From the NCBI GenBank assembly GCA_016841265.1, contig JAENZL010000006.1, positions 51,378 to 115,377 of the forward strand: a stretch of 64,000 nucleotides of DNA, given 5' to 3'. Positions 1 through 64,000 of this stretch are shown here, one piece after another. The DNA is from Methanobacteriota archaeon (lineage in GTDB: Archaea; Halobacteriota; Methanosarcinia; Methanosarcinales; Methanosarcinaceae). Position 1 is the first letter of the stretch, and each line of letters begins with the position of its first letter. The translations under genes and the position numbers were made by a program. A model generated the notes under the pieces. That model searched no databases and had not been told where the DNA came from. It worked only from the letters and a program-made list of their open reading frames with translations.

Positions 1-244
1 ACCTCTCTCTAAAACCTTCGCTAAAAGCCCAGATTTTTAAGGAAGGGGGCTTCCCACCTGAAAGATAAAACTCTATCAGTTCTTATATCAGGCCATATTT
101 AAGGTTGTGACTCGATTAGGAGCTCAACACTAATATAATAATAGAGAATAGATAAATATCAAAGGGACAACATAAACCAAACCACAAAAGAAAAGGACTT
201 ATCTAATTATCAAAACAATAAGTCTCCTGAAGAGAAATCGCCAT

Positions 245-442
245 ATGAAGATTTATATTGATGAAGAGAAATGTACAGGCTGCGGGGCATGCAAGGCCGC
301 CTGCCCGAAAGGCCCGAGGGTTTATTCCATTGAAAAAAAGAATGGGAAAAAGGTCTGCGTCGTAAAAGATGCCTCATACTGCCTAGGCTGCAGGATGTGC
401 ACAACAGTCTGCATGGAAGACGCAATAACCCTCGTGAACTGA
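245..442 (+). CDS. Small 2[4Fe-4S] ferredoxin
   Basis: A 65-residue electron-transfer protein of the bacterial-type 8Fe ferredoxin family. Cluster ligands are visible as C10-x2-C13-x2-C16-x3-C20-P and C46-x2-C49-x2-C52-x3-C56. The second cluster is followed by Met rather than the usual Pro. It has no signal peptide or membrane segment, so it should be cytoplasmic. A TATA-like stretch at 131-142 lies far enough upstream to give a leader of about 80 bases. It ends 41 bases before trmJ on the same strand. The redox partner cannot be read from the sequence. Confidence 0.9.
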   Translation: MKIYIDEEKCTGCGACKAACPKGPRVYSIEKKNGKKVCVVKDASYCLGCRMCTTVCMEDAITLVN

Positions 443-483
443 TTTTTAAAAACCAAAAAAGCGCAGTCAGGATTTGAGAAACC

Positions 484-1254
484 TTGTCACTTGAGATACG
501 CGTAGTGCTTGTTGAGCCCATGTACCAGGGAAACGTTGGCTCAGTAGCAAGAGCCATGAAAAACTTCGGATATTCGGACCTTGCCCTTGTAAACCCCTGC
601 AAGCTGGAAGGACAGGCAAGAGCCATGGCCTCTCATGCCAGGGAAGTACTGGAAGGAGCCAGGATTACCTCAACGGTTGAAGAAGCCGTAAAAGGTGCAA
701 ACCTTATCATAGGGACCACGGGAATCCCGAGCCTTAAGGCAGGAGAACATATCCGGCTCCCTCTTTATACACCCCCCGAAATCAAGGAGAAGCTCAAAGG
801 TTACAGCGGGACAGTTGCAGTCCTCTTCGGACGCGAAGATAACGGTTTCCGGAACGAGGAAATCAAAAGCTTTGACATGCTTGTTACGGTCCCTACATCG
901 GAAGAATATCCCGTAATGAACATCTCCCATGCCGTTACAGTGCTGCTTTACGAACTTTCCGGGATTGAAAGCGGAGAAAACCCCCTTGCAGAAGGATTTG
1001 ACCTGCAGTTATTGTACGGCCACTTAGGAGAACTTCTGGAAAAAATGGAATATCCCCCCCACAAAAAGGACAAGACTTTCCTGATGCTAAGGAGGATCTT
1101 CGGAAGAGCCGGGCTGACCCCAAGGGAAGTCCAGACCCTGCGGGGAGTGATAAGGAAAATCGAAAGGAAGATCGACGATCCCTCCGGAAAAGTTCAGGAA
1201 TCTCTGCAGGAAAACGAAGGAGAGGAAGACATAGAAAAGTTCATATCAGAATAA
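484..1254 (+). CDS. trmJ: tRNA 2'-O-methyltransferase TrmJ (SpoU/SPOUT family)
   Basis: The 256-residue protein has the SPOUT methyltransferase motifs in order: an N-terminal EPxxxGNVGSVARAM segment (motif 1), LFGREDNGF near residue 118 (motif 2), and MNISHAVTVLLYE near residue 148 (motif 3, the knotted SAM-binding region). The length and C-terminal helical tail fit TrmJ, which methylates the ribose at position 32 of tRNA anticodon loops using SAM. The start is TTG at 484 and no ATG is available nearer the conserved N-terminus. The upstream Shine-Dalgarno is weak. The exact target nucleotide is inferred from the family. Confidence 0.88.
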   Translation: MSLEIRVVLVEPMYQGNVGSVARAMKNFGYSDLALVNPCKLEGQARAMASHAREVLEGARITSTVEEAVKGANLIIGTTGIPSLKAGEHIRLPLYTPPEIKEKLKGYSGTVAVLFGREDNGFRNEEIKSFDMLVTVPTSEEYPVMNISHAVTVLLYELSGIESGENPLAEGFDLQLLYGHLGELLEKMEYPPHKKDKTFLMLRRIFGRAGLTPREVQTLRGVIRKIERKIDDPSGKVQESLQENEGEEDIEKFISE

Positions 1255-1350
1255 GCCTCTCTTACAATCGGAGCTTCAATGTACATTTTTTTTAACGCTT
1301 TTTTAGCAAGCTGTTCTAAGCGGAGAGGCCGGGTTGATGAAATGGAAATT

Positions 1351-1360
1351 TTTTTAAATA
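1351..1360 (+). promoter_or_regulatory. TATA box upstream of mcm
   Basis: The run ttttt-aaata sits about 45-50 bases before the mcm ATG in the 147-base spacer after trmJ. This is a suitable archaeal TATA element giving a leader of about 20 bases that includes the gggaag ribosome-binding site. Confidence 0.5.
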
Positions 1361-1401
1361 GCTCAGGCAATATTTAAGATGTTAAAAAATCCGGGAAGAT
1401 T

Positions 1402-3510
1402 ATGACAGAGACAGAAAGCAAGTGGAACGAAAAACTAAAGAAATTTTTTAAAGATTATTACTGGAACGAAATCCTCCAGCTTGCAAACGAGTACCCGGAC
1501 TTAAGAAGCCTCACCGTGGACTTCACCGATATAGAGAAGTTCGACAGGGAGCTCTCAAAGGAGTTTCTTGACCACCCCCGAGAACTTGTAGAAGCAGCCG
1601 AAGCCGCACTGAAAGAAATTGACCTCCCCGTGGAAAAAGACTTCGAACATGCCCATGTCAGGATTGTAAAAGTCCCGAACAGAGTCCCAATCCGGGACCT
1701 GCGCAGTAAGCACCTGGCCAGGTTCGTTGCAATCGAGGGGATGATAAGGAAAGCCACCGAAGTGAGGCCCAGAATCACAAAAGCCGCCTTCCAGTGCCTC
1801 CGCTGTGGACATATAACCCTTGTGGAACAAAACAGCTTCAAATTCGAAGAGCCTTACGGGGGCTGTGAAGAAGAGACCTGCGGGAAGAAAGGCCCCTTCA
1901 AAGTTTTGATTGAAGAATCCACTTTTGTTGATGCCCAGAAACTCCAGGTCCAGGAATCCCCCGAAAACCTGAAAGGTGGCTCTCAGCCCCAGAGCCTTGA
2001 AGTGGACGCGGAAGACGACCTTACGGGAGATGTCACCCCCGGAGACCGGGTACTTATAAATGGAGTCCTTATATCCAGACAGCGTACCCTCAGGGACGGT
2101 AAGTCCACCTTTTATGACCTTGTCCTTGAGGCAAACTCTATCGAAAAGCTGGACAAGGACTATGATGAACTGGAAATAACCCAGGAAGACGAAGAACAGA
2201 TACTAGAACTTTCCAGGGACCCGGAGATATACGGAAAGATCATAGGCTCGATTGCCCCTTCAATTTACGGGTATGAGGACATAAAGGAAGCCCTGGCCCT
2301 TCAGCTCTTTTCAGGTGTCGTGAAAAACCTGCCCGACGGTTCCAGGATCAGGGGAGATATCCACATGATGCTCGTGGGAGACCCGGGTATCGCTAAAAGC
2401 CAGCTCCTCCGCTATGTGGTCAAGCTTTCCCCCAGAGGCGTGTTCGCATCAGGGAGAAGTGCCTCTGCCAGCGGATTGACAGCTGCTGCCGTGAAAGACG
2501 ACATGAACGACGGCAGATGGACCATTGAAGGTGGAGCTCTCGTGATGGCAGATATGGGAATTGCCGCCGTTGACGAGATGGACAAGATGCGGACAGAGGA
2601 TAAAAGCGCCCTGCACGAGGCAATGGAACAGCAAACCATCAGCATAGCCAAGGCAGGGATCATCGCAACTCTGAAGTCCCGCTGCGCCCTCCTGGGAGCG
2701 GCAAACCCTAAGTACGGACGTTTTGATCGATATGAAGGCCTGGCAGAGCAGATAAACATGCCACCGGCCCTTCTCTCCCGTTTTGACCTTATATTTGTCC
2801 TTTTAGATACCCCAAACCACGCCATGGACAGCAAAATTGCTACCCACATCCTCCAGTCCCATTACGCAGGGGAACTCTTCGAACAAAGGCAAAAACTTCC
2901 CGGCTGTGAGATAAGCGAAGAATTAGTAAACGCCGAACTGGAAGTTATCGAACCTGACATTGATGCTGAAATCATGCGAAAATACGTTGCATACGCCCGG
3001 AAAAACGTATATCCCGCAATGGAAGACGACACCCGGAAGTACCTGATCAATTTTTATACGGATCTCAGGAAAACCGGAGAGGGAAAGAATACCCCCGTAC
3101 CTGTTACCGCCAGGCAGCTCGAAGCCCTGGTCCGCCTCTCGGAAGCCAGCGCAAGAGTCAGACTTAGCAATAGGGTCACCCTGGAAGATGCAAGAAGGAC
3201 TATCAAAATCGTAATGAACTGCCTGAAGAACGTAGGCGTGGACCCGGAAACAGGGGCCCTTGACGCGGACATCATCGCAACCGGCACAAGCAAGAACCAG
3301 AGGGACAAGATAAAACTCCTGAAAAACATTATCAAAAAGGTATGTGAGAAGCACCCGCATGGGAAAGCTCCCCTGGAAGAGGTATATTCCGAAGCGGAAA
3401 AAGAGTGCGGTATCGACAGGGTACATGCCGAAGAGCACATCAGTAAAATGAGACAGAGGGGAGACCTTTTTGCCCCGGACAAAGATCACGTAAAGATCGT
3501 CAACAAATAA
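1402..3510 (+). CDS. mcm: Replicative DNA helicase MCM
   Basis: The 702-residue protein is the hexameric ATPase that unwinds DNA at archaeal replication forks with GINS and primase, both encoded near 39 kb. Visible parts are an N-terminal OB/zinc region (CLRCGH then CEEETC), Walker A GDPGIAKS, Walker B with DEMDKM, the sensor-1 segment AANPKYGRFD, an arginine finger in SRFDLIF and a C-terminal winged-helix tail. Length is normal for an archaeal MCM. The ATG at 1402 follows gggaag. The ORF looks intact. Confidence 0.97.
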   Translation: MTETESKWNEKLKKFFKDYYWNEILQLANEYPDLRSLTVDFTDIEKFDRELSKEFLDHPRELVEAAEAALKEIDLPVEKDFEHAHVRIVKVPNRVPIRDLRSKHLARFVAIEGMIRKATEVRPRITKAAFQCLRCGHITLVEQNSFKFEEPYGGCEEETCGKKGPFKVLIEESTFVDAQKLQVQESPENLKGGSQPQSLEVDAEDDLTGDVTPGDRVLINGVLISRQRTLRDGKSTFYDLVLEANSIEKLDKDYDELEITQEDEEQILELSRDPEIYGKIIGSIAPSIYGYEDIKEALALQLFSGVVKNLPDGSRIRGDIHMMLVGDPGIAKSQLLRYVVKLSPRGVFASGRSASASGLTAAAVKDDMNDGRWTIEGGALVMADMGIAAVDEMDKMRTEDKSALHEAMEQQTISIAKAGIIATLKSRCALLGAANPKYGRFDRYEGLAEQINMPPALLSRFDLIFVLLDTPNHAMDSKIATHILQSHYAGELFEQRQKLPGCEISEELVNAELEVIEPDIDAEIMRKYVAYARKNVYPAMEDDTRKYLINFYTDLRKTGEGKNTPVPVTARQLEALVRLSEASARVRLSNRVTLEDARRTIKIVMNCLKNVGVDPETGALDADIIATGTSKNQRDKIKLLKNIIKKVCEKHPHGKAPLEEVYSEAEKECGIDRVHAEEHISKMRQRGDLFAPDKDHVKIVNK

Positions 3511-3576
3511 GTCTCACATAAAAATCATCACTCAGTAAGTTTCACACAAAGAGATCTCTCATAAAAGTGCTTAAAT

Positions 3577-3720
3577 TAATCATTTAATAAATCATTCAAT
3601 AAATCGTTGCAAAATAAATCATTTAATAAATCATTTAATAAATCATTCAATAAATCGTTGCAAAATAAATCATTTAATAAATCATTTAATAAATAGTTGC
3701 AAAATAAATCATTTTAAATT
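3577..3720. repeat. Tandem 12-base AT-rich repeats in higher-order units
   Basis: The 12-mer aataaatcattt (last base t or c) is repeated in runs. Each run ends with a variant containing cgttgca or agttgca, giving about three larger units between mcm and the DUF424 gene. It is non-coding in all frames, with no spacers as in CRISPR. Confidence 0.85.
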
Positions 3721-3789
3721 AATTAGTAATCCATATTACTTATGAATAAAGTGTAGATAGTTAAGCTGTAAATACTAAAAGGGTAAAAT

Positions 3790-4080
3790 ATGTACTTAAA
3801 GATCTATGAAAACGGAAAAAACTTTTTGGTAGCGGCTTGCGACAGCGAAGTGCTTGGAAAAACACTGAAACACGGCATGGCCAATGTGGAAATAGACCGG
3901 AATTTTTACGAAGGTAAAAAGGTTTCAGAACCCGAACTCCAGGAAGCCCTATGGAGAGCAACAACTGCCAACCTCTTTGGAGAAAAAACGGTCCAGTGTG
4001 CCATAAAGTGCGAACTTGTCGATCAGGGATCCGTTATCATGATCGATGGAGTACCCCATGCCCAGATTTTCAGGGTATGA
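3790..4080 (+). CDS. DUF424 family archaeal protein
   Basis: A 96-residue cytoplasmic protein matching the archaeal DUF424 family in length and in the pattern of an N-terminal MYLKIYENG segment, a central EGKKVSEPELQEAL helix and a C-terminal hydrophobic strand. The family is widely conserved in archaea and often lies near translation or tRNA genes, but has no established biochemical role. The ATG at 3790 is preceded by aaaggg at good spacing. It lies downstream of the 12-mer repeat array and upstream of the coiled-coil pair on the same strand. Confidence 0.75.
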   Translation: MYLKIYENGKNFLVAACDSEVLGKTLKHGMANVEIDRNFYEGKKVSEPELQEALWRATTANLFGEKTVQCAIKCELVDQGSVIMIDGVPHAQIFRV

Positions 4081-4226
4081 AGCCTGAGAGTATATAATGC
4101 TTAAGGAAAAGGGCAAGGACAGCAAAAATGCGATCTTGCTACCTGATCCACATATCTCAAAGGAAGAGAAGATTATCCTAGAATCCTAGAATATATTTAT
4201 AAAATTAAACTGCAAATAGTGATACA

Positions 4227-4850
4227 GTGAACGAAAGCAGCGAAAACACCGGAATCAGGACATTGCCATCAGGGGAACTGATTACCGGGGTTGTGGGTAA
4301 ACACAGGCGATTCCTGGAAGAATACAGAAAGGAATTCGAAGAGCTGGAAAGCCGGCTGAACGAGATCGAAGGCGAAGTAAAGAACTCGAAGAACTTCAGG
4401 AGCCAGATGCTCGAGCGAAAGGAGGTTCTGAAGGAAAAAAGGCAGCAGTTCTACCATCAGGTAGAAGGACTGCTTGAAAAGGAGCTTTATCCGAAAATCG
4501 ACCAGATATCTACCGACAAACTCCTTGAAGAAATAAAGAAACTTAAGGCTCAGATAGAGCCGGGAGAAGAACAGGAGTTTGCCGGAGCGTTTATAGAAAG
4601 CTTCCGGGAGGCATCCCTGAAAGCGGACCTTGAAGAAAACATTGTTCAGCAGATTGGGGCTAAAATCGAAGAAGCAAAAAACTCTAACCAGGAACTCAAA
4701 AAGATTGAGGAATCCGAAAAACAGCTGGAAGAATCTCACGGCAGCAAGAGTGAGGAATTGTCAAAGGGCAAGCCTCAGCACAAGTTGCTCAAAAGCAAAA
4801 TAAAAAGCCATGAAGAGGCGCTTAAATACTGGGAAACACTGGCAGTTTAA
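4227..4850 (+). CDS. Coiled-coil protein, unknown function
   Basis: A 207-residue, highly charged (Glu/Lys-rich) protein predicted to be almost entirely alpha-helical coiled coil, with no membrane segment or signal peptide. It starts with GTG at 4227. A TATA element (tttataaaa, about 4195-4204) sits 25-30 bases upstream, so the mRNA is probably leaderless. The gene is 30 bases ahead of a second coiled-coil gene with which it should be co-transcribed. It is probably a partner of that protein, but function cannot be assigned. Confidence 0.65.
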   Translation: MNESSENTGIRTLPSGELITGVVGKHRRFLEEYRKEFEELESRLNEIEGEVKNSKNFRSQMLERKEVLKEKRQQFYHQVEGLLEKELYPKIDQISTDKLLEEIKKLKAQIEPGEEQEFAGAFIESFREASLKADLEENIVQQIGAKIEEAKNSNQELKKIEESEKQLEESHGSKSEELSKGKPQHKLLKSKIKSHEEALKYWETLAV

Positions 4851-4880
4851 GAACTTCCGGGAACATGCGGGTGGTAGTAA

Positions 4881-5843
4881 ATGGACAACGACGTTTCAAC
4901 AGAAGAAATTGCAACGGCCGACCTTTCAGACCTCAGCGAACGGGAGCTGAAGAATAAGGTAAACGAGCTAAGGAACAGGATAGAGAAGAGTGAGAGGCAG
5001 TTAAGTTCGGTTTTCAAGGAACTGAAAAATAACAGGACCGATATCGACGAACTGAAAGAAAAACGGGACTCTTTGAACCAGCAGGTCAGGGAACGGGTCA
5101 GGAAAGCACAGGAACTCAGGAAAAAGCGGGATGGAATTAACGACCAGATATCCAAGTACAAGGAAAAAAGAGGCAGCGTAAACTCCAAAACACAGGACCT
5201 GTTTACCGGAATTGCGGAACTTAAGGAGAAAAGGGACGAGTACAACAAACGTTCCCATGGAAGCGTAGAATCCCTTTCCAGAGCCTACCTGACCGAACTG
5301 GAAACATTCTTAGACAAAGATCTTCCTCTTGCCGTTGAGATAAAGATCTACCAGAAACTAAATGACCTGGAAAAACGCCTGGAATCAGCCAGGAAAGCAA
5401 ACGAGCTTCACGCCCAGATTCAGGAAAGCTACACGGAATCCAAGGAAATCCATCTGGAAGGCGATGAACTTCACGAAAAGATCCAGGGTCTTTCCGATGA
5501 GTCCCAGGCCTGTCACCTTGAAATGCTGGAAAACTTCAAGGCAGCCGACGAAATCCGGAAAGAAGCAAACATGTACCATGCTCAGCTCACGGACAAGTTT
5601 TCGAGCATAAACGCAATCAAGGAAAAAATCGATCCCCTGAAGACAGGCATTGCCAGCGCCAGAAAAGAACTTTCCTTATATCTCGATAAGTTGAAGGACG
5701 TCCAGCTGACAAAAGACGAGAACAAGGTTAGCCAGAAACACAGTACAGCCCGGGAAAAACTTCAGAAAAATGCCCGTATGAGCCTTGAAGACCTGAAACT
5801 CCTGATTGAAAAAGGAGATGTCAAGTTCAACTCAAAAGAGTGA
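4881..5843 (+). CDS. Archaeal coiled-coil protein (COG1340-like)
   Basis: A 320-residue Glu/Lys/Arg-rich protein with heptad-like patterning from about residue 10 to 290. It resembles the conserved archaeal coiled-coil family COG1340, which databases often mislabel as phosphoserine phosphatase; none of the HAD-family catalytic motifs is present here. The ATG at 4881 is preceded by a GT-rich Shine-Dalgarno (gggtggtag). It is the second gene of a two-gene unit ending at a hairpin terminator at 5879. A structural or chromosome/ribosome-associated role is possible but unproven. Confidence 0.7.
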   Translation: MDNDVSTEEIATADLSDLSERELKNKVNELRNRIEKSERQLSSVFKELKNNRTDIDELKEKRDSLNQQVRERVRKAQELRKKRDGINDQISKYKEKRGSVNSKTQDLFTGIAELKEKRDEYNKRSHGSVESLSRAYLTELETFLDKDLPLAVEIKIYQKLNDLEKRLESARKANELHAQIQESYTESKEIHLEGDELHEKIQGLSDESQACHLEMLENFKAADEIRKEANMYHAQLTDKFSSINAIKEKIDPLKTGIASARKELSLYLDKLKDVQLTKDENKVSQKHSTAREKLQKNARMSLEDLKLLIEKGDVKFNSKE

Positions 5844-5878
5844 AAAAAGCAAGGCGGCCGGAACCACCCGGAGAGGAG

Positions 5879-5903
5879 CCCGTCCTGAAGGCGGGTTTCA
5901 TCA
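5879..5903 (+). terminator. Hairpin and T-rich terminator of the coiled-coil unit
   Basis: A six-pair stem (cccgtc/ggcggg, one G-T pair) with a five-base loop is followed by a T-rich run, 36 bases after the stop codon. Confidence 0.5.
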
Positions 5904-5905
5904 TT

Positions 5906-6013
5906 TTTCCTTGATTGATTTCCTTGATTGGTTTCCTTGATTGGTTTCCTTGATTGGTTTCCTTGATTGGTTTCCTTGATTGATTTCCTTGATTGATTTC
6001 CTTGATTGATTGC
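5906..6013. repeat. 13-base tandem repeat (about eight copies)
   Basis: The unit tttccttgattgg (or ...tga) is repeated head to tail with few changes between the convergent coiled-coil gene and the reverse-strand gene ending at 6028. A reverse-strand reading frame runs through it but looks like an artefact of the periodicity. Confidence 0.9.
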
Positions 6014-6027
6014 CGTTCCTACTTTTG

Positions 6028-6660
6028 TTATTTAGTTCGCCCTGCGAAAATACCAATAAAGAAGAGCAAGCTTCCCAAAATAAGGAAGAAAAAGGATGCA
6101 GTGAAACCTTTTGCCTGGTATTCAGGACCACCGGGCAAAGAAGAGTTGTTTTCAGAGCTTTCGGGGAGAGGGGATGTGGGGGTTTGGGGTCTGGGATATT
6201 TCGGGTCAAGGTACTGGTAAACCGGAGAAAACCTGACCAGTGCTCCATCCGTCCCTACATAAATGGTATCTACAGTTATGTCCAGGAATACCGTAGAGTT
6301 CCGGGAATAAACAAGATTAGTACCTTCGGTGGCGATGGTATCTTCAAGGGAAACACCCTCCCTGCGGAGTTCAAGCCAGACACGGCTTGCATCGGCATCC
6401 GCACCTTTAACGTAAAGCTCATAACTCTGGTAAAATGTGTGAGAGTCTCCGGACCTTACATAGAGGTCCTCCCCATCAATCAGGATAATGGAAAGCCGGT
6501 CCTCTTTATTCACGGCAGCGGCTGCCGGAGAGACTGCGTAACAGATATTAATCAGGAAAAAAAGGAGGATCAGAAGGGAAAAAAGGAAGACAGGGAAAAA
6601 CTGCATTCCCCTTTTTTCGCATCCATGAGACCTTTCCTGAGAATTATTTAGGCCGCGCAT
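6028..6660 (-). CDS. Secreted, C-terminally anchored protein, unknown function
   Basis: The protein has a strong N-terminal hydrophobic signal segment, a beta-rich soluble domain of about 120 residues, a Pro/Ser/Asn-rich linker and a C-terminal membrane helix ending in basic residues (GRTK). It should face outside and be anchored at its C-terminus. Possible starts are 6678, 6660 and 6606; 6660 is preferred because aggtag precedes it. It overlaps the end of birA by 17 bases, so it is probably the last gene of the pyc-birA unit. I do not recognise the family. Confidence 0.65.
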   Translation of the reverse strand: MRGLNNSQERSHGCEKRGMQFFPVFLFSLLILLFFLINICYAVSPAAAAVNKEDRLSIILIDGEDLYVRSGDSHTFYQSYELYVKGADADASRVWLELRREGVSLEDTIATEGTNLVYSRNSTVFLDITVDTIYVGTDGALVRFSPVYQYLDPKYPRPQTPTSPLPESSENNSSLPGGPEYQAKGFTASFFFLILGSLLFFIGIFAGRTK

Positions 6661-7621
6661 AGATACATCTACCTGCAATGACCTCTTCTTTCGTATTGTC
6701 GGCTTTCCGTATCACAAGAGCTCCGTCAGAGGTAACACCTACTGCTTTACCTTCGATAATCCGCGAAGGGGTCGTGACTTTGACATCCCTTCCGATGGTA
6801 TCGGAAAGCGCAAGCCAGTCGTTAAGGATCTGGGAAAATGGCTGGGTCTTGAAAAGGATGTACTGCTGTTCCAGTTCGAAAAGCAAGTCCTGAAGAAACT
6901 GTACTCTTCTTATATGCCTGCCCAGTTCTGCCTTCAGGGTAGTGGAACCGGCACGTAAGGGCTCGGGAATATCTTTTAAGTCCATGTTAGCATTGATGCC
7001 GATCCCCAGCACCACGTAGTCCACGCGGTCCACTTCAGCTTTTGCTTCGGTCAGGATTCCGCAAACTTTCTTCCCGTTGATACGCACATCATTGGGCCAC
7101 TTAATACGGGCATCGAGTCCAAGGTTCCGCATCACATTGGCAACCGCAAGCCCTGCAACAAGGGTCAACCGCGAGGCGTGCCTGAGCGGGATTCCGGGTT
7201 TGAGGATCACAGACATCCAGATCCCACCGTGCGGGGAGACCCATTCCCTCCCCATACGCCCTCTTCCGCCCTTCTGCACCTCGGCAATCACAAGCGTCCC
7301 TTCTTCCTCGGAAGCCCAAATATCTTTTGCGAGGCTGTTTGTGGAGCTTACTTCATCGAAATAATGAATCTTTTTCCCGAGAAGGGTTGTTGTAAGCCCC
7401 ATCTTGATTTCCTCCGGATAGAGGAGCTGGGGAACGGATTTCAGGACGTACCCCCTCTTGGGAGACGATTCGATTTCATAGCCATCAGCCTGGAGAGACT
7501 TGATGTACTTCCAGACCATCGTCCTGGAAATTCCGAGTTCGAGTCCCAGTTCTTCCCCTGAGACGGGGGTTTTCTGTGCGTCCTTAAGCGCCTTAATAAT
7601 CCTAGAGCGTTTATCTCCCAT
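6644..7621 (-). CDS. birA: Biotin-protein ligase BirA with N-terminal HTH
   Basis: The 325-residue protein attaches biotin to carrier lysines using ATP. It has an N-terminal winged helix (residues 1-65), the catalytic domain with the biotinyl-AMP loop GRGRMGREW near residue 120 and KWPNDV near 175, and a C-terminal SH3-like domain. The HTH suggests it may also act as a biotin-responsive repressor, as in bacteria. It lies just downstream of pycA and pycB, whose BCCP domain is the evident substrate. The ATG at 7621 follows ggtgcac. A separate TATA-like element (attatact, about 7655-7665) may allow independent transcription. Confidence 0.93.
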   Translation of the reverse strand: MGDKRSRIIKALKDAQKTPVSGEELGLELGISRTMVWKYIKSLQADGYEIESSPKRGYVLKSVPQLLYPEEIKMGLTTTLLGKKIHYFDEVSSTNSLAKDIWASEEEGTLVIAEVQKGGRGRMGREWVSPHGGIWMSVILKPGIPLRHASRLTLVAGLAVANVMRNLGLDARIKWPNDVRINGKKVCGILTEAKAEVDRVDYVVLGIGINANMDLKDIPEPLRAGSTTLKAELGRHIRRVQFLQDLLFELEQQYILFKTQPFSQILNDWLALSDTIGRDVKVTTPSRIIEGKAVGVTSDGALVIRKADNTKEEVIAGRCIYARPK

Positions 7622-7751
7622 CCGTGCACCCCATACAATGTTATGTTTTCCACAGTATAATATCTTAGTTCAAACATGTACTTCATACCAAACAGACCGG
7701 ATTTTCTGGTATTTTCACATTAATTCCACGTTTTTTCGGAAGAAATACCAG

Positions 7752-9233
7752 TTATCGCTGAGTCTTCTTGGCCATGCTGACATAGCTCTCTACGGCGGCT
7801 GCAATCGCTGCAACCTTCTTGTCCTTTGCCTCCAGAGCCGAAGCCAGAGTAATCCCTTTTTCGGACTCGGACATAACAACCTTTTCCACGGCTTCCAGGA
7901 TATTCTGCTCCTCGATAAAACCGGTTGTAAGGTCACCTTTCCTGAACACCGGGTTTCGCATAACCGCCTTATGGAAGGGAATATTGGTAGTTACCCCTAC
8001 AACCACGTATTCGTAGAGGGCTCTTTGCATCCTGGCAATTGCTTCATCCCGGGTCCTGCCCCATACGCAGAGCTTTGAGATCATTGAATCGTAAAACGGA
8101 GAGATTGTGTAACCCATGTGCACTCCGCTGTCAACCCTGACTCCGGGCCCGCCTGCCGAGCGGTACCTCCGGATCTTCCCCGGAGAGGGAGCAAAGTCGT
8201 TGAGGGGGTCTTCAGCATTGATCCTGCATTCGATCGCATGCCCGTCAATGGTGATATCTTCCTGCTCAAGTTCGAGTTTTTCTCCACAGGCTACCCTGAG
8301 CTGTTCTTTCACAATATCTATCCCTGTTACCATCTCCGTAATTCCGTGCTCGACCTGCAGGCGGGTGTTGACTTCAAGGAAATAGTAGTTGCCCTTCGAA
8401 TAAAGGAACTCCACAGTCCCTGCGTTTACATACCCTATCGCCTTTGCGACTTTTACTGCCGAATCTCCCATCTCTTTCCGGAGTTCGGGAGTCATGATCG
8501 GGGAAGGCGCTTCTTCGATGAGCTTCTGATGCCTTCTCTGAATGGAACACTCCCTATCCGAGAGGTAGACAGTGTTTCCGTAAGAATCAGCCAGGATCTG
8601 GATTTCAATGTGCCGCGGATATTCCACATACTTTTCGATAAAAACGGAAGAATCTCCGAAAGCCGAACCCGCCATCTGCCGGGTAGAGTTGAGGGCAGCG
8701 GCAAACTCGCTCCTGGAGTGCACGACCTTCATCCCGATCCCACCGCCTCCGGCAGAAGCTTTCAACAGAACCGGATACCCTATCTCTTCCGCCACTTTCA
8801 TGGCCTCGTCAACGTCTTCGACGGCATCCTTCGTGCCTGGAACCACAGGAACCCCTGCTTTTATCATAAGGTTCCTGGCCCTGATCTTGCTGCCCATCTC
8901 GGCAATTACGTGACTTGGGGGCCCTATGAAGATAATCCCTTCGTCCTCACAGCGCTTTGCAAAAGCAGGGTTTTCGGAGAGGAAACCGTAACCTGGATGG
9001 ATGGCATCGGTCCCTGTCTTTTTTGCGACCTCGATGATGGCGTCCATGTTAAGGTAGCTCTGGCTGGTAGGGGCAGGGCCTATCAGATAGGCCTCGTCGG
9101 CATACTTAGCAAAGAGGGCGTTTTTATCCGCCTCCGAACATACTGCAACTGTGGAGATACCCATTTCCCGGCAAGCCCGCATAACCCTGATTGCGATTTC
9201 TCCACGGTTTGCAACCAATACTTTTTTAAACAT
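7752..9233 (-). CDS. pycA: Pyruvate carboxylase subunit A (biotin carboxylase)
   Basis: The 493-residue ATP-grasp enzyme carboxylates the biotin on PycB using ATP and bicarbonate, the first half of making oxaloacetate from pyruvate. The start [13 protein letters not shown], the glycine-rich ATP loop [12 protein letters not shown] near residue 160, [14 protein letters not shown] near 290 and a normal length identify the biotin carboxylase fold. The Shine-Dalgarno ggaggg lies five bases before the ATG. It is 21 bases after pycB in the same operon. In methanogens this two-subunit enzyme feeds the incomplete TCA route to 2-oxoglutarate. Confidence 0.95.
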
Positions 9234-9254
9234 GATACCCTCCGCTCACTCCTT

Positions 9255-10973
9255 TCACTCGATTGCCAGAATCAGGTCCCCGGGAGCCAGGGTATCCCCT
9301 TCGGCAACGAAAATTTCCTTCACGGCACCCGAATGAGGGGCATGGACTGCATTTTCCATCTTCATCGCTTCGATAACCGCAACGACCTCCCCTTCCTCAA
9401 CTGTGTCCTCTACCTTGACTTTGATGGAGAGCACCATCCCCTGCATGGAACTGGTGACAGCCCCCTTGACAGACTCGGCAGTCGGTTTTTTGGAGGCAGG
9501 TTCGGATACGGAAATTCCGCCCGTGGGCTCGACTTTGACATCGAATACCTCGTCGTCCACCGTGACTTTGAATTCGGTGGGGATAGTGTATTCCTGCGGG
9601 GAAACGAGTTTTGGGGCCACGACTGAAAGGGCTTCTTCTTCCATCCCTCCCTGCAGGAACTTGGGAGCAATAGCCGGATAGAGGATGTAGGTAAGGATAT
9701 CCTCCTCGGAATTGGCAATGCCCAGCTCCTCAGCCTCCTTCTTCCGTTTCTCATACTCAGGCTTCAGGAGGTCAGCCGGACGGCAGTGGATGGGTTCTTC
9801 GTCCCCGATAATCTTCCCGATAATTTCCGGGCTGATGGGGGCAGGAGAACGCCCGTAAAGTCCGCGCACATAGTCTTTGACCTCTTTTGGAATGACCTTG
9901 TAGCGTTCGCCCATGAGCACGTTCAACACGGCCTGGGTACCCACGATCTGGCTGGTAGGAGTTACCAGGGGCGGATAGCCAAGCTCTGCCCTGACTCTGG
10001 GCATTTCATCAAGCACCGCATCGTACTTGTCAAGGGCATTCTGCTCCTTTAGCTGGGAGACCAGGTTCGAGAGCATCCCGCCCGGGATCTGGTAGATAAG
10101 GACGTTGGTATCAATCTGCTCGGAAATCGGGTCCAGAATCCCTCTGTACTTTTCCTTGAGTTCCTTGAAATACCGGACAATTTCCTCAAAAGCCCCCAGG
10201 TCAAGCCCCGTGTCATAGGGAGTGTTCTTGAGGGCTGCCACGACAGTTTCCGTAGGCGGCTGGGAAGTACCCCAGGCAAGGGGAGAGATTGCGGTGTCAA
10301 GGATGTCCACCCCGGCTTCACAGCCTGCCATATAGCTCATAGGAGCCATTCCCGAGGTACAGTGGCAGTGCAGGGATATGGGAATGGAGATTTCCTTTTT
10401 CATGGCACTGATAATACTTGTAGCCTCACTGGGGGCTAGCAGCCCGGCCATGTCCTTGATACAGAGAGAATCACACTCGAGTTCTTCGAGCTGTTTTGCG
10501 AGTTCCACATACTTCTCCACCGTGTGCACCGGACTTATGGTGTAGCAGACCGTACCCTGGACATGGGCTCCAAGGCCCTTTGCGACCTTGATCGAGAGTT
10601 CCATATTCCGGATGTCATTGACCGCGTCGAAGACCCGGAAAATGTCAATGCCGTTTTCATAAGCTTTTGTAACGAATTTTTCAACCACGTCATCCGAATA
10701 GTGCCGGTATCCGACCAGGTTCTGCCCGCGAAGAAGCATCTGGGCATGGGTATTGTCCATTTTCGTCTTGATATCCCGAAGGCGTTGCCATGGATCTTCA
10801 TTCAGGTATCGGATACAGCTGTCAAAGGTGGCACCCCCCCACATTTCAAGGGAGAAATACCCTACCTGGTCCAGATGTTCGACCACTTCGAGCATGTCCC
10901 GCGTCCGCATCCTGGTGGCCAGGAGGGACTGGTGTGCATCCCGGAGGACGGTTTCAGTAATTTTTACACTCAT
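9255..10973 (-). CDS. pycB: Pyruvate carboxylase subunit B (carboxyltransferase plus BCCP)
   Basis: The 572-residue subunit transfers CO2 from biotin to pyruvate. It has an N-terminal TIM-barrel carboxyltransferase (LRDAHQSLLATRM at the start; the KDMAGLL and HCHCT metal-site motifs near residues 175 and 205), a middle conserved region and a C-terminal biotin carrier domain with the biotinylation site EAMKMENAV near residue 535. It is the first gene of pycB-pycA-birA. The ATG at 10973 is preceded by gaggt. The organisation matches the characterised methanogen enzyme. Confidence 0.95.
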   Translation of the reverse strand: MSVKITETVLRDAHQSLLATRMRTRDMLEVVEHLDQVGYFSLEMWGGATFDSCIRYLNEDPWQRLRDIKTKMDNTHAQMLLRGQNLVGYRHYSDDVVEKFVTKAYENGIDIFRVFDAVNDIRNMELSIKVAKGLGAHVQGTVCYTISPVHTVEKYVELAKQLEELECDSLCIKDMAGLLAPSEATSIISAMKKEISIPISLHCHCTSGMAPMSYMAGCEAGVDILDTAISPLAWGTSQPPTETVVAALKNTPYDTGLDLGAFEEIVRYFKELKEKYRGILDPISEQIDTNVLIYQIPGGMLSNLVSQLKEQNALDKYDAVLDEMPRVRAELGYPPLVTPTSQIVGTQAVLNVLMGERYKVIPKEVKDYVRGLYGRSPAPISPEIIGKIIGDEEPIHCRPADLLKPEYEKRKKEAEELGIANSEEDILTYILYPAIAPKFLQGGMEEEALSVVAPKLVSPQEYTIPTEFKVTVDDEVFDVKVEPTGGISVSEPASKKPTAESVKGAVTSSMQGMVLSIKVKVEDTVEEGEVVAVIEAMKMENAVHAPHSGAVKEIFVAEGDTLAPGDLILAIE

Positions 10974-11830
10974 GGATGAACCTCTTTAAGATTGAACCGA
11001 AACAACGCCATATGTCATTTCAGTGGGGTTTTCCGGAACCAACAAGAATCTCCGGAATTGAAAGTATTTTGCAATTTATTCACCTTGATCTGAAATTTAA
11101 GGTTTTAATTGCAATATTATCATAAATTTAATGTCGTAATTCGATTATGTTGTAATTTGATAGTGTCCATAGACCCTTATTTCAATGTTATCTCGTTGAA
11201 GCGGGTCCCTGTTGCAATGTTTTCTTGTTGAAGCGGATCCCTGTTGAAATGTTTTCTTGTTGAAGCGGATCCCTGTTGCAATGTTTTCATGTTGAAGCGG
11301 ATCCCTGTAATGCAGTGGATTCCAGATAAACAATGTTATAATTGAGTTAAATTGCAGTTAATTTAAATTAATCGCAGTTTAAGACGGATTCAGAAATAAT
11401 TGCAGCATAATCGCTCATTTGTAAGGGTAATTAAGAAATCGGTATTTGTGAGCATCACCCACAAAACTCGATAAATATTTGCGTTGTTCAGAAATAATGT
11501 ATAGTAGTATTGTTAACAAGTAATATACTTTTCGCTGGAGTTGACATTAAAAAATAAATGAAGGTATCGGGAGGTTGCTTCCGATTACGAATAAAACCTG
11601 TTGATTTGTTAACAAATAAGCCTGTTAACGCAACAGCCTGTAAGCCAGGAGGATTTGAAGAGAACGAAGGAAGAGGTATAAAAAGTACAGGGGATTTGTA
11701 AGGGGTCATACCCCACCCAATTTGAGAGTTCGCATACACCAGAGCTTAATGGCCCATTAACCTGGAATTAATGGTTTACATGCTTCGGGGCTTAATGGTC
11801 CATAGCACCGGGGCGGGAAATTAGTATTAT
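10974..11830. other. Non-coding spacer upstream of pycB
   Basis: This spacer of about 860 bases carries the pycB promoter region, a 32-base tandem repeat array (11195-11308) and several copies of short phrases resembling gcttaatggtccat and ctgtaagccagg. No reading frame in it looks protein-like. I cannot pick a single convincing TATA box for pycB. Confidence 0.6.
11195..11308. repeat. 32-base tandem repeat, four copies
   Basis: Copies of gttgaagcggatccctgttg start at 11195, 11227, 11259 and 11291, an exact 32-base period. They are separated by caatgttttctt-type sequence with only a few substitutions. The copies are contiguous, without unique spacers, so this is not CRISPR. Confidence 0.92.
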
Positions 11831-12787
11831 TTACATCAGGACTTTTTTACCCACAAAATACCACTGATCAAACACGCCATCAGCATCCGTGTTGTCCACT
11901 ATCTCCCCTTCGACTCCCGCCCTGCGAAGGGCTTCTGCCAGGATTTCGATTTCGGGCCTGCTTTTTACGGTGAAAAGCAAAAGACCATCTTTTGCTACGA
12001 CTTTTGCAGCTTCATTCACGATACCTACCCAGAGATTCTTATTAAATTCATAGACCAGACCCAGCATGAAACCCACAACGACATCGAACCTCCCGGGTTC
12101 GAAGTACCGGGAAAGTTGCATTGCATCCATTACAAGGGTTTTTTTAGGGTTAAGGACCCCGTGCTCAAGCCCCTGGCAGACCGTGCACTTGTTGAGTTCC
12201 ATTGCAATGGGGTCCAGGCCGAGCCTGTGAAGGGCAAGTGTGGACATACCGTTCCCGCAGCAGACCTCAAGCACTCTGCCTTCGAGCGAGAAACCTTTAT
12301 TCTCCAGGTCATGAAAAATCTCCGAGACCCTGTTGACCCGCTGTTCGGAAAAAACACTTCCGTAAGACTCGGGCCTTGTGCTGCATTCCGAGCAGAGGTT
12401 TCGGTTCACAAGCATAAGGGAGTAATATTCATTTACTGCGTCCCTCCAGAGTTCGGAAGAAACTTCAACTTCCCTTTCCGGAGGATTGAGAGAAAGAATG
12501 GACCTGGCAAGGGCTTCAAACTTTACATTTTGGGATGCCCCCGCAAGGGCTCCCGTAAATACCGACCAGAAATCCACAGGAACGTCCTTCTCCCCGGGGT
12601 TGAAGAGCAAGAGCCCCAGCGTCTGCTCCCCGTTCCGAATCCTGAGAACCCGGACCTTCTGGTTTTCCAGGAAAGCCCGGACCCCTTCAAGATAATTGAG
12701 AGTGGACACGATATTCCGCTGAGAGGTATAGCTTTCTTCAACAAAATAAATCTCTTCACCGATGTCAAGAAGTTCCTGTAAAAGCAT
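11831..12787 (-). CDS. SAM-dependent class I methyltransferase
   Basis: The 318-residue protein has an N-terminal domain of about 140 residues that I do not recognise, a short Cys pair (CSEC) and a C-terminal Rossmann methyltransferase domain. Motif I is LEVCCGNGMSTLAL near residue 183, with an acidic residue after strand 2 (AMELNK) and FDVVVGFM near residue 236. The substrate is unknown. There is no Shine-Dalgarno before the ATG. A TATA-like gatattaca about 25-30 bases upstream suggests a leaderless transcript. It is isolated between two long spacers. Confidence 0.75.
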   Translation of the reverse strand: MLLQELLDIGEEIYFVEESYTSQRNIVSTLNYLEGVRAFLENQKVRVLRIRNGEQTLGLLLFNPGEKDVPVDFWSVFTGALAGASQNVKFEALARSILSLNPPEREVEVSSELWRDAVNEYYSLMLVNRNLCSECSTRPESYGSVFSEQRVNRVSEIFHDLENKGFSLEGRVLEVCCGNGMSTLALHRLGLDPIAMELNKCTVCQGLEHGVLNPKKTLVMDAMQLSRYFEPGRFDVVVGFMLGLVYEFNKNLWVGIVNEAAKVVAKDGLLLFTVKSRPEIEILAEALRRAGVEGEIVDNTDADGVFDQWYFVGKKVLM

Positions 12788-13232
12788 GTTTGTTTAGATT
12801 CTGATAATGTAATATCAAGATTTCGAAAAGAGGAATGCCTGCATATTTCAAAGATAATTTCAAATGATTCAAGATTTTATCCAGAATATGCGAGGATTTT
12901 ATCCAGAATACCCAGAAATATTTGATAGAAATATTTATTAGAGAGATGTAGAACCAGGCGGAAGATAGCGAAAAGTGTCAAAAGAGACTTATTCAGATCT
13001 GAAAAAATGCATATAAGAAGTTCTAAGAAAAGAAAAGACCCTCAGGAAATACGGGAAGGGAAACAAAGAAATAGAAAACCCTGAGTAAGTGAATAAAGGG
13101 GTAAAAAGGCATAAAAAGGAGAAAAAGCTCTAAAAAATACCCCGATATAAGCAAAAGTATATAAGGATTTAATTACAAAATCAGAGATTGAAAAGGATTC
13201 ATATTATTAATTGAAGATAATCGGAGGATAAT
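12788..13232. other. Divergent spacer with histone promoter
   Basis: No gene is visible in these 445 bases. They include an imperfect 22-base direct repeat (phrase attttatccagaata at about 12873 and 12897), and a strong TATA box tatataag at 13158-13165 for the histone gene. The rest is A-rich. Confidence 0.6.
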
Positions 13233-13442
13233 ATGGCTAAAGTTATACCATTTGCACCAATAGAACGTTTAGTAAGAACTGCAGGAGCCCAGAGAGTTAG
13301 TGAAAGTGCAGGGATGGCCCTTACGGAGATTCTGGAAGAATACGGGCTTGAGATATCCAGAGAAGCTATAAAACTTGCAGAACATGCAGGCAGAAAAACC
13401 GTAAAAGCCGAAGATATAAAATTAGCAAAAGAAATGCTGTAA
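13233..13442 (+). CDS. Archaeal histone
   Basis: The 69-residue histone-fold protein dimerises and wraps DNA. The three-helix histone fold is intact with no tails: PFAPIERLVRTAGAQRVSE at the N-terminus, and the C-terminal AGRKTVKAEDIKLA with the Lys-Ala-Asp element typical of HMf-type histones. A textbook promoter (TATA at 13158) and a strong ggagg five bases before the ATG suggest high expression. It is monocistronic. This is probably the main chromatin protein of the cell. Confidence 0.96.
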   Translation: MAKVIPFAPIERLVRTAGAQRVSESAGMALTEILEEYGLEISREAIKLAEHAGRKTVKAEDIKLAKEML

Positions 13443-13582
13443 AATGCTGAAAGTGCTGGAAATACTTTAAAATGGCTATGAAATGCCATAGAATATCGTA
13501 AGCTCGGGTATTGCCAGCATCAAAATAGATAATCTGAGAATCAGGAAATCTGAGAATCAGGAAATCTGAAAATTAGAAAACG

Positions 13583-13604
13583 AAATGCTGAAAAAACAGC
13601 ATTT
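13583..13604. terminator. Hairpin between convergent genes
   Basis: A perfect eight-base stem, aaatgctg/cagcattt, with an A6 loop lies between the histone and the reverse-strand ferredoxin. It could terminate transcription from either side. Confidence 0.4.
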
Positions 13605-13633
13605 CCATAATTTTCCATTTTATCGATTTCTGC

Positions 13634-13897
13634 TTATGCAGATGCGGATTCCACTTCGATGACGGTAAGGGATTCCACGGGACAGATTTTTGAACAGGCC
13701 CCGCAGCGGACGCAGAACTCATCATCAATAACAGCCTTTCCGTCAATAACCCTGAGAGCGAGATCAGCTGTTTCGAGATCAAACTCATCGTTTTTAATCA
13801 ACTTTGCGTTCACGGGACAGACGGAATAACAGATCCCGCACCCAATGCACTTTTCGGACTGAACTATTTTCTTGTTTTTCTTATCTGCCTTTGCCAT
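13634..13897 (-). CDS. 2[4Fe-4S] ferredoxin with long inter-cluster loop
   Basis: The ferredoxin is 87 residues long from the preferred ATG at 13897, which has aaggtgatt immediately upstream; a GTG at 13906 would lie inside that Shine-Dalgarno. The ligands are CIGCGICYSVCP and CVRCGACSKICP, separated by about 40 residues including DLETADLALRVIDGK, a longer insert than in clostridial ferredoxins. It is a soluble electron carrier. A palindrome at 13990 lies in its upstream region. Confidence 0.88.
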   Translation of the reverse strand: MAKADKKNKKIVQSEKCIGCGICYSVCPVNAKLIKNDEFDLETADLALRVIDGKAVIDDEFCVRCGACSKICPVESLTVIEVESASA

Positions 13898-13989
13898 CAC
13901 AATCACCTTTAAGTTACAAATAATTTCCAGACAGCGGGAGGAATATACCGTAGAATGGTTATAAGCAAAAATTAAAGACTAAATATAAA

Positions 13990-14007
13990 ACCAAATTTAT
14001 ATTTGGT
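13990..14007. promoter_or_regulatory. Palindrome upstream of ferredoxin gene
   Basis: The sequence accaaat-ttat-atttggt is a perfect seven-base inverted repeat about 95 bases upstream of the ferredoxin start and overlaps AT-rich TATA-like sequence. It could be an operator, but this rests on symmetry alone. Confidence 0.3.
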
Positions 14008-14156
14008 CTGTTGATGATATATTTGATATTGTTAAGGTATATGAAGATTTCGAACATTTTTATAGGGGGAAGAAAAAGTAATAAGGGGAACCGCAATCGT
14101 GGAGTGGAGAAGGGGAAAGGATAAGACCTTTCCGGAAAAAGTGAAACCGGAAAGTT

Positions 14157-14678
14157 TTACCCGGGAATCCCGCTGAAAAGCAGGTCAGCGAGTCCTATAC
14201 CCATCATCGTAAGAGTTGTTACGATTACCCCGGCAATCATGACCCCGGCAGCAATTGCCGGCAAGGCGTGCCTGAACTTGATCCCGAAGACGAAAGCTGC
14301 CACGCAGCCTGTCCAGGCCCCGGTGACGGGCAGGGGAATGGCTACAAAGAGAGTCAAGGCAAGGGTTCCGTATTTTTCAAACCTTTCACTGTGGTTGCGG
14401 CGGGTCCTTTCGAAGAGCCAGGAAAAGAAGCGATCAAAAATTCTGAAACGCCGAAGAAAGTCCGAAACCGGTTCGAGGAAGAGCAGGATAGGGACTACCG
14501 GGAGCATGTTGCCAAGCACCGAGAAAAAATAAGCGGAAATCGGACCCATCCCGTAGACTCCCATTGCGACCGGAATCGCGCCTCTCAGTTCGGAAATCGG
14601 GAGCGCAGCTATAATCATAGTTGCACACCAGTCGGGCACGGCCCGAAGAATTTCTATTAACGCCGCTTCTATAGACAT
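14157..14678 (-). CDS. Small multidrug export-type membrane protein (COG2426)
   Basis: The 173-residue integral membrane protein has four to five hydrophobic segments and the family signature ALPISELRGAIP near residue 25, with a second related half (FVAIPLPVTGAWTG near 110) that looks like an internal repeat. This is the Sm_multidrug_ex family. The transport substrate is not established and the family name is historical. The start at 14678 is chosen because aggtga lies just upstream; an upstream TTG would overlap it. It is 89 bases after rfcS on the same strand. Confidence 0.8.
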   Translation of the reverse strand: MSIEAALIEILRAVPDWCATMIIAALPISELRGAIPVAMGVYGMGPISAYFFSVLGNMLPVVPILLFLEPVSDFLRRFRIFDRFFSWLFERTRRNHSERFEKYGTLALTLFVAIPLPVTGAWTGCVAAFVFGIKFRHALPAIAAGVMIAGVIVTTLTMMGIGLADLLFSGIPG

Positions 14679-14767
14679 TTTCACCTGCAATGATTAAAGG
14701 ATAACTTTTCTCCAAACTTCTTTCAAGCTTATTTCTGCCTGCAAGCTTATTTTCCCGCCTTCCCTGT

Positions 14768-15784
14768 TTATTCTCCGGAAAGTGCAAAATGCGCGAGCAG
14801 GGCTTCCAGCTGGATCCTTTCGCTCGCCCCTTCCGTGAGCCTGAAATCGATTTCTCCCAGGATGTCCACAAGATCAATTATGCGCCTCTCCGAAAGCCCG
14901 AGGTCCAGCATATCACGGTTTTCCAGGCCGGAGATAACCCTGTAGATCTGTCCCACGATGTCTTCTCCCGAGAGTCCTTCCTCATAGAGCAGCCTGTCGA
15001 GCTCCTTCTTGGCACCCTTGAAGTTCCCGATCAGGGCGGTTTCGATCAGGGCCTTGATCTCCTCCGGGTTTGCGGTTGCCGTGGTCCTGTAGATAGTCTC
15101 CCTGGAAATAGGCTGGTTCCGGTCAATGAAAGCAGCCGCTTGCAAGGAGTTTACTGCTTTTCTCATGTCCCCCTGAGCCACGTAGACAAGGGCTTCATAC
15201 CCATCTTCGGTGATGGACAGCCCCTGTTCTTCCGCAATGAACTCCAGGCGTTTCCGGATAGCCCCGTCCGAGAGCCTCCTGAACCTGTAGACAGCACAGC
15301 GGGACTGGATGGGTTCGATGATCTTGGAAGAGTAATTGCAGGAAAGGATGAAACGGCAGTTATTACTGAAGCGCTCCATGGTCCGCCGCAGGGCAGACTG
15401 GGCGTCCGAGGTAAGGGCATCAGCTTCGTCCAGGAAAATAATCTTGAACCCGGACCCGCCTATAGGGGCAGTTTTTGCAAAGTTTTTGATCTTGTTCCTG
15501 ACAACGTCAATCCCCCTTTCATCCGAGGCATTGAGTTCGGTAAAGTTTTCACGCCATAAATCTTCCCCGAAAATTTCCCTGGCAATGGAAACCGCAGAAG
15601 CCGTCTTCCCCACACCAGGCGGCCCGGAAAAGAGGAGATGGGGAAGGTTTTTCGTTGCCACGTAGGACTTCAGACGTTCAATGGTCTCATCCTGCCCGGC
15701 AACCTGGTCCAGCCTTACAGGCCTGTATTTTTCTATCCAGATCTCTTCTTTAATCGTAAAGTCCTCCATTAATGCTTGCACCAT
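14768..15784 (-). CDS. rfcS: Replication factor C small subunit
   Basis: The 338-residue AAA+ clamp-loader subunit opens and loads PCNA onto primed DNA. Features are the RFC box WIEKYRP near residue 16, Walker A GPPGVGKT near 54, Walker B FLDEADAL near 117, the SRC motif (IQSRCAVYRF) with the arginine finger and the C-terminal collar domain. A TATA-like ttaaatatt is about 20 bases upstream, suggesting a nearly leaderless transcript; the ATG at 15769 (MEDF) is an alternative start. Confidence 0.95.
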   Translation of the reverse strand: MVQALMEDFTIKEEIWIEKYRPVRLDQVAGQDETIERLKSYVATKNLPHLLFSGPPGVGKTASAVSIAREIFGEDLWRENFTELNASDERGIDVVRNKIKNFAKTAPIGGSGFKIIFLDEADALTSDAQSALRRTMERFSNNCRFILSCNYSSKIIEPIQSRCAVYRFRRLSDGAIRKRLEFIAEEQGLSITEDGYEALVYVAQGDMRKAVNSLQAAAFIDRNQPISRETIYRTTATANPEEIKALIETALIGNFKGAKKELDRLLYEEGLSGEDIVGQIYRVISGLENRDMLDLGLSERRIIDLVDILGEIDFRLTEGASERIQLEALLAHFALSGE

Positions 15785-16251
15785 AATTGGAGAAGATAAT
15801 ATTTAACCTTTCGAATGTCTACGGATTTTAGAGATGGCGCGGTGGCCTTTCATAAAAATCATGAATTTGAGTAGCTACATCTCACTTTCCGCAGATGTAC
15901 ACAAATGTATCATTCAGTTACCGATTTGTCCGATATTCTTTGTATTATTGCGAGTTGGTTTTTATTTCATAGCCATATTGAGAAAATAGATGGCATTTTT
16001 GTGGACTTCTGCGGAAGGTCAGCTACATGAATCTGAGCTTTTATTACTTCATTACTTCATCGGAGTCAGAAAGAGCCAGAAAGAGAAACAAAAATGCAGA
16101 GTCAACATAGGAGAATTCCACCTACAAGGTTATCAGGATATACCTGCGGCCAGGTTGTACACTTTAGTAACGGTTAAATATATATATATGACCTTGAATA
16201 AATTATATTGTAAACTTTACATGTCTCTAAAATTTACCTGAGGAATCAAAA
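15785..16251. other. Spacer with a degenerate inverted repeat
   Basis: No gene is seen in these 467 bases. Segments at 15871-15903 and 16000-16030 are imperfect inverted copies sharing tagct and ccgcag-type cores. A TATA run (gttaaatatatata, 16173-16188) feeds the next gene. Confidence 0.5.
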
Positions 16252-17316
16252 ATGGACGAATTAACCGAAACTCTCAAAGAGATGGCCCTGACCCTTGGAG
16301 CCTTCAAAGTGGGCATTGCAACCACTAAAACCCTTGCAGGAGGCCCCCCTTCTGCCGATCTTAGCTATGTGCTGCCCGAAGCAAAGTCGGCAATCTGTTT
16401 TGCCCTGGCTTTTGACCAGAGTCTTATCGACCCTTACTTTAAAAAAGAGGACCATAAATCCCTTGATACAAACAAAGTGAGGACCACCACCCTTTCCAAC
16501 GGGTTAGCCTTTGAAATGGCGGGATTTCTGCAGCAGCTGGGGTACAAAGCTGTCCCGCAGGCTGCAAATTTCGTGTACAGGATGGACAGCGAAACCGGGC
16601 CTGAAGAAATGAAACCTCCGATTTCCCATAAGTACCTGGCAGTCCGTTCAGGCGTCGGATACTTCGGGTATTCGGGGCAGATTATTACGACGGAATACGG
16701 GTCCGCGATTGCCCTGGCCTCAGTCGTTACAGACGCGGAACTTGTTTCGACAGACCCTCTGCCAGAAGAAGATAACTACTGTGATGGGTGCAAGCTCTGC
16801 CTCAAAGTCTGTTCTTCCGGATTCGTGGATCCTGTTGAAAAGGTTACGGTTACCCTGGGGGGAAAAGAGTTCAGTTACGGTAAACGAAGAAACTACTCCC
16901 GCTGCGGTTATGTCTGCGGGGGAATGGCAGGCCTGAACCCTTCAGGAAAATGGTCCACCTGGTCTCCGGCGCGCTTTGAGATTGCCGAAAAAGAAGAAGA
17001 TGTTCCTGATTTACTGAATCCTGATGCGCAAATTCCTGCTTTGCAAGCCTACCTCGAAAGGCCGATCAAAGGAGGATTTTTCCTTGCATTGTCGCCAGGA
17101 TACAGGCTGGAATACACCTGTTCCAACTGCCAGCTTGTCTGCCACCCGGATAAAGAGGTCAGGAAAGCACGCTACAGAATGCTCAAAGAAAGCGGCGTGG
17201 TCATACAGGAGCCCGACGGGACCCGCAGGGCAGTTTCCCCCGAAGAAGCAAAAGAATATCTCAAAGCCATGCCCCCGGAGAGGAGAAAACTGTACGAGGA
17301 AGTTACAGAGGAATGA
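16252..17316 (+). CDS. QueG-like (epoxyqueuosine reductase family) Fe-S protein
   Basis: The 354-residue cytoplasmic protein has the fold signature of QueG/reductive dehalogenase-type enzymes: an N-terminal region with GVGYFGYSGQIIT near residue 137, then Cys motifs CDGCKLCLKVC near residue 178, CGYVC near 223 and a late CSNCQLVCHP near 291. Cys spacing in the second site differs from canonical QueG, and methanogens use archaeosine rather than queuosine, so the substrate is probably different. The ATG is preceded by gagga and by a strong TATA tract. Confidence 0.7.
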   Translation: MDELTETLKEMALTLGAFKVGIATTKTLAGGPPSADLSYVLPEAKSAICFALAFDQSLIDPYFKKEDHKSLDTNKVRTTTLSNGLAFEMAGFLQQLGYKAVPQAANFVYRMDSETGPEEMKPPISHKYLAVRSGVGYFGYSGQIITTEYGSAIALASVVTDAELVSTDPLPEEDNYCDGCKLCLKVCSSGFVDPVEKVTVTLGGKEFSYGKRRNYSRCGYVCGGMAGLNPSGKWSTWSPARFEIAEKEEDVPDLLNPDAQIPALQAYLERPIKGGFFLALSPGYRLEYTCSNCQLVCHPDKEVRKARYRMLKESGVVIQEPDGTRRAVSPEEAKEYLKAMPPERRKLYEEVTEE

Positions 17317-17347
17317 TTTACCCGGAAAAAGGGCTCATTCAAAATGA

Positions 17348-17376
17348 CCCCCATAGCCCCGAGAAGGGGGGGTTTT
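17348..17376. terminator. GC-rich hairpin with T run
   Basis: A cccc/gggg stem (gagaa loop) followed by tttt lies between the convergent QueG-like gene and the HTH gene. Confidence 0.45.
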
Positions 17377-17454
17377 CCAAAAATTAAGGAGGGCATCCAC
17401 CAGCCTGTCTGGCGGCTCTCTTTTAACGATGATTTGCTAAGTGAATACGGAGAT

Positions 17455-17901
17455 TTACAAAATCAACCGGGAATAACACTCCACGACCGTTTTCAAAATC
17501 TGGTATCCTTTGTCGGTTATGACAGAGTCCCCTCTTTCGTTCCGCTGCAAAACCATGTCCGAATCCTGCAGTTTCCTCAAGTGGAAAAGCAGGTTTCCGC
17601 CACGAAGCCCGGTCATTTTCGAAAGCTCGGAGAAGCTTTGGGCCTGCGTAGCCACGGCCTGCATAATCATGAACCTGTGCTTATTCGTAATAGGCTCCAG
17701 GACCGATTCGACCATGACATCTGCAGAAAGCTCCGAAATAGGGAGCGTGTCCACCCCTTCACCAACATATATGCCCAGGGAACGCATAAGGTCTATCTGT
17801 TTTTCGAAAAGCCGGGTGACTTCCGAAGTACACTGGCTGCAGTGCTCATAAGGAAGATTTTCCTTAATATTTTCCAGGTCATCCCTGAAAGAATTTACCA
17901 C
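17455..17901 (-). CDS. Winged-helix regulator, C-terminal part of a probable split gene
   Basis: The 148-residue segment starts from GTG at 17901, with no convincing Shine-Dalgarno. It has a CSQC pair near residue 21 and a winged helix-turn-helix in the last 75 residues (ITNKHRFMIMQAV... FHLRKLQDSDMV), ArsR-like. The same frame stays open upstream of the GTG and overlaps the end of the preceding ORF by 27 bases in the -1 frame, so the two may be one regulator separated by a frameshift. The regulated genes are unknown. Confidence 0.6.
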   Translation of the reverse strand: MVNSFRDDLENIKENLPYEHCSQCTSEVTRLFEKQIDLMRSLGIYVGEGVDTLPISELSADVMVESVLEPITNKHRFMIMQAVATQAQSFSELSKMTGLRGGNLLFHLRKLQDSDMVLQRNERGDSVITDKGYQILKTVVECYSRLIL

Positions 17902-17924
17902 CGAATCAGCAACTGAGCCTTTTT

Positions 17925-18212
17925 TTATGCACTCTGCAGAGTTACCAGGAATTCAATGAAAGCAAGAGAACAGCGGGAATTCATCGGGCAGTCTTTGACC
18001 ATTTCCCTGCTCAAAGAGGCTTTTGCGTCAGCAACCTCTTTCTGGAAGAATACTTCCGAATACCTGTCTCTAAGCCCTTCAAGCAGCGAATCCGTATGTC
18101 CCTGATTTGAACGCTGTATGAAGTGGTTTAACTGACCGCTCAACTTTGAGACTTCTTCTTTTAACTCCCGGATTTCCGAAGAGTCCACCACAATGGAACC
18201 TGACATGTCCAT
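17925..18212 (-). CDS. Short helical protein, N-terminal part of a probable split regulator
   Basis: The 95-residue acidic, helical protein starts MDMSGSIVVDSSEIRELKEE with coiled-coil patterning (residues 10-40) and a C-terminal CPMNSRC motif. It ends at a TAA beside an A7 run. The downstream frame supplies a continuous helical linker and a winged-helix domain, so this is probably the dimerisation or sensor half of the same regulator. Alternatively the two are a real two-gene operon. I do not recognise the N-terminal domain. Confidence 0.5.
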   Translation of the reverse strand: MDMSGSIVVDSSEIRELKEEVSKLSGQLNHFIQRSNQGHTDSLLEGLRDRYSEVFFQKEVADAKASLSREMVKDCPMNSRCSLAFIEFLVTLQSA

Positions 18213-18541
18213 ACACCTTTTTTGAGAATTTCAAAACCAAGATTTGACTACATTAGATTAACAATCAGGTATAGTATAATTACCTAATAATGCTTTTGTT
18301 CTTTTCAGGCAAGGGAAAAAATGTTAAGGGAGTTCAGAGACAGCGATAGAAAAGCAATAGAGAGGGAGGAAATAGCGATAGAACAGCAATAGAACAGGAA
18401 ATAAGAAAATCCGGAGAAGATGGAAAATTCAAGGAAGCTAAATCAGAAAAACAGCGATCCGGAGTAAATCAAAAAAGAGAAAAGAGAGGGAATTGCCCTT
18501 GAAAAGGACAATTCTAATTCTCAGGTTAAATCTGTTTATCG
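18213..18541. other. Spacer between split regulator and Rnf operon end
   Basis: The spacer holds no gene. Near the regulator it contains aggta-tagtataat-tacct (18267-18285), an inverted repeat around a TATA-like core that could serve autoregulation. The remainder is purine-rich with the repeated phrase gcgatagaa. Confidence 0.4.
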
Positions 18542-18877
18542 TTATTCACCGTAGGCAAAGTCGTATGCGATCTTCCCGATGATGGGGATCTTGAACTTTG
18601 AGCCTCTGAGCGCCATGTATGCAGGGACCACAATAAGCAGTAATCCGGGCATTCCCACACCGTCAGCAATGGCCCAGCCTATATACGGAATCCACGCGAC
18701 CAGGAAGATAAATAAAGCAAACGGTATAAAAAGCAGTACCGACTGCATGGCATGGAAGCGGACGAATTTGTTATTGCGCTCAAGGAGCAAAAACAAAAAC
18801 CCGGAGAGCCACCCACCCAGATAAGTGAGAGCCGCCACGATGTTTTCAGGTAAGCCAATGGAAGTCTTGTAGGACAT
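18542..18877 (-). CDS. DUF4870-like membrane protein at the end of the Rnf operon
   Basis: The 111-residue protein has three hydrophobic segments (LGGWLSGFLFLLLE, VLLFIPFALFIFLV and GLLLIVVPAYMAL) and the FVRFHAMQS motif typical of DUF4870/Tic20-like proteins. The start at 18877 is set by gaggtgg six bases upstream; the longer GTG start would lie within that site. It follows rnfB by 56 bases and is probably co-transcribed, matching the extra membrane gene that closes the rnf cluster of M. acetivorans. Its role in the complex is unknown. Confidence 0.75.
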   Translation of the reverse strand: MSYKTSIGLPENIVAALTYLGGWLSGFLFLLLERNNKFVRFHAMQSVLLFIPFALFIFLVAWIPYIGWAIADGVGMPGLLLIVVPAYMALRGSKFKIPIIGKIAYDFAYGE

Positions 18878-18933
18878 ACTTTCCACCTCTTGTTAAAGTG
18901 TTTTCGAAGCCAAAAGGGAAAATCGGGCCGGGA

Positions 18934-19725
18934 TTACCGGACCTCGATTATTCCCTGCGGGCAGACCGCGGCACAGGCGCCACAGCCGGTACACTTCTCC
19001 TGATCGATTTCGGCCAGGAAGTTCGTAACCTTGATAGCATCTGCCGGGCATTCCTTTTCACATTTCTTACAGCCGATACAGCCGTTTTCACAGACTGCCT
19101 TTACCTGCTTACCCTTGTCGTGGGAACGACAGAGCACATGGACCTTTTCGGAATCCGGTGCAAAGGTGAGGATTTCATTCGGGCAGGCTGCAATACAATT
19201 TCCACAGCTTGTACAGAGGTTCTTGTTCACGTGCGGAAAGCCATCTTCTCCCATGGACAGGGCATCGAACTGGCAGGCACGGACACAGGTCCCGAGCCCG
19301 AGACAGCCGTAGGTACATCCCTTTCTGGAGTCACAGAGCATCAGAGCAGCCTTACAGCCGTCCACACCTTCATAATCGAAGAGGGTAACACAGCTCTTTC
19401 CGCCGTTACAGCGGACGAAGGGATACTCGGGTTCTGACTCCGCAATTTCCTGGCCCATGAGGGATCCAATTGCCTTTGCAGTCTCAAAACCTCCCACAGG
19501 ACAGCTGTTTATAGGAGCCCCTTTCTCAACGATCGCCTCTGCGCAGGCAGCACATCCTGCATACCCGCAGCCACCGCAGTTTGCTCCGGGAAGGAGTTCC
19601 GCAACCTCATCGATAAGGGGGTTCGAATCGATCTTAAAGATCCTGGAAGCAGCGACCAGCATTGCGCCGACCGCAAACCCGAGGCCCGCCAGAACTGCTA
19701 TGGAGTTTACAAGTACATCAGTCAA
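18934..19725 (-). CDS. rnfB: Rnf complex subunit B (polyferredoxin)
   Basis: The 263-residue subunit has one N-terminal membrane helix and up to six [4Fe-4S] sites. Visible ligand groups are CGGCGYAGCAAC near residue 50, CKAALMLCDS and CLGLGTCVRAC near 140, CTSCGNCIAACP near 175, CIGCKKCEKECP near 225 and CTGCGACAAVCP near 250. In Rnf this subunit takes electrons from ferredoxin at the membrane. It overlaps rnfA by 8 bases. It is longer than the minimal bacterial RnfB because of the additional clusters. Confidence 0.95.
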   Translation of the reverse strand: MTDVLVNSIAVLAGLGFAVGAMLVAASRIFKIDSNPLIDEVAELLPGANCGGCGYAGCAACAEAIVEKGAPINSCPVGGFETAKAIGSLMGQEIAESEPEYPFVRCNGGKSCVTLFDYEGVDGCKAALMLCDSRKGCTYGCLGLGTCVRACQFDALSMGEDGFPHVNKNLCTSCGNCIAACPNEILTFAPDSEKVHVLCRSHDKGKQVKAVCENGCIGCKKCEKECPADAIKVTNFLAEIDQEKCTGCGACAAVCPQGIIEVR

Positions 19726-20311
19726 GCGGAATCACCCCGAAGAAGTTCACGAAGGACATGGACATGATCGTTGCGACGAATAAAGCGTATGTAACGCCTC
19801 TGCCCACAGCCTTTGGCACGTTTACGATGTTACTCCGCTCGCGGATTGCAGCCATCATGAGCATGGCAACGGTGTACCCTAGCCCTGCTGCAACTCCGAA
19901 AGTAACGCTCTGGATTAAGTTGTAGTCATTCATGACGTTAAGGAGCACCGCACCGAGCACCGCACAGTTGGTGGTGATCAGAGGCAGGTAGATACCAAGC
20001 GAACGATAGAGTGCAGGCACGTGTTTTCTTACGATGAACTCCACAAGCTGCACGAGAGCTGCGATAACCACAATGAAAGCAATGGTTCGCAGAAACTCCA
20101 GCTTAAGGGGCACTAACACGTAATTAAACAGCAAAAAGGATACGGTTGCTGCCAATGCCATGACGAAGACCACAGCTCCTGACATCCCTGATGCGCTTTT
20201 TACGTCCTTGGTCACACCCACGAAGGAACATAGACCCAGGAACTGGATGAGAAGAAAGTTCTTGACAAACAATCCTTCAAGCAGGATTGTAAATAAGGCC
20301 TTTTCCACCAT
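19718..20311 (-). CDS. rnfA: Rnf complex subunit A (membrane)
   Basis: An integral membrane subunit of 197 residues with six hydrophobic helices, including GLCSFVGVTK and TTNCAVLGAVLL. The conserved Cys in each half (GLCSF and NCAV) belongs to the [2Fe-2S] site shared with RnfE in the Rnf/NQR structures. It forms part of the ion-translocating core. The start is placed at the ATG at 20311 just after the rnfE stop, with gggtgg upstream. Confidence 0.93.
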   Translation of the reverse strand: MVEKALFTILLEGLFVKNFLLIQFLGLCSFVGVTKDVKSASGMSGAVVFVMALAATVSFLLFNYVLVPLKLEFLRTIAFIVVIAALVQLVEFIVRKHVPALYRSLGIYLPLITTNCAVLGAVLLNVMNDYNLIQSVTFGVAAGLGYTVAMLMMAAIRERSNIVNVPKAVGRGVTYALFVATIMSMSFVNFFGVIPLD

Positions 20312-20312
20312 T

Positions 20313-20930
20313 TTAACCACCCTTTGCAGCTTTCTGCTGTCTGCGATAGTTCACGATCGTCATCAGCACTGAGATTGTAAGGAAGGCTCCCGGAGACATG
20401 ATCATGAACATTGCAGGGTTCATGAATGCACTCGCATTGATCACCGTGATCCCGAACGGGTCGATGATACCGGTCCCGAGGAATTCACGGATACCTCCGA
20501 TAAGCATCAGCACGAGCAGGAAACCCGTACCCTCACCAAAGGCATCAATGGTTGAGTAAAAGACCCCGTTCTTCAGGGCATAGGCTTCAGCCCTTCCGAT
20601 AACAATACAGTTGACCACGATCAGGGGAATGAACACACCTAGCGACTCGTACAAAGCCGGCGTAAACGCTTCCATAACCATGTCAACGATCGTAACGAAG
20701 GTTGCAATGACAATGATTTCAATGGGAAGCCGGACTGCTCCGGGGATATGGTTCCGGATTGCAGAGACCATCACGTTTGAGCCGACCAGCACAAACAGAG
20801 TCCCCATAGCCATTCCGATCCCGTTTTCCACAGATGTCGTAACTGCTAAAGTCGGACAGAGCCCAAGCACGAGCCCGAAGGTCGGGTTGTCCTTGGTAAT
20901 TCCACGTATAAATTCACTTAACGGATTCAT
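20313..20930 (-). CDS. rnfE: Rnf complex subunit E (membrane)
   Basis: This subunit has 205 residues, six membrane helices, and is paralogous to RnfA in inverted topology. Hallmarks are LVLGLCPTLAVT near residue 22 and VVNCIVIGRAEA near 105, giving the two Cys that share a [2Fe-2S] cluster with RnfA. The ATG at 20930 lies six bases after ggagggt; a TTG two codons earlier is less likely. It lies in the rnfGEA core with nearly no gaps. Confidence 0.93.
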   Translation of the reverse strand: MNPLSEFIRGITKDNPTFGLVLGLCPTLAVTTSVENGIGMAMGTLFVLVGSNVMVSAIRNHIPGAVRLPIEIIVIATFVTIVDMVMEAFTPALYESLGVFIPLIVVNCIVIGRAEAYALKNGVFYSTIDAFGEGTGFLLVLMLIGGIREFLGTGIIDPFGITVINASAFMNPAMFMIMSPGAFLTISVLMTIVNYRRQQKAAKGG

Positions 20931-20932
20931 GT

Positions 20933-21496
20933 TCAACCCTCCTGTGCGGCTGCGTAATCCACTGCACTATGCAGGGCATCCACCACAGCCTGTGAGGAGA
21001 TCGTGGCTCCGGTAATGGCATCGATCTGCCCACCATTACTTTTCAGGCTCACGTCAGACACCGGTTTGTTCACGAACTGCCCCTTGAATTCGTCTGTCAC
21101 AATAAGGGCTCCAAGACCAGGAGTTTCGGAATGCTTCATCACCTGCATTCCTGTTATTGTATTGAAATCCGACGAAATTCCGGCCATCAGTTCAATTATG
21201 CCCTGAGCCCCAACCTGTTGCCGCTTTACCACGTATCCCACAGTATTTCCGGAGGCATCCACCCCACGGTAATAGAGAACCACGGGATCACCTGCGTCGT
21301 CCACCCCATCGGTTACTGGTGGAAAAGTCACAGCTGCCGGGAGGATAACCTTCAGTGCTTCTTCCTGCTGCGCTGCCTGTAACTCTTTCAACTTAACCTG
21401 GGTTGGAGTATAGGTCACTGCAAGAGCCGCAGCCGCAACAGCAGAAATCAGGACCATTACTACAATAACTTGCACTACTTCCTTGTTATCACTCAT
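20933..21496 (-). CDS. rnfG: Rnf complex subunit G (covalent FMN)
   Basis: The 187-residue subunit has one N-terminal membrane helix and an extracytoplasmic flavin domain. The FMN attachment motif ITGATIS lies at residues 161-167, with Thr165 as the phosphoester-linked residue that ApbE modifies. The start at 21496 is decided by gggaggtg upstream; it overlaps the rnfD stop by 8 bases (ATGAGTGA), indicating translational coupling. RnfG passes electrons outward, here plausibly to the cytochrome MmcA. Confidence 0.95.
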   Translation of the reverse strand: MSDNKEVVQVIVVMVLISAVAAAALAVTYTPTQVKLKELQAAQQEEALKVILPAAVTFPPVTDGVDDAGDPVVLYYRGVDASGNTVGYVVKRQQVGAQGIIELMAGISSDFNTITGMQVMKHSETPGLGALIVTDEFKGQFVNKPVSDVSLKSNGGQIDAITGATISSQAVVDALHSAVDYAAAQEG

Positions 21497-22355
21497 GAGC
21501 CACACCTCCCACGGGCTTTGGTAGGGTATTGACTTCAATATACGGAGCTATTGCGTTGGAGAGCAGGAGTGCATACAGGGTACCCCACACATAGTTGCCC
21601 GAGAAGTATCCGTAGAGTACTGTAAGGAGTCCACAAAGGATTCCATAGATGATTCTTCCGTTCTTGGTAACCGGAGTCGTCACGGTCTCGGTTGCAAAGA
21701 AGAGCACTCCGAGGAGGAAGGTTCCGGTTATCACATAAGAAACAGGATCCCCGAGAAGCACGGCCAGGATGACCGTTGTCAGGAAATAAGCTACCGGGAT
21801 TCTCCACTCAACGAGTTTCATGGCTATGAGTGCAACTCCGGTGAGGAGCACAAGAATCGGGGAAACTTCCCCCAGGAATCCGGCTCCGGTTTCAAGTATC
21901 ATGTCCGAAAAACTGCTGGTAATCGGGGTAGTTCCCGGGAGCATGTCCTGAGCCCAGGAAAGACTCAGGAAAACCCAGGCTGCAAGTGCCGGATGGAAAA
22001 CGTAGGACCCGATTCCTCCAAACGCATGCTTCCCGATTCCTACCGCAAACATAGCCGCTAAGAAGATCATCCATGCAGGCAGTGTCGGCGGGCAGATCAG
22101 AGCCAGTAAAAGCCCGATGTAAACAGCATTTCCGTCCAATATCGTTAACTCGTATTTAAACGCTTTTTCAATAGCGAACTCGATAATTACTGCACCTAAA
22201 ATGGATGCAGCTATATTACCGAGTGCAGCGAATCCGAAGAAATAAATCGCCGCCAGGCTTATAGGCACAAGGGCAGCGACCCTGCCCCACATGAGAGTCT
22301 TGATAGAGATTTTCGATCTCCTGTGGGGAGGAGGAGATACTGTAAAAGTTGTCAT
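21489..22355 (-). CDS. rnfD: Rnf complex subunit D (membrane, flavin-type)
   Basis: The 288-residue subunit has about eight membrane helices. NVF/FHPALAAW-type sequence near residue 120 and TTPVTKNGRIIYG near 240 are family landmarks. The usual SGAT-type FMN site appears as the variant PGTTP at residues 140-144, keeping the acceptor Thr143 but changing the flanking Ser and Ala. It overlaps rnfC by 4 bases. In the complex it forms the Na+ pathway with A, E and G. Confidence 0.93.
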   Translation of the reverse strand: MTTFTVSPPPHRRSKISIKTLMWGRVAALVPISLAAIYFFGFAALGNIAASILGAVIIEFAIEKAFKYELTILDGNAVYIGLLLALICPPTLPAWMIFLAAMFAVGIGKHAFGGIGSYVFHPALAAWVFLSLSWAQDMLPGTTPITSSFSDMILETGAGFLGEVSPILVLLTGVALIAMKLVEWRIPVAYFLTTVILAVLLGDPVSYVITGTFLLGVLFFATETVTTPVTKNGRIIYGILCGLLTVLYGYFSGNYVWGTLYALLLSNAIAPYIEVNTLPKPVGGVAHE

Positions 22356-23662
22356 TCTGTCACCTCCGCGGGTTCAGCTTCCGCACACATTTTTAGAAGC
22401 TGGAGCTTAGAGAAGCGGATGAGCTGGACAAGGTGCTTCTTTGCCGGACAGACTGCTGCACAGTCTCCACACTCAATGCAGCTCAATGCATAGTATTCTC
22501 CGCATTTCTCGTACATCCCCTGGTCCGCCATGACTGCAATCCTTCCGGGGAGCAGGTTCATGGGACAGACGTCCACACAGCGGGCACAGTGAATGCAGGC
22601 AGACGACACGTCCCTGAGAACCTCGTCCTTTGTCTGGACAACAATTCCCGTGGTGTCCTTGGCAACCGGGGATTCGTCACTGTAAATGGCTACTCCGACC
22701 CTTGTCCCGTTGATAATGACCTTTCCGGGTTCACCCTTGTAACCGCCGCAGGCCTCGATCACATCTTTGATCGGGGTCCCGAACTTAACGAGTACGCTTC
22801 CTGGGCGATTGACCGCTCCCGAGACCGTGATCACGTTCTCAAGGTAAGGCTTGCCTTCATACACGGCATCGTATACCGCTTTGGCTGACTTTACTCCACA
22901 GACTGCCACATGCACATCAGCAGGTTTGTAACCAAGAGGGATCTTTCTGCCCATTACATCCCCAGAGAGCAGGTTCATCATTGTGGGGGTATAGGTTATC
23001 TTGCCTCCGGCCAGCACTATGATTTCGTCTTCCGAATCTTCGAAGTAGTAGTCAGCATGCCTCTTTCCGATGATCGGGGCAACAGTCAGGGGTTTTCCGT
23101 CAACCTTCGCGTTCTTGAAAGCCTTGATGGACTCCTTGTCGTCTGCCCGGATTACGATTGCACCCCTCGAGATCCCGCCAGCTTCAAGCATAAGCCTGAA
23201 CCCTTTAAGAACTTTGTCAAGGGAATCCAGATAAGCGTTGGCAATCAGAGGGAAGGTTGCGTTCATGATCAGGGTGTCGATCCTCTTTCCCGGTTTCAGG
23301 GCAAGGTACGTGGGCTTTTGATAATATTCGACAATGCCCGCTTCCTTGATAATTTCCAGTAACCTTGAAGGGGTTGCATCCTTTTCAGGGATGAAATCAA
23401 CGGAGTCAGCGCACTCCAAAGGATTGATTATTACGCTTAAGACTCGTTTCCCGGAGGGATTTGGCATCTCCACAACGGATTCCACAGTCCCACAGTAAGG
23501 GGAATGAATGTATGCGAGGTCGCTTCCCTCGCAGTCCCCGATTTTCTGGCCAATGATAACTTCTTCACCTTTCTTGACCAGAGGGGCACATGCAATCCCA
23601 TCATGCTGTTTTAGGGGTAAAATTACCTTTTCAGGTAGTTTATCAAGTTTGATAGCACTCAA
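22352..23662 (-). CDS. rnfC: Rnf complex subunit C
   Basis: The 436-residue peripheral cytoplasmic subunit has a barrel-sandwich N-terminus, a central flavin/nucleotide-like region, an SLBB segment (near residue 275) and two C-terminal clusters, CIHCARCVDVCP near 355 and CIECGDCAAVCP near 395. The start is TTG at 23662, supported by aaggaggtgg seven bases upstream. The gene follows mmcA by 14 bases. In bacteria this subunit meets NAD; in Methanosarcina NAD is not the expected partner. Confidence 0.94.
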   Translation of the reverse strand: MSAIKLDKLPEKVILPLKQHDGIACAPLVKKGEEVIIGQKIGDCEGSDLAYIHSPYCGTVESVVEMPNPSGKRVLSVIINPLECADSVDFIPEKDATPSRLLEIIKEAGIVEYYQKPTYLALKPGKRIDTLIMNATFPLIANAYLDSLDKVLKGFRLMLEAGGISRGAIVIRADDKESIKAFKNAKVDGKPLTVAPIIGKRHADYYFEDSEDEIIVLAGGKITYTPTMMNLLSGDVMGRKIPLGYKPADVHVAVCGVKSAKAVYDAVYEGKPYLENVITVSGAVNRPGSVLVKFGTPIKDVIEACGGYKGEPGKVIINGTRVGVAIYSDESPVAKDTTGIVVQTKDEVLRDVSSACIHCARCVDVCPMNLLPGRIAVMADQGMYEKCGEYYALSCIECGDCAAVCPAKKHLVQLIRFSKLQLLKMCAEAEPAEVTE

Positions 23663-23676
23663 CGTTTGCCACCTCC

Positions 23677-25173
23677 TTAAAATGCAGGCTCCCTTTCAAC
23701 CTCATCGGGCCTCGGCTTGTCATAGGTCACGCCAATGCTCTTGACTGCTGACGACTCTCCTCCGGGGTCCTCCACATAACCAATGGACACCCAGTCAATC
23801 ACGGCTTCGCTTCCGTGGCAGTCCTTACAGGTCATCGGGTCACCCATTTCGCTTCCCCTGCTTACAATGTTGTGGGAAACCTGGTAGTAGAGTTCTACAG
23901 TCCTTAAAACGGCGTTCGGATAATCCGGCTGGCCGTCTCCGTCGGCATCATAAGCCTGCATTTCTTCAACTGTGACCTCACCGTCACCGTCTGCATCCGC
24001 GGCTTTCACGTACTGCACCGGGATCGGGTCTCCAGTGGATATACTTGTATCCGGGTTGGCGAGCACTTCAGGATCGGTGCCTTCGTCCCACCAGGTTCCG
24101 GCAATCTTGTTGAAGGGTGTAAGCTTCACGTCACTGTCATTCCTGGTGTCCACGGAAGGCAGGACATCTCCTGAGATCCCGTTGTACCAGGCAAGAACAG
24201 GCTGGAAGTCCTCTTCCCAATAAACATCTTCCCGTTCTCCGTTCTGCCAGCTAAAGGCCTTAAGGGGCGTTCCTCCCGGAAGGTCTCCTCCCGGAAGCAT
24301 GGGCACATGGCAGGACGTACAGTCAAGGAAATCCATGTGCGAGTCCGCAAAGGGCCCGTGGGAGATTCCGGCATGACATCCTTCAGCGTCACAGCTCCTC
24401 ATGGTATCATCATAGCTTTCTCCGATATCAGGGGTATCAGAGACGTTTCCACGCCCGATCTGGTGATCGGAGGTTATGATGTAAGCTTCCGTGTGGTGGC
24501 ACTCGACACATTCGACACCTGCTTCTGCGTGAACGTCGAGTTCTTCGTAAAACTCTTCAGAACCCCATGAAACAGCCCGCGCTTCCACTTCTCTGCTGTG
24601 GCAGTACTGGGCACAGGAGGTATCTTTAGGAGCTCCATTCACACCGTCATGGAACACGATCAGCAGGGGATAGGGGGTAAGAATATTGCCACTGTACACA
24701 AAAAGATGCATTGCGTCAGTCTGGGCAGTGCGGCTTGAGACTTCCATTGCAGCTTTATTTGCATTGGCATAATCCCCACTTTCGATTTTTTCCGCCCGTT
24801 TTTCGAAGTCATAGAGCCCGTACTTTTCGTGACACATCATACAGTTGACATCAACACCGTATTCGGCAAGTGGTCCCCCACCCGGGTGATACTTTCCGAA
24901 CTCGGCAACCCAGGCGTCCTTTCCGGACGTTTCAAGATCAAAGTTCGTGAGGGGAGACCACCGGTCCATGTCTACCTGTACATGATAAGAATTATTGACG
25001 TTTTCATAGACGCCGTAGTGACAGCCTCCGCATACCGAATCTTCCCATTCTCCTTTGGTCATATAGTGAGATGCAATAGCATCATTCCCGGAATAACCAA
25101 GAGAAGAATAGGCGCCAGCGGCCACGAGAAGCAGCACAGCGACTCCCGACACCATCAGATTTAACCTATTCAT
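23677..25173 (-). CDS. mmcA: Multiheme c-type cytochrome MmcA
   Basis: A secreted protein of about 498 residues with an N-terminal hydrophobic signal. In numbering from the upstream GTG (25182), five CxxCH sites lie at C51, C114, C225, C288 and C452, with a CX3CH site at C190 and a CX4CH site at C264. That is seven potential hemes. A canonical EF-hand-like loop, DADGDGEVTVEE (residues 396-407), is followed by a second DADGDG. It is the first gene of the rnf operon and takes electrons from Rnf to methanophenazine or external acceptors, as shown for M. acetivorans. The ATG at 25173 is preferred over GTG 25182. Confidence 0.94.
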   Translation of the reverse strand: MNRLNLMVSGVAVLLLVAAGAYSSLGYSGNDAIASHYMTKGEWEDSVCGGCHYGVYENVNNSYHVQVDMDRWSPLTNFDLETSGKDAWVAEFGKYHPGGGPLAEYGVDVNCMMCHEKYGLYDFEKRAEKIESGDYANANKAAMEVSSRTAQTDAMHLFVYSGNILTPYPLLIVFHDGVNGAPKDTSCAQYCHSREVEARAVSWGSEEFYEELDVHAEAGVECVECHHTEAYIITSDHQIGRGNVSDTPDIGESYDDTMRSCDAEGCHAGISHGPFADSHMDFLDCTSCHVPMLPGGDLPGGTPLKAFSWQNGEREDVYWEEDFQPVLAWYNGISGDVLPSVDTRNDSDVKLTPFNKIAGTWWDEGTDPEVLANPDTSISTGDPIPVQYVKAADADGDGEVTVEEMQAYDADGDGQPDYPNAVLRTVELYYQVSHNIVSRGSEMGDPMTCKDCHGSEAVIDWVSIGYVEDPGGESSAVKSIGVTYDKPRPDEVEREPAF

Positions 25174-25264
25174 AACGACCACATTCTTTCTTTTTTGTTC
25201 ACATTGTTATGTTCATGCTTGGCGAGTAAACAAGTTTAAATTTTGAATAAATTCAACACATTAT

Positions 25265-25279
25265 ACATTATATATTATA
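25265..25279 (-). promoter_or_regulatory. TATA box of the rnf operon
   Basis: On the reverse strand the sequence reads gtataatatataatg, about 95 bases before the mmcA ATG. The implied leader is about 65 bases. Confidence 0.5.
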
Positions 25280-26299
25280 CAGTTTACAGTTTATGATAAG
25301 TTCTATAAGATCAGGGACGTCCAAAGCTGGAATCGTATACGGCTAACGAGGATATACACCGCCGTCCCCTCCAACCTTCAAATAGATATACATCCCGGAA
25401 TTAACAGGAATTCAATTAAACGGAAACCTAAAGTCGGAGAAGGAACTGTCATGGACAGCCAGACAGGTTCTATTCAGCATCATTTGGCTTTCCTGAAGAT
25501 TTTTTACGATCACCGGCGTCTCCATTTTTTACTGAGATAGTCCATTTTATTCCTGAAAAACAAAGCTAAATTCGACTTCAATTGGAAATGTTTACCCGAG
25601 GTAATACTTATTTCTTTCGAAATAAGTTTGAGGGAATGGAATAGACTTGCATAAGGTAATAAAAATATATACTTTGTATATAACACGCCACACATATTAT
25701 AAAATAATATAAAATGTATGCAATAGAATTAAATTTAACACAATATTAATATATATACTTTTCCAAAGAAAAATAACATGATTATACATTAGAGATGAAA
25801 AAGAATATATTCAACATCAGCAAAGCAAAAAAGAGATCAGAAAAAATTTCGAAAAAGGAAAAAAGAACCCTATATGGGAGGTTTACAATCGATATATATG
25901 AAAGATGTAAAGAATATTCAGCAAAAGGTACATTTTAAGAAAAAACAGACAAACCTTAAAAGAAAAAAGTAGAGAAACACAGAAAAAATCCGAGAAAAGA
26001 AAGATAAAGAAGAAAATATCGGAATCTGGCCTGAACAAAAGAATCTGATGTCAAAAAGAAAAAAAACGGATTCAAAGAGAAAAAATATGATTCAAAAACC
26101 GGAAAAAAGTATTAATAAAGTAATAAAGCAAAATAAACGAAAAAATGTGAAAATCATATCAATGAGATAAAAAAGAGATAAAAATGAGATAAAAAAGTGA
26201 TGGAGAAGAGAAGTGGAAAAGAAAAGAAATTAAGCTTAAAGCTAAAATAAAAAGTTACAAATAAAAGAAGCAGAAACAGAGTGAAAAATTAAATCCATC

Positions 26300-26371
26300 A
26301 TCAAGTCTCAAATCAAGTCTCAAATCAAGTCCCGAATCAAGTCCCAGATCAAGTCTCAAATCAAGTCCTGA
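26300..26371. repeat. 12-base tandem repeat, about six copies
   Basis: The unit atcaagtctcaa, with scattered substitutions, is repeated head to tail about 85 bases upstream of apbE. Confidence 0.85.
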
Positions 26372-26420
26372 TCGAGACTCAAGAGTGCCGGTTAAGCCTG
26401 AACAAACCGGAAATAAAAAA

Positions 26421-26431
26421 CACTATAAAAA
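26421..26431 (+). promoter_or_regulatory. TATA box of apbE
   Basis: The sequence cactataaaaa lies 24-34 bases upstream of the apbE ATG, giving a leaderless or very short-leader transcript. Confidence 0.5.
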
Positions 26432-26454
26432 CAAATAGTCGAAGCTGATAGAGC

Positions 26455-27468
26455 ATGAATTCAAGGTACACAGCATTTTTTGCATTGATAATCATAACGG
26501 TAAGCCTTGCATCAGGCTGCATAAATCCGGCCCCCGAAGAAGGAGAAGAAATTCAACTTTTTCAACAGACCCGGAGCATCATGGACACCACTGTAACAAT
26601 TGCAGTATATACCTCGGAGGAAAATGAAGCCGAGCAGGCCATAGACAACGCTTTTGGGGAAATAGAAAAGGTAGATTCCCTGCTGAGCCCCTCGAAGGAA
26701 GACAACCAGCTGAACCTGCTGAATAAAGAGGCAAAACTGCAAGGAGTTGACCCGACTTTTATTTATGTGCTGGAACGTTCCGTATATTATTCCGAACTAA
26801 GCGGGGGGGCCTTTGATATAACAATACAGCCGGTACTTGACCTCTGGAAAAGCAAGTTCAGCCCCGGAGGAACCTATGAGCCCCCGACCCTCGAGGAGCT
26901 TAACGAAACCCTTAAATTGGTAAACTATTCCGAGATCAGGATCGAAGACGGAAACGTCACCCTCCAGCCAGGAATGAAAGTGGCTGTAGGAGGAATTGCA
27001 AAAGGATATGCAGTTGACATGGCAATAGAATCCCTTGAAGCTGACGGAATCGAAAACGCCTTCGTAAACGCAGGAGGAGACGGGAAGTACATAGGCAGGA
27101 AACCCGACGGCACGGCCTGGATAGTAGGACTCCAGAACCCTGATAAAAACGGAGAATATGTTACGGCCATCAGTGCAGAGGATGTGGCAGTTGCAACAAG
27201 TGGAAATTATGAACGTTATTTTAACGAATCCGCAAAGGTGTCCCACATCTCGGACCCTAGAACCGGTTACCCATCCACAAGCCTTATAAGTAGTACGGCG
27301 ATCGCAAAAGACGCGATTGATGCAGATGCCTTTGCAACTGCGGTGTTTGTGCTTGGAGAAAAAGAGGGGCTTGAAATGATCGAAACTGTGGAAGGCGTTG
27401 AGTGCATGATAATAACAGAAGACCGCAGGCTCGTGTATTCCAGCGGGTTCAGGGAATACGAGGTCTGA
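26455..27468 (+). CDS. apbE: FAD:protein FMN transferase ApbE (lipoprotein)
   Basis: The 337-residue enzyme links FMN from FAD to Thr residues in RnfG-type proteins outside the membrane. An N-terminal signal with lipobox LASGC (Cys22) indicates lipid anchoring. Family motifs are RSIMDTTVTI near residue 42, GGIAKGYAVD near 178, NAGGDGKYIG near 204, and the Mg-binding DAFATAVFVLG near 290. It reads divergently from the rnf operon 1.28 kb away, and RnfG carries the target motif ITGATIS. Length is normal. Confidence 0.95.
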   Translation: MNSRYTAFFALIIITVSLASGCINPAPEEGEEIQLFQQTRSIMDTTVTIAVYTSEENEAEQAIDNAFGEIEKVDSLLSPSKEDNQLNLLNKEAKLQGVDPTFIYVLERSVYYSELSGGAFDITIQPVLDLWKSKFSPGGTYEPPTLEELNETLKLVNYSEIRIEDGNVTLQPGMKVAVGGIAKGYAVDMAIESLEADGIENAFVNAGGDGKYIGRKPDGTAWIVGLQNPDKNGEYVTAISAEDVAVATSGNYERYFNESAKVSHISDPRTGYPSTSLISSTAIAKDAIDADAFATAVFVLGEKEGLEMIETVEGVECMIITEDRRLVYSSGFREYEV

Positions 27469-27682
27469 GGCCATTTACCTTTTTTTATTTTTACCCCGGA
27501 AAACCAATTTTCCAGGTATTTTTCCAAAATTGATGACAGTGTACCGAATTTGCTGTAAATAGTAAGCTGAATTTTTGCAGACTGTCTATGTTTTGACTCT
27601 TCCGGTGTGTAATTATCCTTCCAACGACTTCTTGGGATTTGTGATTTTACAGAAAATTTGGGACACTGCCCAGATTTTCATT

Positions 27683-28228
27683 TCAGTCAAGGTAAACCGT
27701 ATGCATGGTCTCGTAGATAGGGCCCTCCGGAGTAAGAATGCTCTTTTTGAGCGTAATCCTGTTCACCCGCATGCTCCCTAATTTCAGGTCCTTCAAATCC
27801 TTAAGGATATCCACAAAGGCTTTTTTCTGGTCCTTTTTGAGGAACTTAACCCTTGCGAGGGTTGCATGGGCGGTAAATTCCCTGTCATCCTTCTCAAACT
27901 TAAAAGGCTCAAGCAAAGCCTCCACCTCATCATGGAGAACCTTAAAATTCCCGACTCCCCCCAGCCAGAGTACCTTCGGGTTCGAAGGTTTTGGGAAAAC
28001 TCCGACCCCTTCAAGCCCGGCTTCGAAAGGTTCACACATCATGGAATCAAGGGCTGCCGCCAGGGAAGGTATTTTTGATGCTTCCACATCCCCCAGAAAC
28101 TTCAAAGTAATATGAACGATTTCGGGGTCCACGAACTTCAGGGGAAAATCCGCAAATCTGGCCTGAATCTCCCGAATATGTTCCCTTAAATTCGGATCAA
28201 GTTCAACTGCTATGAAAGTTCTGATCAA
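27683..28228 (-). CDS. thpR: RNA 2',3'-cyclic phosphodiesterase (ThpR/LigT)
   Basis: The 181-residue 2H-phosphoesterase has the two catalytic HxT motifs, HITLKFLGD near residue 41 and HATLARV near 125. It begins with the characteristic MIRTFIAVEL. The family opens 2',3'-cyclic phosphates on RNA and can ligate tRNA halves in reverse in vitro. The gene is monocistronic and convergent with apbE. Confidence 0.92.
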   Translation of the reverse strand: MIRTFIAVELDPNLREHIREIQARFADFPLKFVDPEIVHITLKFLGDVEASKIPSLAAALDSMMCEPFEAGLEGVGVFPKPSNPKVLWLGGVGNFKVLHDEVEALLEPFKFEKDDREFTAHATLARVKFLKKDQKKAFVDILKDLKDLKLGSMRVNRITLKKSILTPEGPIYETMHTVYLD

Positions 28229-28578
28229 AGAATCTCACCACTGTAGACTATTAGAAAAACAGACAAGAAAAAAGTTTCCATGCAAAAGCTCTGGAACCCC
28301 TGGGGAAAAATCTCTTACTGTGGCATTGTAAACCTTTCATCCCAGTGAAGCTTAAGGGACAGGCAGGAAGAAAAGAGGCAAAGAGAGGCAAATAATTAAA
28401 GAAGACAGAAAGGAAAAAATATGGACACCACATAACAATTATAATGTAGTAAATATAACGGTATAATGGAAAGAGATAGATTTAAGTAGAGGGTTCGACA
28501 CCGCATAATGTCAACCTAAAAACGGGGATAGAACCTAAAAAAAAGATAGAGTGAAAAAACAAAAAAGCAGAGGATCGA
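28229..28578. other. Divergent thpR-dacZ spacer
   Basis: No gene is seen. TATA-like sequence (agtaaatataac, about 28449-28460) could serve dacZ with a leader of about 100 bases. Confidence 0.4.
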
Positions 28579-29451
28579 ATGGACAGAGCACGCGTAATCG
28601 TAGAGGCAACAACCCGGATGGCCAGGGAGCTCAATGCCGCTGCAATAATGGTTTCCGGGGAACTGAGCTTTGAAGGGGTTGAGACCGACACCCCGATCTA
28701 CTATACCTCCATGCGCCCGAAAAGCATAATCGACCACCTTGTAGCTACCGGAAAAGAAGGAAAAGGTGCTGCAAAAGAGCTCATTGACCAGCTAAGTAGG
28801 GAATCTGCCGGCAACATCGAACACCTGCAAAATGCCGTTGCCATCGAATACGTACTCGATGAACTGAAAAAAGGAATTGTTATAGGGATAATCGAGACCC
28901 GGGACTCCAGTTCCATTATAGTGCACAACCTGGACGAAAACCCCCTTATAAAAGCCATGAAGGAATGCGAGGAAAGGGTCAAACCCGAAGTAATCAGTTC
29001 GGTCCTGAAAATTGCATTTGACATCGCAGTTACGGGAAGGGAAGGAAAAAAAGTAGGGACTGCCTTTGTCATAGGCGACTCCGAAGAAGTGCTGAAACGT
29101 TCCCACCAGATGATCCTGAACCCCTATGCAGGCCAGGAAGAATGCGACCGAAACATTCTGGACAAGAAAAATGGGGAATCGATAAAGGAATTTGCCCAGC
29201 TAGACGGAATCTTCGTGGTGGATGAAAGCGGCCTGATCCACGCAGCAGGACGTTACCTGGACGTGGACGGGAAAAATATAGACATTGAAAAAGGCCTGGG
29301 GGGAAGGCACGTTTCCGCAGCTGCCATAAGCAGGGATACCGTAGCAGTCGCAATTACCATTTCCGAGTCAGGGGGAGTAATCAGGATCTACAAAGATGGA
29401 AAAGAGAGTATCTGCATCGAATCCGTGCAGTCTGCAACCAGATACCTCTGA
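28579..29451 (+). CDS. dacZ: Archaeal diadenylate cyclase DacZ
   Basis: The 290-residue protein has a pyruvate-kinase-like N-terminal domain and a C-terminal DisA_N diadenylate cyclase domain. Catalytic signatures are LDGIFVVDESG near residue 212 (the DGA motif, with Ile for Ala) and GGRHVSAAAISRD near 246 (the RHR motif as RHV). It should make c-di-AMP from two ATP, a second messenger for osmotic and potassium control in euryarchaea. The ATG at 28579 follows agagga. The altered third motif residues match the archaeal DacZ type as far as I recall. Confidence 0.8.
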   Translation: MDRARVIVEATTRMARELNAAAIMVSGELSFEGVETDTPIYYTSMRPKSIIDHLVATGKEGKGAAKELIDQLSRESAGNIEHLQNAVAIEYVLDELKKGIVIGIIETRDSSSIIVHNLDENPLIKAMKECEERVKPEVISSVLKIAFDIAVTGREGKKVGTAFVIGDSEEVLKRSHQMILNPYAGQEECDRNILDKKNGESIKEFAQLDGIFVVDESGLIHAAGRYLDVDGKNIDIEKGLGGRHVSAAAISRDTVAVAITISESGGVIRIYKDGKESICIESVQSATRYL

Positions 29452-29543
29452 TTCCTCCGGAAAACCCCAAATATCCATTAATACCCCGCATCATAATAAC
29501 TGATGCCATATATTCCCACAATCGACAAAAAGAAGGGAAATCC

Positions 29544-30260
29544 ATGAAAAGAATGTTCTATATCCCGTTCAGCCTTAAGTTCCTGATACTTCTGATTATT
29601 ATCTTAATGTTCGGGTTTGGCACTCTCTTTCTCGGGGTAGTCATATCTACCTTTATGAAAATAGGTTTTTCTGCGGAAGATGCCCTTCTTATCCTCCTTT
29701 TATCATTACTGGGAAGCGGGGTCAACGTTCCCGTTGCAACCCTCAAGTCCGACATTCCGGTGGTCAGGGAAAGTTATGTCCGGGGTTTTGGGGTTAGCTA
29801 CAGGATTCCGATACGCAAATACGTCAGGAATGAAACGCTGCTCGCCGTAAATGTCGGAGGGGCAATAATCCCGGTCCTGATTTCCGCATATCTCCTCATA
29901 AAATTTCCCTCTTCCCTGCTCCTTGCGGGAACAGGAATTGCAATCGTAGCGGCTGTAACATATTCCGTTGCAAAGCCAATCCGGGGAGTGGGGATTGCAA
30001 CCCCTGCCCTACTTCCCCCCCTTACGGCCGCTTTTGCAGCAGTTATCCTGACTTCGATATTCCAGATGCCGGAATGCCTGGCCGACCAGTGCCGCTTTGT
30101 AACTGCCTACACGGGAGGCGTGCTGGGCACCCTGATAGGAGCCGACCTCCTTAACCTGGGAAAAATAAAGAACCTCGGCGCCCCTGTTGCAAGTATAGGG
30201 GGAGCGGGAACCTTTGACGGGATATTTCTGAGCGGATTTATTGCCCTGCTCCTGATATAA
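29544..30260 (+). CDS. DUF1614 membrane protein
   Basis: The 238-residue integral membrane protein has about six or seven hydrophobic helices, with GSGVNVP near residue 52, NVGGAIIP near 102 and the C-terminal SIGGAGTFDGIFLSG typical of DUF1614. No function is established. It follows dacZ by 92 bases on the same strand, so a shared transcript is possible and a link with c-di-AMP-related ion control is speculative. Confidence 0.8.
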   Translation: MKRMFYIPFSLKFLILLIIILMFGFGTLFLGVVISTFMKIGFSAEDALLILLLSLLGSGVNVPVATLKSDIPVVRESYVRGFGVSYRIPIRKYVRNETLLAVNVGGAIIPVLISAYLLIKFPSSLLLAGTGIAIVAAVTYSVAKPIRGVGIATPALLPPLTAAFAAVILTSIFQMPECLADQCRFVTAYTGGVLGTLIGADLLNLGKIKNLGAPVASIGGAGTFDGIFLSGFIALLLI

Positions 30261-30347
30261 AAACAGGAAAAAACTGAAAACGCAGAAAAGACAGAAAAAA
30301 TAGAATAGGGAAAAACCCAAACTCAAAAACGAGAACATACCCAGCCT

Positions 30348-31328
30348 TTACTGGTCCTTACCCTGATGAAACATACCATGTACAGAATCCGGAAAAGGTT
30401 CCACATGAATGGAAAAATGCCCGTTATTGCCGCAGGCCTCCCTTAACCTTTTTTCCACCCGGGTCGAAATTTCATGAGCTTCAACGATGTTCAGCTTGCA
30501 GTCCACCTCAATATGGACATCTGCAGCCACGGCGTTTCCTATTTTTCGGGTTTTTAAGTTATGGCAGTCCACAACCCCGTCAGTAGACATTATAAGCCCT
30601 TCAATCTTGCAGCAGGTCTCCGGGTCCAGGGAAGCTTCCAGCAGTTCATTTATGTTTTTGTAAAAGATCTCGCCTGCAACCTTGAAAATGAAAAAACTCA
30701 GGACAACAGCAGCAAGCGGATCGAGCACTGCCCAACTGCCCCCGAGCAGTATAGCCCCTCCGGTACCAAGTGCAGTCCCGACTGAAGAAAATGCATCCGA
30801 ACGCTGGTGCCAGGCATTTGCAGCCAGCGCATCACTCCCCAGGTCCCGGGCACATTTAATTGTGTATCGGTACATGCCTTCCTTTGAGAAAATAGAGATT
30901 ACCGCTGCAGCAAAGGCGATCCAGCCCGGAGCGGAGAGTTCGGCACCCCCCGCAACGGAGAGCACCTTCTGCAACCCGGACCATAAGATTTCAAACCCGA
31001 CTGCAAAAAGCATCAGGCCCACAAACACCGCTGCCAGGGTCTCGATTTTACCGTGCCCGTAATTGTGAGTGTTATCCTCGGGCTTTTCAGCAGCCCGGAA
31101 GCCCAGGATTACCGCAAAGTCGGTCAGCAAATCCGAAAAAGAATGGACCGCATCGGCAACCATCGCAGCACTGCCGCCAAGCACTCCTGCCGCAAACTTG
31201 AAAATCGTAAGGGAAACGTTTACAAAAACCGCCAGTTTCGTTACCCGAACAGCCCGGGAAAGCCTTCCATTATTACCTGCCTCAGAGAAATCATTCTCAA
31301 CAATTTCATCCCGACTACTGCAGCTCAT
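30348..31328 (-). CDS. Cation diffusion facilitator (CDF) metal transporter
   Basis: The 326-residue protein has six membrane helices and a cytoplasmic C-terminal domain of about 80 residues. Metal-site motifs are DAVHSFSDLLTD in helix 2 and NYGHGKIE after it, with a second site (HQRSDAFSS) in helix 5. It exports divalent metals (Zn, Mn, Fe or Co) by proton antiport; the HxxxD pattern in helix 5 fits Zn-type members. It is convergent with the DUF1614 gene. Confidence 0.92.
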   Translation of the reverse strand: MSCSSRDEIVENDFSEAGNNGRLSRAVRVTKLAVFVNVSLTIFKFAAGVLGGSAAMVADAVHSFSDLLTDFAVILGFRAAEKPEDNTHNYGHGKIETLAAVFVGLMLFAVGFEILWSGLQKVLSVAGGAELSAPGWIAFAAAVISIFSKEGMYRYTIKCARDLGSDALAANAWHQRSDAFSSVGTALGTGGAILLGGSWAVLDPLAAVVLSFFIFKVAGEIFYKNINELLEASLDPETCCKIEGLIMSTDGVVDCHNLKTRKIGNAVAADVHIEVDCKLNIVEAHEISTRVEKRLREACGNNGHFSIHVEPFPDSVHGMFHQGKDQ

Positions 31329-31564
31329 AATTTCTCAGAACAATTTTGTTTTTTTTCAATTTTACGCTCAATAAGAAGAAATTAGCAATGGGGCTCAACC
31401 CTTATAGGTTTTACCTGTGGAAGCGGGGCGTATTATGTAAAAACGGAACCGGAACTCAAACCAAAAAATGACGAATCAAAAGAACAAATAGAAAGAGGAA
31501 AAGCCAAAAACAACGAATCAAAAAAACAAATAAAAAGAAAGAAGGGGAGATTACGGATAAATAA

Positions 31565-33775
31565 TCATTTCCTTCTTACAAAACCTGCACCAAGTCCCAG
31601 AATGCAGGTCAACAACCCGAATCCGGGAGATTTTTTCGAACTTTCCTCTGATCCCTCAGCACCTTCATCGGATTCCGAAGCGAAATCGGATTCCCTGACC
31701 TGAGGAGCAGGGCCGGCTTTTGAATCAAGCGAATCGACTGTCGAATTCGTTTCATCGGGGGTAATCTCTACTTCTGCGACGTCATTTTCCGCGGATTCGG
31801 AAGCGGTTTCAGCCTCGATTGTGACATCTGTCACAGGATAGATGATATATCCTCCGTTCGTACCTTTTCCCTCATCCGAGGTCACGAAGTACCAGGAATC
31901 CGTGAAGTAAGTCCCATCGTCCATTTCAAGGGTGATAGTATCTGTGTTTTTGAGGACAAGCCCGGTTTCGGAAGCTTCCTTTACCTCAAGGCCCTGATAC
32001 TCGTCTCCATTTTTGATAACCAGTACATTATCCTTGTCCACGAGCCAGGTATATTTGAAAACGGCAAGGGAATCCACACTGCCCATAAAGACAGAATCAA
32101 CGTAGGTAACAAAGTAAAGCTGGTCGTTATTATCTCCAAAGTCGGCTGTTGCAGTAAAAATCTGGCTTTCGACAGTGCCGTCTGCTTCAATAATAGCGGA
32201 CTCGAGTTCTTCCCCGTCCTTTTCGAGTGAGAACCAGACTTTGTTCCCGTCAACATCGACCTGGTGCACGGTAAGCGTGTAGCCCTTTCCAAGGTCCCAG
32301 GTCTCCCCAGATCTCAGGGTTTTCTTGGCACTTCCGTCCTGCATGCAGATAATGCTCGAAAGCTGGGTAGCATCATTCTCAATGGCAATGTAGGGTTTTC
32401 CAAAGAAGGGAAGCTTCCAGTAGAAGCCGGTGCCCAGGTCTGCAGGAATGCTGCCCCCGCTCAGGCCAAGTTCGGAAACAAGCTTGTACTTGCAATTGTA
32501 CTGTTTGGTGGAATAGACCAGTTCATCCTCGTCAAGAACATTGTTTGAAGGGGCAGAGGCACCCAGGGGGCCATGGGTACTCTCAACATCCTCAATCCAG
32601 AGGCGTTCACCCAGGGCAATGCTGTCATTAACAAAGATCTGATGCTTGTTTATGGGATAACAGAAAGCTCCGAAAGTAGTTGCATCCCAGCAAAAACCAC
32701 TTGCATCGGTTATTCCGGTGTCAAGGGGAATCCCTCGAATTTTGTAGGTCCCGGGATTTTTGAGGCCCATTGCCGGATAGAGGATATAGCCGATACCTCC
32801 GGTTCCTTTCCCATCGTCCGAGGTCTGGAAGTACCAGGAATCCGTAAAGTAGGTCTTTTTGTCGGAATCGACATCGATAGTAATAGTATCCGGGTTTTTG
32901 AGGACTAGCCCGGCTTCGGAAGCCTCCTTTACCTCAAGGCCCTGATGCTCGTCCCCGCTCTTAATGAGCATTACATTATCCTTATCCACGAGCCAGGTGT
33001 ATTTGAAAACGGCAAGAGAATCCACACTACCCATAAAGACGGAATCAACATAGGTAACGAAGTAAAGCTGGTCGTTACCGTCTCCAAAATCGGCTGTTGC
33101 GGTAAAGACCTGGCTTTCCACAGTGCCGTCAGCCTCAACAATAGCGGACTCGATTTCCTCACCATCTTTTTCGAGAGAGAACCAGACTTTGTTCCCGGCA
33201 GCATCGACCTGGTGCACGGTAAGCGTGTAGCCCTTTCCAAGGTCCCAGCTCTCCCCGATTCTCAAGGTTTTTTTGTCACTTCCACCCTGCATGCAGACAA
33301 TACTCGAAAGCTGGGTGGCATCATTCTCAATGGCAATATAGGGCTTTGCAAAGAAGGGAAGCATCCGGTAGAAGCCGGAACCCATGTCTGCAGGAATCCC
33401 ATCCCCACTCAGGCAAAGCTCGGAAACAAGCTTGTACTTGCAATTGTACTGTTTGGTGGAATAGACCAATTCTCCCTCGTCAAGCACGTGATTTGAAGGG
33501 CCGGAAGTACCGAAAGCTCCGTGAGTGCTGTCAGTGTTCTCAATCCGGAGGCGTTCACCCCAGGCGATGCTGTCATTAACAAAGTTCTGATGCTTGTTTA
33601 TAGGATAACAGAAAGCACCGAAGGTAGTTGCATCCCAGCAAAATTCCTCAGCTGAGGCTTCATTCGTATCAACAGTGAGGCCCCGTATAGAAGCCCCCAT
33701 CCCTGCCGGGGCAAGGAGTAAAAAAACCGTGAAAGCGACCAGAATTAAAGATAGGATTTTTGGCAGATTACTCAT
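31565..33775 (-). CDS. S-layer-type protein with two near-identical domains and PGF-type C-terminus
   Basis: The 736-residue secreted protein has a signal peptide, two tandem Methanosarcina S-layer (DUF1608/PF07752) domains, an acidic Ser/Glu linker and a C-terminal PGFGLL...LGAGFVRRK segment resembling the PGF-CTERM archaeosortase signal. The domain copies repeat with a 948-base period (31.9-32.7 and 32.9-33.7 kb) and are about 90% identical in DNA, including the FCWDATTFGAFCYPINKHQ block. It is a paralogue of the major sheath protein class rather than demonstrably the main one. Confidence 0.88.
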   Translation of the reverse strand: MSNLPKILSLILVAFTVFLLLAPAGMGASIRGLTVDTNEASAEEFCWDATTFGAFCYPINKHQNFVNDSIAWGERLRIENTDSTHGAFGTSGPSNHVLDEGELVYSTKQYNCKYKLVSELCLSGDGIPADMGSGFYRMLPFFAKPYIAIENDATQLSSIVCMQGGSDKKTLRIGESWDLGKGYTLTVHQVDAAGNKVWFSLEKDGEEIESAIVEADGTVESQVFTATADFGDGNDQLYFVTYVDSVFMGSVDSLAVFKYTWLVDKDNVMLIKSGDEHQGLEVKEASEAGLVLKNPDTITIDVDSDKKTYFTDSWYFQTSDDGKGTGGIGYILYPAMGLKNPGTYKIRGIPLDTGITDASGFCWDATTFGAFCYPINKHQIFVNDSIALGERLWIEDVESTHGPLGASAPSNNVLDEDELVYSTKQYNCKYKLVSELGLSGGSIPADLGTGFYWKLPFFGKPYIAIENDATQLSSIICMQDGSAKKTLRSGETWDLGKGYTLTVHQVDVDGNKVWFSLEKDGEELESAIIEADGTVESQIFTATADFGDNNDQLYFVTYVDSVFMGSVDSLAVFKYTWLVDKDNVLVIKNGDEYQGLEVKEASETGLVLKNTDTITLEMDDGTYFTDSWYFVTSDEGKGTNGGYIIYPVTDVTIEAETASESAENDVAEVEITPDETNSTVDSLDSKAGPAPQVRESDFASESDEGAEGSEESSKKSPGFGLLTCILGLGAGFVRRK

Positions 33776-34163
33776 GAAACAACAACACCATATTCATAGA
33801 ATACCACAACTATGATAATAATAATACAGATATTAGGAACACATTATAACACTAAATTAAACTAAAGTAGCAATTAATAATTTGTAATAATTTATAAGTT
33901 TTACTAATTTGAACGAAAATCCAAAAAGATAATATCTGAAAAAAGCAAACCGGGCGTAAACATGTGTAAACAGAATGAAAATAGTTAAGAAGAAAAAGAA
34001 GAAGAAGAAGAAGAAGAAGAAGAAAAAGAAGAAGAAGAAGAAAAAGAAGAAAAAGAAGAGGAAAAAATCATGCAGCCTGCAGTCCTGTCAAAGCCAGAAA
34101 AAACGACATCAAAAAAATAGAGAGAAACAGAAAAAATAGATATAAATAATAAAAGAATCTAGC
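33776..34163. other. Spacer with GAA-rich tract upstream of S-layer gene
   Basis: The S-layer promoter should lie in the very AT-rich 33780-33900 part. A purine tract of mostly GAA triplets runs from 33987 to about 34066. No gene is seen. Confidence 0.6.
33987..34066. repeat. GAA/AAGAAG microsatellite
   Basis: Almost pure gaa-triplet repeat with occasional aaa interruptions, 80 bases long, non-coding and lying between the pelA end and the S-layer start. Confidence 0.9.
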
Positions 34164-35213
34164 TCAGCCCTGCACCTTGAAGCGGAGCAGAGCTGCGATA
34201 CCACCCAGCTTATGAAGCTTTTCCCCGGGTTCAAAAGCCGTACTGAACACGACCACCTTCCCCTGTGCCTGTTCGACTTCCAGAAGCAAACGGTCGATGT
34301 TTCCTTTTTCCCGTCCTTCCCTGAGGGTTTCGTCAGCTATCAAAAGAGTCTCAACTGCCCCGAAATCAAGCGCATTCCTGACATCTGCAAATCCGTAGGC
34401 AGCTTTCCCGCTCATGGCAATTTCCTTGATCAGCTCTTCCATTAGAGTCGATTCCCGGGCGATCCGCGACTCCTGCATGATCCTGTCCACGGCTCCCCTG
34501 CGCAGCACTTCCTGAAATCCGGACATTCCGATCATGGAAGTGTCCTCAGTCAGAGCTTTTGAAGCCAGGTCTTTTTGGGCTTCCCGGAAGTATTTCATGA
34601 AATCGTCCTTGGTAAACCCTGGCCCTGCGACCACGATGGAAGCGTCCTCAGGGACAGCATGCCTGAGCTGTCCCACGATTTCTTTGAAAAATTCATCCCT
34701 AAGGCCTGTTTCCCGCTTCCCCGACGACTGATTGATATGGGAGTAGACCTCGATTCCGTAGTGGCGCACAAAGCCGATATCCGCATCTCCCTCTTCTATT
34801 GCCACAATCACGACCTTCGGGCGTTTTCCTGCCTCTTCGGCATCCTTGATACGCTGTAGCTGGTCGTTTTTCCAGTGCTCCTTAAAAATGGAAAGGTTAG
34901 TCCCGAGTTCGAGATTCAGGGTGTGGTAAGAGCCCGCATCCATCCCGTGCTCTATCGGCCCATGGACCCGCAGCCTGTTCGCAAACTTGTGAAACTCCAG
35001 TTCCTCCACCCTTATCCCGAGCCGGACTTTTACCTTCTCAACCTTTTCCGGGCGGATTTTATCACTTGCAGCATCAGCCTTCCTTTTTGTCAGGGCAAAG
35101 ACCATGTCCCCTTTTTCAATGATGTACTTCAGGTGCCAGAGGTCATCCAGGGTCTCGGCAGTGACAGCGATTTCCCCTTCCCTGCCTTTAAGGAAACGCT
35201 TCGTAACTCTCAT
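34164..35213 (-). CDS. pelA: Ribosome-rescue protein pelota (aPelota/Dom34)
   Basis: The 349-residue eRF1-like protein lacks the GGQ motif and has the Sm-like N-terminal domain (GDMVFALTKRK near residue 35), the central domain and the C-terminal domain with FSTAFEPGEKLHKLGGIAALLRF. It enters empty A sites on stalled ribosomes and with ABCE1 splits them. The start ATG lies two bases after the rqcH stop, with gaggct upstream, so the two genes are one transcription unit. Confidence 0.95.
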   Translation of the reverse strand: MRVTKRFLKGREGEIAVTAETLDDLWHLKYIIEKGDMVFALTKRKADAASDKIRPEKVEKVKVRLGIRVEELEFHKFANRLRVHGPIEHGMDAGSYHTLNLELGTNLSIFKEHWKNDQLQRIKDAEEAGKRPKVVIVAIEEGDADIGFVRHYGIEVYSHINQSSGKRETGLRDEFFKEIVGQLRHAVPEDASIVVAGPGFTKDDFMKYFREAQKDLASKALTEDTSMIGMSGFQEVLRRGAVDRIMQESRIARESTLMEELIKEIAMSGKAAYGFADVRNALDFGAVETLLIADETLREGREKGNIDRLLLEVEQAQGKVVVFSTAFEPGEKLHKLGGIAALLRFKVQG

Positions 35214-35215
35214 AC

Positions 35216-37729
35216 TTAAGCCTCTCTGGAATTATTTCCTGCTTTAGCTTCAACCTCATTTTCACCTTTGGGCTCAGCTTCGTCCCCACAGACGGTTTTG
35301 TCTTCAGCCTCAGCCTCAAATTCAGCTTCAGTTTCTCCTTCAGCTTCAGTTTCAGCCTCAAATTCAGCCTCAGTGTTTCCTTCAGCTTCAGTTTCAGCCT
35401 CAAATTCAACATCGAAACCAGATTCATTTTTCGGCCCGGCTTTTCCAGCATTTTTCTCGGGCTTCTGGCTCTTCAGGTCCGATTCTCCCGGCGGCACCAT
35501 CATGGCGACCTGGTCAGGGGACGCTATCTGCTTGACAAAACGGGGGTCATTCAGCTCATCCGCATAGATCCTGTAGATCTTTTTCGAGATGTCGTTCTGG
35601 TTGAACTTGCCAGGGACGGCTTCCAGAATATAGTCCCCGTGCTTCCGGACCGCCGAGACAGGCCCACCTATAACCCGGGATTCGCCCTTCAACTCCAGCC
35701 CGACAGCAATTCCCAGGGGCACGTCCTTGAAGTAGTTCCTCTCTCCACGGATGACAAAAGCCCCTTTTTTCAGGTACTCCCCGGACTCCGGGGTCTTGGT
35801 AACCTGCTCAGACTTGATCCAGTAGCAGTCCCCGCTGAAATGCCCGGCTTTCCAGAGGCTGGAATAGGAAACCGAAAACTGCGCTGTTTCCTGTAAAGTA
35901 GTTTCCGGCACATCCTTCCCCCCGGTCTTGATGACAGTCAGGGGAGCTCCCGGCGTCTGGGTGTGGAAGACGATGTCCCGCTTTTCCATATATTTCTTGA
36001 AAATATCCTCGTTGGTATCGGCATCCCTGCCGCCTACCACCAGGAAACCGTCCGAGGACACAAACCACCTGAAACGGTCGAACCAGTGCTTTTTCCGGCG
36101 GGCCAGAACTCTCCTGCCGCCTTTCGCAGCCTTTGCAGGCCTTTTTTCCATTGCCTTTTTCGTATCCTCGATAGCCCGGATAGCCCCGGCCTTTTTCTTG
36201 CTGAGCTTCTTGACCTTCTCATAATACTCCTGGGCATTCTGGGGAACAGTCTTTCGGATATCCAGGTTCACCTTCATTCCGTCAAGGTCCGCCTGGACAG
36301 TGGCGGTCTTCGCGTCGATGTTCACAATCTTCTGGGCGGAAGGTACGGTGTTTTTGGCCTGCTTCAGGATGGAGCGGATCTCGTCCCAGGAATAACCTTT
36401 CGCCCTTGCCCCGTTCAGGACCGAAAAGAGCTCTTCGATGGTCTGGTAATTTGCATAGACGATTTCGGCGAGAGCGGTATTTTTCACGATATCCGTCTCG
36501 AACTTGGCTATGGCCCCTTCCTGCTGCAAGAGCCGGCGCTCATAAACCCCGAGGGTCTTTTCTTTCTTTACGGCCTGCTTTTCATCCTCAACCTGTTCCA
36601 GAGCCTTTTTCCCGAAAAACTCATCAAGTGCCGTATTAAAGGAATCGAAGTATTCCTTTTCGTAATCAGAATAGCGGACCAGGTCAAAAGGTACGACATC
36701 GAAAGCTTCAACTTTTCCGTTGATTTCCTTTTTGACGTGGTGAGGTTTCAGTCCAGGAGCTTCGGCTCCGACTTCAGCTCCTGTTACAGGTTCAGCTTCC
36801 ACTTCGGATTCAACTTCGACTTCAGTTCCCACTTCGGGTTCAGCTACAACTTCGGGTTCAGCTTCAATTTCAGCTTCAATTTCAGTTTCAGCTTCTACTT
36901 CGGCTACAGCCTCAACTTCAGTTTCGGCTTCTACTTCGGCTACAGCCTCAACTTCAGTTTCAGCTTCTACTTCGGCTCCGACTTCAGCTACAGTTTCAGC
37001 CACCCCTTCAGCTCGGCCCACGAGCAGCGGAGCAAAAACGGCCTGCATGGCATCCCGGATCAGAACCGCGTCCTCTTCAGTTGCCTCCTTTGCAGGCTTC
37101 GCTTTATCGACCCCGGCTCGGAAACAGACCTCTTCTGCCAGCACCCCGCCGAGGTTGAAGCGGGTAGCGATGGTCCGCACGATATCGGCTGTGGACTTTG
37201 AAAACGCCCCCATCAAGTCGGAGACTTCCGCGTCCACCGGGCTCATCTGTGCCTCGGGAAGTTCATAGGTTTCCCCGCTCCTGAGCCTCCTTGCCTTTAG
37301 GGTTACGGGATTCATAGGCAGGATGATCCGGTTTTCGGAATCGACAAGTACAACGTTTCCCCGGGCAAACAGCTCCACAATCAGGGTGGTCTCGACCCCT
37401 CCCCTGATAAACCCAATCTTCACGATCCTGTCAAAGTCGTGCTGCTTAACAGAAGTAATCCTCCCCCCCAGGAGGTGCTTCCTGAGCAACATCGGGAATC
37501 CCTGGGGAAGCTGGGGGCTTGGACGAAGGTGCTTGCTCAGGTGGATTCGCTTCCCTGCCTCGATAACAAGGTTATCCTTCCCCTTATTGTAAACATAAAG
37601 GTTGATCCTGATCTCTTCACCGCTGGGCTGATAGATCTTCCCGATCTTCGCATCGATGATGGATTTAGGACCGGCTGCAAGCTCGGAGACTAACGCAGCC
37701 ACGTCGGCACTTGACATGTCCTGTTTCAT
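35216..37729 (-). CDS. rqcH: NFACT-family ribosome quality-control protein RqcH
   Basis: The protein is about 837 residues long from the ATG at 37729; a longer frame to 37879 adds a basic, non-homologous start and is rejected. NFACT-N begins DVAALVSEL and carries the FDR tRNA-contact motif (KQHDFDRIVKIGF near residue 100). A coiled-coil follows and then an NFACT-R domain (WFVSSDGFLVVGGRD). Two Glu/Ala/Val-rich low-complexity stretches, DNA 36760-37010 and 35222-35410, interrupt and extend the family core. It binds 50S-tRNA-peptide complexes left after ribosome splitting and can add C-terminal tails. It is upstream of pelA. Confidence 0.92.
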   Translation of the reverse strand: MKQDMSSADVAALVSELAAGPKSIIDAKIGKIYQPSGEEIRINLYVYNKGKDNLVIEAGKRIHLSKHLRPSPQLPQGFPMLLRKHLLGGRITSVKQHDFDRIVKIGFIRGGVETTLIVELFARGNVVLVDSENRIILPMNPVTLKARRLRSGETYELPEAQMSPVDAEVSDLMGAFSKSTADIVRTIATRFNLGGVLAEEVCFRAGVDKAKPAKEATEEDAVLIRDAMQAVFAPLLVGRAEGVAETVAEVGAEVEAETEVEAVAEVEAETEVEAVAEVEAETEIEAEIEAEPEVVAEPEVGTEVEVESEVEAEPVTGAEVGAEAPGLKPHHVKKEINGKVEAFDVVPFDLVRYSDYEKEYFDSFNTALDEFFGKKALEQVEDEKQAVKKEKTLGVYERRLLQQEGAIAKFETDIVKNTALAEIVYANYQTIEELFSVLNGARAKGYSWDEIRSILKQAKNTVPSAQKIVNIDAKTATVQADLDGMKVNLDIRKTVPQNAQEYYEKVKKLSKKKAGAIRAIEDTKKAMEKRPAKAAKGGRRVLARRKKHWFDRFRWFVSSDGFLVVGGRDADTNEDIFKKYMEKRDIVFHTQTPGAPLTVIKTGGKDVPETTLQETAQFSVSYSSLWKAGHFSGDCYWIKSEQVTKTPESGEYLKKGAFVIRGERNYFKDVPLGIAVGLELKGESRVIGGPVSAVRKHGDYILEAVPGKFNQNDISKKIYRIYADELNDPRFVKQIASPDQVAMMVPPGESDLKSQKPEKNAGKAGPKNESGFDVEFEAETEAEGNTEAEFEAETEAEGETEAEFEAEAEDKTVCGDEAEPKGENEVEAKAGNNSREA

Positions 37730-37942
37730 GAGGTGAGTATAATAGGGGATTCCCGTATAAGTCTTGTCCCGGTCAAGAGAATGGATGCCAGCATAGCTGC
37801 CCGAGCATAGCTGTCCGTTTCGTTCGCCCGAATTGCGCTTCGGGAGAACGCGTCCTTTTCGCTCGCTTCGCTCCCTCAAGAGGACTTAAATTTCGGTGAG
37901 AGGAGAGAATTAGAACCGGGGCAGCCTTGAATATCGTCTTCC

Positions 37943-37979
37943 GTCTGTCTTGTCCCGCACCTTCGGTGCGGCTTTTCCC
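37943..37979 (+). repeat. Left copy of 37-base inverted repeat, itself a hairpin
   Basis: Pairs with 38376-38412 at about 33 of 37 positions in reverse orientation. Each arm contains a ccgcacc/ggtgcgg self-hairpin. Confidence 0.75.
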
Positions 37980-38375
37980 CAACGTAGAGTATAATAAAGA
38001 CATCACGAAAGAAAAAACGTGTGAACCAGAAAAAGTACCAGATTGTATGAGCCGCTACAGCCTTCGAAACTTTTCAGCCCTACTAGAGGTAGCGGTTCCA
38101 GATTATCTTTGTCCGGTAAACACCGGCACGGGACTTGCGGTCTGGTCACCATCGACGCACGGGTGCAGCATCCGTAAACACTGCAACTTCTGGCACCCGA
38201 GTCCCGCATCGGGAGCACGGAGTCCGTTTCGCTACGCTCAAGCGGACAAGCTAACTTTTATTAGCAAGAGGGGGTTCAACTTTTTGAAGACGGCGAACTC
38301 AGCAAGCGAAAATCATGATTGTTGTGGAAACAAGGGTTTACATAGGGAATTCCATATTGGTTAAACCATGGCAAC

Positions 38376-38412
38376 GGGAAAGGCCGCACCACAGGTGCGG
38401 GACAAGACCGAC
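38376..38412 (-). repeat. Right copy of 37-base inverted repeat, itself a hairpin
   Basis: Reverse-complement partner of 37943-37979. The internal hairpin is ccgcacc-aca-ggtgcgg. Outside the pair the flanks differ. Confidence 0.75.
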
Positions 38413-38662
38413 AAAATGCGCCATTTTCGGCACCCCTGACATCGAAAATCTCCGAGAACTTCCCGGCTGCATGGGCTCTTAGAAAACAGTAATATAATAC
38501 TCCCATAATACTCTCTTTTTTCAAAAGCATAATTTGAGACCAAAAACACCCCAACTATTTTCAGAAGCTTTCAAATAAGCAAAAATAAAATATGGGTTAT
38601 ACTATCATAAAGAATCTCACAGAAACCAGACAAACTCCAAAAACCAAAAAAACTCAGAAACC

Positions 38663-39907
38663 ATGGACAAACGAACCATCCGTTTTTTAAAATCCCGCTT
38701 CCAGCAATACTACAAAACCGCCGAGGTCTCGCTCCCGGACCACCTCCCCAACCGGGAATGGGCTTTCATCCTCTTTGATGACATGGAGGAGAAGATAATG
38801 CGCAGGCACAAGGCTTTCGGCTCGGCGGGGGAGGCGCTGGACTATCTGTACGGGATGGCTCCTGCCCACGTATATAATTCTACGGCTTATTATGAATACC
38901 CGAACGCTAAGAAGATGAACGAGAAGAACTGGCTCGGGGCGGAACTGATTTTTGACCTTGATGCAGACCACCTGCCAAATGCTCCCCAAAATTATGCGGA
39001 TATGCTGGAGAACGTGAAGAAAGAGACGTTCAAGCTAATGGACTTTATCCTTGATGATTTCGGGTTTTCGGAAGATGAGGTTGAACTTGTGTTTTCGGGA
39101 GGCAGGGGATACCACTTCCACATCACAAGCCCGAAAGTGATGACGCTTGGGAGTTCAGAGAGGAGAGAGATCGTAAACTACGTGAGCGGCAGGGATGTCG
39201 ATTTCAAGTACTTTTTTCGGGAAGTTGCCATGGATGGGGAGTATGGGACAGGGTCGAAAGCTTTCAAGGGGGTGAAAAACGTCCCGATGAAGTGCATGCT
39301 TGTGGGGCACGATTCCGGGTGGGGGAAGCGGATTGCACGTTACCTTGCGGATTACCTGAAGTCGGAGAGCGGGAGAAAGTACAAGAAAGACATGTTCCCG
39401 GAGCTTCGCAGGCACGAAAAAGTGGGTCCCACGGCGATTAAAAAGCTGCTCAGGATCGCAAACAGCGAAAACGGCTTGAACGATATCCTGGAACAGGGAA
39501 GGCTGGACTTTGATGTAAGGAATTTTAAGGAAATAGCCTCATACTTTATGCAGGAATCTTCGGAGAATTTCCTGCAGCGCTTCGGGGCAAGCGTGGACGA
39601 ACCTGTGACCGCAGACATCAAACGCCTGATCCGGGTGCCGGGGTCTTTGCACGGCGGGTCGGGAATGCAGGTGAGAAAGCTTGCTTTTTCCGAGCTTGAA
39701 AATTTTAAACCCCTGGAAGATGCCGTTGTGTTCGGAGAGAAGCCGGTAAAGGTAAATGTATCCAAAACTTTTACCGTGCAGTTGAAGGGCAAGGATTTAA
39801 AAGTAGAAGAAGGCATACAGGAAGTTCCGGAGTATGCAGCCGTATATCTAATGTGTAGAGGTGTAGCGGAGTATGGACATAGAAGAGATCAGCCAAACCC
39901 TGTATAA
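38663..39907 (+). CDS. priS: DNA primase small catalytic subunit
   Basis: The 414-residue archaeo-eukaryotic primase subunit synthesises primers with PriL, which is not in this window. The catalytic acidic triad begins with FDLDADH near residue 97; a further conserved block is VFSGGRGYHFHI near 146, and KRLIRVPGSLHG near 325. The ATG at 38663 is followed by a basic N-terminus typical of PriS. Its end overlaps the GINS gene by 35 bases, a common archaeal arrangement that couples primase and replisome assembly. Confidence 0.95.
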   Translation: MDKRTIRFLKSRFQQYYKTAEVSLPDHLPNREWAFILFDDMEEKIMRRHKAFGSAGEALDYLYGMAPAHVYNSTAYYEYPNAKKMNEKNWLGAELIFDLDADHLPNAPQNYADMLENVKKETFKLMDFILDDFGFSEDEVELVFSGGRGYHFHITSPKVMTLGSSERREIVNYVSGRDVDFKYFFREVAMDGEYGTGSKAFKGVKNVPMKCMLVGHDSGWGKRIARYLADYLKSESGRKYKKDMFPELRRHEKVGPTAIKKLLRIANSENGLNDILEQGRLDFDVRNFKEIASYFMQESSENFLQRFGASVDEPVTADIKRLIRVPGSLHGGSGMQVRKLAFSELENFKPLEDAVVFGEKPVKVNVSKTFTVQLKGKDLKVEEGIQEVPEYAAVYLMCRGVAEYGHRRDQPNPV

Positions 39908-40622
39908 GGAAAAAAGCCAGACCCTGAAGGCTATTCCGGCTGATTTTTACCGGGAAGCGGGGAAGTATGTCCGGGAACTGGAAGAGGAGATCAGGGAAAT
40001 CAACAACCCAAGGTCCCATGAATCGAAGATGCTTAATGACGAACTTGATCAGGCACTTTCGGATCTGAGGACAATTTTTATGAAGAGAATAGGAAAGGTC
40101 ATCACCCGGGCAACAAACCAGTCCCAGGCAGAGAAACCGATTTCTAAGGATATCGAAAAGCTACTGCCGGCAGAAAAACTTCTGTATGAACTCGTACTTC
40201 AGGGGATAGAGGATACGAAAGCAGAACTTCTTGGACCTCTTGAACCCATCATGTACCCGAATTCGAAAAAAAATGCTTCCTGGCCGCAGCCAAGAGGAGA
40301 AATCGGGAAAATACCGGGCTCACAACCCGGGAATGTGAAGCAGGAAGTAACAGGCGGAACCGGAAGCCGGGAACCATCAGGGAAGAAAACCGAAGCATCC
40401 GGGGTAGCAGGGTCCAAAAACAATATAAATGAAGGGTACGTTGTCGTCCAGATATTGAAGGACCTGCCCACATTCACAGGCGCAGACGGCAGGAATTACA
40501 CTGTCAGCGCCCAGGACGTCGTCATGCTGCCGCAACTGAACGCGACCGGACTGATAAAGCGAAAAGCGGCAAAAATGATTTCAGGGCAGATCTCCGGACA
40601 GACACCCGAACAAAAGGGTTAA
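39873..40622 (+). CDS. GINS complex subunit (Gins51-type)
   Basis: A 249-residue protein with the N-terminal alpha-helical GINS A domain (residues 1-120), a Pro/Gly/Ser-rich linker and a small C-terminal beta B domain (VVQILKDLPTFTGADGRNY), the order found in Gins51 (Sld5/Psf1 class). GINS stimulates MCM and bridges it to polymerase and primase. gaggtg precedes the ATG inside priS, indicating translational coupling. Confidence 0.88.
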   Translation: MDIEEISQTLYKEKSQTLKAIPADFYREAGKYVRELEEEIREINNPRSHESKMLNDELDQALSDLRTIFMKRIGKVITRATNQSQAEKPISKDIEKLLPAEKLLYELVLQGIEDTKAELLGPLEPIMYPNSKKNASWPQPRGEIGKIPGSQPGNVKQEVTGGTGSREPSGKKTEASGVAGSKNNINEGYVVVQILKDLPTFTGADGRNYTVSAQDVVMLPQLNATGLIKRKAAKMISGQISGQTPEQKG

Positions 40623-41034
40623 ATTCAGCGGGTAGTCAGCCGATTTCAGGCATCAAAATTCATTAAGGGGCAGGGAATCAGGTGCAGGGATTTCAAAGTT
40701 CAAAAAACATAGAAACCCTCCAAACTCCTCCAAAACACTTGAAAAGCTCCGGATCAAGCCTGAAAGAAGGTAAGCTTTTAGTAGCCGTATTTAATTGATA
40801 GTAAGTTGAGAGTATCAGCCGATAGTATCAGTTATATATGTGTAGCTATATTTGTGTAGCTTAACCTTGTTAGCATGGCCGGGCCTCGCCGGATATCTTG
40901 ACCGCCAATCTGAAAGATTCCGGGAAAAAGAGGTGCCATCACAATATTCAAATTTATCAATTAAAGCTTCCCAAAAAGATCTTCCCAGGATCCAAAAGCC
41001 ACAGACATAATTTAAATATAACACGTAATTGAGA

Positions 41035-41085
41035 TCAAATTTAAATCAAATTTAAATCAAATTTAAATCAAATTTAAATCAAATA
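41035..41085. repeat. 11-base tandem repeat
   Basis: The unit tcaaatttaaa is repeated about four and a half times without change, roughly 115 bases upstream of rpl44e. Confidence 0.9.
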
Positions 41086-41160
41086 CGTGATTAAAACCAA
41101 ATTTCCGGCTGCAGGACACAGCCGCAATTAATTCGCCTGACCGTGAAAGACCGGGGCTGG

Positions 41161-41170
41161 CATATAAAAT
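41161..41170 (+). promoter_or_regulatory. TATA box of the rpl44e operon
   Basis: catataaaat lies 29-38 bases before the ATG. The transcript leader would be about 10 bases and includes aaggtg. Confidence 0.55.
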
Positions 41171-41195
41171 ATACCGATAATCAAAAAAGGTGTAG

Positions 41196-41671
<476 letters not shown>

Positions 41672-41749
41672 TCGCGAAAGCGAAATCTGAAAAAGCATTT
41701 CACAGGATATGTATAAGAAAAGAAGCAAAACTCAGGAGAAGTGGTGCAA

Positions 41750-42556
41750 ATGGGAAACGATAACTATCCCGAATTAGGAGAGTTCGTTGTCAGTACGGTA
41801 AAGCATGTAACTGATTTCGGGGCTTACGTCGAGCTGGAAGAATTCGAAGGTAAGGAAGGTTTCATCCACATCTCCGAAATCAAAGCAGGCTGGGTCAAAT
41901 ACGTCAGGGACTACGTCAGGGAAGGGCAGAAGATTGTCTGCAAGGTCCTGAACGTGGACACAACCCGCGGACATATTGACCTTTCATTGAAAGACGTGAA
42001 TGAGCACCAGCGGCGGGCTAAAATTCAGGAATGGAAGAACGAGCAAAAAGCCACCAAGTGGCTCCAGTTCGTGGCTGAAGAGACAAAAACCGATGAACAG
42101 ACCCTGCGGGAACTGCACGGACAGCTTGTTAGCGAGTTTGGAAGTGCATACACCGCCTTCGAGGAAGCCGCAATTGAAGGCGAAAAAGCTTTCAAGGACC
42201 TTAAGATCAACAAGAAGGACTTGAAAAGCATTGTAAAAATCGCAGGGGAAAACATCAAACTACCCTTCGTTGACATCGCAGGATACGTTGACCTGACCAG
42301 TAATGAGATGGACGGCATAGAGCATATAAAAGAAGCCCTGCGTGCTGCGGATTCCATCAGTGAAGTTGATGGAAAGGACATCAGGCTCGAAGTAACCTAC
42401 ACCGGAGCTCCGAGATACAGGATCAAAGTGATTGCCCCCGATTACAAGAAGGCGGAATCGATCCTCAGAAAGTCAGCTCAGGCTGCAATCGATACCATCT
42501 CCGGGCTTGGGGGAACAGGGATCTTCAAGCGGCACATCGAATCCACAAAGGCGTGA
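41750..42556 (+). CDS. eif2a: Translation initiation factor aIF2 alpha subunit
   Basis: This 268-residue subunit of the trimeric aIF2 that delivers initiator Met-tRNA has an N-terminal S1 OB-fold (GAYVELEEFEGKEGFIHISEI), a helical domain and a C-terminal alpha/beta domain (YRIKVIAPDYK). The start is uncertain: ATG at 41750, or GTG at 41741 or 41744 after aggag. The conserved N-terminus fits the ATG. It is followed within seven bases by nop10. Confidence 0.95.
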   Translation: MGNDNYPELGEFVVSTVKHVTDFGAYVELEEFEGKEGFIHISEIKAGWVKYVRDYVREGQKIVCKVLNVDTTRGHIDLSLKDVNEHQRRAKIQEWKNEQKATKWLQFVAEETKTDEQTLRELHGQLVSEFGSAYTAFEEAAIEGEKAFKDLKINKKDLKSIVKIAGENIKLPFVDIAGYVDLTSNEMDGIEHIKEALRAADSISEVDGKDIRLEVTYTGAPRYRIKVIAPDYKKAESILRKSAQAAIDTISGLGGTGIFKRHIESTKA

Positions 42557-42562
42557 TGCCTT

Positions 42563-42718
42563 TTGGGACAAAAAATCCGCAAATGCAAAAACTGCGGCAA
42601 ATACACTTTAAAAGAAAAATGTCCGGTCTGCGGGGAAGTAAGTGTACCCGCATTTCCGGCCCGCTTTTCTCCACGGGACCCATATGGTAGGTTCCGCAGA
42701 CTGGCAAAGAGAGGATAA
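42563..42718 (+). CDS. nop10: H/ACA RNP protein Nop10
   Basis: A 51-residue protein, starting with TTG at 42563 six bases after the aIF2-alpha stop. The zinc ribbon is CKNCGKYTLKEKCPVCG and the tail FSPRDPYGRFRRLAKRG, both diagnostic of Nop10. With Cbf5, Gar1 and L7Ae it forms pseudouridylation RNPs. It is easily missed because it is short and starts at TTG. It precedes the PAC2 gene by nine bases. Confidence 0.93.
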   Translation: MGQKIRKCKNCGKYTLKEKCPVCGEVSVPAFPARFSPRDPYGRFRRLAKRG

Positions 42719-42727
42719 GGGATTATT

Positions 42728-43498
42728 ATGCAGAAAAGTACACTTATCCGCCTGAAAGAAGAATTTGAGCTTGAAAATCCTCTAATGGTAGTCGGGCTTC
42801 CGGGGGTAGGGCTTGTAGGCAAACTAGTAGCCGAACACCTGATAGACGAACTGAAAGCCGAAAAGGTTATGGAAGTCTACTCCCCTCATTTTCCACCCCA
42901 GGTGCTGGTAAACAATGACTCGACCGTCCGCCCCGTAAGCAACTCGATTTACCTCGGGAGAGCAAACGAAACCGATATCCTTTTCCTTGTGGGAGACCAC
43001 CAGAGCACGACTTCTCAAGGCCATTATGAGCTCTGTACCCTCTACCTGGACCTTGCGGAAGAACTCGGAGTGGGCAGGGTCTACACGCTTGGAGGCTACC
43101 CTACAGGCAAACTGACCTATGACGAAACGATCCTCGGAGTCACTAGCACCCCGGAGCTGATCGAAGAACTCAAGGGATACGGCGTCGAGTTCAGGGAATC
43201 CGAACCAAGCGGGGGTATCGTGGGAGCATCAGGCTTGATGGTTGCCTTCAGCCGGCTTCGAAATATTGACGCTGCCTGCTTCATGGGTATGACTTCAGGA
43301 TACCTGATGGACCCGAAAAGTGCCCAGTCCCTTTTGAAGTTACTCTGCAAAATCCTCAATATTGAGGTAAACATGGAAAACCTTGAGAAAAAGGCAGAAG
43401 AGATGGAGATTATCGTCGAAAAACTCAAGGAAAAAGAAGAGCAGCAGAAATTCCCGGAAGTGAAGCCTCCGGAAGAAGACCTGCGCTACATAGGCTAA
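42728..43498 (+). CDS. PAC2-family proteasome-assembly-chaperone-like protein
   Basis: The 256-residue cytoplasmic protein has LMVVGLPGVGLVGKLVAEHL near residue 20 and GGYPTGKL near residue 125, the pattern of archaeal PAC2 (COG2047) proteins related to eukaryotic proteasome assembly chaperone 2. A charged coiled C-terminal tail follows. In most euryarchaea it is encoded beside aIF2-alpha and Nop10, as here. A direct role in proteasome assembly is not shown for archaea. Confidence 0.88.
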   Translation: MQKSTLIRLKEEFELENPLMVVGLPGVGLVGKLVAEHLIDELKAEKVMEVYSPHFPPQVLVNNDSTVRPVSNSIYLGRANETDILFLVGDHQSTTSQGHYELCTLYLDLAEELGVGRVYTLGGYPTGKLTYDETILGVTSTPELIEELKGYGVEFRESEPSGGIVGASGLMVAFSRLRNIDAACFMGMTSGYLMDPKSAQSLLKLLCKILNIEVNMENLEKKAEEMEIIVEKLKEKEEQQKFPEVKPPEEDLRYIG

Positions 43499-43557
43499 GT
43501 GAAAATAGGGCTAATAAAGCCATATCAGCCTGAAAAAGTTGCAGGAAAGGTCCGGAA

Positions 43558-44943
43558 ATGAAAGTCAATGCAGACCTCCACCTCCATTCCAGATACTCCA
43601 TGGCCTGCTCCGAGAAGATGGAACTTCCTACCATCGCCCGGGAAGCCGCAAAAAAAGGAATGGAACTTATAGGCACAGGAGACTGCATCCACCCGAAATG
43701 GCTGAACGAGATAAAGAAAGCAGCTGTTTCCGACGAAGAAATCCGGATCGAAAACACTTTTTTTGTTCCAACAACCGAAATAGAGGACAACAGGCGAGTC
43801 CACCACCTTCTAATTTTACCTTCAATTTCAAAAGCTGAAGAGCTTGCGGAAGCAATGGCTCCCTTCGGAGACCTGGCAGTCGACGGCCGTCCCACAGTCA
43901 AACTGGGGGGCCTGGAAATTGCCGAAATCGCAAAGGGACTGGGAGCCCTGGTAGGCCCCTGTCATGCGTTTACCCCCTGGACAGCCCTCTACGCCTACCA
44001 CGATACCCTTGAAAGCTGCTACGGGGACATGACCGATTACATTTCTTTCCTTGAACTTGGCCTGAGCGCAGACAGCGACTATGCAGACCGAATTTCCAAA
44101 CTGCACAGGCTGACCTTCCTTTCAAACTCGGATGCTCATTCTCCCTGGACCAACAAACTTGCCAGGGAATTTACCCAGTTCGAAGTCCCGGAAATCACCT
44201 TCGACGGCCTGAAAAAAGCCATCCTCAGAGAAGAGGGCTACGGAGCTACCCTGAACGTAGGGCTTTTCCCCCAGGAAGGGAAGTACAACCGGTCCGCCTG
44301 CATCAAATGCTTCACCCAGTATACCATTCCCGAAGCAGAAGCGCATTCCTGGCGCTGCCCCGAATGCAGAGGGACGATAAAGAAGGGAGTGTTCGACCGG
44401 GTAAACGAACTGGCCGATTTCAAAGAAGCCCGGCACCCGGATCACCGCCCGCCTTACCTCCACCTGATCCCCCTTGCAGAAATAATCCAGATGGCCCTGG
44501 GGCACGCAAGCATCCAGACCAAAGGCGTACAGACAGCCTGGAATGCCCTGGTAGAACGCTTCGGAAACGAAGTTGAAGCCCTTATCTACGCGGAACCTGA
44601 AGCCCTTGCAATTGTGGACAGGCGGATAGTAAACGCAGTCCTGGCCTTCAGGAACGGCGACGTAACCATTCATCCCGGCGGGGGCGGGCAGTACGGCTGG
44701 CTTGAGCTACCTGAAAACCTGAAACCAGAAAAACCGGAGCCGAAAAAAAGAAGCGAAAAGAGCGGCCTGGAATCCCGGAAAACAGGCAAAAAAGAGAAAA
44801 CGAACAACGCTAAAGACCCGAAACAGGCATCCCTCTTCAACCTTAACCCAGGAGAACCGGAAAACGAGGATGGGGTAGAAAAGGAAGAAAACGCAGAAAA
44901 GGAAGAAAAGCCTGCAGGTCAGAGATCACTTTTTGATTTTTAA
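43558..44943 (+). CDS. Endonuclease Q-like PHP-domain DNA repair nuclease
   Basis: The 461-residue protein has an N-terminal PHP metal-phosphoesterase domain (NADLHLHSRYS at the start; GTGDCIHP near 40, CHAF near 140 and SNSDAHS near 190), a zinc finger (CIKC/CPEC near 240-280) and a helical domain, the EndoQ layout. EndoQ cuts 5' of deaminated bases and abasic sites. The Lys/Glu-rich tail holds a C-terminal QRSLFDF and an internal QASLFNL, both matching PCNA-interacting boxes. It follows the PAC2 gene by 59 bases. Confidence 0.85.
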   Translation: MKVNADLHLHSRYSMACSEKMELPTIAREAAKKGMELIGTGDCIHPKWLNEIKKAAVSDEEIRIENTFFVPTTEIEDNRRVHHLLILPSISKAEELAEAMAPFGDLAVDGRPTVKLGGLEIAEIAKGLGALVGPCHAFTPWTALYAYHDTLESCYGDMTDYISFLELGLSADSDYADRISKLHRLTFLSNSDAHSPWTNKLAREFTQFEVPEITFDGLKKAILREEGYGATLNVGLFPQEGKYNRSACIKCFTQYTIPEAEAHSWRCPECRGTIKKGVFDRVNELADFKEARHPDHRPPYLHLIPLAEIIQMALGHASIQTKGVQTAWNALVERFGNEVEALIYAEPEALAIVDRRIVNAVLAFRNGDVTIHPGGGGQYGWLELPENLKPEKPEPKKRSEKSGLESRKTGKKEKTNNAKDPKQASLFNLNPGEPENEDGVEKEENAEKEEKPAGQRSLFDF

Positions 44944-44967
44944 GCGATTGAGCTGGTTTAGAATAAG

Positions 44968-44976
44968 GTATATAAG
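44968..44976 (+). promoter_or_regulatory. TATA box of tRNA-Ser
   Basis: gtatataag lies 35-43 bases upstream of the tRNA 5' end, consistent with a short pre-tRNA leader. Confidence 0.5.
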
Positions 44977-45010
44977 AGAGGAAGTATATTCACTAAATTC
45001 GCTTCAAATT

Positions 45011-45093
45011 GCCCAGGTAGTCTAGCGGTAGGGCGACGGTCTCGAAAACCGTTTCTTCTTGGAAGATCGCAGGTTCAAATCCTGCCCTGGGCG
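45011..45093 (+). tRNA. tRNA-Ser (anticodon CGA)
   Basis: The acceptor gcccagg/cctgggc is fully paired with discriminator G. The anticodon stem acggt/accgt encloses ctcgaaa, giving anticodon CGA at 45043-45045. A long variable arm (tcttc/gaaga) and T arm gcagg-ttcaaat-cctgc confirm a class II serine tRNA. CCA is not encoded. Confidence 0.96.
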
Positions 45094-45101
45094 TAAAGCT
45101 A

Positions 45102-45278
45102 TCAGTACAAAGCCTTACTTCTTTTTTTTGGGGAAATTGAGTTATAAATTACCCCAATTCCAGTGATGATTCCATTCATTATATCGTGAAACAGGTATCC
45201 TAAGAATGTGCATGTTATAAAGGCTGTAATGAACTGTAAAAATAGGTATTTCTTTGAAACTTTCTCCATATTTAACAT
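45102..45278 (-). CDS. Small two-helix membrane protein
   Basis: The frame encodes 58 residues, starting MLNMEKVSKKYLF, with a basic N-terminus, two hydrophobic stretches around FITAFITCTFLGYLF and GIITGIGVIY, and a basic tail. Hydrophobic codon bias and the tandem neighbour with the same architecture argue for a real gene. caggaa precedes the first ATG, and the second ATG at 45269 is a possible start. I do not recognise the family. Confidence 0.5.
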   Translation of the reverse strand: MLNMEKVSKKYLFLQFITAFITCTFLGYLFHDIMNGIITGIGVIYNSISPKKRSKALY

Positions 45279-45319
45279 TTCCTGACTAGCAACGTTTTAC
45301 CCTAAAATGTAGCTTATTT

Positions 45320-45487
45320 TTAGTACCCGCGTAGTTCTTGCCTACTTGCAGCTATTACTCCAAATAATAATGCTATAAAAATTGAATCGCGAAATGTCGA
45401 GAATGTCAAATTTTTTGTTTTTGAGAAATATACAATTGCTGTTGCAAATGTTATTATAAATGTGAAGACTCCTATCGTGACATTCAT
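45320..45487 (-). CDS. Small two-helix membrane protein
   Basis: The frame encodes 55 residues, beginning MNVTIGVFTFIITFA and ending in a basic segment after a second helix (SIFIALLFGVIAA). A TATA-like tttatatg about 20-28 bases upstream of the ATG suggests a leaderless transcript. It is 41 bases ahead of another small membrane ORF on the same strand. The family is unknown and function cannot be inferred. Confidence 0.5.
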   Translation of the reverse strand: MNVTIGVFTFIITFATAIVYFSKTKNLTFSTFRDSIFIALLFGVIAASRQELRGY

Positions 45488-45660
45488 CTTGATTCAATAT
45501 GTTAAACATATAAATTAAAGTTTTTTATGAGGCTCTTTTTCCGACCCCTGCGGACCCTTACTGATCTATTCTAATCCCCAATAGATAAGAAGCTTCAAAA
45601 CTTCCAAACATTATAAAAATAAAAAAACAATATTGATATTTTTAAAAATCGATATATAGT

Positions 45661-45984
45661 ATGAGAAATATGTATTTTTTGAGAAATATGAAGAAATTTA
45701 TCACATATTCTCTGCCAGTAGTTACGTTTTTTGTTATAGGCGACTTCATAACTACATTAGTTGCCATTGAATTTGGATATGTTGAAAGAAATCCCATCCT
45801 GTATGAGATAGTGGCAAAGCCGGGTTTGTTCCTGTTAGTAAAGATGTCAATCCTGCCCGTGTTTGTATATCTTTACAAAACTTCTTCACCATTACTGAGA
45901 AAAGTATATACAGCAATTCCTACTTCCGCTGGAATTTTTCTCTGCCTTAATAATCTGTATTTCATTTTGAAGTCGGTGTTTTAA
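45661..45984 (+). CDS. DUF5658-like small membrane protein
   Basis: The frame encodes 107 residues with three hydrophobic helices. The GDFITTLVAIEFGYVERNP segment resembles the DUF5658 signature (D-x2-T-x2-x-GYxExNP). The first ATG is only about 2 bases after a TATA-like gatatatag, so the internal ATG at 45688 (MKKFITYS) may be the real start; another TATA-like element at about 45610 would support the first. Function is unknown. It is divergent from the two small membrane ORFs on the left. Confidence 0.65.
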   Translation: MRNMYFLRNMKKFITYSLPVVTFFVIGDFITTLVAIEFGYVERNPILYEIVAKPGLFLLVKMSILPVFVYLYKTSSPLLRKVYTAIPTSAGIFLCLNNLYFILKSVF

Positions 45985-46074
45985 TACTTCTTTTAAAAGG
46001 GAAAAGGTGCATGAAAAGGGGGAAATATTGTCTGGAGAAAGAGAGGGGACTCTCCCTCCAGTTCGCACGGTACA

Positions 46075-46197
46075 CTACTTCAATATCTTATATGGTGAAG
46101 CGATGTTGCCGGCGATTGCTGCGATACTGCAACTGGTTTCTTCAAGCAGTCTAAAGCACCACACGATGACCGCGAGATAGCCAATTGCAAGAATCAT
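46075..46197 (-). CDS. Forty-residue membrane-anchored small protein
   Basis: The frame encodes MILAIGYLAVIVWCF then a polar helix containing two Cys and ends PYKILK. A TATA element lies on the reverse strand at 46269-46279, about 75 bases upstream, and a gagggg stretch lies about 15 bases before the ATG. Coding support is limited by length. The family is unknown. Confidence 0.4.
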   Translation of the reverse strand: MILAIGYLAVIVWCFRLLEETSCSIAAIAGNIASPYKILK

Positions 46198-46812
46198 GCC
46201 CAAATTATCCCCTCGTTTTTCATTTGGGTTAGTGGCTGAATATCAGCCAAAAAGCAATTGAAGTGATACTATATAAAACGACCTAAAAAAAATTAGTAAA
46301 TGTCTAAAGAAAATTGCATTGTGTACAATTATGCTTCAATTTATTTAGTGGAAAATTATTCCCGAATGGGTGAAAAAAAGAAAGTAACTTAGGTCTCAGA
46401 AACATCAACAGGCCCTTATTCTACTCCTAACCCCAGGTAGTAAACCATGAGCATGTAATCGCAGCAATTGAGTGAAAATATGTCCATTTATCCCTAGTGT
46501 CCCTTTGTTCCGTTTTTACAGTATATATATAGGACCTGAATAAAGTTTTGAGACCTTCGTTTTAATGTGGTACATGCAGTACATACATTTCATAGCGTAT
46601 AAAATTTGCCATATTTATTAAGGAAGTTTTGACGCAGAAGTGTTTTCGTTTTGCTGAGCTGGTCCCGGGTTATTCAATACAACTTATTTGGCAGACATTA
46701 CAGATTTGGGATCAGCCTTTGAGGGCTTTTCTTCTTCAGGTATCATAAACATCTTTAAGTGCAAAAACTCCCAATATAAGAGGAAAAAATAGAATCGGAG
46801 GCTCCAACAGCA
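46198..46812. other. Sparse region with orphan promoter-like elements
   Basis: No ORF of note was seen. TATA-like elements occur at 46269-46279 (reverse), 46519-46532 (cagtatatatatag) and 46771-46781 (ccaatataaga, serving the next small ORF). A small RNA from the 46519 element is possible. Confidence 0.4.
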
Positions 46813-46968
46813 TTGAGATTAAATAGAAAAATAGCGAAGTACTTCGACCGTAAAGGTACGGGTAAAATAACCACATATGATTTCATAATTCGTCTGCTGG
46901 GATACATCTCTTTTACAATTGCGATTCTGGCAATTCTGGTATGGAGTTATTACAATTACCTGGCTTGA
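46813..46968 (+). CDS. Small single-helix membrane protein, TTG start
   Basis: A 51-residue frame with a basic N-terminal half (RLNRKIAKYFDRKG), then ISFTIAILAILVWSYY, a clear membrane helix. It starts with TTG at 46813; ggagg lies at 46797-46801, somewhat far, and a TATA box at 46771-46781 would place the 5' end close to it. No ATG start is available in the frame. The family is unknown. Confidence 0.45.
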   Translation: MRLNRKIAKYFDRKGTGKITTYDFIIRLLGYISFTIAILAILVWSYYNYLA

Positions 46969-47111
46969 ATTATCGGCTTGAACCTGCTTGAACCCGGTTT
47001 GAACCTGGCTTGGACCTGGCTTGGCTGGCTTCAAGATTCAACTTTGAGGGTTCGAGCTTTGGATGCTTCCACGCAAAGAGTTCCATCGGGTTCCGGCCAG
47101 GCCTTAAAGGT

Positions 47112-48008
47112 TCACCAGACACTCGGGGAATACTCAAATTCGAATTCGTCCACTTTTTCAGGTGGAAGCCCCAGGTTTTCGAACATTTCCCGGAACACAG
47201 CCCTGTACTCTTCTTCAGGGATCTCCTTTCTGGCACGGTGCATTGTGATCTCCAACTGGGAGAAGCCCACACTGCTTACGCGAATAACGTATTTGTTGGA
47301 ACTGCTGGTTGTGCTTATGGTAGTTTCCGGGACCAGGTAGGCAACGTATCCAAGCTTCCTGCCGTCCCTGTAGAAATTTTCATCGTTCCACATCCCGGAA
47401 TTAAAGCTTGAGTCGGTGCTGCTCTCGTTCAGGTAGGCATAAACTGCCGGAAAATCCAGGGTATCGTTTACTTTAATACTAACCGAAAAACCGGCCTCAT
47501 TCTTTGCTGCAGCCTTCAGTTCTTTGAGATATTCCCCGGAACCGGCTTCATCCAGCCCGAACATAAGCCCTATAATATCGAGCATCCAGCTCTCATCAGG
47601 GAATTCAGAAGGTTCCAGGGGTTTTGAAAAAGAGGCATGACTCTGGTTTGTGAAAGAAAGACTCGTTACATTATCATACCGACTTACCCTAAGGTACGTT
47701 ACTTGATCGAAATTGATTTCAACCCTTGAAACAAGGAACTCGGTATCGAAGCTTCCTGCAACTTCTTCCACATTCCCGGGGTTAAAACCGCAAGAGTCAT
47801 CCATCCACCTGGTCTGAACCTCATATCCCTCATTTTCCGCATTTTCAAGCACCATCTCAAAATCCACGGGCCCGAGGTAGACCTCGTCCGAATGATACGA
47901 GGCCATGTCCGAAGAAAATAAGAGCAGAGCAAACCCCCCGTAAAAGAGCACTATGGAGCTTACCACGACAAGTACCAGAATCAGCAGTGTTTTCGCATAT
48001 TTGTTCAT
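47112..48008 (-). CDS. Hypothetical membrane-anchored extracytoplasmic protein
   Basis: A protein of about 298 residues starting at 48008 (MNKYAKTLLI), where aaggg-type sequence precedes the ATG. A single N-terminal hydrophobic segment (LLILVLVVVSSIVLFYGGFALLL) acts as signal anchor, followed by a soluble domain of about 260 residues rich in Glu/Asp/Ser with several NxS/T sites. I do not recognise a domain. A longer frame to 48113 is less likely. The downstream flank (46970-47100) contains degenerate repeats of the phrase cttgaacctg. Confidence 0.65.
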   Translation of the reverse strand: MNKYAKTLLILVLVVVSSIVLFYGGFALLLFSSDMASYHSDEVYLGPVDFEMVLENAENEGYEVQTRWMDDSCGFNPGNVEEVAGSFDTEFLVSRVEINFDQVTYLRVSRYDNVTSLSFTNQSHASFSKPLEPSEFPDESWMLDIIGLMFGLDEAGSGEYLKELKAAAKNEAGFSVSIKVNDTLDFPAVYAYLNESSTDSSFNSGMWNDENFYRDGRKLGYVAYLVPETTISTTSSSNKYVIRVSSVGFSQLEITMHRARKEIPEEEYRAVFREMFENLGLPPEKVDEFEFEYSPSVW

Positions 48009-48402
48009 TGAAACCCTTCTTTGAGAACTTTCTTTAAAAACCTTCATAAAAAAGCTTACTTGAAAATCATCCTTAGCCCCCATAAATCGGCGGAGGAGAT
48101 CAATCAAGTTCAAACAGAACCCACAGCAAGTTAGCCGTCCACACCATTCGAATATTCCCTATTAGTACTGTGAATCAGATAAATAAAGGCCTCCATTCCC
48201 CTTGAAATTCTAGAAGATATCCACACAGCAAATCTTCCGAAACCAAATTATCCTCTCAAAATCCCAAAACCTGGTAAAGTTTTCTTTATCGAGATTGATA
48301 AACTTTATGGAACAGTAAGCTCCAAAAAATCCATGATCCGGCTCCCTCATGCCGACAACTATATAAAATAGAAAGTAGATGTTCATACGCTTACCCTTAT
48401 AA
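48009..48402. other. Divergent spacer with tRNA-Trp promoter
   Basis: No gene is seen in these 394 bases. A TATA box (tatataaaatag, 48360-48370) lies 33-43 bases before the tRNA-Trp 5' end. Confidence 0.5.
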
Positions 48403-48598
48403 GGGGCTGTGGCCTAGCCCGGTATGGCGACGGGCTCCAGCGGATAAAATGATGAACAACGGGTCTACCGAGTTCTTCCCGACGGGGAAGGACGATGAGG
48501 AGCCGTTGGAGCACTGATTGATGCTCATAGAACTAAAACTGTTGAGGCAGTTGTTCGGAGAGACCCGTCGATCGTGAGTTCGAATCTCACCAGCCCCA
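48403..48598 (+). tRNA. tRNA-Trp (CCA) interrupted by an intron
   Basis: The acceptor ggggctg/cagcccc and T arm gtgag-ttcgaat-ctcac are fully paired. The anticodon stem acggg/cccgt closes a loop C-T-C-C-A-G-A once an intron of about 122 bases (48441-48562) after position 37 is removed, giving anticodon CCA at 48437-48439. Discriminator A is at 48598 and is followed by genomic cc. Confidence 0.95.
48441..48562 (+). ncRNA. tRNA-Trp intron acting as box C/D guide RNA
   Basis: The intron has box C atgatga (48449-48455), a D'-like ccga (48468), C' gatga (48494-48498) and D ctga (48514-48517). The guide before D, ttggagca, pairs with the tRNA so that the fifth base upstream of D faces C34. The guide before D', cgggtcta, pairs across the 3' splice site so that the fifth base faces C39. 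This matches the known euryarchaeal intron-guided methylation of pre-tRNA-Trp at positions 34 and 39. Confidence 0.85.
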
Positions 48599-49180
48599 CC
48601 TTTATTTTTATACGTTAAAAAAGAATTACTTGTCTAAAAATAAATATTTTTTTTCACGCTAGATACGCCTACATTCCATGCTAAATACGTCCAGGTATGC
48701 TGGAATACGTCTAAGTTTCATGCCGAAATACGCTTCGATTTTCCACCAATTAACAGGAAAACCATTATCATAAACCTTTTTTAGCTCCTCCATTTTTAAC
48801 TCATCCTTTTTTAGCTCATCATGTTTTAGTCTGAATTTTTTAGTCTGATTTGAGGTTAGATAATTCTGTGCTCAGCCGATCCTTTTGTCCGTACAAAAGA
48901 GTTTTCCAGGCATTCTCAGTCCGAATACTGCTTTTAGACTGAGAATAGAAGGTGGAAAAAGTATCATTGTTCAGGATAATTGATCCCGCGGAATATATAT
49001 AAAAAACAATAGATATTTTGAAGAAAATATAATTTTTAGAGTAAAACACCGGGCAGATAGAATAATCCCGGCTTAAGAATCCGCAATAAAACCACACTTT
49101 GAAAAATCCGAGATGCGGGGGGTTTACCGCCAGGGCAGTGTGGCGAATGCATCAAATGCCCAGTTAAAGGGGGGAGCATA
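48599..49180. other. Spacer with promoter and long leader of the surface protein gene
   Basis: No gene is seen. Short phrases such as tacgtc and ttttagctc recur at 48660-48850. A TATA box aatatatataaa at 48992-49003 would give a leader of about 155 bases before the next ATG. Confidence 0.5.
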
Positions 49181-51007
49181 ATGGAGAAAAGAAGAATATT
49201 AGCGTTCTCAGGAATTCTTATTATCCTGACGGCGCTAGCTGCAAGTATGGTATATGGAGAAGAAATTACAAATATTCCCAGGCAAGGGGAAAGCAAAATA
49301 ACCTTCCAGGAAGATTCCGAGGGGATCGTGACAGCGGACCTGAATTCGGGTCTGACAGCAGAGGACCTCGTGAATAATTTACTGGGGGAAGGAGTTGCTG
49401 TTTCTAACGTTACGTTGAAAGGGGCAAACATAGCAGCCGGGACCTTCACCGGAGGAGAAGGGATCCTCGGTTTTGAAAACGGAATAATTCTTAGCACTGG
49501 TAATATAACATTTGTAAAAGGTCCTAATGAATTTGATGATATTACCGCTGCAAACGGCCTGCCTGGAGATCCTGACCTTGATGCCCTTATCCCAGGTTTT
49601 CAGACTTTTGACGCAACTGTGCTGGAATTTGATTTTGTGCCCGAGACAGGGATTATACAATTCGAATACGTGTTTACCTCCGATGAGTACAATGAATTTG
49701 TTAACACGGAGTTTAACGATGTTTTCGGATTCTTTGTCAACGGAGAGAACATAGCTTTGATTCCGGGCACCACCACACCAGTTTCTATTAACAATGTCAA
49801 TAATGGAAATCCCTTCGGCACGAACACTAGCAATCCGGAATACTACATCAACAACGACCTGAGTGACGGGGGAGGAGAAATAAATACCGAGATGGACGGC
49901 TTAACGGTAGTCCTGACCGCCACAGCCGAGGTTACCCCTGATGAGACAAACCGTATCAGAATGGCTATCGCTGATGCAGGGGACTGGGCTCTGGACTCTA
50001 ACGTGATCATCAGGGCCGAGAGTTTCGTCTCCCCCAGATTGACGCTGGAACCCGAATCAGCCACCAACAATGTTGGGGAGACCCATACCCTGACCGCCAC
50101 ATTCGTCGACGAAAACGATACTCCGATAGCAGGGGAAAACATAAGCTTCAACGTGACAGCCGGCCCCAATAACGGGACAAAAGGCACGGATACGACTGAC
50201 GAAAAAGGCATAGCAACCTGGAACTACAGCGGGACAGCCGCCGGATCGGACACCATAGTTGCTTCAGGCGGAGGAGAGACCTCTAACAAGGTAACCAAGG
50301 TCTGGGAAGAAGAAGGCGCAGCAGAGCCGAGGCTGGTTCTGGAACCCGAATCTGCCACCAACATACTCGGCACCACCCATATAGTAAAAGCCATCCTCAG
50401 CAATGACAACGGAACCCCCGTAGCCAATGAGACGATAACTTTCAATGTAACCAATGGGCCATTTGCCGGGCTTTCAGCGACCGCGATAACCGATGCTAAC
50501 GGGACTGCTACCTGGTCCTATGGGATAACTCCCGGCACTGACACCATAGTTGCCACGGGCGCTGGAGAAACCTCAAACGAGGCCACCAAGACCTGGAAAG
50601 CAGCCGAAGGGGCTTCTACCCTGCTGACCCTGGAACCCCGCTCAGGCACCAATAACATTGGCAGCTCCCATATAGTGAGAGCAAAACTCGTCGATGAAAG
50701 CGGAGCCCCGGTGCCAGGAGAAATGATAACCTTTGTCGTAAGCGACGGGCCCCACCTGGGCACCTCCGGCACAAGCCTGACCAACGCCAACGGGACAGCC
50801 ACCTGGTGCTACTACGGCATATTCACCGGTAACGACACAATATCCGCCAGAGGAGGAGGCCAGGCCTCTGAAGAAGTCTTCAAGACCTGGGAAACCGGCA
50901 ACAATACATCGGGATCAAAAAGTTTCATGACAATCGAGGATTCGGAAGGAGTTAAAGAAGGAGGCATCTGGACCCTCTTTACGAGTATCTTTGAGAAAGT
51001 AAGGTGA
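49181..51007 (+). CDS. Secreted choice-of-anchor L / triple Ig-like repeat protein
   Basis: A 608-residue exported protein. The signal peptide covers residues 1-27. A choice-of-anchor L domain follows (about 40-285; EFDFVPETGIIQFEYVF and SDEYNEFVN are typical), then three Ig-like repeats of about 95 residues, each starting LxLEPxSxTN and ending in GGGETSN-type strands, similar to bacterial group 1 Ig domains. Unlike most such proteins it ends without a membrane helix or PGF signal (SIFEKVR). It is probably an adhesin or sheath-associated protein. Confidence 0.82.
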   Translation: MEKRRILAFSGILIILTALAASMVYGEEITNIPRQGESKITFQEDSEGIVTADLNSGLTAEDLVNNLLGEGVAVSNVTLKGANIAAGTFTGGEGILGFENGIILSTGNITFVKGPNEFDDITAANGLPGDPDLDALIPGFQTFDATVLEFDFVPETGIIQFEYVFTSDEYNEFVNTEFNDVFGFFVNGENIALIPGTTTPVSINNVNNGNPFGTNTSNPEYYINNDLSDGGGEINTEMDGLTVVLTATAEVTPDETNRIRMAIADAGDWALDSNVIIRAESFVSPRLTLEPESATNNVGETHTLTATFVDENDTPIAGENISFNVTAGPNNGTKGTDTTDEKGIATWNYSGTAAGSDTIVASGGGETSNKVTKVWEEEGAAEPRLVLEPESATNILGTTHIVKAILSNDNGTPVANETITFNVTNGPFAGLSATAITDANGTATWSYGITPGTDTIVATGAGETSNEATKTWKAAEGASTLLTLEPRSGTNNIGSSHIVRAKLVDESGAPVPGEMITFVVSDGPHLGTSGTSLTNANGTATWCYYGIFTGNDTISARGGGQASEEVFKTWETGNNTSGSKSFMTIEDSEGVKEGGIWTLFTSIFEKVR

Positions 51008-51072
51008 GGATAAAAACAATAATTTCAAACAATCACCTGCCTTACCTTCTTTTCTTTTTTTGAAGACAATAA

Positions 51073-51117
51073 TTACTTTACTTTACTTTACTTTACTTTA
51101 CTTTACTTTACTTTACC
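51073..51117. repeat. Pentanucleotide repeat (cttta), nine copies
   Basis: Unbroken 5-base repeat in the leader of the dual-OB-type gene. The upstream extension of that reading frame passes through it as a hydrophobic LLYFT repeat. Confidence 0.95.
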
Positions 51118-51242
51118 TCAATACTTTCACTCCGCTTCCTCAACGGTTAATATCCTCCAAATCCAATCTACTTTTACCTGAAAAAATAGCTTCCTGCTCA
51201 AAAACAACTACCTGCTCAAAAAACAACCCGGAGGCCACCCCC

Positions 51243-52034
51243 TTGAAACGAGAAAAAGAAGAAATAATCGTCCTTGTCAAAGCTACTCCAGAAAAAATCG
51301 AAAGACAGGGGCATGTTGTAGGAGTTACCGGTATCAACAAAGACGGGGAACTAAGGAGACTGTATCCCCTTAAATACAGATACGGCGAGGGGCTGGTAGA
51401 TTTCGGGAGAAATGACCGGCTGGAGGTCACGGTTACGAAACCGGAGCATGACCTCAGGTGGGAGAGCAGGAAGGTTCTTGATTATGTAAACCTGGGGCAG
51501 CCCCTGAAAGACAGGGAGATCGGGGAGCTTGTCCTGCCTCTGGCAACCTCGGTTGAGAGGCTGAACATCGAGGGGGCGAGCCTGGGGGTTGTAAAACCGG
51601 AACTTCTGGATGTGGAGATCAGGGTAAACAGTATCGAGATCCACGATAGGCAGCAGTACTTTAACCTTATGGGAGATTTCCTGGAAAAGCGGGAAAAAGT
51701 GAAAATGCCGGTTGAACTAAGGTATGTTTTCAGGTGCGAAGGGGAGGAAGCCTGCAGGGGGCACAAAATAATCGTGCTGGACTGGGAATTTAATGAAGCC
51801 GCAAGGAGGATAATCAGAAATGAGCAGGATACGGGGGTTGTGGAAAAGAAGATACGGGAAGAGTTTTTCGAGCGCATGAAGGAGAAGGACCTTTACTTTA
51901 TCATGGGGACACATTTCAGGTACGGGACCTGGATGATCATAGGAATTTTCTGCCCGGAAAAGGATGGCAGGAACCAGAGCAGCCTGCAGGATTTCGAAAA
52001 GCAGGGAATTGTAGCTGTAGAATCTGGGATGTGA
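51243..52034 (+). CDS. Dual-OB-domain-type protein
   Basis: The protein is 263 residues from the TTG at 51243, which has ggagg eight bases upstream; the frame extends back to 51060 but only through repeat-encoded sequence. The first half (EIIVLVKATPEKIERQGHVV... LYPLKYR) looks like one OB-fold unit, and the C-terminal half ends in DLYFIMGTHFRYGTWMIIGIF, which resembles the dual-OB family seen beside defence and conflict genes. A pair of Cys (CEGEEAC) is present. No catalytic motif is seen. Confidence 0.6.
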   Translation: MKREKEEIIVLVKATPEKIERQGHVVGVTGINKDGELRRLYPLKYRYGEGLVDFGRNDRLEVTVTKPEHDLRWESRKVLDYVNLGQPLKDREIGELVLPLATSVERLNIEGASLGVVKPELLDVEIRVNSIEIHDRQQYFNLMGDFLEKREKVKMPVELRYVFRCEGEEACRGHKIIVLDWEFNEAARRIIRNEQDTGVVEKKIREEFFERMKEKDLYFIMGTHFRYGTWMIIGIFCPEKDGRNQSSLQDFEKQGIVAVESGM

Positions 52035-52220
52035 TTTGCAGAATCTTAAATCCCAAAAGACAGGAGCAAAAGAAGGAGACGAAGGAGATATAAATATATA
52101 AGATAAGAAAAAATTACCGGGTAGCAGACCTCTAATATATTTAATAGAAATAAGCAACCAGATATCAACCAAAGACGTTGACCAAATAACAAAGGCATTG
52201 ACTGAATATAACTGAAAATA

Positions 52221-52270
52221 TCAAATCAAATCAAATCAAATCAAATCAAATCAAATCAAGTCAAGTCAAG
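52221..52270. repeat. Pentanucleotide repeat (tcaaa/g), ten copies
   Basis: Ten contiguous 5-base units directly upstream of the PEGA-domain gene; the last units switch from tcaaa to tcaag. Confidence 0.95.
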
Positions 52271-52287
52271 CCAGTTACGGATATCGA

Positions 52288-53274
52288 TTGCTCAAAACGA
52301 AGGGATCCTCAATAAACCATAAATCCTATCTGAAATTGAGAGGGTTCAAAAAACCCCTTGCCAGTTTAATTTTCATTCTCCTGATCCTCACTTCCGTATC
52401 AGTCGGAAATGCTCTAGCCGAAACATCTGCAGCCAGCCCCGAACAAGCTGAAAATAGTAGTGATTCAACGGTACCGCAAAACAGCTCCGCAGATGAAGAG
52501 CTCGAAAATACAGTTGATGAAGCTTCTGATTTCGGGCAAATCAAAATAACAACGAATCCAAACGGCTCTGAGATCTACATAGACGACAGATACAGGGGAA
52601 CAACCCCTGCCCGGCTGACCGAAGTACCCCCGAAATTCTATGAAGTGGTGCTGAAGCAGGAAGGATACGACGACGTCTTTGAGCGCGTTCTTGTCAGAAC
52701 CGGAGAAACGTCTGTGATCTCGAAAAAGCTCAGCTTTAAAGAGGGAGTCTGCAGCATATCTTCCGAGCCCAATGGGGCAAGAGTTTACCTTGATGGAAAA
52801 TACAAAGGAATCACACCTGTGGTTTTCCATGCAGACGAAGGGACCCACTCGTTGAAAATCAAAAAAACCGGATACGGGACGGTTTCAAAAGATGTGAACG
52901 TTTCCTATGATGAGCCTTTCGTGCTTAAGGAAAAGCTTCACCTGAGCATTTTCGTGTACCTGGCTGCTGCCCTTATCCTTCTTGTGGGTGGCGTTTTCAT
53001 AAAAAAGAAGCCGGAAATTCCGGAATTTAAGATCCCGACAGGAAGAGGTTCACTGGAAAAATACGAAAAGAAACTCAGGACAGTTGGGGAAAGAGAAAAG
53101 AAAGAGAAAGAAAAAGAAAAAGGGTGGGAAACCTCTTTTTCCAGAGAGAAAGAAAGCGCAGGAAAAAGGGGAGTAGAAGCAGGAGCTGGAGCAGAACCAG
53201 ACGAACTTGTTGAACTGGAAAAAATGCCCGAGCTGGAATTCAAGTATACCATAAAAAAGAAAGACAAAGATTAA
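52288..53274 (+). CDS. PEGA-domain membrane protein
   Basis: A 328-residue protein starting with TTG at 52288; another TTG at 52336 is possible. An N-terminal signal segment (LASLIFILLILTSVSVG) precedes an Ser/Glu linker and two PEGA repeats (SEIYIDDRYRGTTPARL near 95 and ARVYLDGKYKGITPVVF near 165). A membrane helix (VYLAAALILLVGGVFI) near 230 follows, then a charged cytoplasmic tail. PEGA domains are extracellular beta-sandwiches often linked to S-layer binding. The pentanucleotide repeat ends 17 bases before the start. Confidence 0.8.
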   Translation: MLKTKGSSINHKSYLKLRGFKKPLASLIFILLILTSVSVGNALAETSAASPEQAENSSDSTVPQNSSADEELENTVDEASDFGQIKITTNPNGSEIYIDDRYRGTTPARLTEVPPKFYEVVLKQEGYDDVFERVLVRTGETSVISKKLSFKEGVCSISSEPNGARVYLDGKYKGITPVVFHADEGTHSLKIKKTGYGTVSKDVNVSYDEPFVLKEKLHLSIFVYLAAALILLVGGVFIKKKPEIPEFKIPTGRGSLEKYEKKLRTVGEREKKEKEKEKGWETSFSREKESAGKRGVEAGAGAEPDELVELEKMPELEFKYTIKKKDKD

Positions 53275-53338
53275 AAAGAGTAAGAGAAACAGTGAGAAAG
53301 AGTGAAAGAAAAAGAGTGAAGTAAGATTTTCCTTTCCT

Positions 53339-54523
53339 TCAAACCTCAAGCTCTTTTTCGAAGAAGGCTTCCAGCCGGTCCATACCCTCTTTTATGTTTT
53401 CGAGGCTGTTGGCGTAGGAAAAGCGCAGGTAACCTTCGGCTCCGTTCCCGAAGTCGACACCAGGGGTTACGGCAACGCCGGCTTCGTAGAGGATGCGGCG
53501 GCTAAGTTCCAGGGAGGCATTGCTGAACTTGCGGGCATCAGCGAGTACATAGAAAGCACCCATGGGTTCACTCCTGACGTCCAGGCCCATCTCGATTAGG
53601 CGTTTGAGCATATACTGGCGGCGCACGTTGTAGGTTTTGACCATCTCGACCACATGTTCCTGGGGACCTTTCAGGGCGGTGATTCCGGCTTCCTGGACAA
53701 AAGAATTGGCACAGATGAAGAAGTTCTGGTGCAGTTTTTGCAGGGCGCGGACGCACTCTTTGGGACAAATGATGTAGCCGAGCCGCCACCCGGTCATGGC
53801 GTAGAGCTTGGAAAAGCCGTTCAGGACAAAGGCCTTGTCCGTGTATTCCAGGATGCTGTGTTCCTCCCCGCTGTAAATCAGGCCCTGGTATATCTCATCA
53901 GAAATGATAGGGATGTTCTGCTCTTCCGCAATTTCGGCAAGACCTTTCAGGCTTTCTGCGGACATCACGTGGCCGCTCGGGTTCGAGGGACTATTGATAA
54001 GGATGGCTTTGGTGTTCGGGCTCAGACACTGGCGCACGGTCTCGGGTTCCAGGGCAAAGCCGTTTATTTCGTTTGTGTAGACATAGACAGGAGTTCCGCC
54101 CAGGTATTTCACGAAGTTAGGGTAGCAGGCGTAGTAAGGATTGGACATGATTACTTCGTCCAGGCGTTCGAGCAGGGCCATGAAGACCATCAGGAGAGCC
54201 GGGCTTGTCCCGGAGGTTACGATAACCTGTTCAGGACTCAGGTCCACCCCGAACTTCTGCCGGTAAGACTCCACAATTGCCTCCCTGAGAGAAATGAGCC
54301 CCTGGCTGTGGGTGTACTTCGTATTTCCCCTTGACATGGCAGCGATAGCCGCCTCACAAATATGAGGGGCAGTGGGAAAGTCAGGCTCCCCGATTTCCAG
54401 GTGAATAATGCTCTTTCCCTCAGCTTCCAGGGCCTGGGCACTTTCCAGCACTTCCATTACATAGAAAGGAGGAATGTCTTCGGATTTTTTTGATAAGATG
54501 CAATCTAATTTCTTTGAAAACAT
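53339..54523 (-). CDS. PLP-dependent class I aminotransferase
   Basis: The 394-residue protein starts at 54523, where aaggttc lies five bases upstream. The fold-type I signature is complete: IGEPDFPTAP near residue 45, NSPSNPSG near 170, the PLP lysine in NGFSKLYAMTGWRLGY near 230 and FSYANSLENIKEGM at the end. It belongs to the aspartate/aromatic aminotransferase group; substrate specificity is not evident. The gene is monocistronic. Its promoter carries a duplicated 22-base element. Confidence 0.9.
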   Translation of the reverse strand: MFSKKLDCILSKKSEDIPPFYVMEVLESAQALEAEGKSIIHLEIGEPDFPTAPHICEAAIAAMSRGNTKYTHSQGLISLREAIVESYRQKFGVDLSPEQVIVTSGTSPALLMVFMALLERLDEVIMSNPYYACYPNFVKYLGGTPVYVYTNEINGFALEPETVRQCLSPNTKAILINSPSNPSGHVMSAESLKGLAEIAEEQNIPIISDEIYQGLIYSGEEHSILEYTDKAFVLNGFSKLYAMTGWRLGYIICPKECVRALQKLHQNFFICANSFVQEAGITALKGPQEHVVEMVKTYNVRRQYMLKRLIEMGLDVRSEPMGAFYVLADARKFSNASLELSRRILYEAGVAVTPGVDFGNGAEGYLRFSYANSLENIKEGMDRLEAFFEKELEV

Positions 54524-54607
54524 AGAGAACCTTCTGAAAAGCATTGTAAAAGCGACATATGTAAAAGCGACTTATGTATCTGAATTTGCGTATGTTCTCA
54601 AGATTTA

Positions 54608-54651
54608 TATATTCTGTGGATAGGCAGTCTATATTCTGTGGATAGGCAGTC
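54608..54651. repeat. 22-base direct repeat at the aminotransferase promoter
   Basis: Two exact copies (54608-54629 and 54630-54651) of tatattctgtggataggcag plus tc, directly upstream of and touching the reverse-strand TATA box (atatataaatc on that strand). Confidence 0.9.
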
Positions 54652-54782
54652 CAGATTCAGTAGAGAGACGGGAAAAAAGATTCCAAATGGTAAAATATCC
54701 CCCGGGTAAAAGATCGAAGGGGAAAGAATGGAAGAAAAAATCCGGAAATCCAAAAAATAAAATGATCAGGTCCGGAACAGGA

Positions 54783-55412
54783 TCAGTCCCTGGGCATAAT
54801 CTTTTCAATTACTTCAACATCCGGCCCGTCCCATCCGTGCTCCTCGATAATTTTTGAAAAATCTCTCTGGAAAGCCTGGAACTTCACCACATTTTCAGGG
54901 ATAAGGTTCAGGTATTCATAATCCCCGTAAGCCCCCGTAAAAAAGGAACAGACCATCTCATCAAACTGTTCCTCAATCCGCTGGGGATACCAGAAGCCAT
55001 ACTGAGAAAGCAAAACAAGGTTCGGATCAGGAATCGGAGTCCCGTTAGAATAACTGTAAAGCCCCACAAAAATCTCCTCCCCGTTTTTTGCGGCTACGAA
55101 TTTTTTCGAAAACCCGGGTTTTCCGAGTTTCAGGAACCATTCCCCTTTAAGCAGGTCTTCAAGCTTTTTGATCAGTCCATGGGCTCTCAGGATCTTTTCG
55201 GTCAGCTGCTGGACTTCCAGAATAATAGATTTGCGCTGCTCTTCAGGCATATCAAGGCAGGACTTGCAGAACTCTTCCCCCCCGGGTTTCAGGGGTTCCG
55301 ATTTATCTCCACCCATTTCCGGACTATTTATGCCTTTTTCAGGCGCCTCTTTCTGCGCGGAATGAACTGCCACCTCTACGCCCCCCGATTTAATCTCAGG
55401 CTCTTTTACCAC
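54783..55412 (-). CDS. Hypothetical protein, GTG start
   Basis: A 209-residue soluble protein. A disordered Lys/Glu/Gly/Pro-rich N-terminal 50 residues precedes a CKSC pair, a helical segment (about 60-90) and a mixed alpha/beta C-terminal domain with the aromatic-rich YGFWYPQRIEEQFDEMV. A TATA-like ttatattgg 20-25 bases before the GTG suggests a leaderless transcript. I do not recognise the family. Confidence 0.65.
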   Translation of the reverse strand: MVKEPEIKSGGVEVAVHSAQKEAPEKGINSPEMGGDKSEPLKPGGEEFCKSCLDMPEEQRKSIILEVQQLTEKILRAHGLIKKLEDLLKGEWFLKLGKPGFSKKFVAAKNGEEIFVGLYSYSNGTPIPDPNLVLLSQYGFWYPQRIEEQFDEMVCSFFTGAYGDYEYLNLIPENVVKFQAFQRDFSKIIEEHGWDGPDVEVIEKIMPRD

Positions 55413-55540
55413 TGTGTAAGCACCCCAATATAAGATAGGGTGGGAATCCTATAAATATTGGGGAGCCTCACAAGACTTATTCGGATAATTTTTTAAGAGG
55501 TTCTTTTTTGACCCGGCCCTCAGCTCCCCCTTTGCAGCCC

Positions 55541-56224
55541 TTACCCATTGGAAACTCCCATCCCCCTGGAATCCCCAGAATCCGAGAGACTGTCCTCAAC
55601 ATCAGATGAAAGCCACCTGACCCCCAGGTACACAAAGGGAGTATCAAGCAGAGCAAAGACAATTTTAAGGACCCAGTAAGGCATGGCCATGGAAAAAACA
55701 AAGGCAGCGCCCAGTTCCGGGGTCTGGTGGTAGAAAGCGACGAACATGAACACCATGGAGTCGATTAACTGGGAAACGATCGTTGAGAGGTTGTTCCTGA
55801 GCCAGAGATGCTTTCCATTTGTCTTTTGCTTCCAGAAGTTGAAAGCCCAGAGGTCGTGATACTGGCTTATGAGAAAAGCGGTCAGGCTTGCCACGATCAA
55901 TCGCAGGGAACTTGAAAAAACAGTATCGAAAGCCTCATTGCTTGAATACTGGGCAGCAGGGGGAAAACTTGTACTGAAGAAAACAAAAAAAACTGCTATG
56001 CACAGGGCCAGAAATCCGGCATGCACGAAAACCCTGGTGACTTCTTTTCCTTTAACCTCTTCCACGATATCTGTGATGAGGAAAGTAACAGGGAATCCGA
56101 AAAAGCCGACTGAAGTTACAATACCAAATACACTAATCAACTTGCTCCCAAGGAGGTTTCCCAGGAGCAGGGAACTGATAAAGACCGTAAGCAAAAGTTG
56201 CAACTTGTAATCTATAGGTTTCAT
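55541..56224 (-). CDS. YhhQ/VUT-type queuine/archaeosine precursor transporter
   Basis: The 227-residue protein has six membrane helices, and carries FLITDIVEEVKGKEVTRVF near residue 50 and the SQLIDSMVFMFVAFYH segment near 155, both diagnostic of the VUT/YhhQ family of 7-deazapurine (preQ0/preQ1) importers. The start at 56224 fits a TATA (ctttataac) about 25 bases upstream, so the mRNA is leaderless; the 25-residue extension in the same frame is repeat-encoded. In archaea the imported base would serve archaeosine. Confidence 0.85.
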   Translation of the reverse strand: MKPIDYKLQLLLTVFISSLLLGNLLGSKLISVFGIVTSVGFFGFPVTFLITDIVEEVKGKEVTRVFVHAGFLALCIAVFFVFFSTSFPPAAQYSSNEAFDTVFSSSLRLIVASLTAFLISQYHDLWAFNFWKQKTNGKHLWLRNNLSTIVSQLIDSMVFMFVAFYHQTPELGAAFVFSMAMPYWVLKIVFALLDTPFVYLGVRWLSSDVEDSLSDSGDSRGMGVSNG

Positions 56225-56263
56225 GGATTCTCGGGGTTTAGGGTTATAAAGTATAGAGTTATT

Positions 56264-56355
56264 GGGGTTATGGAGTATAGAGTTTTTAAGGTAGGACATT
56301 GAGTTTTTGGGGGTTATGGAGTATAGAGTTTTTAAGGTAGGGTATTGAGTTTTTG
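56264..56355. repeat. 46-base direct repeat upstream of the transporter gene
   Basis: Two near-identical copies (56264-56309, 56310-56355) of a unit starting ggggttatggagtatagag. A degenerate third partial copy at about 56234-56262 contains the TATA box itself. Confidence 0.85.
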
Positions 56356-56466
56356 GGGTTCAGAATTTTGAGGTATGGATATTGGGATTTCTGTTAATAT
56401 ATATTTACAGCAATTAAGTCCCGCCGGGTTAACGGGACAGAAGATAAATAAATCTGGCTATTGAAA

Positions 56467-57300
56467 TTAGCTGAAGCGTTCGGCCCTTATGAAGAGGTTT
56501 TCGGGAGACCTGTCCACCTCATCGCAGATGATCCTGTGAGGGACTGTGGTGGGCAGGATAGACTGTGCCTGGTTGTCCGTTCCACGGAGTCCCCAGGTCT
56601 CGTCCGTAAGCAGGAAGTAAGAATTTTCAAGTCTGACCCCTTTTATTTCAAGGCCAGAACGGATTTCAGGGTCAGAGAGGTCGTTTCGGATTTTTTCGGC
56701 AGCCCTGACCTGAGTTCCCGGACCACCTTTTTTTATCGGATAAAGCCTATCATCGGAAAGAATTTTTTTAAAGGAACGGATGACCAGCCTGTAGCAGGTC
56801 TTCTTGTTCGTTGATTCTTCCGGCACCTTCTCCAGGTAGAAAACGCTGCGCTCGTTTCGGGCAATGTCGGAAAGGATATCGTCCCGCCTCGAAAAAGATT
56901 CGACTTCAAAGGATAGGACATCCAGGAAAAATACAGGGAACTTTTTAGAGAGGCTATCTGCTGTTGCCTGATGAACCTTTTCCCGGGGAATATATTCAAA
57001 ATTGAGGCTGACCCCGGAACCCGGGAATTCCTTTTCGATTTCAACCCGTTTAGCCTGAAAAGCCCTTACCGCTTCCGTAGAATCGTTGTAAATGAAGATT
57101 TCGTTATCATTTCCACAAAAAATCCTTGCAAGAGACACGGCAAAATCCAGAGCTGCAAGCTCGCATTCAAGGTTATTTTCAGGGCTTGCGGGAACCCTTG
57201 TAGTGGACTGGTGGATCTGCCTGCCGCCTCTGAGAACCGTGCAGCCGATATAGGAGTCTTCATTTTCGTTATAGGAAGAATCACAATAGATTTCAAACAT
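56467..57300 (-). CDS. RNase H-like protein with C-terminal extension
   Basis: A 277-residue protein from the ATG at 57300, supported by aaggtgaagg upstream. The first 150 residues follow the RNase HI fold with all four acidic positions: D in YCDSS, E in ECELAAL, D in NDSTEAV and D in HQATADSL. The C-terminal 125 residues are unfamiliar and may bind nucleic acid. The longer frame to 57477 adds hydrophobic, non-homologous sequence and is rejected. Activity on RNA/DNA hybrids is inferred. Confidence 0.65.
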   Translation of the reverse strand: MFEIYCDSSYNENEDSYIGCTVLRGGRQIHQSTTRVPASPENNLECELAALDFAVSLARIFCGNDNEIFIYNDSTEAVRAFQAKRVEIEKEFPGSGVSLNFEYIPREKVHQATADSLSKKFPVFFLDVLSFEVESFSRRDDILSDIARNERSVFYLEKVPEESTNKKTCYRLVIRSFKKILSDDRLYPIKKGGPGTQVRAAEKIRNDLSDPEIRSGLEIKGVRLENSYFLLTDETWGLRGTDNQAQSILPTTVPHRIICDEVDRSPENLFIRAERFS

Positions 57301-57622
57301 GTTTGCCTTCACCTTTTCAATAAGAAGAAATCCCCATGACAGGCGGGAAATCCCGAAGATTGCAGTATTCAGGATATTGTAAGCATATAATGAATAAGAG
57401 ATAAAATATGATCTTACAAAAGTATTGTGATGGAGAAGTGAAAGATCTAAAAAAGGGAAATCGTGCGCTGAGAACACATGGGGGATGAAAAAGGGAAAGG
57501 AGAAAGGAAAAAGAGGAAGAAAATGGTAGGAGAAGGGGAAAAGAGGAGGAAAAATGGGGAAAAAAGAAAGGAAAAGGGGAAAAAAGAAAGGAAAATGAAA
57601 AAATGAGAGAAAAAAGCTGCAA

Positions 57623-59239
<1,617 letters not shown>

Positions 59240-59435
59240 TCACCTGGATTTTGTGATCTGGGTTTGACCTAATAGAATTTATGAGTGAGTTAGAATGCAG
59301 CCCGATGTTATATGGGGTCTCATGCCTGGTTTCAAGTTTAGCCTCGGGTCTGGTCTCAATTAAACTCTTCAGAGCAGTTTTCATCCTGGAGCCCCGGAAA
59401 CTCCGAAAACTCCGAAAACCCCGGAAACCCCGGGA

Positions 59436-59714
59436 TCACTCTTCCACTACTGTAGCCAGGATATCCCTGAAGTCAACAAAGAGGCACTTCTCCCCATCTA
59501 TTTCGACTTCGTCAGTCTGGTAGCCACCGTAGAGCACCCTGTCACCTATTATCAGAGGAAGTTCCTTCCCGTCTTTATGAGTTCCTACAGCAACTATAAT
59601 TCCTTCCTTTTTCTCACTCTGGGCAGATTCGGGGATATAGATCCCGCCTTTAGTTACTTCTTCCTTCTTCAGGTGCTTTATCAAGACGCGTTCACCGATA
59701 GGTTTGATAATCAC
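59436..59714 (-). CDS. groS: Co-chaperonin GroES
   Basis: A 92-residue single-ring lid protein. The start MIIKPIGERVLIK, the mobile loop TKGGIYIPESAQSEKK near residues 21-38 and the strand GDRVLYGGYQTDEVEI identify GroES. It starts with GTG at 59714, with ggagg ten bases upstream. The first gene of the chaperonin operon. The spacer to groL (59234-59435) holds no gene and has the repeated phrase ccccggaaactccg. Confidence 0.95.
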   Translation of the reverse strand: MIIKPIGERVLIKHLKKEEVTKGGIYIPESAQSEKKEGIIVAVGTHKDGKELPLIIGDRVLYGGYQTDEVEIDGEKCLFVDFRDILATVVEE

Positions 59715-59798
59715 TATTTTGTTCCTCCTTTATGCATAAGTGGCCTCATAAGAGCTGAGCGTTGATAGGAGAACTCCAGAAGTGGATATTTAGAAAGC

Positions 59799-59820
59799 GC
59801 TGGCTACTTGTAAAGCCAGC
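59799..59820 (-). promoter_or_regulatory. Hairpin in groS upstream region
   Basis: A perfect seven-base stem, gctggct/agccagc, with an eight-base loop, about 85-105 bases upstream of the groS start and downstream of a TATA-like gttatatgc (reverse strand, about 59865-59873). It would be in the 5' leader and could be a regulatory structure. Confidence 0.4.
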
Positions 59821-59990
59821 AGTTTGCGTAGATGAACGTATTGAACCCCAGTTCGCTCAACTACCAGCATATAACGCAAAACAGGTATATAAAAATTATC
59901 GAGAAAATCAAAATGATTATTAAAAAATAGAGATGATATCTACAAAAATAAATAAAATATATATACCAGAGATTCACAAATACTGTTTTG

Positions 59991-60398
59991 ATGGTTCAAC
60001 AGATTATCCTGAAAAACCTCGACAAACCCCCCATAAAAAACCTGGAAGAGGACCTGCACTGGTTCTGCGACAGCTTTGGATTTTCCTCAGGCAGAGATAC
60101 AGAAAAAACCGCTACCAGGATAATAATCAGCCTGCTTGAAAACCTTTCAAACGATGAAATGGTTTCCTCGGAATCCCTTGCCACGGACCTTGAAATAAAA
60201 ACATCCAGGGTCAACCACCACCTCCGAAACCTCAATGACTCAGGCCTCCTCTACAGGAAAAAGCGCCTGATCTACCTGCGGGGAGGAAGTCTGAAAACCG
60301 CTGTCCAGGAAATGCGAAAAGACTCCGAAAGGATTCTGGATGAACTGGAAAACATTGCCGAAGAAATCGACACCTTGATGGGGGTCAAAAACAGGTAA
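59991..60398 (+). CDS. Winged-helix transcription regulator divergent from groES
   Basis: A 135-residue protein from the ATG at 59991; the TATA tract aataaaatatatatacc ends about 25 bases upstream, so the transcript is leaderless. A winged-helix domain lies at about residues 38-100 (ESLATDLEIKTSRVNHHLRNLNDSGLLYRKKR), followed by a helical C-terminal dimerisation tail. Its position, divergent from groES, suggests control of the chaperonin operon, but this is inference. Confidence 0.75.
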   Translation: MVQQIILKNLDKPPIKNLEEDLHWFCDSFGFSSGRDTEKTATRIIISLLENLSNDEMVSSESLATDLEIKTSRVNHHLRNLNDSGLLYRKKRLIYLRGGSLKTAVQEMRKDSERILDELENIAEEIDTLMGVKNR

Positions 60399-60507
60399 AA
60401 AAGCAAAAATGGAAAAACAGGGAAAACGGGAAAACAAGAAAAAACAAGAAAAAACAATAAATACGGATAAAATGGGTTTGGGGATAACCGAAAAAAGTAA
60501 ACATTTA

Positions 60508-60619
60508 AAGGTCAGCTTTTGAGAATAAGATTTTGAAGGTCAGCTTTTGAGAATAAGATTTTGAAGGTCAGCTTTTGAGAATAAGTTTTTAAAGGCAAGC
60601 TTTTGAGAATAAGTTTTTG
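60508..60619. repeat. 28-base tandem repeat, four copies
   Basis: Copies start at 60508, 60536, 60564 and 60592 with the core ggtcagcttttgagaataag. The first three are almost identical and the fourth is diverged. They lie about 50 bases upstream of the DUF362 gene and before its TATA element (caatataaaa, 60632-60641). Confidence 0.9.
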
Positions 60620-60666
60620 AAGTAGAGGGGACAATATAAAAATAAATAATATCAATTTTTGCAAGC

Positions 60667-61788
60667 ATGAGTAAAGTCTCCATAGTCCGCTGCCCTGATT
60701 ATTCCGATACAAAAAAAGCCATAGTTGAAGCTATAGACCTCGTGGGAGGGCTGGGCGATATAATTTCCCCCGGAGACAAGGTACTCCTGAAACCGAACAT
60801 CCTTGCAGCAAGCCCCCCGGAAGCGGCTGTCACTACCCACCCTACAGTGGTAGCCACCATGTGCGAATTAGTGTGCGAGGCAGGCGGAATTCCGGTAGTA
60901 GGAGACGGAGCAGGAATATCCAGGCCCGGAGCGACTGCAAAAGCCCTGAAAGCCTCTGGGATCGAAGAAGCAGCCCTAAAAACCGGAGCCGAGATAGTTA
61001 ATTTTGAAACCGCAGGTTTTACAAAGGTGAAGGTCCCGGACCCTTTGCAGTTCTCGGAACTCTACCTGGCAAACCCGGCCCTTGAAGCCGATGTCGTCAT
61101 CTCCCTCCCGAAACTCAAGACCCACGAACTTACCTACTATACAGGAGCAGTCAAGAACTTTTTTGGGGCACTTCCCCTGAACACACGAAAAGAAGCACAC
61201 TTCCTTGGCAAACGGGACCTTTTCGGAGAAGCTGTTGCAGACATTTACTCAGTCATCAAACCCCGGTTTGCAGTTATGGACGGAATCCTGGGGATGGAAG
61301 GAAAAGGCCCTTCCCATGGAAAGCCCGTAAATTCAGGCGTGGTTCTGGCAAGCTCCGACTGCGTAGCCCTTGACATCATAGCCGCAGAAATGATCGGTTT
61401 TGACCCCATTCAAATTCCCACAACCGCCGGAGCCCTCAAAAAAGGATATGGGAACCACTGCCCCCTTGTGGTAGGAACCCCGCTAAAAGAAGTGAAAATG
61501 AAATTCAAACCTTCAAGCGGCGGGATCAGCACAGCCCCCCCTTTCCTTACCCGCCATTTCGGAAAACTCTTCACCATCAGGCCCCGGATCAATCAGGAAA
61601 AATGTATCCGCTGTGGGGCCTGCTACCTTAACTGCTCTCCGCAAGCTGTGGAGAAGCTGAAAGACGGAAGCTTCCGGATCAACGAAGAAAAATGCATCCT
61701 CTGTTACTGCTGCAGGGAACTCTGCCCTAATGATGCGGTAGACATGAAAAAGTCACTTATGGCAAGGGTATTGACCAGCGAGCACTGA
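60667..61788 (+). CDS. DUF362 protein fused to a C-terminal 2[4Fe-4S] ferredoxin domain
   Basis: The 373-residue cytoplasmic protein has a DUF362 domain (about 1-295; KVLLKPNIL, GDGAG, DVVISLPKLKTH and SSDCVALDIIAAEM are conserved) and C-terminal clusters CIRCGACYLNC (about 315) and CILCYCCRELC (about 345). DUF362 proteins are widespread in anaerobes; their reaction is not established, though redox roles are assumed. The gene is monocistronic with a TATA box about 26-35 bases upstream, giving a leaderless or very short leader. Confidence 0.85.
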   Translation: MSKVSIVRCPDYSDTKKAIVEAIDLVGGLGDIISPGDKVLLKPNILAASPPEAAVTTHPTVVATMCELVCEAGGIPVVGDGAGISRPGATAKALKASGIEEAALKTGAEIVNFETAGFTKVKVPDPLQFSELYLANPALEADVVISLPKLKTHELTYYTGAVKNFFGALPLNTRKEAHFLGKRDLFGEAVADIYSVIKPRFAVMDGILGMEGKGPSHGKPVNSGVVLASSDCVALDIIAAEMIGFDPIQIPTTAGALKKGYGNHCPLVVGTPLKEVKMKFKPSSGGISTAPPFLTRHFGKLFTIRPRINQEKCIRCGACYLNCSPQAVEKLKDGSFRINEEKCILCYCCRELCPNDAVDMKKSLMARVLTSEH

Positions 61789-62046
61789 CCAAACCGAACT
61801 ACCAGAGAGAATAAGTAATCTGTTTTTATTGTCCAGGTTTGCTGGATTTAGAATTAACAAAGCAATCAAATTTTATGGGTTTTAATAGAACAAAAATACA
61901 GCTGATCGGATAAAACCCGGACTCGCAGTGAAAAATGCAAAGAACGATTCACAGCAATATCCAACCCTCTTTTTTCAACCTTTGAATAATGAATACAACT
62001 CCTCTGACAGCAAATTTATGTACAATTATGACATAATAAAAAAATC

Positions 62047-63354
62047 ATGCCTGAACTGGTGGAAATTCTCACCGATTCAAACCCCTGGTGGGCGAACAGG
62101 GAATTTAAGAAGGGTATCAAGAGAGAGAAGTATGTTACAAAAATAATTGAGTTTCTGGAAGGAGGGGAACTCGTTGTTCTTGACGGGATCAGGCATTCCG
62201 GGAAAACGACCCTGCTGTACCAGACTATCAGGGAACTGATAGAAACGGAGAAGATCGCCCCGAAAAAAATTCTTTTTGTAGACTTTGAAAACCCCACGTT
62301 TGCGTTTCTTGAAAATCCCCTGAGAAATGTCCTGGAAACTTATAAAAGGGACATTTGCAGCGAAAAAGGCACCGTCCTGATATTTGATGAAATTCAAAAA
62401 ATGAAGGGATGGGAAGAAGAAATCCAGGTGCTGCAAGACAAAAAAGAGTATATGATCATCCTTTCGGTATCTTCAGCCCGGTTACTTGACTGCAAACTCT
62501 CAGTCCTCATGGGAAGAGGAAGCTACCGGAAAGTCCCCATATATCCCCTCGACTTTTCCGAATACCTTATTTTCAGGGAGTTTCCCCTTGAAGAGGCCCT
62601 TAAAACCCCGGAAGCCCTGGAAGAAAACAAGTACCGGATAATGAACCTGCTGAAAGTTTACCTGCATGAAGGGGGCTTTTTCCAGGTTGCCCTTGAAAAG
62701 GACGAAGCTCTCAAAAAAGAACACCTGCGGGCATACCTTGACAGTATCATGTACAGAGACATTGTCCTCCAGAGTGAAGTGAGAAATGCCAGAGTATTGG
62801 AGGAACTTGTCCACCACTTCCTGACTAATTTCACTGCACCTTACTCATACAGGAAGCTTGGCAGGTTCCTTAAACTGGATTTTTCCACCCTGAAAGAATA
62901 TATTTACTATACCGAACAGGCAAAACTCCTTATTGAGGCCCAGCACTTCAACCCTTCCGGAAAAGCCGGGGGGAGAAAAAACAAAAAGATATACTGTATC
63001 GATAATGGACTCAGGAATGCCACGGGCATTATAAGCTCGGAGTCAGAAGGGAAGCTTGCCGAAAACCTTGTGTTCATGGAACTTCAGCGCAAGGGGTATG
63101 AACCATCTTACTGGGAAGGCAGCAGGGGAGAAGTTAAGTTTGTCATCAGAAGAGAAAACGATTCCCTTTGCGCAATAAACGTATCCTACAAAGACAGGCC
63201 TGAACAAGCTGAGACAAAAGCCCTGCTGGGATTTGCAAAGACATTCGGCCCGGCAGTAAAAGAACTGGTCCTGATTACAAAAGATATTGAAAAAGAAAAT
63301 GAAGGAGTCAGACACATTCCACTCTGGAAGTGGTTACTGAAAATGGAAGAATAA
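62047..63354 (+). CDS. AAA ATPase with DUF4143 (AAA_14 family)
   Basis: The 435-residue P-loop ATPase has Walker A DGIRHSGKTTLL near residue 48, Walker B LIFDEIQK near 117 and a C-terminal DUF4143 domain with a nuclease-like fold (ENLVFMELQRKGYEP, SYWEGSRGEVKFVI). The family is highly amplified in archaea and in some cases linked to mobile DNA, but functions are unknown. The ATG at 62047 lies close to a TATA-like acataataaa, so the leader is very short. It is isolated, without a visible partner toxin or mobile element. Confidence 0.85.
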   Translation: MPELVEILTDSNPWWANREFKKGIKREKYVTKIIEFLEGGELVVLDGIRHSGKTTLLYQTIRELIETEKIAPKKILFVDFENPTFAFLENPLRNVLETYKRDICSEKGTVLIFDEIQKMKGWEEEIQVLQDKKEYMIILSVSSARLLDCKLSVLMGRGSYRKVPIYPLDFSEYLIFREFPLEEALKTPEALEENKYRIMNLLKVYLHEGGFFQVALEKDEALKKEHLRAYLDSIMYRDIVLQSEVRNARVLEELVHHFLTNFTAPYSYRKLGRFLKLDFSTLKEYIYYTEQAKLLIEAQHFNPSGKAGGRKNKKIYCIDNGLRNATGIISSESEGKLAENLVFMELQRKGYEPSYWEGSRGEVKFVIRRENDSLCAINVSYKDRPEQAETKALLGFAKTFGPAVKELVLITKDIEKENEGVRHIPLWKWLLKMEE

Positions 63355-63606
63355 TTTAGGAAGTATGTATATTAAAAACTTGCAGAAGAGAGGGGTATAA
63401 TTCCGAAAAAACCTGAAATTCCGGCAATCAGATTATAATATTTTTCATTTTAAGTAGAATGAAAGCCCTTTTATCCCATAAAGCTGAAAATATGTATAAA
63501 AGTCTGTCTTTTAATTGAATGGGATTTATATAAATATGCAATTAAAATTATGTGATGAGGCGGTCGTCAGCCATTACTATGACGGTATACCATCACAGGT
63601 GATAAC

Positions 63607-63819
63607 ATGCTCTATATTGATACAGAGTACGACCCTGAAATATGCTCCCTTTGCAAAGGGGCAGGGCACACGGAAGGCAGGATATGTGAAGCCTGCGGGG
63701 GAAGTGGCGCGGTTCTGGTTGCACAGCCGGCAAGAAACTGTCCTCTCTGCGGTGGAGCGGGATACCTGGGCACCGATATCTGCAGGGCCTGCGGAGGAAG
63801 CGGTTGGGCACTGCTTTGA
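63607..63819 (+). CDS. Stand-alone DnaJ-type zinc-finger protein
   Basis: A 70-residue protein with four CxxCxGxG-like repeats: CSLCKGAG (about 13), CEACGGSG (about 28), CPLCGGAG (about 45) and CRACGGSG (about 59), the pattern of the DnaJ/Hsp40 cysteine-rich domain that binds two zincs. There is no J domain nearby. It may act in zinc-dependent chaperone or redox work, which is unproven. aggtgat lies five bases before the ATG. Nothing recognisable follows to the window end. Confidence 0.8.
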   Translation: MLYIDTEYDPEICSLCKGAGHTEGRICEACGGSGAVLVAQPARNCPLCGGAGYLGTDICRACGGSGWALL

Positions 63820-64000
63820 AGAGGGACATTAAAGAAAAAACCCCAATTTTTTGAAAAATAAAGATTACTCATACCGGGAGGTATGCCCCCAGTCAAGGAG
63901 ATGACCGAAGGAAGAAGTAAAAAAAGAAAAACTAGAGAAGAGGAATTTGTATATATCCAAACAGGAAACTCTAATTATCCGCGGTAATTGTCGGACAGCC

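Follow-up and report, generated by a model that had tools for sequence, protein, structure and literature searches.

The region around 45–47 kb of the window (the window being the whole stretch of 64,000 nucleotides analysed) is best explained, with a probability that we put at roughly 60%, as a conserved gene backbone with a variable interval, in which one small membrane protein gene (ORF4) is real, a small hydrophobic gene (ORF2) is mobile, a truncated copy (ORF1) is decaying and a fourth frame (ORF3) is either a young gene or no gene. All four hydrophobic frames reported by the initial annotation (58, 55, 40 and 51 residues) were found where it had placed them, each containing a 19-residue segment whose Kyte-Doolittle mean reaches 1.8 or more.

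The excess of such frames over shuffled sequence is real. The intergenic stretches hold six ORFs of at least 38 codons with a strongly hydrophobic 19-residue segment (at least 1.6), two of the six being antisense overlaps. Dinucleotide shuffles gave 0.67 ± 0.82, and the probability of at least four such ORFs was 0.003. The features of the interval are as follows.

45010-45094, plus strand: tRNA-Ser(CGA), bordering the variable interval on the left (ARAGORN; Rfam tRNA 60.6 bits)
45102-45278, minus strand: ORF1, 58-aa frame, copy, truncated at the 3' end, of a small membrane protein with two helices (family profile; junction against relative G003)
45147-45153, no strand: approximate deletion junction joining the tRNA-Ser trailer to ORF1 codons (G003 carries about 1.45 kb here)
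45320-45487, minus strand: ORF2, 55-aa small hydrophobic protein (8 genomes; omega 0.35)
45507-45514, minus strand: TATA box of ORF2, TTTATATG, at -27 to -20 from the ATG; upstream block largely conserved in other copies
45661-45984, plus strand: DUF5658 small membrane protein gene, cargo (Pfam PF18902; 107 aa)
46078-46197, minus strand: ORF3, putative hydrophobic frame of 40 aa from ATG (only one relative, in G003)
46270-46277, minus strand: TATA-like box of ORF3, TTTATATA, at -80 to -73; retained in G003
46753-46760, plus strand: TATA-like element of ORF4, CTTTAAGT, at -60 to -53, within the conserved block ATAAACATCTTTAAGTG
46797-46801, plus strand: Shine-Dalgarno-like GGAGG of ORF4 (GGGAG/GGAGG in most of 14 genomes)
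46813-46968, plus strand: ORF4, 51 aa, TTG start, basic head and single transmembrane helix (14 genomes; omega 0.17)
48403-48598, plus strand: tRNA-Trp, identified by its sR3 intron, bordering the variable interval on the right (Rfam tRNA 47.2 bits, sR3 51.8 bits)

A variable interval between two tRNA genes

Several elements of the initial annotation were borne out. TATA elements, reported for at least three frames, were seen at ORF2, ORF3 and ORF4, ORF1 having no obvious box of its own; ORF2 and ORF1 are indeed tandem on the reverse strand, ORF1 starting 41 bp after ORF2; the neighbouring DUF5658-like membrane gene scored 35.1 bits for PF18902 against the Pfam cut-off of 25.2; and both flanking tRNA genes are real. 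The right-hand tRNA was missed by ARAGORN and detected by Rfam, which also placed an sR3 box C/D guide RNA inside its intron, an arrangement that marks it as the archaeal tRNA-Trp.

Presence and absence at the interval were compared in three relatives from the window's genus. One of them (G001) lacks window positions 45116-45536, with ORF1 and ORF2, and 45998-46554, with ORF3, while keeping the DUF5658 gene and ORF4; a second (G002) lacks everything between the end of tRNA-Ser and about 46745, the DUF5658 gene included, and keeps ORF4; the third (G003) keeps all four ORFs and the DUF5658 gene, and is missing about 47201-48297, which is most of a 333-aa gene between ORF4 and tRNA-Trp. Genes have thus been gained and lost in the interval while ORF4 has persisted. 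The ancestral backbone is PAC2 - PHP - tRNA-Ser(CGA) - ORF4 - intron-bearing tRNA-Trp, the remainder being lineage-specific cargo, and the interval between the two tRNA genes is insertion-prone.

This distribution bears on the reading of the initial annotation in which the four frames work together as a cluster of small membrane proteins that serve in stress or regulation. The frames are all hydrophobic, lie close together and exceed chance in number, and the ORF2-ORF1 tandem recurs in G003 and, as a remnant, in a further genome (G087). Yet ORF4 stands without the other three frames in both G001 and G002, neither ORF1 nor ORF4 accompanies ORF2 at the other sites where five of its eight copies are found, and most ORF1 relatives occur in other contexts, the window's own ORF1 being truncated. 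A single cluster is consequently very unlikely, and is already contradicted by presence and absence.

Two larger genes were observed nearby. The 333-aa gene (47112-48113, minus strand) is membrane or lipoprotein-like and has no Pfam match. Just past tRNA-Trp lies a 608-aa protein with Big_1 Ig-like repeats (49181-51007, plus strand), and genes resembling it occupy the same place in G002, G017 and G104.

ORF4, a conserved small gene upstream of tRNA-Trp

A profile search found ORF4 in 14 of the 112 Methanosarcinaceae genomes, with no stops in any copy and leaving out of the count two weak matches inside frames longer than 300 aa. The carriers comprise all four genomes in the genus of the window, both g2 genomes and eight from g8, a genus with named Methanosarcina species among its members; a scan of GTDB genome contigs found none outside Methanosarcinaceae. 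Being absent from most genomes of the family, ORF4 is therefore dispensable for the lineage. The codon model gave an omega of 0.17 with a 2dlnL of about 163 over omega fixed at 1, and independent pairs of genomes were in agreement, G087-G092 for example giving pS 0.56 and pN 0.07. The TTG start is aligned in most copies (ATG at the same codon in G104), and the block with the TATA-like element aligns across most of the 14 genomes. Nearly every copy is followed downstream by tRNA-Trp/sR3 and, wherever the sequence extends far enough, preceded by tRNA-Ser(CGA), beyond which the PHP and PAC2 genes are usually found; most of the copies from g8 also have a rubrerythrin-like gene, named from its sequence, between tRNA-Ser and ORF4. 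Taken together, the comparisons indicate that ORF4 is a real, vertically inherited and unannotated gene.

It is scarcely credible that this conservation is a by-product of functional RNA or of tRNA-processing signals upstream of tRNA-Trp. The copies are always near tRNA-Trp, as such a reading would have it, but the changes cluster at third positions, in keeping with the low omega, the sole length difference is an in-frame 12 nt, and genomes of g8 have a TATA-like box between ORF4 and tRNA-Trp. On account of that same box, co-transcription of ORF4 with tRNA-Trp was set aside.

As a coding gene, ORF4 would be transcribed from its own TATA box and translated via its own Shine-Dalgarno site into a protein whose basic, presumably cytosolic head precedes one C-terminal membrane helix. 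The head carries the motif KYFDR..TGE..DF..R, and the invariant residues (K9, Y10, F11, D12, R13, G17, D23, R27, G30, S33 and F34) belong for the most part to the head or to the beginning of the helix. This pattern suggests a binding surface with a membrane anchor, and hence an accessory subunit; with the N-in topology predicted by the positive-inside rule, ORF4 would most likely be a tail-anchored accessory subunit or regulator docking on a membrane complex. Its AlphaFold model consists of two helices (mean pLDDT 79), with insignificant Foldseek matches.

Could the head instead be a membrane-anchored, degenerate EF-hand-like sensor of calcium or metal? In the loop DRKGTGKITTYDF, positions 1, 6, 8 and 12 are spaced as in an EF-hand, such that ORF4 of the window's genus resembles the helix-loop-helix of PF13405 and PF00036 in D1, G6, I8 and D12. 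The head matches Pfam EF-hand_6 weakly (E 0.021) and a calmodulin-like PDB profile at E 0.06, and 11 of the 11 weak Foldseek matches of the predicted fold are EF-hand proteins, all with E above 3. Every one of these scores is nevertheless below threshold, the Pfam profile reaching 15.0 bits against a cut-off of 25; positions 3 and 5 bear no acidic ligands; four added loop residues break the spacing in the eight Methanosarcina-genus (g8) members, and so in most of the ORF4 copies; and there is no partner EF-hand. ORF4 thus departs from an EF-hand proper, whose 12-residue loop bears acidic or polar ligands at positions 1, 3, 5, 9 and 12 and whose profile score exceeds the cut-off. The sensor is quite improbable, and calcium binding is not claimed for ORF4, given its incomplete set of ligand positions and the four-residue insertion of the g8 members. 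That such a single EF-hand-like sensor, anchored in the membrane, regulates a Methanosarcinaceae membrane complex is highly improbable. We know of no methanogen example of calcium or metal sensing of this type.

Apparently mobile or decaying frames, and a doubtful one, beside tRNA-Ser

ORF2 was found in eight genomes, a ninth and weak match with stops being left uncounted. The codon model (omega 0.35, 2dlnL 12.3) argues that it is a real gene. Its TATA box lies so close to the ATG that the mRNA would be leaderless or nearly so. Only in the window, G003 and G087 does ORF2 adjoin tRNA-Ser; the other five copies are at unrelated sites, among neighbours named by eye as a corrinoid-type gene pair and as NUDIX-like, transposase-like and polysaccharide flippase-like genes. 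Silent divergence between the window and the g8 copies is 0.14-0.28. In pairs of genomes with both genes, pS is 0.14-0.25 for ORF2 versus 0.60-0.74 for ORF4 (window against G104, 0.14 and 0.60; window against G105 and G033, 0.15-0.18 and 0.74). Such divergence is too low for vertical descent, and ORF2 therefore appears to have moved horizontally by recent transfer, although DNA or RNA constraint could account for part of the low value instead. Near ORF2, G105 and G033 have an IscB-like gene or an IS605-like end, recognised by eye, and such elements may possibly contribute to its spread. Hairpins of similar sequence surround the gene in several genomes. Overall, ORF2 would be a small hydrophobic gene in its own right that moves horizontally and has a near-leaderless promoter, its product presumably inserting into the membrane.

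In G033 (L082, L083) a repeat of about 50 bp, CTCAAAAACTTGAGCTATTAAGCGAAAGTTTTAGGGAGGGGTAGTTCAC, was observed upstream of both ORF2 and ORF4; it resembles the right end of an IS200/IS605-type element, with a TnpB-like fragment alongside.

ORF1, a 58-residue frame in the initial annotation, turned out to be composite. It matches its family up to about GIGV, and its last ~15 codons, below about 45153, are the antisense of the tRNA-Ser trailer. In G003, about 1.45 kb separates tRNA-Ser from the GIGV point and ORF1 is longer; the state in the window is derived, by deletion, because the relatives share the continuation seen in G003. Helix 2 is cut short at its end and the tail is gone, such that the complete helices, with a glycine-rich helix 2, that define the family are not found in the window copy. 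A frame resembling a HEPN/abortive-infection-type relic was recognised by eye in the ~1.45 kb of G003 (L079, reverse complement, ~608-2052).

The family itself is real. A profile search recovered it in 27 of the 112 family genomes, plus one relative in another family of the order, and it is under purifying selection (2dlnL of about 58 in the codon model), the intact members having ~55-70 aa, two helices and mostly a basic tail. In six genomes (G030, G062, G023, G094, G102 and G088) the ORF1 relatives adjoin a thioredoxin/DsbD-TM protein, usually together with a LolA-like lipoprotein or a secreted protein, and several other relatives adjoin eS6/IF2 genes. One array in G030 (L088, 2827-6235) comprises a secreted protein, a LolA-like lipoprotein, an ORF1-family protein and a thioredoxin/DsbD-TM protein; similar arrays were seen in several genera (L087, L118, L128, L129 and L135). 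Such arrays might possibly encode a system, concerned with disulfides or lipoproteins, that includes a small membrane subunit. Whereas intact relatives lie within DsbD_TM/thioredoxin and LolA_like neighbourhoods in several genera, ORF1 of the window is away from such genes and truncated.

The window copy of this two-helix accessory protein would accordingly be in decay, having lost the end of helix 2 to a deletion that abuts the tRNA-Ser trailer, and it is probably non-functional. In the part shared by the window and G003, pS is 0.17 and pN 0.03; this part still looks constrained, so that any loss of function would be recent, and the truncated frame could still be translated. In G087 (L146, 8212-8290), about ten ORF1 codons with an early stop are fused to the 3' end of tRNA-Ser, which points to a second, independent loss at the same tRNA.

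The small size, hydrophobicity, patchy occurrence and horizontal movement, along with the hairpins around ORF2 and the decayed ORF1 copies, might also suggest that ORF2, and ORF1 with it, are membrane toxins that spread horizontally and tend to decay, as part of a type I toxin-antitoxin system or another selfish module of that sort. Against that, the sequences presented no identifiable antisense RNA or antitoxin gene, PADLOC returned no match and PHROGs none that was convincing, and relatives were not found in the searches made of viral contigs (ORF1, ORF2), phages (ORF1) and plasmids (ORF2). The operon-like arrays of the ORF1 family with thioredoxin/DsbD and lipoprotein genes likewise speak against a toxin, and we consider one unlikely.

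Upstream of its ATG, ORF3 shows a good TATA box together with a G-rich site. Its comparison is limited to the window and G003, which differ by one synonymous and four nonsynonymous changes, the stop in G003 coming three codons earlier, and this alignment offers no evidence of coding. ORF3 is either a very young gene or no gene. A match in G010, at 47% over 30 aa and an E of 0.0017 per genome across 112 genomes, was put down to chance.

The initial annotation had looked to conservation free of stops and a dN/dS below 1 to substantiate its frames; ORF4 and ORF2 show both, whereas the ORF1 family is real with a truncated, fused copy in the window, and ORF3, with its single relative, gives no such support.

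Relation to known small proteins and significance

No significant family was found for ORF1-4 in Pfam, NCBIfam, PADLOC or PHROGs, and PDB profile searches gave no significant match for any of the ORF families. None of the four matches PF18902, of which the 107-aa neighbour is a member.

Ribosome profiling in M. mazei yielded 314 unannotated small ORFs (PMC11456600). That set likewise consists of overlooked Methanosarcinaceae frames of at most 70 aa, some of them membrane-associated, the difference being that ORF1-4 are predicted here from sequence. The small proteins MtrI and MtrR are able to regulate the membrane complex Mtr (PMC12774963, PMC13370731). Both are lineage-specific and act at a membrane complex, as is proposed here, and MtrI is encoded by a stand-alone gene. 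MtrI nonetheless has a zinc ribbon and a solved structure, in contrast to ORF families that lack a significant PDB match; its four-cysteine zinc ribbon motif, a criterion taken from the description of MtrI, is absent from the ORFs; and MtrR has no transmembrane helix.

Overlooked small proteins are hence already an established kind in Methanosarcina, to which ORF2 and ORF4 are a modest addition. Hydrophobic frames beside tRNA genes can be relics, as illustrated by ORF1 of the window, which is gene-like while its tail is an antisense tRNA trailer. A gene such as ORF4, with its TTG start, is easily missed by annotation. Two small membrane protein families supported by selection, ORF4 and ORF2, with no match in the family libraries searched, are thereby added to the small proteome of methanogens, and both can be put to the test in a genus for which genetic methods are established.
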